A stretch of DNA of 32,540 bases from a virus. The translations under genes were made by a program, and so were the position numbers. How positions within the stretch are numbered: position 1 is the first letter of the stretch; each line of letters starts with the position of its first letter. Below, piece after piece: positions 1-32,540 of the stretch. The notes under the pieces were generated by a model that saw only the letters and a program-made list of their open reading frames with translations, did no database searches and was not told the origin of the DNA. The stretch is from IMG/VR virus record IMGVR_UViG_3300035070_001439, positions 1 to 32,540 of that record; one strand, 5' to 3'.

Positions 1-351
1 AAGACCCCAATCTGACAGTTGGTTTACATCCCAATCATTTGCTAAAATATCCCAATCCCACTCACCAAAACCTATGTTGTCTTTAATAATAAACTCCCTT
101 TGTTCTTCTTCTGTTAAGTCATCAAAAGTTTGCACATAGACTTCTTTTAAGCCGACTTCTACTGCAGCTTTATATCTCATATTACCACCAAGAATTATGT
201 TCTTATCATTGATTATAATAGGTCTTACTTTTAACATCTTTGGAAACTCCCTAATGCTTTTAACAAGTTGCCCAAATTTATAGTCTTTTATAAATCTTGG
301 GTTATTAGGGTTTGATATTACTTCTGATATTTTTACTTTTTTTATTTGCAT
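1..351 (-). CDS. ParB-like nuclease/partition-domain protein, C-terminus cut by window edge
   Basis: The first 117 residues are visible, starting at ATG 349-351 and reading off the left edge. Residues ~1-75 look like a ParB/sulfiredoxin-fold N-terminal domain: a SNPNNPR segment, then an ILGGNMRYKAAVEVG stretch (~53-67), which matches the GGxxRxxA signature. The following acidic/Trp-rich stretch (GEWDWDILANDWD, then DWGL) is typical of phage ParB-domain proteins that often lie beside or are fused to DNA methyltransferases. The start lies 8 bases after the stop of the DnaA-like gene, so the two are probably co-transcribed. Family assignment is fairly sure. Whether a methyltransferase domain follows cannot be seen. 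Confidence 0.75.
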   Translation of the reverse strand, partial: MQIKKVKISEVISNPNNPRFIKDYKFGQLVKSIREFPKMLKVRPIIINDKNIILGGNMRYKAAVEVGLKEVYVQTFDDLTEEEQREFIIKDNIGFGEWDWDILANDWDVNQLSDWGL

Positions 352-359
352 AACTTTAT

Positions 360-821
360 CTATAACGAGTTTGTTTCTTTATTTTCAAATTTTTCTAATT
401 CTATTTGACCTAATGCAATTTGGTCTAATTTATCTGCATAAGTTTTAGATGCAGTTTTAAACATTTTATTGACTGTATCGTCATCTAAATTTTCTACTGT
501 GTGTTGGATATAAGTTTTCATATCGCTAATACTTGATACTCCGATAACTTTCTTTAATACACTATCTAGTTTTTTATTGTAAGTTGTATAAACATCATAC
601 TGCTGCAACGCATGGTATATAGTAGCGTGATTTGGTTTCCATTCTGATATTGCACCTATTGCTCTTGAAATTTGAGTTAAACCCATTTTTCGGTAGTTAT
701 AGAAATAGTTGATCAAAACAGACCTTGCTTCAATATATTCTCGTTTTCTTGTTTGTTTTAAAAAGTCAAAACCAAATTCTTGTTTAAACTCATCTGTTAT
801 GGCAATAAAATCTTTAATCAT
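360..821 (-). CDS. DnaA domain IV-like DNA-binding protein
   Basis: A 153-residue protein. Residues ~26-75 resemble the C-terminal origin-binding domain of DnaA: an arginine-rich helix with ARSVLINYFYNYRKMG, then an IG-containing turn, then KPNHATIYHAL (~62-71), which parallels the RDHSTVxHA DnaA signature. There is no AAA+ ATPase domain, so this would be a stand-alone DNA binder. It overlaps the end of the exonuclease gene by one base (TAATG) in the replication/recombination block. It could act as an origin-binding factor or as a repressor of host or phage replication. The fold is inferred from motif resemblance only. Confidence 0.6.
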   Translation of the reverse strand: MIKDFIAITDEFKQEFGFDFLKQTRKREYIEARSVLINYFYNYRKMGLTQISRAIGAISEWKPNHATIYHALQQYDVYTTYNKKLDSVLKKVIGVSSISDMKTYIQHTVENLDDDTVNKMFKTASKTYADKLDQIALGQIELEKFENKETNSL

Positions 822-1597
822 TATAAAGTTCCTTTTATGTAATAGTCGTTAATACTTGTTTTTTTGTCTTTAAAATATGTGTTGTAGGTGTCTATACCTA
901 AACTAACTTTTTGTCCTCCACTTTGGTAAAATTCTTCTGAACACTCCCAAATGCCAATATCTAAACTTCCTTTGTCTACAACCAAAAATCTAAACTCCGA
1001 ATAATGCACATCAAATAAATTGCAGTATAAAAACACTTGTACGTCATATCCATACTTCTTTGCACTAAAAGGAAATGCTTTTATGTCGGAACAAGTCTTA
1101 ATATCGCAAATTCTATTCTCTCCCAATATATCGGCTTTACCTCGAAATGGAACACCCATTACGTTTCCAATAACAGGCACTTCAAACTTGCAGTCAGATA
1201 ACATTTGCATTGCTTTCTCGTTTTGGAAAACTGCATCAGCGACACGCTCTGCATCTTGTTTTTCTTTACGAGTATATACAACACCAAATTCTTCTTTTGC
1301 TTCTTTGTATGCTTTTGAATTTTTACTCAATACATCTACAAAATTAAATTCCTCAAATTTTTCTGGCTCTAATATTAAAGTATGTAGTAAAGTTCCGTCT
1401 CTTAATGCTTGGCTTTCTTTGTTGCCATACTTATTTACATAGTAATATTTCTTTGGACTATCTACAAGTAATTTAATACTGCTACTGCTTAATGCCAATT
1501 CGTTTAGTTCTCCGTAGTAGAAATGATCATCATACATCTTTTCTAATAACTCATCTTTTTGGTATTCTAAACCGTCTAATAATTTAATCTTACTCAT
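821..1597 (-). CDS. RecE/RecB-family PD-(D/E)XK exonuclease
   Basis: A 258-residue protein probably acting as the 5'-3' exonuclease of a phage recombination pair. The visible motifs in order are G68..H72 (GxxxH), D156 in GKADIL, D165-I-K167 (DxK) and Q187..Y191 (QxxxY). This is the motif order of RecB/lambda-exo-like nucleases, including phage RecE-like proteins. The N-terminal LSSSSIKLLVDSPKKYYY resembles the family's usual opening. It overlaps the upstream 66-residue gene by 8 bases. A single-strand annealing-type candidate lies at 5685-6101, consistent with an exonuclease/recombinase system, although the two genes are not adjacent. Confidence 0.78.
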   Translation of the reverse strand: MSKIKLLDGLEYQKDELLEKMYDDHFYYGELNELALSSSSIKLLVDSPKKYYYVNKYGNKESQALRDGTLLHTLILEPEKFEEFNFVDVLSKNSKAYKEAKEEFGVVYTRKEKQDAERVADAVFQNEKAMQMLSDCKFEVPVIGNVMGVPFRGKADILGENRICDIKTCSDIKAFPFSAKKYGYDVQVFLYCNLFDVHYSEFRFLVVDKGSLDIGIWECSEEFYQSGGQKVSLGIDTYNTYFKDKKTSINDYYIKGTL

Positions 1598-1790
1598 TAT
1601 CTTTTATGTATAAATATTCGTGTATCTCTCCCTCGATAGCCATATAACACGACTGACATTCGTGTGGCTCTGACTCTCCTTGTTCAATTTCATCTAATGC
1701 TAATTGAAACAAATCTTTTATCTCGTTTTCTAATGCAGGAAACTCTTGTATCATTCCCAAGCAATAATCTGCTAATTGCTTTATACTCAT
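1590..1790 (-). CDS. small hypothetical protein, 66 aa
   Basis: Small acidic protein starting at ATG 1788-1790, where ATGA overlaps the stop of the upstream 43-residue gene. It contains one CxxC pair (HECQSCY, ~43-49) in an acidic C-terminal half, so a structural metal site shared with a partner is possible. No family was recognised. The tight overlaps on both sides support it being real. Confidence 0.6.
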   Translation of the reverse strand: MSIKQLADYCLGMIQEFPALENEIKDLFQLALDEIEQGESEPHECQSCYMAIEGEIHEYLYIKDNE

Positions 1791-1918
1791 AACATTGATG
1801 CTTCAAAACAAGTTCCACTACAAACGCTACCCTCTCTCTCAACAGGTGTTCCACATTCTGTGCATTCAAATTCTCCGTCCATATCGTATGCCGGGTTTCC
1901 ATAATCTACTATTTCCAT
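1787..1918 (-). CDS. small four-cysteine putative zinc-binding protein, 43 aa
   Basis: Starts at ATG 1916-1918 and ends in TGA overlapping the next ATG. It begins MEIVDYGNPAYDMDGEF and contains ECTECGTP followed by SVCSGTC, that is two CxxC/CxxxC pairs ~10 residues apart, a likely zinc ribbon. The motif TTTAAAAGAC lies 5 bases upstream of the start, as at several other genes here. A longer reading frame over the same bases (1690-1902) is a shadow. Function unknown; zinc binding is inferred from the cysteines. Confidence 0.65.
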   Translation of the reverse strand: MEIVDYGNPAYDMDGEFECTECGTPVEREGSVCSGTCFEASML

Positions 1919-1923
1919 AATTT

Positions 1924-1933
1924 GTCTTTTAAA
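1924..1933 (-). promoter_or_regulatory. TTTAAAAGAC leader motif, copy 1
   Basis: TTTAAAAGAC on the minus strand ends 5 bases before the start of the 43-residue zinc-ribbon gene. It overlaps the stop region of the gene upstream. The short, constant distance to the ATG suggests a translation-start or leader element and not a promoter. Confidence 0.5.
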
Positions 1934-2228
1934 TTAGTTTCTTTAATTTTATTATTTCTTTCTTTGCAATCTCAAATTCTACTTCTGCTTTCCTTGCTCT
2001 TTGTATAGCTCTGTTTTTATCTTCTCTATATTGGCTCATTGCTTTATCATACATTTTCCTGTCTTGTTGTAAACTATTCACATAGAAAAATATTCTTGCA
2101 ATTGCTTTACTCATAGCAGTCAAAGTTTTAGTTTCATTTTTTTTGCATTGGTCTAGTATAAGAGTACTCAACATCTCAATGTCTGCCAAGTACTCCATAT
2201 CTTTGAGTAAATCTATTTTAGCGTTCAT
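1929..2228 (-). CDS. hypothetical coiled-coil protein, 99 aa
   Basis: A 99-residue, charge-rich, mostly helical protein. Its C-terminal half (YREDKNRAIQRARKAEVEFE and after, ~68-99) reads as a coiled coil. The start ATG at 2226-2228 overlaps the upstream 58-residue coiled-coil gene by 11 bases. No family was recognised. It sits in a run of small genes between two nuclease genes and may be a regulator or inhibitor, which is only a positional inference. Confidence 0.6.
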   Translation of the reverse strand: MNAKIDLLKDMEYLADIEMLSTLILDQCKKNETKTLTAMSKAIARIFFYVNSLQQDRKMYDKAMSQYREDKNRAIQRARKAEVEFEIAKKEIIKLKKLI

Positions 2229-2394
2229 TTGTATAATCTGCTAAAAGTTCTTGCTCTCCTTTCGCTTCCAACAGTTTTTTCTCAAACAAATCAATTAAAC
2301 ATTTTGCTTTCTCTAATTTTTGAGTATGGTAGTCTAAATCCCATTTTGCATCTTTCAACTCTTTTTCTAAAATTGCAGTTAAATTTTCATTCAT
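2218..2394 (-). CDS. hypothetical coiled-coil protein, 58 aa
   Basis: Starts at ATG 2392-2394 with MNENLTAILEKELKDAKWDL and ends TAA at 2218-2220. It is almost entirely helical, with heptad-like Leu/Ile spacing and one cysteine. The leader motif TTTAAAAGAC lies 7 bases upstream and a Bacteroidota-type promoter candidate lies at 2423-2454, so this is probably the first gene of a short transcript. It overlaps the next gene by 11 bases. Function unknown. Confidence 0.65.
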   Translation of the reverse strand: MNENLTAILEKELKDAKWDLDYHTQKLEKAKCLIDLFEKKLLEAKGEQELLADYTNER

Positions 2395-2401
2395 AATATT
2401 T

Positions 2402-2411
2402 GTCTTTTAAA
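2402..2411 (-). promoter_or_regulatory. TTTAAAAGAC leader motif, copy 2
   Basis: TTTAAAAGAC on the minus strand, 7 bases before the ATG of the 58-residue gene and ~12 bases after the promoter -7 candidate, so it would lie at the very start of the transcript. Confidence 0.5.
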
Positions 2412-2422
2412 ATTGATAATCA

Positions 2423-2454
2423 TAAAGATAAGTAATATACTTTACTTATACAAA
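2423..2454 (-). promoter_or_regulatory. Bacteroidota-type promoter candidate with hairpin
   Basis: On the minus strand TTTG (2451-2454) is followed by 20 bases and then TATCTTTA (2423-2430), one mismatch from the Bacteroidota -33/-7 consensus (TTTG ... TAnnTTTG). A perfect 8-base inverted repeat (ATAAGTAA, 6-base loop, TTACTTAT; 2428-2449) overlaps the spacer and could be an operator. The site lies in the short gap after the nuclease gene and before the 58-residue gene. Confidence 0.45.
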
Positions 2455-2465
2455 ATTTTTAATAA

Positions 2466-2915
2466 CTACTTTTTATCCCACACACTTATTTTATCTTTAC
2501 TTGCAGGGTCGAATATACTTGCTTGGTCTTCATGTAATAAATAAACTTCTTTTTGCACCTTGTTACTATTCCAATAAGTTTTTACAGGGCATTTTTTAGT
2601 CATAATGTTTAGTTCTTTTAACTTATCAAGCCAAAACCAATAACTACCTTTTGGGTCTGATACAAAATAAATTTTTACTAAATCATCATCTAGGTCCATT
2701 AAGTCATTGTATTTTTTAACTTCAAGCATTTTTTCTTCGTAATGTGTTTTTCTAAACTTCATTTCGATAACGCACTTATTTCCTTTGGGAGTAAAACCAC
2801 TTGCATCATAAGGTAAGTTTCCGTCTCCGTTCCATTCTAACTTCCAATCATCAAAAGTATTTAGAAATAAAACTAATGCTTTCTCAAACTTTCTTGTTTT
2901 CTCAATTTGTCTCAT
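2466..2915 (-). CDS. putative PD-(D/E)XK nuclease, 149 aa
   Basis: A 149-residue protein with a likely nuclease core: D37 in LPYDASG, a beta-strand, then E51-M52-K53 (VIEMKFRK), the ExK of the PD-(D/E)XK fold. An N-terminal helix carrying E11 would complete the site. Small single-domain members in phages include Holliday-junction resolvases and VRR-like nucleases. It overlaps the upstream 71-residue gene by 14 bases. The fold is inferred from motif spacing. Substrate unknown. Confidence 0.5.
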   Translation of the reverse strand: MRQIEKTRKFEKALVLFLNTFDDWKLEWNGDGNLPYDASGFTPKGNKCVIEMKFRKTHYEEKMLEVKKYNDLMDLDDDLVKIYFVSDPKGSYWFWLDKLKELNIMTKKCPVKTYWNSNKVQKEVYLLHEDQASIFDPASKDKISVWDKK

Positions 2916-3117
2916 ATAGTTTATCTAATTGAGCGATCCATTCCTTTATAACTTTTGGATTGCAGGAGCAAGGTTTATAAAATTTATGGTTAAAATACTT
3001 GGAATGAAGTTCGCATACTAGTTTAAATTGTTTTTGATTTAATGAATGCTTAACTTCTGCTTTAAATTTATACCAATCAATTTTATCTGCTTCTACCATA
3101 ACTGTATATCGTTCCAT
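2902..3117 (-). CDS. hypothetical protein with CxC motif, 71 aa
   Basis: A 71-residue protein with a basic middle and the motif KPCSCNPKVIKEWI (~48-61). It starts at ATG 3115-3117. A degenerate leader motif (AAAAAAAGAC) lies 7 bases upstream. It overlaps genes on both sides. No function recognised, although similar short CxC proteins are common in Bacteroidota phages as far as I recall. Confidence 0.6.
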   Translation of the reverse strand: MERYTVMVEADKIDWYKFKAEVKHSLNQKQFKLVCELHSKYFNHKFYKPCSCNPKVIKEWIAQLDKLYETN

Positions 3118-3236
3118 TCTTCTTGTCTTTTTTTACACCCACAATCTTCAATCTCAAATCTATTCTTGATTTTATTTACTAAAAATTGTATGCCTGTGTA
3201 GTATGTTATTCTTTCAACTAAATCGCCTAATTTCAT
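3093..3236 (-). CDS. small hypothetical protein, 47 aa
   Basis: Starts at ATG 3234-3236 (MKLGDLVERITYYTGI) and ends TAG at 3093-3095, overlapping the next gene by 25 bases. The ATGA overlap with the upstream nuclease gene and a leader motif copy (ATAAAAGAC, 5 bases before the ATG) support it. It carries CGCKKRQEE near the C-terminus, a CxC plus basic patch. Function unknown. Confidence 0.6.
   Translation of the reverse strand: MKLGDLVERITYYTGIQFLVNKIKNRFEIEDCGCKKRQEEWNDIQLW
3125..3134 (-). promoter_or_regulatory. degenerate TTTAAAAGAC leader motif, copy 3
   Basis: AAAAAAAGAC on the minus strand, 7 bases before the start of the 71-residue gene. It retains the AAAAGAC core but not the leading T run. 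Confidence 0.35.
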
Positions 3237-3739
3237 AATAAGTCTTTTATTGGGTTTAAGTCTTTGTTTTTAATTTCATACGCAGGAGATTTAAAGGTAG
3301 TATATGTTCCATTATCTCTTAATCTTTTAGTTCCTTTCTTAAACTTTTCAGACCTTTCAAATAACTGTTCTTTTGTTACCCACCCACAAATGGTTAATTC
3401 GTAGTTCTTTTTGTTTAAAGATGTAAAAATGTAAATATCACATTTGAAGTGTTTCTGTAGTGCGTTAAAATTATGCACATAGTCTGGCTTCATATCTACA
3501 TTTCTACCCATTGTTTTAACATCTACTTTTTGATCATTAAGTTTAAAATCAAAGCCACCGTCAAAACCTGCTTCTAACTTTATATCTAACCCAAATGCTT
3601 TTTTTGTGGTTATCTCTCCAAGCAGACCAATGTACTGTTCTGTTTTATTTCCGTCACCAACTCCCCTTTGTCCAATATTATTTTCTTTAAGAAAGTTCCA
3701 AACTAAAATTTTGTTTTGTTCTGATATTTTTATTTTCAT
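3233..3739 (-). CDS. putative PD-(D/E)XK endonuclease, 168 aa
   Basis: The motifs E42 (LLGEITTKKAFG), D64 (GGFDFKL) and D73-V-K75 (VDVKTMG) give the E...D...DxK arrangement of restriction-endonuclease-like and resolvase-like nucleases. Length fits a single-domain enzyme. It lies directly after the sigma-factor gene (4-base overlap) and before the 47-residue gene (ATGA). It could process phage recombination intermediates or attack unmodified host DNA. The second role would fit a phage that modifies its own guanines but is speculative. The fold call is reasonably sure. Confidence 0.6.
   Translation of the reverse strand: MKIKISEQNKILVWNFLKENNIGQRGVGDGNKTEQYIGLLGEITTKKAFGLDIKLEAGFDGGFDFKLNDQKVDVKTMGRNVDMKPDYVHNFNALQKHFKCDIYIFTSLNKKNYELTICGWVTKEQLFERSEKFKKGTKRLRDNGTYTTFKSPAYEIKNKDLNPIKDLL
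3242..3250 (-). promoter_or_regulatory. TTTAAAAGAC-like leader motif, copy 4
   Basis: ATAAAAGAC on the minus strand, 5 bases before the ATG of the 47-residue gene, inside the 3' end of the nuclease gene. Confidence 0.4.
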
Positions 3740-4224
3740 AGTTTCTTATTTAAGATTTTTTTTATTTTCTTTACTGTTCTATATATTGAATAGTAACCTA
3801 TTCCTGTTTTTTTACTTAACTCTAACATTGAGTAGTTTTCTATAAAGATTAACTCGTAAATTTTTTGGTCATATATCTCCCAACTTTTTATTTCTTTTTT
3901 AATATCATTTAGTTTTGCGTGATATTCAAATGATATGTCTGACTTTGAGGGTTCCCAAAACGTAAGAGTGTCTAAACTTATATTTTTTGGTTTTTTACAT
4001 TTAACTTTATCTAAAAATAACCCCCTTAATACTCTAAAAACAAAATAGTAATTAACCTCATCAGCATTAAACATTAGAGTTTTATTATACTTTCCATTCC
4101 ATGCATGTATTTTGAGATACATTTCTTGTACTAAATCTTCTGCATCATTAGTCAGTCCAAAAGATTTAGATATTTGCAACCACTTCTTGTGGTCTTTTGC
4201 TAATATGCTTAAAACATCACTCAA
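3736..4224 (-). CDS. sigma-70 family RNA polymerase sigma factor (phage-encoded)
   Basis: A 162-residue protein with a region-2-like segment (TNDAEDLVQEMYLKIHAW, ~25-42) and a C-terminal region-4-like helix-turn-helix (YDQKIYELIFIENYSMLELS and the following TGIGYYSIYRTVKKI). The organisation is that of ECF/phage-type sigma factors. Region 2.4 and the linker are divergent. The start is TTG at 4222-4224, overlapping the 45-residue gene by 8 bases; no in-frame ATG is nearby. It probably redirects host RNA polymerase to phage promoters. Its location among replication genes fits an early or middle regulator. Targets are unknown; the ATCGTTATA sites before structural operons are candidates. Confidence 0.72.
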   Translation of the reverse strand: MSDVLSILAKDHKKWLQISKSFGLTNDAEDLVQEMYLKIHAWNGKYNKTLMFNADEVNYYFVFRVLRGLFLDKVKCKKPKNISLDTLTFWEPSKSDISFEYHAKLNDIKKEIKSWEIYDQKIYELIFIENYSMLELSKKTGIGYYSIYRTVKKIKKILNKKL

Positions 4225-4354
4225 CTTTTTCTTTTACTTGATCATCATTTACTTCTAATTTATTAGAAATATGGTGTATCATTACATAAAGTTCTCCTAT
4301 TGCTTTTTCTATTCTTTTTATCCTTTGATTGACTGTATATTTTTTTTCTTTCAT
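4217..4354 (-). CDS. small hypothetical helical protein, 45 aa
   Basis: Starts at ATG 4352-4354, where ATGA overlaps the helicase stop, and ends TGA at 4217-4219 inside the sigma-factor start. Sequence MKEKKYTVNQRIKRIEKAIG, then an amphipathic helix with an acidic tail. Sandwiched with overlaps between helicase and sigma factor, it is probably translated. It may be a cofactor of either; function unknown. Confidence 0.55.
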   Translation of the reverse strand: MKEKKYTVNQRIKRIEKAIGELYVMIHHISNKLEVNDDQVKEKVE

Positions 4355-5274
4355 CCTATTTTTATTACGTCTCTAATTTCTTCTTTAATTGGTTTTTCTA
4401 AAACAGGTACTCCGTTAATTTCAAAACCTACATTGCCAATCATACTTTTTAAAACAATAGGCTCATCCATTGGTGTTGGTCTTCCCCCTGTTTCTATTTC
4501 TTTTATTTTTCTAACATGGATATGACTTTTCATCCAATCGCTTGGGTGTTGGATATATCTGTGTATTACGATAAAATCATCTGCCCTATTTACAAACTTA
4601 CCTCCACCTTCAACATCTGCTGCCATTGGTGGTATTGGGTGTCCTACATACTCGTGACCTATTGCATGTTTAAACCTCATAGCAGAAGTATTGGCATGTG
4701 CATTTAGCCATATAGAAACATTATGCTTTTTACAAAATATTCTCATTTCGGTTGTTGCTTGATAGTCATACTCGTGTCCACCTAAACTTTTAATTATCTC
4801 ACTATCTTTTATTAAACTATTGTATGGGTCTATTAATAAACCTTTATAATCCCAAGCATCTTTTATACTTGTAGCAAACTCAATTAAACTCCTGTAAGTT
4901 TGTAAAGTATTGTTGTCTATTATTTTAAAATGATCATTAATAAAGTTTAAGTGTTTATCAAAATTTTCTTTACTTACTTTGTTTATTGGGTTTTGGTCTA
5001 AAAACTCAACTAATTTTCTTACTATACTATGTGCTTCATTCTCACTACTAAAAACTAACCACCTAATTTTTAATCTTTTAGCATATAGCAACATTAAATA
5101 AAGAATGACCGTTGTCTTACCTACGTTTGCGTGTCCTAAACATACATTAAAATTACCCTCTTTAAACCTTATAAAATTATCTATTTCTGGAACACCTATT
5201 CTTTTTCCTTCTGTAATTTTACCTGTTCTTATTAAATCTAATTTTTCTTTTAATGTGGTGCTACTTACTATCAT
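4351..5274 (-). CDS. DnaB-like replicative helicase (RecA-fold ATPase)
   Basis: A 307-residue RecA-fold ATPase. Walker A is GHANVGKT (47-54), the catalytic Glu is probably E78 or E80 in FSSENE, and Walker B is GLLIDP (D149). A later histidine/asparagine strand (IWLNAHANTSAM, ~195-206) fits the DnaB H3 motif. The N-terminal primase-interaction domain of full DnaB is absent, so this is a compact phage version or a RepA/KaiC-type loader. It is first after a strong terminator, with the leader motif CTTAAAAGAC 7 bases before the ATG. It should unwind DNA at the phage fork. Confidence 0.78.
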   Translation of the reverse strand: MIVSSTTLKEKLDLIRTGKITEGKRIGVPEIDNFIRFKEGNFNVCLGHANVGKTTVILYLMLLYAKRLKIRWLVFSSENEAHSIVRKLVEFLDQNPINKVSKENFDKHLNFINDHFKIIDNNTLQTYRSLIEFATSIKDAWDYKGLLIDPYNSLIKDSEIIKSLGGHEYDYQATTEMRIFCKKHNVSIWLNAHANTSAMRFKHAIGHEYVGHPIPPMAADVEGGGKFVNRADDFIVIHRYIQHPSDWMKSHIHVRKIKEIETGGRPTPMDEPIVLKSMIGNVGFEINGVPVLEKPIKEEIRDVIKIG

Positions 5275-5281
5275 ATTTTTT

Positions 5282-5291
5282 GTCTTTTAAG
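5282..5291 (-). promoter_or_regulatory. TTTAAAAGAC-like leader motif, copy 5
   Basis: CTTAAAAGAC on the minus strand, 7 bases before the ATG of the helicase gene and downstream of the terminator at 5337-5369. Confidence 0.45.
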
Positions 5292-5336
5292 TTTGGTTAA
5301 GGTATTATAATTTTTTGATAAAAAAAATAATTTAAT

Positions 5337-5369
5337 AAAAAAAAAGGCAGCAATGTTATTTTGCTACCT
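5337..5369 (-). terminator. intrinsic terminator after the SSB-tail protein gene
   Basis: On the minus strand, an 8-bp stem (AGGTAGCA / TGCTGCCT, one G-T wobble) with a 9-base loop is followed by a T run (5337-5344). It ends the transcript carrying the recombinase-like and SSB-tail genes and separates them from the helicase operon. Confidence 0.85.
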
Positions 5370-5394
5370 AATTTATATATAAAATATTTACACA

Positions 5395-5679
5395 TTAAAA
5401 TGGTAAATCTGCTTCTTGCTCTCTACTTGCAAGGTGGTCTTCATGTTTTACTTCTGTTTTTGGTGTTGGCTTAAAGGTAGATAACGCTGCATACATTTTA
5501 CCTGCTTTACTTTCGCAAATTTGTATTTTTCCGTAACCTTTGTTGGCTTCAAAAACATCTTTGTAATCTACTAACATTTGTGCTAATTGATCAACTTTAA
5601 AGGCTAATTCCATTTTAACCCATTCTACTTGTCCTTGGTTGACAAACATACCTTGTACTAATTCACTTGACTTACTCAT
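5395..5679 (-). CDS. small protein with SSB-like acidic C-terminal tip, 94 aa
   Basis: The body (~10-75) is a compact alpha/beta segment with WVKMELAFKVDQLAQ and KAGKMYAALSTFKP. The tail ends REQEADLPF, closely mimicking the DxDIPF tip by which bacterial SSB recruits replication and repair proteins. It is not a recognisable OB-fold SSB. It lies 5 bases after the recombinase-like gene and is the last gene before a terminator. A single-stranded DNA-associated recombination or replication role is likely. The tail match is seen; the function is inferred. Confidence 0.6.
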   Translation of the reverse strand: MSKSSELVQGMFVNQGQVEWVKMELAFKVDQLAQMLVDYKDVFEANKGYGKIQICESKAGKMYAALSTFKPTPKTEVKHEDHLASREQEADLPF

Positions 5680-5684
5680 AATTT

Positions 5685-6101
5685 TTAAATTTTAGTTATT
5701 TGTGGTTTACTATGTGTTGATTTCTTAAAACTCTCACTTTCATCTTCTCCAAAAACTCCGAGTTCATAAAAACCTGTTAATTTTAATACTGCTCTACTCA
5801 TTGCTCTTTTTTCAGCCATTTCTGCTACATACCAAGAATTGGTATTTCCGTCTTTATAACCCTCTCCTTTCAATGCACTTCCAAATGTTTGGATAATTGC
5901 TTCGCCTTTTTGTGCAGTTGCTTTAAAAACAGAAAAAGCAGGTTCGCATCTTATTACATCATAATGTATTTGTATCTGTGCGACTGCTTGTATTTTATCT
6001 ATACCCTGTCTTGTAATTATGGTATAGTGTTGATGTTTAAAAAAATCATCTTTTGCAAGGTTATACTTTTTGTATAACTCAACTAATTTGTCTTTGTTCA
6101 T
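5685..6101 (-). CDS. putative single-strand annealing recombinase (ERF/Rad52-like)
   Basis: A 138-residue protein. Conserved-looking features are the central AVAQIQIHYDVI and FKATAQKGEAIIQTFGSALK, and the helix NSWYVAEMAEKRAMSRAVLK with LTGF (~105-128). The last helix resembles the AEKRAxxRAxLxxxG signature of ERF/Rad52-like phage annealing proteins. The acidic C-terminus (GEDESESF) is also common in them. Its neighbours are a coiled-coil protein upstream and an SSB-tail protein downstream. Together with the RecE-like exonuclease this would make a recombination set. The exact family is uncertain. Confidence 0.5.
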   Translation of the reverse strand: MNKDKLVELYKKYNLAKDDFFKHQHYTIITRQGIDKIQAVAQIQIHYDVIRCEPAFSVFKATAQKGEAIIQTFGSALKGEGYKDGNTNSWYVAEMAEKRAMSRAVLKLTGFYELGVFGEDESESFKKSTHSKPQITKI

Positions 6102-6112
6102 TTGTTATAAAT

Positions 6113-6253
6113 TTAATTGTTAAAAGTTACTTGTTTTGCTATTTCTAATTGTGCTTCTAAAAACTCAATTTTGTTTTCTAATTTTGTGATTTCTTTTTCC
6201 ATAGCGGAAATTCTATCACTTTTAAGCCTTAATAAATCTTCTGCGTGTGTCAT
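6113..6253 (-). CDS. small coiled-coil protein, 46 aa
   Basis: Starts at ATG 6251-6253 (MTHAEDLLRLKSDRISAMEK) and ends TAA at 6113-6115. Clear heptad repeats run through residues ~16-40. The leader motif TTTAAAAGAC lies 8 bases upstream, and the gene is the first one after the promoter candidate at 6377-6406. It precedes the recombinase-like gene by 11 bases. Function unknown; probably an oligomerising accessory protein. Confidence 0.6.
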   Translation of the reverse strand: MTHAEDLLRLKSDRISAMEKEITKLENKIEFLEAQLEIAKQVTFNN

Positions 6254-6261
6254 TTTGGAAA

Positions 6262-6271
6262 GTCTTTTAAA
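6262..6271 (-). promoter_or_regulatory. TTTAAAAGAC leader motif, copy 6
   Basis: TTTAAAAGAC on the minus strand, 8 bases before the ATG of the 46-residue coiled-coil gene. Confidence 0.5.
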
Positions 6272-6324
6272 TTATCTAGTCACCAAGATATAAAAAATAT
6301 TTAATAAAAAAAAATATTAAGCAT

Positions 6325-6355
6325 AAAAAAAAGAGGCAAACATAAGTTATACCTC
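6325..6355 (-). terminator. weak hairpin plus T8: terminator or attenuator
   Basis: On the minus strand GAGG (6352-6355) pairs with CCTC (6333-6336) around an AT-rich loop with further weak pairing, and T8 follows (6325-6332). It lies ~20-45 bases after the start predicted from the promoter at 6377-6406. An AAGGAGG sequence and an ATG eight bases later fall in the hairpin and could encode an 8-residue leader peptide (MFASFFYA). Either NinG-operon termination or leader attenuation is possible. Confidence 0.4.
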
Positions 6356-6376
6356 CTTCCAAATTTAAAAGACACT

Positions 6377-6406
6377 CAAAGATAACTAAATATTATAATT
6401 GAGCAA
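6377..6406 (-). promoter_or_regulatory. Bacteroidota-type promoter (TTG-N19-TATCTTTG)
   Basis: On the minus strand TTG (6404-6406) is followed by 19 bases and then TATCTTTG (6377-6384), a perfect TAnnTTTG -7 element. It overlaps the 3' end of the NinG gene and would drive the coiled-coil, recombinase-like and SSB-tail genes, ending at the terminator at 5337-5369. Confidence 0.6.
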
Positions 6407-6785
6407 CTTTTTCTTTATAAAAATTAATTAAATCAAGTAAGTCGTTGTTATCATACTTTACTGTCTTGTTGCTTAACAGGTTTAATTCTTCTGCTAAACC
6501 ATTTTTAATATAAGCATCTAAATTTCTACCAAAAGTATATTGCTCTCCGTATCTAAAAACGTTGCACCCTGCACATTGTACTTGACAGTTTTTCTCGTTC
6601 CACCTTGTTGCATAGTGTTTACGACTCATAAAGTGACCACATTGTAACTTTTTCCAATGATCAACCTTTCCACATGTAAAACATTCTGCCATTCCATTAT
6701 GGTCAGCATTTCTTTGTCTTATATATTGAGAAAAAATTGCATCAGCCTTTTTAACTAATGTGCTTCTTTTTAGTTTTCGAGCCAT
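6393..6785 (-). CDS. ninG: NinG-like (Rap) recombination nuclease
   Basis: A 130-residue protein with the NinG/Rap cysteine-histidine pattern: C35-x2-C38 (ECFTCGK), C49-G-H51 (LQCGHFMSRKHYATRW, also H57), then C67, C71 and C74 (NCQVQCAGCN), followed by GEQYTFG. Lambda Rap is a structure-specific nuclease acting on D-loops and Holliday junctions. Length is shorter than lambda NinG (~200 residues) but includes the whole metal-binding core. The ATG overlaps the stop of the 55-residue gene (TAATG). Confident family assignment. Confidence 0.88.
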   Translation of the reverse strand: MARKLKRSTLVKKADAIFSQYIRQRNADHNGMAECFTCGKVDHWKKLQCGHFMSRKHYATRWNEKNCQVQCAGCNVFRYGEQYTFGRNLDAYIKNGLAEELNLLSNKTVKYDNNDLLDLINFYKEKVAQL

Positions 6786-6952
6786 TAAATAGCATTGTCT
6801 ATTATTTGGATAATGTGCCGAAGTTCGCTTCTTTCAAATTTACCCTCTATTGTAGCGTTATAGGTTTTAAAAGTTAAATGATACATGTCTTTTTCTGCTT
6901 CATTTTTTAATTCTTTTTTACCTAAATAATTTAATTTTAAGTCAAATTTCAT
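6785..6952 (-). CDS. small hypothetical protein, 55 aa
   Basis: Starts at ATG 6950-6952 (MKFDLKLNYLGKKELKNEAE) and ends TAA at 6785-6787, overlapping the NinG start as TAATG. It looks like a small beta-strand/helix protein (HLTFKTYNATIEGKFERSEL). It is the first gene after a 176-base AT-rich gap. Function unknown. Confidence 0.6.
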   Translation of the reverse strand: MKFDLKLNYLGKKELKNEAEKDMYHLTFKTYNATIEGKFERSELRHIIQIIDNAI

Positions 6953-7128
6953 AATAAGATAGTATTTACGCTTAATTATATTTTATAACGTTTTTGTTTT
7001 TTGTTGGCACAAAAACTATTTTTAAATTAATATTATTAAAACAATTATGGAGCGAAGTTATATTAAATTTTTTTAGAAATCAAGACTTATAGTAAAGTTT
7101 TAATAACTATCAATGCTTTTTAATAAAC
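6953..7128. other. AT-rich intergenic region between lysis and recombination genes
   Basis: A 176-base gap with no supported gene on either strand. It has long A/T runs. A weak -7-like element (TAGTTTTTG on the minus strand, 7010-7018) has one base too many between TA and TTTG. A TATAACG sits at 6984-6990 without the full late-type motif. A promoter for the 55-residue/NinG unit is expected here but cannot be fixed. Confidence 0.4.
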
Positions 7129-7521
7129 TTATTTTTTGATCACTATATTTTTTGAGATTTTTTCTGCACTTCTACCAACTACATAACCACCAATACCTAA
7201 TTGCAATAAGTTCCAGAATTCATTTTCTAATGGTGGAATAGGTAACTGAAATAAAGGTGCTATAAATTTAACATAAATAACAATAAAACCAAATGCTAAC
7301 ATAAGTATAGGTCTCCAAGACCTCTGTAACCAATTGCCATTTGCTTCCGCAACAATAATTTCCGTTTGAAGTTTTTGTAATTCTAATTGCTGCTCTTGCA
7401 ATACTTTAAACACCTCGTTTTTAGCTTTTATACGCTCCTCTTCGGAAGTAAATAAATTATCAATGACTTTACCTATTTCTCCTATTACTCCTGTTGTAAA
7501 CCAATTTAAAATTTTATTCAT
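7129..7521 (-). CDS. holin-like membrane protein
   Basis: A 130-residue protein with an N-terminal amphipathic helix and coiled coil (~25-62), then two hydrophobic segments: PILMLAFGFIVIYVKFIAPL (~71-90) and the region around LLQLGIGGYVVGRSAEKI (~102-120). A basic C-terminus (KNIVIKK) follows. The WLQRSWRPI motif just before the first segment is typical of the 3TM phage holin family. It sits one small gene from the amidase endolysin, forming a lysis cassette. It would make the inner-membrane holes that release the endolysin. Confidence 0.78.
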   Translation of the reverse strand: MNKILNWFTTGVIGEIGKVIDNLFTSEEERIKAKNEVFKVLQEQQLELQKLQTEIIVAEANGNWLQRSWRPILMLAFGFIVIYVKFIAPLFQLPIPPLENEFWNLLQLGIGGYVVGRSAEKISKNIVIKK

Positions 7522-7660
7522 CTTGCCATTTGAATTGTAGTTGTATAATACCTAAAAAAATGTTTATTTCTTCGTACTCAAAATTTGGTTGTGCTTCCAT
7601 ATATCCAATGCCAAAAATAAAAGACTTTGGAAATAAAATAATAAAGTTTATGTCTGTCAT
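7514..7660 (-). CDS. small hypothetical protein in lysis cassette, 48 aa
   Basis: Starts at ATG 7658-7660, one base after the amidase stop, and ends TAA at 7514-7516, overlapping the holin start by 8 bases. Sequence MTDINFIILFPKSFIFGIGY then an acidic/aromatic tail; the N-terminal third is hydrophobic. Position between endolysin and holin suggests a lysis accessory (antiholin or spanin-like), but the hydrophobic stretch is short. Function unproven. Confidence 0.55.
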   Translation of the reverse strand: MTDINFIILFPKSFIFGIGYMEAQPNFEYEEINIFLGIIQLQFKWQDE

Positions 7661-7661
7661 G

Positions 7662-8102
7662 TTAAAAGTGATTACTTATCCAATTGTATTCTTCTGATGC
7701 ATCAAAGCAAGGACAGGATTTGTTAGAAAATTCATTATGTCCGTAAATTCTTGCAGATGAGTATAATGTTTTTAAAGAGCATAAAATATCTTCTAATGCT
7801 TCTTTTTGTTCTGGTGTTCTGGTATCTTTTGCAATCCATTTACCGTCTTTCTTTTTAGCTTCTACTCCCCCAATATAACATATTCCAATGCTATCGTAAT
7901 TATGCCCTTTGGTATGTGCGCCTGTCTGTTCTACGGGTCTGCCCTCTTGAATTTCTCCGTCTAAACTAATAACAAAATGATAACCAATATCTCTCCACCC
8001 TCTTTTAAGATGCCATTTTCTAATAGTATCAACTGAAATATCTTTACCCTCTTGTGTCGCTGAACAGTGTACTATTATTTTATTGATCTTTCGCATACGC
8101 AT
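7662..8102 (-). CDS. N-acetylmuramoyl-L-alanine amidase endolysin (T7 lysozyme type)
   Basis: A 146-residue Amidase_2-family enzyme that cuts the amide bond between N-acetylmuramic acid and L-alanine in peptidoglycan. Conserved positions match T7 lysozyme: zinc ligands H12 (IVHCSAT), H122 (YGHNEF) and C130 (KSCPCFD), catalytic K128 and Y41 (IGYHF). The spacings H12-Y41 (29) and H122-K128-C130 are the same as H17-Y46 and H122-K128-C130 in T7. No signal peptide, so export would rely on the holin gene downstream. ATG at 8100-8102 overlaps the upstream 41-residue gene by 28 bases; a second in-frame ATG lies two codons in. Confidence 0.93.
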   Translation of the reverse strand: MRMRKINKIIVHCSATQEGKDISVDTIRKWHLKRGWRDIGYHFVISLDGEIQEGRPVEQTGAHTKGHNYDSIGICYIGGVEAKKKDGKWIAKDTRTPEQKEALEDILCSLKTLYSSARIYGHNEFSNKSCPCFDASEEYNWISNHF

Positions 8103-8200
8103 TTAGTTTTTAAAGTTTCTAATTTAGCGTTCCACCAAAAGTGTAAGCTACATTTTTTATCTTCTAGCCAATCTGCTGCATTTCTTAAAAATTTTATCAT
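8075..8200 (-). CDS. small hypothetical protein, 41 aa
   Basis: Starts at ATG 8198-8200 (MIKFLRNAADWLEDKKCSLH) and ends TAA at 8075-8077 inside the amidase start. Basic and aromatic, with three cysteines (one at ~17 and a CVC near the C-terminus). It fills the space between the 156-residue protein gene and the endolysin. No function recognised. Confidence 0.5.
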   Translation of the reverse strand: MIKFLRNAADWLEDKKCSLHFWWNAKLETLKTKCVCERSIK

Positions 8201-8210
8201 AATTTAGTTT

Positions 8211-8681
8211 TTATGTTGGACAACTAATAGTTGTACGAAATGAAGTATTTGGCAATGGTGCGTAAACAAAAACGTAAACAGGGCTTGTACTACTAACAGT
8301 AAAATTTGCAGTTCCACTACCAACTCCTTGTATTGTTTCTGGTGGCAAACCTCTACTTGCAAGTTCGTTATCTAATGCAGTTTGATATGTTGCAGCATCA
8401 CCTCTATAACCTGTATCTAAAATTACTACTCCGTCTTGCATTATAACCCACTTATCTGGTATTGAGAATGCTTGATAAGTTAAAGTTGAAGTTCCTGTCA
8501 CTCCTAAATTAAAAACATAAGATTCTGGAAAGTCTTGATTACCAGTATAAGTATATTGATTACCACAAGTAGCTTCTATCAATGCACAAAATTCTGGAAA
8601 CTCTGGTACACTTAATTTGTTAGTTTCATTACCCCACCAAGAAGAACAATATATTTGTCCCCAATTTATCGTATTTGCCAT
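8211..8681 (-). CDS. putative virion-associated protein, 156 aa
   Basis: A soluble, beta-rich protein rich in Thr, Ser, Gly and aromatic residues, with several cysteines (C12, C32, C39 and a terminal SCPT). Segments such as KWVIMQDGVVILDTGYRGD (~77-95) and PVYVFVYAPLPNT (~133-145) look like strands of a compact beta-sandwich. The location between the fibre genes and the lysis cassette suggests a tail-tip or host-surface component. No family name can be given. Confidence 0.55.
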   Translation of the reverse strand: MANTINWGQIYCSSWWGNETNKLSVPEFPEFCALIEATCGNQYTYTGNQDFPESYVFNLGVTGTSTLTYQAFSIPDKWVIMQDGVVILDTGYRGDAATYQTALDNELASRGLPPETIQGVGSGTANFTVSSTSPVYVFVYAPLPNTSFRTTISCPT

Positions 8682-8715
8682 AACTTTTTTACTTTATATT
8701 CACTAATAGTAATAA

Positions 8716-8874
8716 CTATTCGTTTTTATTTTTACCCATTAAATACCACTTATGCAAAGTGTACCCTATTGAAGCTGCTAAAAGTATTAATTTAAAAATA
8801 GTTTCTATATCTGTAAAGCTGATCATTAAGGTACTTCCATTTATTGCGTATATTTTAAAGTCTGTTAAATTCAT
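8716..8874 (-). CDS. small single-span membrane protein, 52 aa
   Basis: Starts at ATG 8872-8874 in a TAATG overlap with the 102-residue gene and ends TAG at 8716-8718. After MNLTDFKIYAINGSTLMISF it has a hydrophobic stretch (IFKLILLAASIGYTL, ~26-40) and a basic tail ending KNKNE, consistent with one membrane helix with a positive-inside end. Near the lysis genes, so a spanin, antiholin or superinfection-exclusion role is possible but unproven. Confidence 0.6.
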   Translation of the reverse strand: MNLTDFKIYAINGSTLMISFTDIETIFKLILLAASIGYTLHKWYLMGKNKNE

Positions 8875-9182
8875 TATTCCCAAGGTTTTTGATGTCCGTA
8901 TTCTGGTTGTTCTATTTCAACCTTAAACTCTGCTGCCCTTGTGTCTACTTCTAATTGTATTTCGGCTTTTCGTGTTGCGCCTAAATCGTCAAAAACCCAC
9001 TGCAAGACATCTGCTTCCGTTAAATCTTCAAAAACATAAGTCGGAGTTCCGTCATCTCCTAAAAACAAATAAACTACTTTCCTGTCATACGCAGGACCAT
9101 CTTGTTTCTCATAAGCAGCAGTTACGCTTTTTACCCAACCATTTGAAAGTTTGTGTTCTATATCTAATACTATCCAACCCAT
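8874..9182 (-). CDS. hypothetical tail-region protein, 102 aa
   Basis: Begins MGWIVLDIEHKLSNGWVKSV and continues as an acidic beta-rich protein (FLGDDGTPTYVFEDLTEADV). Small proteins with this type of opening and a W-V-x-x-A pattern occur beside tail-fibre genes in marine phages, as I recall. It lies 12 bases after the large fibre gene, so it may be a fibre chaperone or tip protein. No firm function. Confidence 0.5.
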   Translation of the reverse strand: MGWIVLDIEHKLSNGWVKSVTAAYEKQDGPAYDRKVVYLFLGDDGTPTYVFEDLTEADVLQWVFDDLGATRKAEIQLEVDTRAAEFKVEIEQPEYGHQKPWE

Positions 9183-9194
9183 AATTTTTTATTT

Positions 9195-10730
9195 TTAATT
9201 TAATCTAATTTTTATATCGTTTCCATTTCTATACAAGCCACCAATAGGTACACCCCCTGCTTCTGCCAACGTATCATTTGTATAGCTTGGACTATTTGCT
9301 AAACCTTGCATTATAATTCTTGGCTCTGCAGTATCTATAACTTCAAAAGCATTGTTTCGTAAGGTTTCACCTGACCCAACACCTATAACAAAAATACTAT
9401 TTTCAGTTGTAGCGTCTGCAAATTGCCCGAAAACAGATTGATTTGGCTGCGATGCAATATTTTGATAACCTTGAACTAACTGACTTTGCTCTGTTGATTG
9501 ATTATAAGTTCCTAAAACTATACTGTTACCATAAAAACCACTTGTAGAGTTATTTCTACCACATACAAATGAATTTCCTGTAAATACATCATTGCTTAAA
9601 CCAATAGCTAAACTACCTGCTTTTGTTACATTATTATTTTTACCAAATGCAGCGTTATTATCTCCGACTATATCATTGTTTTGACCTGCAACTAAACCAT
9701 TCTGACCTCTTGATTGATTTATATTTCCAAAAGCTACAGACCTTAAACCACTTGCGATTGAACTTCCTTGGGCAAAACTTGCTATACCACTTGCTAAACC
9801 TCCACCAAAAGCAGTGGCATTTGATTGTCGTGCTTCACTATTCGAGTTTGCTGCAAAAGAATTTTCTCCACTTGCTTGGCTAGATTTACCTGTTGCAAAA
9901 CTATTTAAACCAGATGCTCTTGTGCTATCTCCAAATGTTGCAGATTGATTTCCTGCTGCTATTGTGCTTAAACCAAAAGTAGCAGAATTAGTGCCACTTG
10001 CTATTGTAGTAAAACCACTTGCAAAACTATTTGGATTTTGTGCTTGGTTTTGATAACCAAAAACGGTTGAGTTATTTGCTGATGCAATACCTTGAAAACC
10101 ACTTGCAAAAGACCTTGCTCCACTTGCAGTTCCTTTCTCTCCAATTTTAAAACTATTTTGACCACTCGCAAATCCGTCAGTTCCAAATACTGCACTATAT
10201 TGCCCACTTGCTTCTGTCTTATTTCCAAAGGCTGCAGACATCAATCCACTTGCCTTTGTTCTGTGATTAAATGTAGCTGAATTACCACCTGTCGCTTCTG
10301 TTAAAGTTCCACTAGCAAAAGAGTTTCCACCAACTGCTTCATTCAAGGTATTAACAACAAAACTACCTGCACTTCTCGTTGTTAGTGATTTACCAAAAAC
10401 ATAAGAATTGCTTCTAATTGCAGTAGAATTTGTACCTGCTTCTATAACTGAACTCCTGCCTGTTACCTCAAATTTCTTTTGTAGAGGTATAGTGTCTTGA
10501 CCTGTTACAGTTGAGTTACCAACTACCTCTGCGTTTCCGTCTACTTTTAAAACGCTTGTTACTTCTAACCCACCAGATGTTCCTGTTCTACCTAAAAGAA
10601 TACCACTATTATTTCCAAGTCCGTCTTGTATTCTAACTCTACCAAGATTTGGCAAACCTGTTGTGCTATCGGTTGTTTTTAACAAACCGTCATACGTGTC
10701 GTTAATCTGTTGTCCTGTAAGTGTGCTCAT
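9195..10730 (-). CDS. trimeric YadA-like beta-roll tail fibre/adhesin
   Basis: A 511-residue protein. The N-terminal ~100 residues (GQQINDTYDGLLKTTDSTTG and after) look like an attachment segment with beta repeats. Residues ~105-400 consist of ~14-residue repeats of the form A.G..S.AFG...xASG, e.g. ASGQYSAVFG, ASGTNSATFG, ASGLNSFATG, the signature of the left-handed beta-roll head of trimeric autotransporter adhesins such as YadA. The C-terminal ~60 residues (VIDTAEPRIIMQG..., RNGNDIKIRLN) may cap or trimerise it. No signal peptide or membrane anchor, so it is a virion fibre. Likely role: receptor recognition at the tail tip. Confidence 0.8.
   Translation of the reverse strand: MSTLTGQQINDTYDGLLKTTDSTTGLPNLGRVRIQDGLGNNSGILLGRTGTSGGLEVTSVLKVDGNAEVVGNSTVTGQDTIPLQKKFEVTGRSSVIEAGTNSTAIRSNSYVFGKSLTTRSAGSFVVNTLNEAVGGNSFASGTLTEATGGNSATFNHRTKASGLMSAAFGNKTEASGQYSAVFGTDGFASGQNSFKIGEKGTASGARSFASGFQGIASANNSTVFGYQNQAQNPNSFASGFTTIASGTNSATFGLSTIAAGNQSATFGDSTRASGLNSFATGKSSQASGENSFAANSNSEARQSNATAFGGGLASGIASFAQGSSIASGLRSVAFGNINQSRGQNGLVAGQNNDIVGDNNAAFGKNNNVTKAGSLAIGLSNDVFTGNSFVCGRNNSTSGFYGNSIVLGTYNQSTEQSQLVQGYQNIASQPNQSVFGQFADATTENSIFVIGVGSGETLRNNAFEVIDTAEPRIIMQGLANSPSYTNDTLAEAGGVPIGGLYRNGNDIKIRLN
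9540..10415 (-). repeat. ~14-residue beta-roll coding repeats
   Basis: In-frame degenerate repeats within the fibre gene encode the [ST]AxFG..[ST]xASGxNS unit about 20 times. On the plus strand they read as recurrent words such as ccacttgc and ccaaa. The repetition is at the protein level with much synonymous and amino-acid drift, which fits repeat-number change by recombination. Confidence 0.75.
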
Positions 10731-10733
10731 CTG

Positions 10734-10865
10734 TTAGTTTTTACTATCCTTAATGTTGCTTTTTTGTTTAACGTGAGTTTTTATTGCCATTTCACTTTTA
10801 TAAACTTTAAGAAACTTTTTTAAAAGTTCTATATTTTTTTCTTTTGGTTTACTTTTTCTTATCAT
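10734..10865 (-). CDS. small basic peptide, 43 aa
   Basis: Starts at ATG 10863-10865 (ATGA overlap with the connector stop) and ends TAA at 10734-10736, three bases before the fibre start. Sequence MIRKSKPKEKNIELLKKFLK then lysine-rich to the end. Strongly basic, so it may bind DNA or act in assembly. The clean junctions on both sides support translation. Function unknown. Confidence 0.5.
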   Translation of the reverse strand: MIRKSKPKEKNIELLKKFLKVYKSEMAIKTHVKQKSNIKDSKN

Positions 10866-11362
10866 AATACCCAACCTACAAAGTTAGCGTTATCATCTGG
10901 GTACATATCGTCATTCTGATTTGCGTTGTATTCTGGAAATAGATTGTTATTAAAACACATGTAATCTATAAATCTACGAGTATAAAATTGAGCAAAGTTT
11001 CTATGCTTTGTGATCAAAATATCTATTTCGTTTTGTGTCGCACTCTCACTATTTTCGCTTCTGTGTTTATATACTCCTCCGTTTGCTAATTGAAACGCTG
11101 CAAAGGGCAAGTAATCAACCATAGCATAGTGTATAAGCATATCTTTTAAAAAGTTTTGCACCAAGTCAAAATAATTTCCTGTTAGTGTTCCTGCTAAAAT
11201 ATCATTAGAAATTTTATCATATAGCTTTCCACCCAAGTAATTTTGCAAATGTATTTCTTGTGCTATTTTAATAAATTGCAAGAACTTATTTACATCTACG
11301 TTTCCGTCTATAAACGTATTCTTTTTTAAGTCAGTTGAGGTTATGAATAAAGGTGTTGCCAT
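10862..11362 (-). CDS. putative head-tail connector/adaptor protein, 166 aa
   Basis: An all-helical 166-residue protein. FITSTDLKKNTFIDGNVDVN opens it, then KIAQEIHLQNYLGGKLYDKI (~32-51), FLKDMLIHYAMVDYLPFAAF and an aromatic-rich C-terminus. This layout matches head-tail adaptor-like proteins of Bacteroidota phages (DUF6712-type, from memory). It follows the portal gene by 3 bases, the usual place for a connector. Likely forms a ring joining portal and tail. Confidence 0.6.
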   Translation of the reverse strand: MATPLFITSTDLKKNTFIDGNVDVNKFLQFIKIAQEIHLQNYLGGKLYDKISNDILAGTLTGNYFDLVQNFLKDMLIHYAMVDYLPFAAFQLANGGVYKHRSENSESATQNEIDILITKHRNFAQFYTRRFIDYMCFNNNLFPEYNANQNDDMYPDDNANFVGWVL

Positions 11363-11365
11363 TTT

Positions 11366-13438
11366 CTAATTATTTTTTTCTGCATTCTTTCTTTCTTGCT
11401 CTGCAATCCAATCTGGGTGGTGTCCACCATAAGGCATATCTGCAGGTGCTTTAACTGATTCCGCAGTACCTCTTGGTTTAATATTGTAGGTCTTTGGTAT
11501 TGTTCTCGTTCTTTTGTAATCTGAAAACTCTGGACTTTCTATTGTATTTGATTTAAGGCGATATAAGACCTTTTTCCAAGTGTGGTGGCAATATGGTCCA
11601 CCTTTGTACTTAAACAAGTCATACGCTTGTCCTTTATGCCCAAAACTGTCATTTACTCCCTCTCTACTTGCTTTGTCAATATCTTCTAATCTATAAACTG
11701 CAGGATAACCTTTTGAGTCAAACCTACTCATCATTTCTTTACAAAAATCTCTACTATCACTTGGGTTGTCTTTATCTTTTTTTACTTTTTGAAAATACTT
11801 ATATCTTATCTTATAAAATGATTTATCTAAATAACTAAACCCACTTGGTTTTCCTGTTACTGCTTCTGATAGTTTTTGACCAAAATTCTTTTTTGCATCA
11901 ATTAAGTAATTTGCCCACAACTCATCTTCATACTCGTTTCCGTCACATTCTATCTCATCTACAACTTCCCATTCATTATCTATTTCTTCATGTTGTAAAT
12001 TTTCTAATATAGAGTTTGAAAGTTCAACGCTTAATTCTTTTTTAAGTGGAACGCAATTAGGCACTTCTTTTCCGTCTAACATCTTTGTTCCTATTTGCTC
12101 GTAACCATCCCAACAAGGTGCCTTCAAGTCGTGGCTTTCGCAAGGCATATAATAAACAACTCCCTCTACTTCGTGTTCGTGATAACCACCACAACCCATT
12201 TTTTCTGCTTCTGATATGGCTTTTTCTTTTGTATCATAAGCCTTTCTTCCGTTAATAGTTTTGGTTTCAAGAGACATTTTAACTCCTGTTTCTTCTTCTT
12301 GTGTTTCTTCATCAACAAGTAAACTATCTATATCACTAAATTCTAATGGTTGTAGTGTTTTAAAGTATAGATTTAAACTAATATTGTTATATGCTAAAAT
12401 CTCATCAAATGCTTGTAATAATAATTCTTGGAATGGTCTTATAACCGTATTGTCCATTAATGTAGAAGCAGTTTGTAACTCATCAGCGTTATTTCCAAGA
12501 CCTGTATTGTCTTTAATTCCCAATAGCATTGGACTTATAATTCTGTGTCCTACCATTATCTTACGCATACTTTCGTCTGACAAAAATTGGTATTGGTTAT
12601 GTGCATCAGATAGTTGTACTGCATCTATTGTACTTGCAGTTTCAGAACTTTCATTAAAAGATAAAATAAACTTTCCTGCATTACTGCTGCCAGAATATTT
12701 TTCTTGTATTCTTCTTTCTACTAATTCTCTTTCTTCTTCATTTGGTACACCATTATTAAAGTTGATCAACATACTTGGTGCAAGACCGTGGTTGATGTTG
12801 TTTAAGTGGAAATTTGATACCTTTTCTTCTAAATCGCAGTACTGTAAACAACCTTGGTAATCAACAGGACTAAAATAATAGTACCCTGCTATGTATGGTT
12901 TAACGTATAATATTTCTATTGCTTCTTTTGAAGTTCCAAAGGCAGGTATTCTTGTTGGTGTATCATTAGGTCTGATATTCTCCCAATCGTGAAAATAGTA
13001 AAATGCTTCGATTTCGCCGTTCTCATTACATTTTTCCATTGCTAATGTCTCAACAGGTAAGTGTTCTACTTTTGCTATTGACTTTCTGTCTTTTGAGTAG
13101 ATAATCTGTATAGCACACTGCCCCATTAGTTTAAGATCATTAACTAATCTTCTAACACAATTCTTATGCAATAAAGTTATTGCTTGTGCATACTCGTCTG
13201 GTTTTTTACTGCTATTAGTGGCATTTAAACCTTTTCCGTACACCATTTGTGATATACCATTTACTGCTGCATTGTTAGTAGGACTTCCATTGTATCTGTC
13301 AAGCAAGTATCTAAAATATTCGTTATTATGACCATAAGTCACCCACTCTTTATTCTTGACAACTTCAATATTAGGCGAAGTATAGTTACTTAAATTTACT
13401 ACATTAATTTTACCTTGTGCATGTTTCTTTCTGCTCAT
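11366..13438 (-). CDS. portal protein with cysteine/histidine-rich C-terminal extension
   Basis: A 690-residue protein. Residues ~1-370 look like a portal: VTYGHNNEYFRYLLDRY, a Cys-containing helix region (LLHKNCVRRLVNDLKLMGQC), and the late segment MRKIMVGHRIISPMLLGIKD with GLGNNADELQTASTLM (~300-330), typical of the portal wing/clip. Residues ~390-690 are an extension with GCGGYHEHEVEGVVYYMPCE and CWDGYEQIG...PNCVP Cys-rich parts, then a helical part with FKYKGGPYCHHTWKKVLYRL. Most portals are 400-550 residues. The extension may be a minor head or processing domain. It overlaps the upstream gene by 4 bases. Confidence 0.78.
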   Translation of the reverse strand: MSRKKHAQGKINVVNLSNYTSPNIEVVKNKEWVTYGHNNEYFRYLLDRYNGSPTNNAAVNGISQMVYGKGLNATNSSKKPDEYAQAITLLHKNCVRRLVNDLKLMGQCAIQIIYSKDRKSIAKVEHLPVETLAMEKCNENGEIEAFYYFHDWENIRPNDTPTRIPAFGTSKEAIEILYVKPYIAGYYYFSPVDYQGCLQYCDLEEKVSNFHLNNINHGLAPSMLINFNNGVPNEEERELVERRIQEKYSGSSNAGKFILSFNESSETASTIDAVQLSDAHNQYQFLSDESMRKIMVGHRIISPMLLGIKDNTGLGNNADELQTASTLMDNTVIRPFQELLLQAFDEILAYNNISLNLYFKTLQPLEFSDIDSLLVDEETQEEETGVKMSLETKTINGRKAYDTKEKAISEAEKMGCGGYHEHEVEGVVYYMPCESHDLKAPCWDGYEQIGTKMLDGKEVPNCVPLKKELSVELSNSILENLQHEEIDNEWEVVDEIECDGNEYEDELWANYLIDAKKNFGQKLSEAVTGKPSGFSYLDKSFYKIRYKYFQKVKKDKDNPSDSRDFCKEMMSRFDSKGYPAVYRLEDIDKASREGVNDSFGHKGQAYDLFKYKGGPYCHHTWKKVLYRLKSNTIESPEFSDYKRTRTIPKTYNIKPRGTAESVKAPADMPYGGHHPDWIAEQERKNAEKNN

Positions 13439-13830
13439 AATACTATGTAATCGTTATTGCTTGTTTCTTGCTCTTTATATACGTCTTTATTAATATCATA
13501 AGATTTACTGTCTGGTTGAAAGGTACTCTGTGATGTACTAAAAACTAAATCTTTGTAAACAATATAAGACTTGTCGTCTATTAAATCTCTTTGTGATATA
13601 CTGCCAATAATTAAAGAATAAAATCTATTTTCTTTTATTGTAGGAGATAATTTAAACTCACAACTTAATAAATCTCCCGAATAAACTACTGTTAAGTCAT
13701 CGCCTGTTGGTTCAAAAACTTCTCCTGTGGTATTGTCCGTTAAAGTTAAATAGACATCTGCCACATCAAGTATTTCTCTTGGGATTATTCCTATTTTTTG
13801 GTCTGTTTCTATTGGTTGTAAGACTATCAT
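13435..13830 (-). CDS. hypothetical structural protein, 131 aa
   Basis: A 131-residue, beta-rich protein: MIVLQPIETDQKIGIIPREI, DVYLTLTDNTTGEVFEP, a SFYSLIIGS-like strand and an acidic C-terminus. It resembles small Ig-like or baseplate domain proteins, but no family is certain. It is the first gene after a terminator and carries the ATCGTTATA motif 5 bases before its ATG, so it leads the portal-connector-fibre transcript. Confidence 0.55.
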   Translation of the reverse strand: MIVLQPIETDQKIGIIPREILDVADVYLTLTDNTTGEVFEPTGDDLTVVYSGDLLSCEFKLSPTIKENRFYSLIIGSISQRDLIDDKSYIVYKDLVFSTSQSTFQPDSKSYDINKDVYKEQETSNNDYIVL

Positions 13831-13835
13831 AAAGG

Positions 13836-13844
13836 TATAACGAT
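13836..13844 (-). promoter_or_regulatory. ATCGTTATA motif before portal operon
   Basis: ATCGTTATA on the minus strand, exactly 5 bases before the ATG of the 131-residue gene. Identical 9-mers at identical spacing occur at 17340-17348 and 24669-24677. Each precedes the first gene of a structural block, so this is a late promoter or operator candidate. Confidence 0.6.
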
Positions 13845-13874
13845 AATTTCTAAAATATTTGCGAAAGTTTAAAC

Positions 13875-13904
13875 AAAAAAAAAGAGCAACTTTTTAGCTG
13901 CCCT
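13875..13904 (-). terminator. intrinsic terminator after the tail tube gene
   Basis: Minus strand: AGGGCAGC pairs with GTTGCTCT (8 bp, two G-T wobbles), 6-base loop, followed by T8-T9 (13875-13883). It closes the protease-capsid-tail tube operon just ahead of the ATCGTTATA start of the portal operon. Confidence 0.85.
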
Positions 13905-13928
13905 TTAATTAATGTTGGTTACTTCTTA

Positions 13929-14468
13929 TTAAATATCACTGATTTCGTCTGTTGATACTGTTATTCCAACTCCTGTTACTCCACCTTGCAAAAAGTTTGC
14001 AGGTTTTTTCTCCATTCCTTGAAGTGTTAAAGTATAACCAGATAAATCTCCCATAGCAGCACCTGTAACGATTGTTCCTCCGTTTACATCAGCACCCCAC
14101 TCTACACCTACTAAAAAGGCATTTCCGTTATTGTCTTCTACTATAACATGTGGTCGTGCAACTGCTATCAAAGCAACCTCGTCATGTGATTGCGGAGATA
14201 ACTTTTTAAAAGTCATATTTACAAGTTGATCATAAAACGTAGTTCCATTTTCTCTACTTGAAGTAATTGTTTGTTCCAAAGAACTTGTTCCTTTAAGAAC
14301 GTATTTGTATGCAGTAGGCGAACCTGCAACACCTGTGATTTCTGAACTTGTAGCCGATGCATAAGTAATATCTCCCAATGTTCCGTAATCTACGAAATAA
14401 ACTGCTTGAATACCACCAACGCTATCTTTACAAGGCTCTAATCTACCTTTATTTATTAAACAACTCAT
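13929..14468 (-). CDS. probable major tail tube protein
   Basis: A 179-residue protein beginning MSCLINKGRLEPCKDSVGGI. It is mostly beta: SLEQTITSSRENGTTFYDQL (~62-81), then HVIVEDNNGNAFLVGVEWGA, and a C-terminal GYTLTLQGMEKKPANFL strand. This pattern is typical of siphovirus tail tube subunits, which end in a YTLTxxGxE-type strand. It directly follows the major capsid gene. A capsid-associated protein is the alternative. Confidence 0.6.
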   Translation of the reverse strand: MSCLINKGRLEPCKDSVGGIQAVYFVDYGTLGDITYASATSSEITGVAGSPTAYKYVLKGTSSLEQTITSSRENGTTFYDQLVNMTFKKLSPQSHDEVALIAVARPHVIVEDNNGNAFLVGVEWGADVNGGTIVTGAAMGDLSGYTLTLQGMEKKPANFLQGGVTGVGITVSTDEISDI

Positions 14469-14488
14469 TTTTTATGTTTTAGTAAAAC

Positions 14489-14515
14489 TTACCCTCATCA
14501 TTAAGACAAGGGTAA
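14489..14515 (-). other. hairpin between capsid and tail tube genes
   Basis: A perfect 7-bp inverted repeat (TTACCCT / AGGGTAA) with a 13-base loop fills most of the gap between the two genes. No T run follows on the minus strand. It may be an RNA processing or stability element that lets the capsid and tail tube be made at different levels, or a weak partial terminator. Confidence 0.5.
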
Positions 14516-14528
14516 ATTCTCGTTAATA

Positions 14529-15440
14529 TTACGCTCCGTAAAATACAATATCAGAAGCAATACCATACTGAACTCCTGCAGTATAACGCATCACAAATCT
14601 AACATTTTTAGAACCGTCAATGTCTGCCATATCTAGAACTTTAACTTCGTTCTGGTCATTTAATAAACCTGTACCAAAGAATAAGTTTGATTTTTCTGCA
14701 GCTACCATTCGGTCATCAGCAAGTCCATTTGCTACTACTAATTTTACTCCGTCAAAATACTGAATGTCGATGTCTTGGTTGTTACCTCTTGCATCAAAGC
14801 CATTTGCTCCAACTCCGTTAGCTTGGAAGCCACCTAAACTTCTTTTGTATGCTCTCCAAATATTTTGAGATACATAGATATAAAGGTCTTCTTTACCGTA
14901 AAGAGATGAGTTGATTGCATCTACAACTTTTCCTAATTCTGTAACTACATTTGCTGCATCAACTGCTGCAGGTGCAATAGTTTGTCCACCGTCTGTTGTA
15001 AAAGCTGCATCTAAAAATAAACCTGTAAATCCGTCTGCACCCCAAATTCTTTGCTCTGTACCTTGTGCCACATCAGCAGAAAGTCTTGCAATAAAGAAAT
15101 CAGAAAATTTTGGAGGCATTTGATCGTGAGCCGAATAACCCATTGCTTCTGCTTCCCAATCTGATTGGAATGGTGTTTTACAAAGTTCAAGGTTTACTTG
15201 TAACTCGTCTGGTTGTAAGATACGCTCTGTTAAAGTTACAGTTCCTGCTGACGTAAAGTCGCAAGTTCCTGCTGCTATTGAAGATGCGTAGTCTACTTTT
15301 TTAATTACCTCTTTTAACTTAATGTTTGGTTTGACAGTAATTAGTTGGTTTGCTAATGTGTTACCAGATAGCAAAGCTGCTCCGATATATTCTCCTGCAA
15401 ACTGACCTGCATACGTAGTTGTGATTGTTGGTTGTGCCAT
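14529..15440 (-). CDS. major capsid protein
   Basis: A 303-residue protein. An N-terminal arm (TYAGQFAGEYIGAALLSGNT) leads to conserved-looking segments: TLTERILQPDELQVNLELCK (~68-87), FIARLSADVAQGTEQRIWGA, a helix (VTELGKVVDAINSSLYGKED), YIYVSQNIWRAYKRSLGG, and a C-terminal beta region (FVMRYTAGVQYGIASDIVFY). These are the spine-helix and P-domain features of HK97-fold capsids in Bacteroidota phages. The preceding gene encodes an acidic scaffold-like protein and the operon starts with a prohead protease, which together make the call strong. Confidence 0.8.
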   Translation of the reverse strand: MAQPTITTTYAGQFAGEYIGAALLSGNTLANQLITVKPNIKLKEVIKKVDYASSIAAGTCDFTSAGTVTLTERILQPDELQVNLELCKTPFQSDWEAEAMGYSAHDQMPPKFSDFFIARLSADVAQGTEQRIWGADGFTGLFLDAAFTTDGGQTIAPAAVDAANVVTELGKVVDAINSSLYGKEDLYIYVSQNIWRAYKRSLGGFQANGVGANGFDARGNNQDIDIQYFDGVKLVVANGLADDRMVAAEKSNLFFGTGLLNDQNEVKVLDMADIDGSKNVRFVMRYTAGVQYGIASDIVFYGA

Positions 15441-15444
15441 TTTT

Positions 15445-16053
15445 TTAGTGTTTAATGTTTGAAATTTTTGCCACGATTCTGTCGTAAGCGGTTACTTGTT
15501 TGTTTTTATTAAAATTAAATTTTCCTTTTTTTGCACTTTCTTCTTTTGGTGCGTGCTTGATTGGTTCTGTTGCAGGTTTGCTTAATTCTTCTTTAAGTTC
15601 AGCGCCTTCAACTTCTCCACTCATTTCTTCTTTTTCTTCTTCTTCTTTTGGTTTATCATAACCAGCCTTAACTTCGTCTATCATTGCTTTGATTTCGTCA
15701 ATAGCTTTTCCAAATTCTTCTTTTGAAACATAACCTAAATCTTCTTCGGTTACTTCTTCTTCAATAATTTCTTCCTCTGCTTCAACTTCTTCTTCTACTT
15801 CGGTTTCAGCTTCGACCTCTCCTATTGAAGCAATTATTCCTTCTTCTTCAATTAAAAGCATAGTTCCGTCTTCTAATGTGTACTCGCCTATTGGCAAAGC
15901 TACTTTCTCATCTTCTGTTACGATAAATACTTCACTACCTGCTTCAAAAACTTCTGCTTCTAAAACTGTACCATTATCAAGTTTCTTTTCTTCAAGACCA
16001 ACTTCTAGTCCTAAAAGTGTTTTAACTTTGTTAAGTGTGTTTGTTGCACTCAT
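15445..16053 (-). CDS. acidic scaffold-like head protein, 202 aa
   Basis: A 202-residue, very acidic protein. Residues ~75-115 are almost solid Glu with Val/Ile (EAETEVEEEVEAEEEIIEEE) and the rest is charged helix (EEFGKAIDEIKAMIDEVKAG). The C-terminus is basic (KKGKFNFNKNKQVTAYDRIV), where a scaffold would bind the capsid. The N-terminal third has a beta-like GSEVFIVTEDEKVALPIGEY segment. It sits 4 bases before the capsid gene, between protease and capsid, the classic scaffold position. Confidence 0.6.
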   Translation of the reverse strand: MSATNTLNKVKTLLGLEVGLEEKKLDNGTVLEAEVFEAGSEVFIVTEDEKVALPIGEYTLEDGTMLLIEEEGIIASIGEVEAETEVEEEVEAEEEIIEEEVTEEDLGYVSKEEFGKAIDEIKAMIDEVKAGYDKPKEEEEKEEMSGEVEGAELKEELSKPATEPIKHAPKEESAKKGKFNFNKNKQVTAYDRIVAKISNIKH

Positions 16054-16101
16054 AATTTACATTGTTTAATTAATTAACGATTTTATTTATTTGTTTTGCG
16101 T

Positions 16102-16551
16102 TTAAGCCTTTTTCTGAATTATAAACCACTGCACTCCATCACTCCATACTTGGATGCCCTCGTATGCTTTATTAATAACGTAAGCACTTGTAGTTCCGTC
16201 TAATGTATCTCCACCAATAGGTGTTAAATTAGTTCTTGTAGCAGTAGCATAACCACCATTTGAAACAAACCTCATAATTCTGTTTTGATTGTCTGATGCG
16301 CTTGGTAAATTAAGCGTCATATCTCCGCTCGCACCCGACCAACTCAAACGTATCATTTCTGCTTTTTGATATTCTGCATCGCTTAAATTAACAATGGTAT
16401 CTTTAACAACTTCTAAATTAGTAGGTATGATGTAATTATGTAAGTCATCAAGCGTGGTTTGTTTTGTAACTCCACTTTGAACGATAGGAAATAATTCACT
16501 CCCTTGTAACTCTGTCGCTATTGGTAATTCGCTTATTTTTGAGTTTGCCAT
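16102..16551 (-). CDS. head-region fibre or decoration-like protein, 149 aa
   Basis: Begins MANSKISELPIATELQGSEL followed by PIVQSGVTKQTTLDDLHNYI, an opening found in many phage fibre, head-fibre and tail-associated proteins. The C-terminal ~90 residues are a beta-rich domain (RLSWSGASGDMTLNLPSASD, then GIQVWSDGVQWFIIQKK). Encoded in the head operon with ATG overlapping the 71-residue gene by one base. A decoration or head-fibre subunit is most likely. Confidence 0.55.
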   Translation of the reverse strand: MANSKISELPIATELQGSELFPIVQSGVTKQTTLDDLHNYIIPTNLEVVKDTIVNLSDAEYQKAEMIRLSWSGASGDMTLNLPSASDNQNRIMRFVSNGGYATATRTNLTPIGGDTLDGTTSAYVINKAYEGIQVWSDGVQWFIIQKKA

Positions 16552-16766
16552 TATATTTTTATTTTAAAATTATCTTCTTGCAATATTAAATCGCTATCTT
16601 CTTTTGCCAAATAATCTTCTGGTGGTAATGCAGTTATCCTGCCAATTCCTTGTGCTTGTAAACTTCCGTCACAGCATTTTCTCGAATAAGTATTATCTGC
16701 ACATAAACACGCTCTACGACTGTTTTTTGGACTTGTCCTACTTGGTGTTTTAAAATATTTAAACAT
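16551..16766 (-). CDS. small cysteine-rich head-operon protein, 71 aa
   Basis: Begins MFKYFKTPSRTSPKNSRRAC and contains ACLCADNTYSRKCCDGSL (C20, C22, C31, C32) followed by QAQGIGRI, a motif I recall from other Bacteroidota phages and prophages. The N-terminus is basic and the C-terminus acidic. It overlaps the protease stop by 8 bases. Four cysteines suggest a metal site or disulfides. Function unknown. Confidence 0.6.
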   Translation of the reverse strand: MFKYFKTPSRTSPKNSRRACLCADNTYSRKCCDGSLQAQGIGRITALPPEDYLAKEDSDLILQEDNFKIKI

Positions 16767-17334
16767 TGCTTAAAAGTTCTTTAAGTTGATTTAAAAGAAT
16801 AGTATCTTCATTTTGTTTAGACAATTCTGCTTTGTCGGCAAAATAACCCTCTATTGAAAAGCCTTTTACTTTTCCTGTTTTAACATAGTCATTCCAGATT
16901 TGATCATTGTCTACTTTTACTGCGCCTACCCAAGTTCCAAGTGGTAAGTCCATTCCATACATGTTAGACTTATCATTTTGCTTATCTTCCACAACCCAAC
17001 TTTCTACAAGAGTTAAACCCTGTATCGTACTATTATGCTCCAAAGTGGAGTTACCTTGGTTACCTTGTTTTAAGTATAGTTGCGAAGCTTTTCTAACTGT
17101 TTCTCTACTAAAATATATATAGTATTCTTCCTCTCCATTTTTTCTAAAAATAGGTTTGTTAGGGATCAATATTGGTCCAATTAATATCTTTCTATCTTTG
17201 TCGGCTTCTGCAAATTTAAACTCTTGTGATTTTAAGGCAACAAAATCTTCTTCTATTGCAGGATATTCCACTACGGAAATTGCTTCAATAAAACTATCTT
17301 GTTCCTCGTCTAAAACTAATTCTACTATTTTCAT
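16759..17334 (-). CDS. XkdF-like prohead serine protease
   Basis: A 191-residue protein of the XkdF/S78-like phage protease type. Features are the N-terminal FIEAISVVEYPAIEEDFVAL, H100 in TLEHN, the strand LVESWVVED, the LGTWVGAVKVDNDQIWNDYV segment (~132-151) and the catalytic Ser in VKGFSIEGYF (S160). The His-Ser pair and their spacing fit the family. It heads the head operon, with ATCGTTATA 5 bases upstream of the ATG. It would mature the scaffold and capsid during prohead assembly. Confidence 0.78.
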   Translation of the reverse strand: MKIVELVLDEEQDSFIEAISVVEYPAIEEDFVALKSQEFKFAEADKDRKILIGPILIPNKPIFRKNGEEEYYIYFSRETVRKASQLYLKQGNQGNSTLEHNSTIQGLTLVESWVVEDKQNDKSNMYGMDLPLGTWVGAVKVDNDQIWNDYVKTGKVKGFSIEGYFADKAELSKQNEDTILLNQLKELLSNV

Positions 17335-17339
17335 ATTAC

Positions 17340-17348
17340 TATAACGAT
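17340..17348 (-). promoter_or_regulatory. ATCGTTATA motif before head operon
   Basis: ATCGTTATA on the minus strand, exactly 5 bases before the ATG of the protease gene, in the 37-base gap after the tape measure gene. One of three identical copies. Confidence 0.6.
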
Positions 17349-17371
17349 TAAATTAATTTATTTTGCTTTTA

Positions 17372-19465
17372 TTATAATGATGCACCACTAACAATATTCC
17401 TGTCTAAACTTTGTGAAGTAGTTACATCATTTGCAACTACATAAGTTTGTATAGGTCTTTGGTTTTGCCCTGCAATAGCAGACGATAAAGTGTCTGTTCC
17501 ACTATCTCCAACTATATTGAACGCAGGAGATTGAGATGCTTGGGTTGGTACTGAACTTGACCTTGAACTCGGAGAAGATACTGCACCTGCACTTGCTCCT
17601 TTTGTTTTTGAGATTGCACTTTTAATTGCAGATATTATACCTGCTGCTTGGGCAGCATATCCTATCAGCATTGGTATGTTTTGTGGAAAACCAATTTTTG
17701 CAGTTTGACCTGCACCCTCTGCTACCGCAACCGTACTTCTTGCACCTGCGTTAGTGGCTAATGTAATAGATTTCTTTGCATCTTGAATTAGTTCTTTTGC
17801 AGCGATTAGTTGTTTGGCTACTAACATTGCTTTACCAAAACCTGTTTCTGCACCACCAATGGCAATTAAGTTGTCTAATGTTTGTTGCTTACTTGCACGT
17901 TTTTTCTTTTCTAGTTCGTCTTCTGCATCATTAAACTGTTTCTTTAATTCTAACCTATCTTCGTCATTAATGGTTTCGTCTTCATCTAACAATTTTCTTC
18001 TTTCGTCTATTAGAAGTCTTTGTTCTTCAAAAGTCATCGCTTCCGTTTCATTATCTAACGCTAACTTGTCAGCAGCTTCTTGTGATTTAACTGCAGCTTT
18101 TTCTTTGTCTTCTTCGTCAAATTGTGTTTGTTGGTCTTGTAGTGCTAACCTTTGTGCTTCTTTTAATTCTTTTATTTTATCAGTTTCTAGACCATAGTAT
18201 TCTTCTGCAAGTTTTATTTGCTCGTCATAGTCAGCTTTTATTTCTCGTAACTTCTCTGCCCTTTTCTCTGCTTCGGTATCAATTAAACCTTTTCTAATTC
18301 TTTCAAGTGCAGCAGCTTTTTCTTTCTCTGCTTCTATTTCTTCTTGATCAGCCTTTTCTTTATCTCGCTTTCTTTTATCACTTGCTTTTTTCTCTGCATC
18401 TTGTTCTGATAATCTAAAACCGTCTCTCTTGTTTTTTAAGTCACGAAGTTTACTTTCTGTTTCGTCTACTGTTTTTTGTCCTTCTGCTGCAACTTCTTTT
18501 GGGTCAAAACCAATTAATTTAGCAGCACCCATAGCATAGCTTTCTGCTAATTTTGTTCCTTTCTCTAAAACTCCAATTTTTGCAAGTCCAAACGTTAAAG
18601 CATCTATGGCTCCTAATAACATTGTAATAGGCGAACTTAAAAACGCAATAATACCTGCTGCAATTTTTTGGTTTCTTTCGGCTGCTTCAACTTGTGATTT
18701 TTTTAAATCTTTTTGTTGCTGCAACTGAATTTCGGTAGATGCAATTATCTCATCTGTTTGAGCAATTTTTAATGCAAGTATTTCTTTTTCAGATTTACCT
18801 TGCATCTTTAAAGTGTTCTCACTTGATTCTGTTGCTGCTAATTGATTTTCTGCTTCTTGTGTTAGTTTAGCAGAGTTCTCTGCAAGTTTTTTCTGTTCAG
18901 ATGATGCACCATTTATAGCACCTGTAATATCATCCCAATACGCAATTAAAGTTGCTACTGCTACAACCAAAGCACCTATTCCTGTTGCTATAAGTGCTTT
19001 CTTCATTCCACTTAACCCTGCATTGAATACTTTGATGCCTTTTGCAGCTTCTTTAAGACCTTTATAATACTTTAATGTCTTTAATGCTAAACCACCTGTT
19101 GCTTTGTTTATAGCTACAAAGATTTTGTTTTGTTGTAGTCCTGCAGTTATTCCTTTTTTGGTTTCAGAAGTAAGAGTTTTAACTTCATTTGCAGCAATTC
19201 TTTTTTGATTGTTTAAGTCTTTTAATGCTAATTCTTCTGCTTTAAGTTCTGCTTTGGTTACTTTTATTTGGTCACCCCAATACTTCTGCCCTGCAACATT
19301 TGTCTTTGCTACTTTTGATTGTTCATTCTCTAATTTTTGTAGTTGCTTTTCAATATCAATTAATACGGTTCTTTGAATTTCTAAATTTTCATTTAGGTCT
19401 TCAAGATTTTTCTTCGCATTTTTTGTCTTTAAAACAAATTCTACTTCTGTTGTTTGGTTTGCCAT
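17372..19465 (-). CDS. tail tape measure protein
   Basis: A 697-residue protein. An N-terminal coiled coil (~15-100) leads to a hydrophobic segment KALIATGIGALVVAVATLIA (~156-175) and a second at IAAGIIAFLSSPITMLLGAI (~270-290). A very long charged coiled coil follows (~330-530, e.g. KRKRDKEKADQEEIEAEKEK), then a hydrophobic part near 590-620 and a Ser/Thr-rich end. This is the standard tape measure layout; its length sets tail length (roughly 0.15 nm per residue in helical form). The start overlaps the 51-residue gene by 25 bases. Best marker for a long-tailed morphology. Confidence 0.9.
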   Translation of the reverse strand: MANQTTEVEFVLKTKNAKKNLEDLNENLEIQRTVLIDIEKQLQKLENEQSKVAKTNVAGQKYWGDQIKVTKAELKAEELALKDLNNQKRIAANEVKTLTSETKKGITAGLQQNKIFVAINKATGGLALKTLKYYKGLKEAAKGIKVFNAGLSGMKKALIATGIGALVVAVATLIAYWDDITGAINGASSEQKKLAENSAKLTQEAENQLAATESSENTLKMQGKSEKEILALKIAQTDEIIASTEIQLQQQKDLKKSQVEAAERNQKIAAGIIAFLSSPITMLLGAIDALTFGLAKIGVLEKGTKLAESYAMGAAKLIGFDPKEVAAEGQKTVDETESKLRDLKNKRDGFRLSEQDAEKKASDKRKRDKEKADQEEIEAEKEKAAALERIRKGLIDTEAEKRAEKLREIKADYDEQIKLAEEYYGLETDKIKELKEAQRLALQDQQTQFDEEDKEKAAVKSQEAADKLALDNETEAMTFEEQRLLIDERRKLLDEDETINDEDRLELKKQFNDAEDELEKKKRASKQQTLDNLIAIGGAETGFGKAMLVAKQLIAAKELIQDAKKSITLATNAGARSTVAVAEGAGQTAKIGFPQNIPMLIGYAAQAAGIISAIKSAISKTKGASAGAVSSPSSRSSSVPTQASQSPAFNIVGDSGTDTLSSAIAGQNQRPIQTYVVANDVTTSQSLDRNIVSGASL

Positions 19466-19596
19466 TTTATTTCATTTTTTAAAACCTTGTATGCTTGTCT
19501 AAAATTAGAAACAAGTTGATACTTTCCTTTTGCTATTTTTAAATTCTCGGTGTCTGCTTCTACATTCGGCAGATTGTCTATTATTTCTTTTATCAT
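19441..19596 (-). CDS. small hypothetical protein before tape measure, 51 aa
   Basis: Starts at ATG 19594-19596 (MIKEIIDNLPNVEADTENLK) and ends TAG at 19441-19443 within the tape measure start. Helical and basic toward the end. It lies one base after the stop of the 697-residue tail protein, so it is coupled to both neighbours. Function unknown; possibly a tail assembly factor. Confidence 0.55.
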   Translation of the reverse strand: MIKEIIDNLPNVEADTENLKIAKGKYQLVSNFRQAYKVLKNEIKWQTKQQK

Positions 19597-19597
19597 G

Positions 19598-21691
19598 TTA
19601 TGGTGGATAATTATATTCTACAAATCTATCTATTACAAGTTCAAGTTCACTTTTACCTGTTTTTAAATTAGTTTTAATTGAGTTAATTTTATACTGTTGA
19701 TCAGCAACAATTAATCTATCTGATAGCTTATAATTCTGTAAAAAACTTATTGGTAAATACGCAGTAATAGTAACTAACCTTTGTTGGCTTTGGAAAACAC
19801 TTTCAATATAATTACTATAATATCTTGAAAATAAATCTCCTGTAAAGATTTTTCCATTTTCGTTTCGTGTCCATTCATTAACTTCTTGAAAAAAGTTTAA
19901 CTGAAAGTTATTGACTGCAGGGTCTAATTCAACTGTGTTAAAAGGCATATTAACATTCTGTACTAACCTATGATCAATTGCTACGTTCTCATCATTTACT
20001 TCGTTTACAAGACTAATATCCTGTTCGGTTAATCTTATTGGATAAAACAAAAGTGGTTTACCTAAATATGCACTTTGGTCATTATTTACATTCCACCCCC
20101 ATTGTATGTCTAATAGATTACCATTATTAATATCGTTAAGTCTTTCATATAACAAATGACCAAAAGGCGCTTTTATTTGATATGTACCTCCGTCAAGATT
20201 TTCCTCTCCTGCAGTATAGCTTAATTGCCCCCAAGGTCTGTTCGTGATCTCTCCAAACTTATTTGCTAAAAATGTTTTAGTGTCTTCAAACTTAAAATAT
20301 ACTTCTCTAAAAGGTAACGCTGCATCAACTGTATTTGCATCTGTATCTACATACTCCGTAATATCAATACCTTTATTGCCCAATCCATGTCCTACTCCCT
20401 CACTATAAAAATCGTCTAATGTTTGCACAACTATAATTCCGTCTTTAACATAAGCAGTCAGATTAAATAATTTAAAAAGACCTGTTAGAAAATCTATTAT
20501 TTTAATATCTGGCATTTGTTTAGAGATGTTAAAAGTAAAAACATCTGATGCGGTTAAATATGGAGAAAAATATGACTGTATAATAACAGGAGATGATGGA
20601 CTAAATCGTGCTTCGCCATACCACCTTACGGTATCAAATTCCATGTCTTGTTGAGTTTCAAGATACACCTCATAACACCCACCAAAATAAGGAAAATGTA
20701 TTCCGTCAACAAATGTCTGTTGTCCTGACAAAGTTACACCAGAATTATAAATTGTTATTCCGTTTTCTTCTATTCTTACTCCGTATGGTGTGGTTAAATA
20801 AGCATTTGCAGGTCTTACTGTTAATTCTAACTTCTGCAACTGTTGAGTAGTCCACAAAGAGCAAAATGACGTGTTGTAAATTTCAAAAAGTTGGTTGTAA
20901 TTTATTTGTTGAAAGTCAACTAACGTCTCAACTGTATTTGCATCAGACAAATCTTCAACAGGACCAGATTTTCTGTGCAACCATAAGAAAATGTTATGCA
21001 TTTCTGCAACATTTTGATTTCTAAAAAAGTCAGTTGAAAATTCAAGTCCATATTGAGCTTCTATATTTGCTAAAATAGTATTAACTCTAATTGCATATTT
21101 TAACTCGTTCCACTTTACACCTTTGTGGTTATTGTCGTTTACATAATGTAGATTGCCTGTATCGGTTGTACTTGCACCACTGTTATAATATAACCTTTGA
21201 GTGTGTGTGATAAGTGGTGTAATTATATTCGTATTACCTGTTACAGGAGTAATAAGTTTATAGAAAATTTCATCTGCACTGTAATCTAAATCGAATTGAG
21301 ATAACTCTATATCAGACAACTTGTCTCCACCTAATCGGTCTTTAAGTTTAGATATATCTCCAAAAAAAGTAACTCTGTAAGTGTGTGCTTTCCTATCCTT
21401 TAAATTAACTCCCTCTAATTTTACTTTTCCTGTTCTAAAAGGCAGCGTATTTAATTCTAACCTTGCATTGATTTTTTTTCTTGCATCAAAACCATTGTCT
21501 ATGTCTGGATTGTAGAAGTGCTTAAATATTTGGTTATTAGTTTTTGAAGCAGGTAAATTAAAGGTCTTTGTAAAAGCAGTAAAAACTTTATCAATATCAC
21601 GAATATTTTGAATACTATCCGTTATTGTAACGCTTTCGTCTTTAAACTGATCAACCTTGACCCCATTAATAAATAATGCTAATTCGTACAT
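19598..21691 (-). CDS. large tail/baseplate protein, 697 aa
   Basis: Opens MYELALFINGVKVDQFKDES and VTITDSIQNIRDIDKVFTAF, then KTFNLPASKTNNQIFKHFYN, a set found at the N-terminus of large tail proteins in Bacteroidota phages. A long beta-rich body follows with RVTFFGDISKLKDRLGG (~105-121) and a C-terminal NYKLSDRLIVADQQYKINSI segment typical of distal-tail/baseplate hub proteins that anchor fibres. It follows the 389-residue gene directly. A hub or tail-associated lysin scaffold is likely; no lytic motif seen. Confidence 0.65.
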   Translation of the reverse strand: MYELALFINGVKVDQFKDESVTITDSIQNIRDIDKVFTAFTKTFNLPASKTNNQIFKHFYNPDIDNGFDARKKINARLELNTLPFRTGKVKLEGVNLKDRKAHTYRVTFFGDISKLKDRLGGDKLSDIELSQFDLDYSADEIFYKLITPVTGNTNIITPLITHTQRLYYNSGASTTDTGNLHYVNDNNHKGVKWNELKYAIRVNTILANIEAQYGLEFSTDFFRNQNVAEMHNIFLWLHRKSGPVEDLSDANTVETLVDFQQINYNQLFEIYNTSFCSLWTTQQLQKLELTVRPANAYLTTPYGVRIEENGITIYNSGVTLSGQQTFVDGIHFPYFGGCYEVYLETQQDMEFDTVRWYGEARFSPSSPVIIQSYFSPYLTASDVFTFNISKQMPDIKIIDFLTGLFKLFNLTAYVKDGIIVVQTLDDFYSEGVGHGLGNKGIDITEYVDTDANTVDAALPFREVYFKFEDTKTFLANKFGEITNRPWGQLSYTAGEENLDGGTYQIKAPFGHLLYERLNDINNGNLLDIQWGWNVNNDQSAYLGKPLLFYPIRLTEQDISLVNEVNDENVAIDHRLVQNVNMPFNTVELDPAVNNFQLNFFQEVNEWTRNENGKIFTGDLFSRYYSNYIESVFQSQQRLVTITAYLPISFLQNYKLSDRLIVADQQYKINSIKTNLKTGKSELELVIDRFVEYNYPP

Positions 21692-22861
21692 CTAAATTAC
21701 GTTGTTTAAATATGAATTACTAAAATCAAACTTCATAGTATATTGGATAAGTTTGTCATTTACGTGGGTTTTGTATTTCAAACTTTTTGTAGAATGGACA
21801 ACAGGTTGCACTACTTCTGCTAATGATATCCACACTTGTTCAGCCATAAGCATTTGTTCAACTAACAGATTAAAACTTTCTGGAAAGAATTCTGTGTTTA
21901 AAGTTATAGATTGATTTGCTTGTACGTTGTAAGTGTATTTCTGATGTTTTTTAGTATTGTAGTTGTTGTTTACTCTGCTAAAAATATTTCTATTATAATC
22001 TTCTGATTTTACTTTTAAATCTTTATCAGATTTTTTATTCATGTAGAAATCTTGCAACGCACCATACTTGTTGTAGAAAATAACTCGGTAGTCATCAAAC
22101 TTACCACATTCTATTTCTTGTAGCGTGATCACAACTTCTTGTGGCAAACCTGCGGTACTTGTTATGGTAATAGTATCTCCTGTTTGTGCTTGTGTGCTAT
22201 CAATAATTAAATATTGAATTTTATCTGCACTATCGTCACTATCAACTATGGTTTGAGGTATTGTAGTAGCATCCCAATCTTGTGTTGCTTGACCCCAATA
22301 ATTTTCTTCTAAATTCCAGACAGAAGATATATTAGTAGTTGCTGTTGCTTGGCTTTCTGAAAATATTGGTATTCTTATTTCTTCTCCTCTCTTAAAATAA
22401 ACAATCCTGTTGTCCATTAAAACCATTGGTGTAAAGTTAGTCGGTGGAGTTGCAAGAGAGGTTGTACTTGTTCTTGGGTTTACTCCCTCATCAAAATAAC
22501 CATATCCATCAAATGCCAAGTAAGTGTCTGAATACTGCTTAAATATACTTATTCCGTCATAAAGGTCTACATCAACATGTACCCAAACTGCATCATCAGC
22601 AGTGCCTAATGTTCCAGAAGTTACGTCATAATATTCTGTATCTAAAAAATCTCTTATTAATTGAGATAATTCCAAGTTTGTGAATGTCTCACTACCTAAA
22701 TTGCCTTTTGTAATATTGTAAGTAGGAGTTGTTGGTTGTGCAGTAAGCAATCCACTCCAAACATATATTCTTGCTTGTATGGAAGATAGGTAATATCCTT
22801 GAAATGGACCTTCTTCATACTTTACAAAATAAGGACTTCTTGCGTTTATTATTGTACTCAT
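21692..22861 (-). CDS. tail protein, possible distal tail component, 389 aa
   Basis: A 389-residue beta-rich protein: SPYFVKYEEGPFQGYYLSSI at the N-terminus, a central domain rich in Thr/Asp/Tyr, and a C-terminal region (KTHVNDKLIQYTMKFDFSNS). No collagen or coiled-coil repeats. It starts in a one-base overlap with the gp10-like gene and ends one base before the large tail protein, so it is part of the tail assembly line. A distal tail or minor tail protein is the best guess. Confidence 0.55.
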   Translation of the reverse strand: MSTIINARSPYFVKYEEGPFQGYYLSSIQARIYVWSGLLTAQPTTPTYNITKGNLGSETFTNLELSQLIRDFLDTEYYDVTSGTLGTADDAVWVHVDVDLYDGISIFKQYSDTYLAFDGYGYFDEGVNPRTSTTSLATPPTNFTPMVLMDNRIVYFKRGEEIRIPIFSESQATATTNISSVWNLEENYWGQATQDWDATTIPQTIVDSDDSADKIQYLIIDSTQAQTGDTITITSTAGLPQEVVITLQEIECGKFDDYRVIFYNKYGALQDFYMNKKSDKDLKVKSEDYNRNIFSRVNNNYNTKKHQKYTYNVQANQSITLNTEFFPESFNLLVEQMLMAEQVWISLAEVVQPVVHSTKSLKYKTHVNDKLIQYTMKFDFSNSYLNNVI

Positions 22862-23421
22862 TATTTTTTTGTATTTAAAAATGTTTTAACATCTGTAAAA
22901 AATGCTACACTAAATTGTTCACTATATTTAGACATTGCTGCTCTGTAAGGTGTGGTAAAAAACATACTTGGTCTGATACCTTTAAAAAATATACTCCTTG
23001 CAATTAAGAATTGTATTGATTTCTGGAAACCTATTGAGTCAATTTTTCTTTTTGTAAATCTACCCTTGCTATCTCTTGGTGCTAAACTTACTCCTTTGCC
23101 ACCTCTCTTTACAATCCATTTATCTAACTTACTTGGTGGTGGCATTTTGTTAGTGTACTTTAAAGACCTACCGTCAAATGCTTTTGCTCCGTATTTTACT
23201 TTAACTCCATCTACTCCCCTGTCTACAAACTCTCCGTATTGTGGCATTTCAAAAGTAACCTTAATACCTTCTTGTATATCAGACACACTATACTTAATAT
23301 TGTTTTCTAAATTACCTCCACCTTTTTTTGCTTTTACTAAATTACTTTTGGATTGATCAACAACGTATCTTCCAAAAATATTTGCAATAGCATTTAGTTC
23401 TTTAAAATTTAGTTCAGACAT
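22861..23421 (-). CDS. HK97 gp10-like tail completion/neck protein
   Basis: A 186-residue protein. FGRYVVDQSKSNLVKAKKGG (~15-34) is a helix-then-basic loop, followed by the strand-turn PQYGEFVDRGVDGVKVKYG (~79-97), the YGxFVexGt-type signature of gp10-like proteins. A further basic region and a C-terminal helix (MFFTTPYRAAMSKYSEQF) complete the domain. It overlaps the 168-residue gene by 13 bases. Likely role: closing the head-proximal end of the tail. Confidence 0.68.
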   Translation of the reverse strand: MSELNFKELNAIANIFGRYVVDQSKSNLVKAKKGGGNLENNIKYSVSDIQEGIKVTFEMPQYGEFVDRGVDGVKVKYGAKAFDGRSLKYTNKMPPPSKLDKWIVKRGGKGVSLAPRDSKGRFTKRKIDSIGFQKSIQFLIARSIFFKGIRPSMFFTTPYRAAMSKYSEQFSVAFFTDVKTFLNTKK

Positions 23422-23915
23422 ATATCTACATTGTTTCTAACTTGCACATTAAAAGTAAATACCCAACCGACTAATAAATTTTCAAACCTATCTTTAAAAG
23501 GCTCTGCACTAACTGTATTAATATCAACGTAAATATCTCCGTTGTTTAAATCTCCTACATTAAAATCTTTAACCATTTTATTTCCTGTCCATAACATTTT
23601 ATTAAGCATAAACAACTCGTTATCGTCATTGTAAATTAGAGGTATCTCTGTGGCATTATCTTCAAACATAATATCCATTAGCATCACGCTTACATTAAAG
23701 GTTTGTATGTGATCATTAAACTGCACGTTATTAACCATAATATGACTTAATGGAAAGATAGTTTGTTTTGACAAATCTACTTCGGAAATATCTCCTGTGG
23801 TAACTGTGTTAATTCTTTTAAAATTATCTGGAAGTTTACTCTCCAAAAGATTTGTTTTAATTTTTTCTATCACATATAAGTATGCTTGTGCTCCTATAAA
23901 ATCTTGTTCTGCCAT
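23409..23915 (-). CDS. putative tail terminator/completion protein, 168 aa
   Basis: A 168-residue alpha/beta protein: AYLYVIEKIKTNLLESKLPD (N-terminal helix), then strands (IMVNNVQFNDHIQTFNVSVM, ~79-98) and a C-terminal FENLLVGWVFTFNVQVRNNV strand. This order resembles tail terminator subunits, which join connector and tail tube. It starts at the stop of the chaperone extension (one-base overlap). Confidence is moderate because the sequence is divergent. Confidence 0.5.
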   Translation of the reverse strand: MAEQDFIGAQAYLYVIEKIKTNLLESKLPDNFKRINTVTTGDISEVDLSKQTIFPLSHIMVNNVQFNDHIQTFNVSVMLMDIMFEDNATEIPLIYNDDNELFMLNKMLWTGNKMVKDFNVGDLNNGDIYVDINTVSAEPFKDRFENLLVGWVFTFNVQVRNNVDICLN

Positions 23916-24166
23916 TATTTAAATTTACTTTTTATTTGGTTTGATTCCACTTCTTGTTTTTCTTTTTCAAATGCTAACATAGTCAGACAAAAATTTACAT
24001 TTAGTGAAGTTATTTCTTCAAATCTTCTAATGTCGTTTTGAGCGAGTTTATAGACTGATGTAGTCCAACCCCACTTGTTTGCAAATCCTGAAACTGCATC
24101 TGTTGTGCTTCCGTTACTTGTAAAGAGTTCATCATACCTTTCGATAAGTCTATTCCTAAATTCCAA
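23915..24166 (-). CDS. -1 frameshift extension of the tail assembly chaperone
   Basis: An 83-codon frame that begins inside the chaperone gene in the -1 frame. Translation would enter it by slipping on the T9 run, giving a ~249-residue fusion (166 residues of the 0 frame plus 83). Its sequence (FANKWGWTTSVYKLAQNDIR then RFEEITSLNVNFCLTMLAFE) has the KWGW...LA.ND motif typical of frameshifted tail-chaperone C-termini. It has only a TTG at its beginning, so independent initiation is less likely. The product would bind tail tube and tape measure, like lambda gpGT. Confidence 0.8.
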   Translation of the reverse strand: MEFRNRLIERYDELFTSNGSTTDAVSGFANKWGWTTSVYKLAQNDIRRFEEITSLNVNFCLTMLAFEKEKQEVESNQIKSKFK

Positions 24167-24663
24167 AAAAAAACAATAGAACTAATGACTGCATCTAATG
24201 GCATATCTAACATTGCTTCTGAAAATAAGTCAGCATCGTATTCTTTAATCTCGTACTTATCTTTTACCTTTTGTTTTATTGGTCTATACAAAACTGCCAT
24301 AGCTTTTTCTATGTTCTGCATATCGGACAAGTAAGTATCTAAATCTATATATTCTCCAAAAGTCATTTCTTCAAGGTTCGGAATAAAACCGAACTCACTA
24401 TCGCCCATTTTAAAAGTTCTTACCAAATCTGGACTTACAGAAAGAACATTGTATAGGTGTTGTATAATTGCATTAAATTTAGTTAATGGCATTTTTTTAG
24501 CATTGTCGTAACTAACACCGCAAAAAATTTCTAACATTTTTAAGTTTATAAAACGCTCTGCTTGATCATCTTCTTTATTTGATTGCATGATTTTATCGTA
24601 AGCTTTATACTCCTTTAAAGTAATATCACTCAATCTGTGTGGTATGTAAACATCTACTTTCAT
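24010..24663 (-). CDS. tail assembly chaperone, 0-frame product (gpG-like)
   Basis: A 217-residue protein starting MKVDVYIPHRLSDITLKEYK, first gene of the tail operon after a terminator and an ATCGTTATA motif. The middle has LKMLEIFCGVSYDNAKKMPL and EEMTFGEYIDLDTYLSD, then AVLYRPIK. At codons 164-166 the frame reads V-F-F over a canonical T TTT TTT slippery site. The 51 residues after this are translated only in the unshifted product. Like lambda gpG it should be made in excess of the frameshift product and assist tape measure and tube assembly. The plus-strand fragment at 32442-32540 is a relative. Confidence 0.82.
   Translation of the reverse strand: MKVDVYIPHRLSDITLKEYKAYDKIMQSNKEDDQAERFINLKMLEIFCGVSYDNAKKMPLTKFNAIIQHLYNVLSVSPDLVRTFKMGDSEFGFIPNLEEMTFGEYIDLDTYLSDMQNIEKAMAVLYRPIKQKVKDKYEIKEYDADLFSEAMLDMPLDAVISSIVFFWNLGIDLSKGMMNSLQVTEAQQMQFQDLQTSGVGLHQSINSLKTTLEDLKK
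24165..24173 (-). promoter_or_regulatory. T9 slippery site for -1 programmed frameshift
   Basis: Nine T residues on the minus strand are read GTT TTT TTT TGG in the 0 frame, giving the slippery heptamer T TTT TTT. A one-base backward slip continues as TTG GAA TTT into the 83-codon extension. The position (codons 164-166) and the gene's place in the tail operon match known chaperone frameshift sites. Confidence 0.8.
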
Positions 24664-24668
24664 ATAGT

Positions 24669-24677
24669 TATAACGAT
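24669..24677 (-). promoter_or_regulatory. ATCGTTATA motif before tail operon
   Basis: ATCGTTATA on the minus strand, exactly 5 bases before the ATG of the tail chaperone. One of three identical copies, each heading a structural block; this one follows the terminator at 24717-24744. Confidence 0.6.
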
Positions 24678-24716
24678 TATTGGTTAAAATTTTTAAATTA
24701 TTTTATTTAAAGGCAC

Positions 24717-24744
24717 AAAAAAAACCTCTGCATTTCTGCAAAGG
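24717..24744 (-). terminator. strong intrinsic terminator upstream of tail operon
   Basis: Minus strand: CCTTTGCA, loop GAAA, TGCAGAGG (8 bp, one wobble), then T8 (24717-24724). It ends transcription from the terminase and small-gene block and isolates the tail operon, which restarts at the ATCGTTATA site. Confidence 0.9.
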
Positions 24745-24906
24745 TAAATTTATAAAATAAAAATGATGTTTTTTCATTATCACAATCGGACTATCTTTCA
24801 AAGGTAATTATGTATTTTTTCAACATCTAGCCTTATCTATTGATATTCACTACTTGAACTATCACATTTATACTACAATATAATAATAATTTTTTAATAA
24901 ACCTAA
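24745..24906. other. non-coding region with hairpin and possible small RNA
   Basis: No gene is supported here. An imperfect hairpin (TGATA, bulge, TTCA, 5-base loop, TGAA, TATCA) lies at 24841-24864. A perfect -7-like TACCTTTG (minus strand, 24799-24806) has only a TTG 14 bases upstream, shorter than the usual spacing. A start there would give a ~75-base RNA ending at the terminator at 24717-24744. Confidence 0.35.
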
Positions 24907-25128
24907 TTATTTTGTAATAAATTTTGCTAACTCTTTGTACTTTTTTTGAGTGTGTTTCTTTTCACACATAACCTCATCAAAAACTATTTTTGTAATACTT
25001 GGTATATCTTGCATTAAGTTATAAGCATTAAAAGTAAGCACCACTCCGTTTTCTAACTCAATGTTTAGTTCTCCGTTTTGACCTCCCCAAAGAGAAACTG
25101 TCCTGTCTATGTAAATATTATCCTCCAT
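24907..25128 (-). CDS. small hypothetical protein, 73 aa
   Basis: I chose the internal ATG (25126-25128, MEDNIYIDRTVSLWGGQNGE) because it overlaps the stop of the upstream 42-residue gene as TAATG. A longer frame starting at 25164 would run back through that gene. The protein is beta-strand-like (GELNIELENGVVLTFNAYNL) with a lysine-rich C-terminus. No family recognised. Last gene before the terminator. Confidence 0.6.
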   Translation of the reverse strand: MEDNIYIDRTVSLWGGQNGELNIELENGVVLTFNAYNLMQDIPSITKIVFDEVMCEKKHTQKKYKELAKFITK

Positions 25129-25256
25129 TATAAGTTGTATTTTAGTTTGATCATTGCCCACCAACTCAAATGTTGGTATTCTTCTTCTGTATAAATATTT
25201 ATTCTTCCGTTTACTATTATTGCATGTAAACCACTTGGTAGTATTTTATGTTCCAT
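25128..25256 (-). CDS. small hypothetical protein, 42 aa
   Basis: Starts at ATG 25254-25256 (MEHKILPSGLHAIIVNGRIN) and ends TAA at 25128-25130; both junctions overlap neighbours. It has a small beta hairpin-like N-terminus and an aromatic HLSWWAMIKLKYNL end. Function unknown. Confidence 0.5.
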   Translation of the reverse strand: MEHKILPSGLHAIIVNGRINIYTEEEYQHLSWWAMIKLKYNL

Positions 25257-25405
25257 TACATTATATTTATTAAGGTTGATTTCGCTACGTCTAAACGGCG
25301 ATATATATCTCTTTCTAATGCTATGTTGTTACTTGTTGTAGCATTCGTTAAACTTGCTTCTAAACGCTTTATTTCGCTTCTCAATGTATCTGCTTGTGTT
25401 CTCAT
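25256..25405 (-). CDS. small coiled-coil protein, 49 aa
   Basis: Starts at ATG 25403-25405 (MRTQADTLRSEIKRLEASLT), overlapping the previous stop as TAATG, and ends TAA at 25256-25258. Basic amphipathic helix through most of its length with LERDIYRRLDVAKSTL in the second half. Resembles short regulatory or chaperone-type coiled coils; function unknown. Confidence 0.55.
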   Translation of the reverse strand: MRTQADTLRSEIKRLEASLTNATTSNNIALERDIYRRLDVAKSTLINIM

Positions 25406-25590
25406 TATTCTTTAATTAAAGTTAAACCATAATAATTTGCTACATAGTTAATATGTTTTTGAGTTGTCATACTCCAATAACCTAACTGTCTTAAACTACT
25501 TCCCTCAATCCTTGCTACAATAGTTGAATAACTCCAAACATTGTTTCCGTCTATTCTTAAATTTTGCTTGTACTTTGGTAATGTTCTCAT
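25405..25590 (-). CDS. small hypothetical protein, 61 aa
   Basis: I chose the ATG at 25588-25590 (MRTLPKYKQNLRIDGNNVWS): the TTTAAAAGAC motif lies 6 bases upstream and the 37-residue gene ends just before it. A start at 25623 would overlap that gene. The middle (VWSYSTIVARIEGSSLRQLG) looks like a small alpha/beta fold. Function unknown; similar short proteins are common in Bacteroidota genomes, as I recall. Confidence 0.6.
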   Translation of the reverse strand: MRTLPKYKQNLRIDGNNVWSYSTIVARIEGSSLRQLGYWSMTTQKHINYVANYYGLTLIKE

Positions 25591-25596
25591 TTTTTT

Positions 25597-25606
25597 GTCT
25601 TTTAAA
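25597..25606 (-). promoter_or_regulatory. TTTAAAAGAC leader motif, copy 7
   Basis: TTTAAAAGAC on the minus strand, 6 bases before the ATG of the 61-residue gene and overlapping the stop of the 37-residue gene. Confidence 0.5.
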
Positions 25607-25715
25607 TTAATTCTGTTAAACATTTATCTGTATCATTAAATTCTGCGTGTTCTCCACAATCAGAACAAATATCTGTTTCCCATAAAGGAAACGCACCACA
25701 ACAATTACTTTCCAT
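25602..25715 (-). CDS. small zinc-ribbon-like protein, 37 aa
   Basis: Starts at ATG 25713-25715 (MESNCCGAFPLWETDICSDC) and ends TAA at 25602-25604. The CCGAF pair and the CSDCGEH pair, about 12 residues apart, form a plausible zinc site, similar in style to the 43-residue protein at 1787-1918. Overlaps its upstream neighbour by 11 bases. Function unknown. Confidence 0.6.
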   Translation of the reverse strand: MESNCCGAFPLWETDICSDCGEHAEFNDTDKCLTELI

Positions 25716-25980
25716 AATTATAATATACTTTACTGTTTTCTAAAACATTCATTTTTTCTTTAAAGCTACCAAGTAACTTTCCACAAAGAGGAACGCACTC
25801 TGTAATAACAACAGTACCTGCTTTCAACTTTTTTTTCTTGTACTGCCAATCTTCTGCCAATACTAATTCTCGCCTACCAGAATAACCCATTACCTCTCGG
25901 TCTGGGTCTTGCATTCTGATACTACCATAATATTTACCTCTAAAATATATTTCGAGGTGGTAACCAATTATCTCAAACAT
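25705..25980 (-). CDS. hypothetical protein, 91 aa
   Basis: I chose the ATG at 25978-25980 (MFEIIGYHLEIYFRGKYYGS) because an earlier start (26028) would overlap the end of the 50-residue gene by 32 bases. The protein is beta-rich and basic: SIRMQDPDREVMGYSGRREL, then lysine-rich KKKKLKAGTVVITECVPLCG. No family recognised; a small DNA- or nucleotide-binding protein is possible. Confidence 0.55.
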   Translation of the reverse strand: MFEIIGYHLEIYFRGKYYGSIRMQDPDREVMGYSGRRELVLAEDWQYKKKKLKAGTVVITECVPLCGKLLGSFKEKMNVLENSKVYYNYGK

Positions 25981-25996
25981 GTTGTAAAATTTAAAA

Positions 25997-26149
25997 TTAA
26001 TATACAATAAAATCAATAAGTTTCTCACCTATTCCAATTCCATTTTTTGTAATTTCATAATTTGGGTCCATAGAACCACCACAATAATTTACAAGTTCTG
26101 CGATACTATCACATTCTTTTTCAAAATAACTACAATCTAAACTATACAT
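25997..26149 (-). CDS. small hypothetical protein, 50 aa
   Basis: Starts at ATG 26147-26149 (MYSLDCSYFEKECDSIAELV) and ends TAA at 25997-25999. Acidic N-terminus with three cysteines (6, 13, 23) and a GGSMDPNYEITKNGIGIGEK segment. First gene after the terminase, preceded by an A-rich leader and a promoter candidate at 26179-26209. Function unknown. Confidence 0.55.
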   Translation of the reverse strand: MYSLDCSYFEKECDSIAELVNYCGGSMDPNYEITKNGIGIGEKLIDFIVY

Positions 26150-26178
26150 ATCTTTAAAATTTAAAATTAATAATACCT

Positions 26179-26209
26179 CAATATATTAAAAATTTTTAAT
26201 AAAGTCAAA
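26179..26209 (-). promoter_or_regulatory. promoter candidate with 18-base palindrome
   Basis: On the minus strand TTTG (26206-26209), 20 bases, then TATATTG (26179-26185), close to TAnnTTTG but one T short. A perfect 18-base palindrome, TATTAAAAATTTTTAATA (26184-26201), covers the spacer, a possible operator. It lies in the 77-base gap after the large terminase gene. Confidence 0.4.
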
Positions 26210-26226
26210 TAAAAGTGTAGAAATAT

Positions 26227-27384
26227 TTATCTGATAAAATACTTTCCGTATTTAGGTTTGGAAAGTCTATTAACAACACTATACCTCAATGCATCAAGTG
26301 AGTGATTAAAAGCATCTATTGGTTTGTTGGTTAGTTGTCCGTTTTTGTCTTCTATGTATTTGTAATTTTTTAACTCCTTGATCAAATTAATACTATCTTC
26401 TGTTGCAAATAATCTGTATCGTCTTATAATATCAATACCAATAGTTATATCTCCTTTAAAAGTCTTTTTTGTATTCCAACCCATTCTGTGTATTTCTTCT
26501 ATACTCTTTGGCTCGGCACTATCACACCACACCTCATCTCGTCTATCAAGTTGCAATCGCTTTAACTCATTTCCAATGTCTTGGTTTGTAAGTCCTGTTC
26601 TATAAAGTAGTTCTTTAACGTACATATTATCTCCCTCAACATAAGTTTCTACTAATGCAGTAGGATCATTTGTAAAACCGAAATCAAGACCTCTACCAAC
26701 GAGTTTAGCATTTTCTGGAACAAAGGGTATGGTTGAGAAATTAAACACAAGAGATCGGCTCTTACCACGTTCTCCAAGTCCGTAAACCCTCCAATAGTTC
26801 TCGTCAATGTATTTTAATCTTTCAATCTCTTTTACTATTGTATCTGACAAGAAAGGATTGTCTAAATATGATGTCTGGTAAAATTCAGTATCTTCTCGCG
26901 TTAGTACTCTATCATATATCCAATGAAACTCATCTGACGGATTAAAGTCAATTACTATTCTTTCTGTTGTTCTAAATACTAACTGCTGCCAATCTTCAAA
27001 AGTCAATTCGTTTGCTTCATTACAAAACAAGAAATCTCTCTTTCTACCTCGTATTTTTTGTGGCTGATCTAATGAAATAAATTCTACAAGGTTTCCGTTT
27101 AGGTAATATTCGTGAGTAGATTTAGAATGAAATTCTTCTCGGTATAAGTCGTTAGATTTTAGTATATCAAAAAAATCACGCATAACAGTACCTCGTAATG
27201 CAGGAAATGTCTTTCGGCAAATTGTTATTGTCTTGCCTTGATTGTCCGTACAATACTTGAAAATAAGGAATAGTAAAATATTATAAGTTTTACCACTTCT
27301 TGTTCCACCCTGTTCAACTACAATTTTTTCTTTTGAGTTTGCAAGGTGGTCATAGACGATATTAGTCTGTATCTTCGTCTTCAT
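26227..27384 (-). CDS. terL: terminase large subunit
   Basis: A 385-residue packaging motor of the PBSX/SPP1-like type. ATPase: Walker A GGTRSGKT (26-33), Walker B FLFCNEAN (118-125) with catalytic E123. Nuclease: D234 in GRGLDFGFTND, D288 in VWCDSAEP, and D357/H361/D364 in DAFNHSLDALRY. These are the expected RNase H-fold metal residues. It pumps DNA into the prohead and cuts the concatemer. Start overlaps the small subunit by 23 bases. Length is slightly short of the usual 400-450 but all motifs are present. Confidence 0.92.
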   Translation of the reverse strand: MKTKIQTNIVYDHLANSKEKIVVEQGGTRSGKTYNILLFLIFKYCTDNQGKTITICRKTFPALRGTVMRDFFDILKSNDLYREEFHSKSTHEYYLNGNLVEFISLDQPQKIRGRKRDFLFCNEANELTFEDWQQLVFRTTERIVIDFNPSDEFHWIYDRVLTREDTEFYQTSYLDNPFLSDTIVKEIERLKYIDENYWRVYGLGERGKSRSLVFNFSTIPFVPENAKLVGRGLDFGFTNDPTALVETYVEGDNMYVKELLYRTGLTNQDIGNELKRLQLDRRDEVWCDSAEPKSIEEIHRMGWNTKKTFKGDITIGIDIIRRYRLFATEDSINLIKELKNYKYIEDKNGQLTNKPIDAFNHSLDALRYSVVNRLSKPKYGKYFIR

Positions 27385-27736
27385 TCTTTATGGTTCTGAC
27401 TACTTCAATATCAAATAATTTAGTTCCCTCTATTCCTGTTATTTCTTGTCGCTCAATATACCCTCTATTCTTGCCTTTTGTTTTTAAGTAGAATATAGTA
27501 GCAGTTGTATTGCCATTAAGTATTTGTTTGTGCAGTTGGCTTTCTGCCATATCCAAAGTAACATTCTGTAAGTCGTTTACTTGTTTCTTAAATTCTTGAT
27601 CATCTTTTAACCATTGGTAAAATTGTGTTCTACTAACACCAACAGTTTTACATGCAGTTGTAACTATACCAAATGATTTTTCTAATGCATTAAGTACTTC
27701 TTTTTTATTGTGTTCGGTTTGTTCGCTACTTACCAT
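27362..27736 (-). CDS. terS: terminase small subunit
   Basis: A 124-residue DNA-recognition subunit. The N-terminal helix-turn-helix (VLNALEKSFGIVTTACKTVG, then VSRTQFYQWLKDDQEF) is the HTH of small terminases. The helical middle (MAESQLHKQILNGNTTATIF) would form the oligomer and the acidic C-terminus the large-subunit contact. It overlaps the FolE fusion gene by 11 bases and the large subunit by 23. Confidence 0.82.
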   Translation of the reverse strand: MVSSEQTEHNKKEVLNALEKSFGIVTTACKTVGVSRTQFYQWLKDDQEFKKQVNDLQNVTLDMAESQLHKQILNGNTTATIFYLKTKGKNRGYIERQEITGIEGTKLFDIEVVRTIKNEDEDTD

Positions 27737-28574
27737 TTTTAATACTATTTAAAAATTCGTTCTTTGTGTTTATATCGTCTTTAAAAGCACCCAATAGTTT
27801 TGTGGTTGTTGTATGTGTGTCGTGCTTCTTAACTCCTCTCATTTCCATGCACATGTGTTTCGCAGTTATTTGTACCGCTACTCCTTTTGGGTCTAATTCA
27901 TTCCACAAAAATTCTGCTACCTGTGTTGTTATTCTTTCTTGGTTTTGCAATCGCCTTGCAAATGTTTCCAATGTTCTTGCCAACTTACTTAACCCAACTA
28001 TTCTTTTGTTTGGTATGTAAGCTATTGTACCTGTGCCAAAGAAAGGTGCTATGTGATGTTCGCATAAACTATGAAATGGTATGTTTGTTTGTACTATCAT
28101 CTCATCATAGCCTTCTCCTTCAAAACTTGTGCAGTTCCATTTAGGTGGGTTTAAAAACTCTTTAAAGAATTTAATAAATCTTTTAGGTGTTTCTTGTAAC
28201 CCCTCTCTGTTTACATCTTCTCCAAAATACTGCAGTAATCTTGATACATTGTCTTCTACTGTTTCGTCTGTATCTTCTTCTTTTGTTTCCCAAGGAAAGA
28301 CTAACCATTCGCCTTGCAGTTCTTTTCTCTTGTCTATTAATGAAAGAAATGGTTTGTTGTATTTTTTATATCGCTTCTCGGTTGCTCCACTATCAATTAG
28401 GTCATCTATAATAACATCAGCGTCATCTACGTTATCAACTGCGTTTCCTGTCATTCCCGCAACCACTTGCCCACCTCTTGGTACTCCGTAATATTTTGTG
28501 TCTTTTGGTAAATCTTTTATTACTTCATTAAGCCTGTGATAAACTTGTTCCCACGTTATATTTGTTTTGATCAT
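27726..28574 (-). CDS. folE: phosphoribosyltransferase-like domain fused to GTP cyclohydrolase I (FolE)
   Basis: A 282-residue fusion. Residues ~1-95 carry a type I phosphoribosyltransferase-like core: VPRGGQVVAG and the PRPP loop VIIDDLIDSGAT (54-65). Residues ~105-270 are GTP cyclohydrolase I: the HSLCEHHIAPFFG zinc site (C171, H174), the IVGLSKLART strand, QERITTQVAE, and KHMCMEMRG with the third zinc ligand C242. FolE converts GTP to dihydroneopterin triphosphate, the first step of 7-deazaguanine synthesis. The extra domain is not part of ordinary FolE. The start overlaps QueE by 4 bases. Confidence 0.88.
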   Translation of the reverse strand: MIKTNITWEQVYHRLNEVIKDLPKDTKYYGVPRGGQVVAGMTGNAVDNVDDADVIIDDLIDSGATEKRYKKYNKPFLSLIDKRKELQGEWLVFPWETKEEDTDETVEDNVSRLLQYFGEDVNREGLQETPKRFIKFFKEFLNPPKWNCTSFEGEGYDEMIVQTNIPFHSLCEHHIAPFFGTGTIAYIPNKRIVGLSKLARTLETFARRLQNQERITTQVAEFLWNELDPKGVAVQITAKHMCMEMRGVKKHDTHTTTTKLLGAFKDDINTKNEFLNSIKNGK

Positions 28575-29302
28575 ACTCCTGTTTTTTTATTCCAGACATC
28601 AATGTGCAATCTGGTTGTAAAGTTTAAATATTTTTCTTTTGCTAACTCTATAACTCGTAATTTATTTTCATTTAATAAATCTTGGTTTTCTCCTGCAGGC
28701 ATCAAATAAATTTTTTCTCTGTCTACAATAGATAAATAATCTCTTTCTATTTCTGTCCATTCTTTATCTGAATTTACCACAAACTTAAAAATTGTATTCT
28801 TTTTATTTAATTCCTTAATCACATCTGACTTAAAAGTCATAGCATTATCCATACCACTATTTCTCAATTTTGGACTACAATTCCATAAGTGAACTTGATA
28901 CAATAAAAACTCACTTGGCATTATTGTTCCATTAGTTTCAACTTCAAAATAAGCATTTGCGTTTATGTTGTGCTTTACATATTTAATAAAACCCTCTAAA
29001 CCACTTTGCTGCATCATTGGCTCTCCACCTGTCAGAATTATATGTGCATCATTCTTGATTGCTTCAATGCAATCGTCTGGCAAAATTTCCTCGTATTCTT
29101 TTGATAACGCTTTTGTCCAAACTTCAACTGTGTCGCATCTAAATTCTGCACCATTATGTAACTCTCCGTCAAATTGAGTTCCCATACCTCCACACATTAA
29201 GTTGCACCCTCCTAATCGGACAAACACACTTGGTATGCCTACGGTCTTACCCTCGCCTTGCATTGAGTAAAACACTTCACTTATTGCTAATTTATTCTTC
29301 AT
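28571..29302 (-). CDS. queE: 7-carboxy-7-deazaguanine synthase (radical SAM QueE)
   Basis: A 243-residue QueE. EVFYSMQGEGKTVGIPSVFV is the N-terminal substrate-binding motif, followed by RLGGCNLMC. Cluster cysteines appear to be C33, C37 and C56: C-x3-C is followed by an 18-residue insertion before the last Cys (RCDT), unlike the common Cx3Cx2C. LTGGEPMMQ (~91-99) is the GGEP motif. It converts 6-carboxytetrahydropterin to 7-carboxy-7-deazaguanine. It overlaps QueD by 11 bases. The assignment is firm despite the cluster insertion. Confidence 0.9.
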   Translation of the reverse strand: MKNKLAISEVFYSMQGEGKTVGIPSVFVRLGGCNLMCGGMGTQFDGELHNGAEFRCDTVEVWTKALSKEYEEILPDDCIEAIKNDAHIILTGGEPMMQQSGLEGFIKYVKHNINANAYFEVETNGTIMPSEFLLYQVHLWNCSPKLRNSGMDNAMTFKSDVIKELNKKNTIFKFVVNSDKEWTEIERDYLSIVDREKIYLMPAGENQDLLNENKLRVIELAKEKYLNFTTRLHIDVWNKKTGV

Positions 29303-29687
29303 ATATTATCTTGCTTGATTTAGTTTCTGCAAATTCTATTTTTGTTATAGGTAGCTTTGCTTCATTTTTAATTCTATTAAATAACCATATTGCCATATTC
29401 TCGGCAGAGGTTTCAAAAGGTACAGTTTTATATTCTTCTCCTGCCAATTCTAATAACTCTACCAAAGGGTCGTCTTCACTTAATAAGAAGTAATGATCAT
29501 ACTCCTTAATTATTGGCTCTACTAATTTATCTATTTCGGAAAACAACATTGTAATTCCATTCTCCATTGTTTGGAATTTAAAAGTACAAGTCACATCATA
29601 AGTATGTCCATGTGGTCTTCCACATTTTATTCCTGCTTCTTTGTTTCTATGACCTGCATAGAAGTGGTATCTTTTTTCTATTTTCAT
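29292..29687 (-). CDS. queD: 6-carboxytetrahydropterin synthase (QueD)
   Basis: A 131-residue QueD. Zinc ligands are H13 (FYAGHR), H26 and H28 (GRPHGH); catalytic C22 sits just before (KCGRPHGH). The D64-H65 pair (YDHYF), the SAENMA helix (E96) and the pterin-anchoring E121 in EFAET complete the site. It turns dihydroneopterin triphosphate into 6-carboxytetrahydropterin, feeding QueE, the next gene. Start overlaps the 133-residue gene by 4 bases. Confidence 0.9.
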   Translation of the reverse strand: MKIEKRYHFYAGHRNKEAGIKCGRPHGHTYDVTCTFKFQTMENGITMLFSEIDKLVEPIIKEYDHYFLLSEDDPLVELLELAGEEYKTVPFETSAENMAIWLFNRIKNEAKLPITKIEFAETKSSKIIYEE

Positions 29688-30085
29688 AAGGTGTCGTTTG
29701 AATAATCATTATAATTTACTTTGAGTGCATTGTGTTTAGTAAAGCATAAAACGTTAAACATATTTCCGTCTACAAATACACTATCTGTTTCTTTTAAGTC
29801 AAACACATTTTTGTCTTTAACTCTATATATTATGTGGGCTCTTACTTTTATGTTTGGTGTAAGGTGTTTATAGGTTTCGTTTGTTACTTCAACCGATACA
29901 GGATATTCTAACATCCAATACTCAATTAGTTCTGCTGCATTCTCCAACTCCCAAAATTCAACTGTAAAGTATAAGTGTTGTACTTCTTTTGTTATTATTC
30001 CAACTTTGTTTCTATTGAATAAAGTATGTAGACCAAATAATCTACCCTCTACTTCTTTTCCATACCAATAATCTTTTCCTCTCAT
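29684..30085 (-). CDS. unknown protein inside 7-deazaguanine operon, 133 aa
   Basis: Not recognised. Begins MRGKDYWYGKEVEGRLFGLH, then TLFNRNKVGIITKEVQHLYF, an acidic helix (WELENAAELIEYWMLEYPVS) and a C-terminal beta region (DSVFVDGNMFNVLCFTKHNA). No radical SAM, ATP-grasp, Rossmann or Zn-finger motif is visible. It overlaps the glycosyltransferase and QueD genes by 4 bases each, so it is co-translated with the modification enzymes. Candidate roles are base-tailoring enzyme, pathway chaperone or DpdA partner. Confidence 0.7.
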   Translation of the reverse strand: MRGKDYWYGKEVEGRLFGLHTLFNRNKVGIITKEVQHLYFTVEFWELENAAELIEYWMLEYPVSVEVTNETYKHLTPNIKVRAHIIYRVKDKNVFDLKETDSVFVDGNMFNVLCFTKHNALKVNYNDYSNDTL

Positions 30086-31083
30086 ACTAATAAGTCTATC
30101 ATGTTATTAAAACTTTTATCATATAAATTAGTGTAACCTCTCGGCATTTTAAACTCGGTAGTTAAATACTTTTTAATTGTATCTAAATCTTTTCTGTTGT
30201 ATAAGCATTCTTCTGGTAACATTTCTGGATAGCATAATTCGTTTGGAACTACTATTCTGCAGTCATATAACATTGCTTCTCTTAATGTATAACCAAAAGT
30301 TTCTTGATATGCAGTAGATAAATAATATTTTGCTTTTGACAAGTAAGTATAGTATTGTCTTTTTGTTAGGTTGTTTACATATCTTACGTTGCTTGGTAAA
30401 TCAAGATTGCACTCTTTATTTGAAGATGAGGTAACTATAAATTTCTTATCTGGCATTGCTTGTGCTATGGCTAAAAAATCATCAATACCTTTTTCTTCGG
30501 ACAACCTGTGTGGAAAAATTACAAAATCTTCTTTCTCATCTTTATGTGGATATATTTTATACGCTTCTTTATTGTTCCAAACACAACCTGTAACTTCAAC
30601 TTTATCTTCATCTAAATTAAAATACTTTACTACTTTGTTTTTATGAAATTCACTACCTACAATAATTAAATCGCAAACTTCGTGGTAACCTTTCTCAACA
30701 AAGTCGCTCCACTTGTTTAACTTTTGCACAAAGTCAGTTTCGTCTGACCTACCTGCGTGATTAAACGCTGCAACCTTAATGTCTATATCTTGCAACTCGG
30801 ACATATACTTAACTGCATCTAAACCACTAAAAAATATGTCTGCAAAAAATATCCAATCTCCGTTTTTAATTTCATTGTCTTGGAAAGCTTTGCTGATCAT
30901 TTGCAGTTGCTTTGCTTTAAATTCAATAGTTCTTTCTATGTCTAAAAACTCTCCTTTATTAATTTGTTTCTGTTTCCAATTTTTTGGGTAATATGACTTA
31001 ACAAGGTTAGAACTGTTTACTATCTCGTTCATTAAGCCTGTGTACCTTTCTTCTAAATTTTCTAGTGGTATAAAGTGTATCAT
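30082..31083 (-). CDS. GT-B fold glycosyltransferase (GT4-like)
   Basis: A 333-residue glycosyltransferase. The C-terminal half has the NDP-sugar site: VIFPHRLSEEKGIDDFLAIA (~188-207) with the RLSxEKG motif, FIVTSSS, and E261-x7-E269 in QETFGYTLREAM, the GT4 signature. The N-terminal half is shorter and more divergent, as expected for an acceptor domain. It sits between the QueD-like gene and the unknown gene with 4-base overlaps. It may put a sugar on the modified base, or act on host glycans. The operon position favours the first. Confidence 0.8.
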   Translation of the reverse strand: MIHFIPLENLEERYTGLMNEIVNSSNLVKSYYPKNWKQKQINKGEFLDIERTIEFKAKQLQMISKAFQDNEIKNGDWIFFADIFFSGLDAVKYMSELQDIDIKVAAFNHAGRSDETDFVQKLNKWSDFVEKGYHEVCDLIIVGSEFHKNKVVKYFNLDEDKVEVTGCVWNNKEAYKIYPHKDEKEDFVIFPHRLSEEKGIDDFLAIAQAMPDKKFIVTSSSNKECNLDLPSNVRYVNNLTKRQYYTYLSKAKYYLSTAYQETFGYTLREAMLYDCRIVVPNELCYPEMLPEECLYNRKDLDTIKKYLTTEFKMPRGYTNLYDKSFNNMIDLLV

Positions 31084-31418
31084 CTTATTATTGCTCCGTT
31101 TTCGTTATCTTCTAATACTTCTACTAAATCTGCTTGAAAGACGTTATACAATTCTTCTGCTATATCTTCGCAACTCATGTTACCAAAAATGTGTGACTGC
31201 TTATCAATATCAAAATATTCTAATTTTAAATAAGTTAATACGTTGTGCTTAAATTGTATAATTTCTAACTCCCTGTCATTATGCGTAACTTTCTTTTCTA
31301 TTCTTATTTTAAACAAGTGCCTGTGCGGATTGGTTAAAAAATCTACTTCCTCTATTGAGCAATCTTTCCATTGATGTATTCCGTCTATACTTAATTTTAT
31401 GACAATTCTTTTTTCCAT
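31080..31418 (-). CDS. QueD-fold protein without catalytic cysteine; DpdL-like candidate
   Basis: A 112-residue divergent T-fold relative of QueD. Zinc histidines are kept (H15 in IHQW; H32 and H34 in NPHRHLF), as are the helix SCEDIAEELY (E84) and the anchoring E103 in VEVLEDNENG. The catalytic Cys of QueD, expected four residues before H32, is replaced by L28. A true QueD is already encoded downstream, so this copy is probably not redundant. A CDG decarboxylase (DpdL, described as a QueD-like protein as I recall) is the leading hypothesis. It overlaps DpdA by 22 bases. Confidence 0.65.
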   Translation of the reverse strand: MEKRIVIKLSIDGIHQWKDCSIEEVDFLTNPHRHLFKIRIEKKVTHNDRELEIIQFKHNVLTYLKLEYFDIDKQSHIFGNMSCEDIAEELYNVFQADLVEVLEDNENGAIIR

Positions 31419-32296
31419 TTCTCGTATGTTAGTTTATTTTCTAAAAGTTCTTTTGTTTTTATAATGTGATTAAGTTGTTGTCTATTTGCTACTGCAAGAA
31501 ATAAATTAAGACCAAGTCTTTTGCAGAATTTTTGATATTCAAAGTATGCAATTAAATTTGTAAGTACTGCAATACTTGTGGACCCCCTGTGGTTTGTTAA
31601 GTCACTAAATATTTTAGGTGTGATTTCTAAACTTTCAAATAAGGATTGTGCTTTATGAGTTAATTTCTTTTTGCCTTTTAAAACATCTTTATAATTTAAA
31701 CCTTTAAGTCCGTTATCAAAGTAAACTATATGTCCAAACTTTTGAGAAGATTGCACCCACGTACTGCTATCGCAAGAATGCAAAGGCAGTTGTAACATTT
31801 GAGGATATTTCACAAAACCAAGTGCATGTATGTTTCCATTGGTTTGCTTGTAAACATCTTGGTATCTTTTTTTTATCCAATCTCCTTTTGTGGTTACACC
31901 ACCTGCAACGCAAACGTGGTTATTTCTTTTAACTGCTTCTTGCAAATAAGAATAGTCGTTGTCAAACATAGTAAAGACAAACATTGGGTCTAAACCTCTT
32001 TGCAGCATAGTTTCATAATTTAACTTACTTTTACTATGATTGCCTATTACGTCTAACATAACATACTTTTCTACATTGTGTCCATACTTTTCAATATAGT
32101 CGCAGTAGTTGTCTAATGTTAAAAATTTTAAATTTTGTTTAGAATTAAATAAAGTAAACGCACCACTATCTATCATGCAATTAATAGTGCCCTCTGCACT
32201 TAAAGACATTGCTTGATCAGTAAACGCTTTATTGTTCCCTATGTAAGCATAACTAACTAATATGTTTAACCACGTATCATTTGACTTCACAACCAA
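31397..32296 (-). CDS. dpdA: DpdA-type DNA guanine transglycosylase
   Basis: A 299-residue TGT-like TIM-barrel protein. MIDSGAF (41-47) with D43 parallels the DSGGF general-base motif of tRNA-guanine transglycosylase. YVMLDVIGNHSKSK, VCVAGGVTTKGDW and HALGFVKYPQM (~157-167) are barrel strands. SCDSSTW (174-180) with D176 matches the SxDSxxW motif that marks DpdA proteins and supplies the nucleophile. Such enzymes swap guanine in DNA for a 7-deazaguanine base. Start is TTG at 32294-32296; GTG at 32288-32290 is an alternative. First complete gene of the operon. Confidence 0.85.
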   Translation of the reverse strand: MVVKSNDTWLNILVSYAYIGNNKAFTDQAMSLSAEGTINCMIDSGAFTLFNSKQNLKFLTLDNYCDYIEKYGHNVEKYVMLDVIGNHSKSKLNYETMLQRGLDPMFVFTMFDNDYSYLQEAVKRNNHVCVAGGVTTKGDWIKKRYQDVYKQTNGNIHALGFVKYPQMLQLPLHSCDSSTWVQSSQKFGHIVYFDNGLKGLNYKDVLKGKKKLTHKAQSLFESLEITPKIFSDLTNHRGSTSIAVLTNLIAYFEYQKFCKRLGLNLFLAVANRQQLNHIIKTKELLENKLTYEKWKKELS

Positions 32297-32432
32297 GATA
32301 GTTTTTTGTTATCCAATCCTTTAAATCATTTGTAAGTTTTTGTATCTCGTCTCTGTACTCGTTTGGAATTGTTACTGTTAGTTTTGTTTCTTCTAATTCT
32401 GGTGGTGCTATATCTTTTGGGGATTCCAACCA
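32277..32432 (-). pseudogene. C-terminal fragment of unknown gene upstream of dpdA
   Basis: About 50 codons end at TGA 32277-32279. The peptide includes PPELEETKLTVTIPNEYRDE and ends ITKNYLGCEVK. The frame is blocked by TAA at 32433-32435, just where the sequence becomes foreign (plus-strand chaperone fragment). The fragment therefore looks like the true end of a longer gene cut by a chimeric join and not a complete gene. Its end overlaps the dpdA start by 20 bases, consistent with membership of the operon. Function unknown. Confidence 0.55.
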
Positions 32433-32441
32433 TTACACAAG

Positions 32442-32540
32442 ATGTCAGCTGGTGAGTATATATATTTAGAAGCTAGATTACAAAAGGGAGTAGGTTCTCT
32501 TAATGAAGTACTAGCCATCTTATACAGACCAATCAAATCA
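32442..32540 (+). CDS. partial tail assembly chaperone homolog on opposite strand
   Basis: The plus strand from 32442 reads MSAGEYIYLEARLQKGVGSL then NEVLAILYRPIKS, with no stop before the window end. It aligns to the tail chaperone at 24010-24663 (MTFGEYIDLDTYLSD, then KAMAVLYRPIK). Upstream GFQPLHK may also match GFIPNLEE of that protein. The nucleotide sequence differs, so it is a homolog and not a copied piece. Orientation opposes every other gene. It is probably chimeric sequence from another phage; a true paralog is the alternative. Confidence 0.7.
   Translation, partial: MSAGEYIYLEARLQKGVGSLNEVLAILYRPIKS

Follow-up and report, generated by a model that had tools for sequence, protein, structure and literature searches.

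The window analysed here, a stretch of 32,540 nucleotides from a virus (IMG/VR record IMGVR_UViG_3300035070_001439), carries seven genes on the minus strand between positions 27726 and 32296. The initial annotation had described them as one operon, and every open reading frame has been confirmed at its position. The genes encode, in this order, a DpdA-type transglycosylase, a DpdL-like QueD paralogue, a GT4-type glycosyltransferase (GT), a protein of 133 residues (X133), QueD, QueE and a phosphoribosyltransferase (PRT) domain fused to FolE. Neighbouring open reading frames overlap by 4 to 22 bases (dpdA/dpdL 22, dpdL/GT 4, GT/X133 4, X133/queD 4, queD/queE 11 and queE/folE 4 bases), and the chain of overlaps extends beyond the module to terS (11 bases) and terL (23 bases). 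These last two genes (26227 to 27736, minus strand; phrog_4044, 2.4e-9, and PF04466, 5.8e-21) overlap the 3' end of the module and are probably co-transcribed with it, outside the pathway. Upstream of dpdA lies the C-terminal part of a ParB-like gene (32280 to 32432, minus strand; residues 149-193), whose N-terminal part (residues 17-133) is found on the same strand at positions 1 to 378. The two parts show 84% and 95% identity with the ParB-like protein of locus L007, and the gene is unbroken in relatives. Since the contig ends are two parts of one gene, the 32.5-kb genome is considered nearly complete.

QueD (131 aa; 29292 to 29687, minus strand) is a 6-carboxytetrahydropterin synthase according to the PTPS family (PF01242, 1.3e-24). 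Its match with TIGR03367 (6.2e-19, score 68) stays under the cut-off of 89, and the canonical residues Cys22, His26, His28, Asp64, His65 and Glu121 are present. QueE, the synthase of 7-carboxy-7-deazaguanine (CDG) (243 aa; 28571 to 29302, minus strand), matches phrog_2076 (3.1e-53) and TIGR03963 (1.6e-21); the cluster cysteines C33, C37 and C56, the last two separated by a long insert, are invariant, as is the GGxP motif (G92-G93-P95). The last gene (27726 to 28574, minus strand) joins a Gpt-like PRT domain (residues 1-98) to FolE, GTP cyclohydrolase I (about residues 105-282; PF01227, 1.7e-63), which scores 199.5 bits against TIGR00063, above the cut-off of 181.6. These family assignments support FolE, QueD and QueE as the route from GTP to CDG, as had been claimed at the outset. 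The PRT domain, by profile, matches the purine PRTase 1vdm (E 0.0019) and the E. coli XGPRT 1a95 (E 0.022), with weak sequence scores, and it contains PRGG, DDLIDSGxT and W-x3-PWE-like motifs. It matches the separate PRT genes of other loci weakly; among 73 loci with FolE, 12 have the fusion to a Gpt-like PRT, while in 10 this PRT is a stand-alone gene, and the PRT gene of phage BUCT-ZZ01 is annotated as XGPRT. No role had been given to this domain earlier; its likeness to XGPRT suggests that it could salvage the guanine released by DpdA.

The profile search for QueC gave no match anywhere in the window, and the same search detected QueC in 12 of 14 control genomes. QueC was not found either in 35 records or in four of five further complete phages; the match in the fifth, X1 (16 bits, E 6.6e-4), lies under the cut-off and was discounted. 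The absence of QueC noted in the initial annotation is therefore borne out, and it extends to the nearly complete genome and to related complete phages. Upstream, where a queC gene had been thought conceivable, the contig nearly closes on itself and QueC is still absent. As there is no QueC, the path would stop short of preQ0.

DpdA (299 aa; 31397 to 32296, minus strand; start codon TTG, alternative GTG at 32290) matches phrog_887 (E 3.7e-31), a family annotated as 'queuine tRNA-ribosyltransferase'. Homologues were found by tblastn in 165 phage records; some of these matches are to phage genes annotated as DpdA or Tgt, at 25-31% identity and with E-values as low as 7e-15. The motifs DSGA and SxDSS are invariant in nine relatives, and the active-site aspartates D43 and D176 are present in all nine and kept in distant ones too. 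The DpdA profile found no match in the PDB, and the Pfam TGT model none in the window. Profile comparison relates DpdA to a TGT-like cluster, C6 (E 6.7e-6), and shows that DpdA, C6 and a further transglycosylase type, C13, are distant homologues of each other. The phrog_887 match, the homologues and the conserved aspartate motifs uphold the DpdA assignment, and this protein is predicted to exchange guanine in phage DNA. The profile searches have matched the DpdA, QueD, QueE and FolE families, all of them as first annotated.

The QueD paralogue (112 aa; 31080 to 31418, minus strand) belongs to phrog_17812 (E 4.9e-23). Its AlphaFold (AF2) model (pLDDT 95) has E. coli QueD as best match (Z 12.5, rmsd 2.2, over 104 residues), and the alignment with QueD by hhalign (E 2.3e-7) points to the same QueD/PTPS T-fold. 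The Zn-type residues are conserved (His15 in 97 of 98 sequences, His32 and His34 in all 98, and also Glu103). The protein had been called Cys-less, and this is correct for the catalytic cysteine of QueD, the position of which is taken by Leu28, but not for the whole protein, because it has another cysteine, Cys83, which lies within an S-C-E motif and is invariant (98/98). This paralogue probably corresponds to DpdL, for which Cui et al. (2023) reportedly predicted decarboxylation of CDG; phiST, presumably a phage from that work, encodes a homologue. The paralogue is a probable CDG-processing enzyme and, by analogy, would be a decarboxylase. A profile match of DpdL with the kinase cluster C21 (4e-14) was rejected as an artefact, since overlapping open frames reach into the adjacent gene. 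Besides, in the Faecalibacterium phage Roos, DpdL and DpdA are accompanied by a transporter in place of FolE and QueD, both of which are missing, and this fits poorly with DpdL acting only on CDG made by the phage.

The glycosyltransferase (333 aa; 30082 to 31083, minus strand) is of the GT4 type (GT-B, EX7E) and matches PF00534 (E 3.4e-9; 36.9 bits against a cut-off of 26.4). Its EX7E motif reads QETFGYTLRE (E261-x7-E269 in A3) and is weaker in distant relatives, and its profile matches a mannosyltransferase (2f9f, 8.4e-6) in the PDB. The association with other genes was counted in 69 loci selected with DpdL alone as query: 46 have GT, 61 have a transglycosylase and 14 have the C13 type. GT and C13 occur together in none of these 14 loci (Fisher p 5e-9, a statistic that ignores shared ancestry), and the partners of GT are the DpdA subfamily (20 loci) and the C6 subfamily (22 loci). 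When GT alone was the query, all 31 loci found contained other module genes. GT occurs in many gene orders, the number of GT genes rises to two or three in some loci, and a second GT4 family (C19, PF00534) is present in 11 loci, all with GT. In the syntenic loci L093, L116 and L129 GT is missing, so it can be regarded as an add-on to a DpdA-DpdL core. Judging from gene context, GT is part of the module and not a passenger, and the linkage predicts that it glycosylates the 7-deazaguanine base; it speaks against this that the module has no constant sugar-nucleotide gene.

X133 (29684 to 30085, minus strand) is present only alongside GT, which accompanies it in 22 of 22 loci; within the DpdL-selected loci, GT is found wherever X133 or its homologue C28 is found (19/19). 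This pattern makes X133 a possible partner of GT. Profile searches, Pfam and PHROG families included, gave no convincing family match for it, and no homologue appeared among solved structures by sequence or in phage records by tblastn. The three top VIA matches of its AF2 model (pLDDT 77) are QueE proteins (Z 5.5-5.9), and hhalign aligns it with QueE at E 0.0012 over 22 columns only; Foldseek ranks QueE 35th (E 2.3) and C28 matches QueE poorly (E 0.045), and a degenerate QueE is not claimed.

Among 50,697 phage records, GT is present in 20, DpdL in only 26 and both in 16. Complete phages with the set are PA5oct, Paride, ACP17, X1, Phosso and BUCT-ZZ01, none of them with QueC above the cut-off, and three phages of P. 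aeruginosa carrying it (PA5oct, Paride and Callisto) are all in use. A deazaguanine system was noted in PA5oct (Iyer 2021), and a key-term search of the Paride and Callisto papers found no report of modified DNA. The DpdL family extends to hundreds of viral contigs, with GT in two thirds of those sampled, and the hosts of the module range from Bacteroidota to Synechococcus. From bacterial genomes only two fragments were recovered, in Bacteroidales and Flavobacteriia bins, and both have module genes.

Taken together, we favour, with a probability of about 0.58, that the operon replaces guanine in phage DNA by a glycosylated 7-deazaguanine. FolE, QueD and QueE would convert GTP to CDG, which DpdL would process to 7-deazaguanine, probably by Zn-assisted decarboxylation. 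DpdA would then swap guanine in the DNA for the DpdL product, and GT, with X133 as partner, would put a sugar on the inserted base; the Gpt-like domain of the FolE fusion would probably turn the displaced guanine into GMP. The purpose would most likely be protection from host restriction, as in other 7-deazaguanine phages. What the comparisons show directly is which genes are present, their families, the lack of QueC and the strict genomic linkage of GT and X133 to modules of the DpdL type; from them we infer what DpdL, GT, X133 and the PRT domain each do, in which order the steps run, which sugar is added and where, and what the final product is. CDG, 7-deazaguanine and a glycosylated derivative had been left as equal choices for the product, and the comparative evidence now favours the last. 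If DpdL removes the carboxylate, there is no obvious hydroxyl for an O-glycoside, and GT would need to form a C-glycoside at C7 or to use N2, unless DpdL acts otherwise.

That DpdL does act otherwise is a rather doubtful proposal: CDG itself would be inserted and its carboxylate would be the handle for an acyl-glycoside (a sugar ester), or DpdL would activate CDG for GT. The carboxylate is the sole ready O-nucleophile, and the active site of DpdL is unlike that of QueD, not only in Leu28 and Cys83 but also in Arg33, Arg49 and an ED pair. A carboxylate handle has a precedent in phage DNA, carboxymethylcytosine (PMC12783734). However, DpdL is also found without any GT and so is not bound to the GT reaction. 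Moreover, phages with DpdL reportedly yielded dDG in the work of Cui et al. in 2023.

It is unlikely that the base is left as unglycosylated 7-deazaguanine or CDG while GT has another target, such as phage proteins or the surface glycans of the host. Surface glycans are a frequent product of GT4 enzymes, and in four phages (PhiXhv, Ep032) a weaker GT match comes without a DpdL match; in the one inspected, PhiXhv-15, the related GT4 gene lies beside amino-sugar genes, in an unrelated sugar cluster. Sets of DpdA, DpdL, QueD, QueE and FolE without GT exist (L062, L063, L093, L116 and L129, besides the 14 C13-type loci), and an unglycosylated base has been reported for other QueC-less phages. Nevertheless, GT and X133 track DpdL across two transglycosylase subfamilies and many gene orders and hosts, which is not what one expects of a gene for surface glycans. 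Here they also overlap module genes by 4 bases on either side.

More improbable still would be an order in which GT, with X133, puts the sugar on the base while it is free and DpdA places the complete product in the DNA, as the eukaryotic TGT does with queuine. Those transglycosylases that accompany GT (the DpdA type and C6) differ from C13, as if selected for a bulky base, yet all three are distant homologues, with no sign of altered base pockets, and the known additions of sugar to phage DNA bases (T4) occur on polymerised DNA. Finally, a preQ0-derived base made by a host QueC from phage CDG is very improbable, since QueC, although common in bacteria and archaea (as in the control genomes) and although it has been suggested that hosts complete partial phage sets (PMC7824862), is missing throughout the DpdL class, where DpdL would be pointless if CDG were converted to preQ0.

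Beyond this locus, it is possible, at somewhat less than even odds, that there is a widespread, as yet undescribed class of phage DNA, including that of the jumbo phages Paride and PA5oct, with a glycosylated 7-deazaguanine, perhaps a C7 C-glycoside on decarboxylated CDG, bearing up to three sugars where two or three GT genes are present, and with guanine recycled by Gpt-FolE. Sugars in phage DNA are known mainly on pyrimidines. A sugar on deazaguanine, if true, would add a novel kind of base to those known in DNA. It would also account for the way in which such phages may get past restriction, and would give a function to three families that are now 'hypothetical' (phrog_17812, GT and X133). 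Because the set recurs in many unrelated phages, some of them kept in laboratories, the predicted base is directly searchable. The Gpt-FolE fusion suggests recycling of the guanine freed by base exchange, a matter that to our knowledge has not been addressed before.

DpdL and the products dDG and dCDG are said to have been published already by Cui et al. in 2023 for QueC-less phage systems of the DpdL type. These systems share with the window FolE, QueD, QueE, a transglycosylase, the QueD-like DpdL and the lack of QueC. PhiST falls in the branch that has the C13 transglycosylase and a kinase but lacks GT, whereas the module described here has DpdA, GT, X133 and the Gpt-like domain on FolE. Three parts appear to be new, namely the GT branch, X133 and the fusion of PRT with FolE; the literature search found no GT linked to a QueC-less deazaguanine set, an earlier mention being possible in Cui 2023, the 2024 MMBR review or Iyer 2013. 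The dPreQ0 and dG+ systems of phages such as CAjan and 9g also make the base by FolE-QueD-QueE and insert it by DpdA, but they have QueC or Gat-QueC, and neither DpdL nor GT is described there (PMC6884629). Bipper and the clone 7AX_2 were already noted as lacking QueC (Hutinet et al. 2019, PMC6884629). The PRT domain resembles Gpt (XGPRT) in its motifs and in its 1vdm and 1a95 matches, and differs in having about 98 residues, in its fusion to FolE and in its low sequence score. As with the alpha- and beta-glucosyltransferases of T4, which act on hydroxymethylcytosine, a phage GT would decorate a base altered by the phage; here, however, the base is another one, the acceptor has no obvious hydroxyl and GT falls in the GT4 Pfam group (PF00534). 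Mannosyl- and galactosyl-queuosine in vertebrate tRNA are likewise 7-deazaguanines that bear a sugar within a nucleic acid, but there the nucleic acid is RNA and the cyclopentenediol of queuosine carries the sugar (PMC8654956), a group absent from the base predicted here.

The seven overlapping genes proposed in the initial annotation were recovered at positions 27726-32296 of the minus strand when each family was scanned. They encode DpdA (phrog_887, 3.7e-31), a QueD-like protein (phrog_17812, 4.9e-23), a GT4 glycosyltransferase (GT; PF00534, 3.4e-9), a protein of 133 residues unmatched in family scans (X133), QueD (PF01242, 1.3e-24), QueE (28571-29302; phrog_2076, 3.1e-53) and FolE with an additional N-terminal phosphoribosyltransferase (PRT) domain (PF01227, 1.7e-63). 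Neighbouring genes share 4 to 22 bases, and the module runs on in the same way, folE overlapping terS and terS overlapping terL. The cluster cysteines of this QueE are spaced C-x3-C-x18-C, versus C-x3-C-x2-C, and the QueEs of other modules carry inserts of differing lengths at the same position.

Three separate looks agree that the GT belongs to the module. When viral contigs were searched by GT alone, 31 loci were obtained, all 31 with other module genes. The search by DpdL alone (the name used here for the QueD paralogue) gave at least 578 matches, from which 69 distinct loci were sampled, 46 of them containing the GT. A transglycosylase is present in 61 of the 69 and belongs to one of three subfamilies, each a distant relative of the others: DpdA (25), TGT-like cluster C6 (22) and cluster C13 (14). 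GT and C13 are mutually exclusive, co-occurring in 0 of 69 loci (Fisher p 5e-9, a guide only because of the shared ancestry of the loci). Finally, among 50,697 phage records the GT is found in 20 and DpdL in 26, and the 16 records with both (11 of the P. aeruginosa PA5oct/Paride group, two of ACP17, and X1, Phosso and BUCT-ZZ01) have the two near one another; the remaining four GT records (PhiXhv, Ep032) gave no DpdL match. In PA5oct and Paride, genes for FolE and QueD are present too, elsewhere in the genome. Since gene orders differ widely, the linkage is more than one inherited arrangement. A radical-SAM/SPASM protein (C33; L021:6959-7975 and seven similar loci) is accompanied by the GT in 8/8 loci, in several of which it sits directly between DpdL and GT; it is a possible further tailoring enzyme.

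In all 19 loci that have X133 or the homologous C28 (hhalign 3.6e-4) the GT is present as well. Three loci (L093, L116, L129) keep much the same setting of ParB-like protein, DpdA, DpdL, QueD, QueE and PRT-FolE with the GT missing, so that the core seems capable of functioning by itself; the GT with X133 has the look of an optional layer over it, adding a decoration. One group of large phages with T4-like replication genes (L024-L036) has two paralogous GTs and the GT4 family C19 around DpdL, and an oligosaccharide on the base is predicted there. A second DpdL branch, of phiST type (L001, L002, L067-L107, L140-L142), carries the C13 transglycosylase (phrog_20335) and never the GT, often with a dCTP-deaminase-like protein (C17) and an AAA kinase (phrog_19196).

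The predicted model of the QueD paralogue (pLDDT 95) is best matched, among the solved structures compared, by E. coli QueD (Z 12.5, rmsd 2.2, 104 residues). Comparison of 98 sequences shows all three Zn-type histidines conserved, apart from a gap at His15 in one of them, together with the final glutamate; the Asp-His pair is lost. The protein had been labelled Cys-less; this is right for the QueD cysteine, replaced by leucine, but not for the whole protein, as a distinct Cys83, in S-C-E, is invariant. We take this paralogue to be DpdL, name and reaction serving as a lead; DpdL was reportedly predicted by Cui et al. in 2023 to be a decarboxylase of 7-carboxy-7-deazaguanine (CDG). In Chryseobacterium phage MA9V-3 (L001:6455-7336) DpdL forms the C-terminal part of a protein with an endonuclease VII-like N-terminus. 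Faecalibacterium phage Roos (L003:6303-8899) encodes ParB-like protein, DpdL, DpdA and a PF02592 (YhhQ-type) transporter, without FolE or QueD, and may import its deazaguanine.

The absence of QueC noted initially holds across the window, where no match was found. QueC was likewise not found in 35 related records, including the complete phages phiST, MA9V-3, Roos and ACP17, nor in complete PA5oct, Phosso, BUCT-ZZ01 and Paride, X1 giving a sub-threshold match only; the host may supply it. A minus-strand ParB-like gene is split over the contig ends (bases 1-378, residues 17-133; 32280-32432, residues 149-193), and in the relatives L005 and L007 it is unbroken, directly upstream of dpdA. About 15 residues are absent at the junction and the 32.5-kb record has no end repeat; as the two ends are complementary parts of one gene, the record is close to a whole genome. 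No match was found for the last ~124 bases (32417-32540), either in the relatives' ParB gene or in any compared locus; an assembly tail and a small insertion are the candidate readings.

FolE, QueD and QueE yield CDG, and 7-deazaguanines are inserted by DpdA (PMC6884629). Gene content, family membership, the lack of QueC and the linkage are shown by the data; built on them is a proposed pathway in which CDG would be made by these three enzymes and decarboxylated by DpdL, the 7-deazaguanine would be inserted into DNA, and the GT with X133 would glycosylate it. Because DpdA releases guanine, its salvage to GMP would be the natural role of the PRT domain, which keeps the motifs PRGG, DDLIDSGxT and WLVFPWE and for which purine and xanthine-guanine PRTases rank first in profile searches (E 0.0019 to 0.04). 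The domain occurs as a FolE fusion in 12 loci and as a standalone gene in 10; the standalone gene of BUCT-ZZ01 adjoins queE and is annotated XGPRT. The weak point of the glycosylation model is chemistry: decarboxylation leaves the base without a hydroxyl, and C7 or N2 would then have to carry the sugar. Alternatively, DpdL may catalyse a reaction other than decarboxylation, in which case the sugar may go onto the carboxylate.

QueC-less phage systems and DpdL are already known. For the GT branch, X133 and the PRT-FolE fusion no earlier report was found in the literature searched, and a deazaguanine system in PA5oct was noted by Iyer et al. 2021 (PMC7824862).
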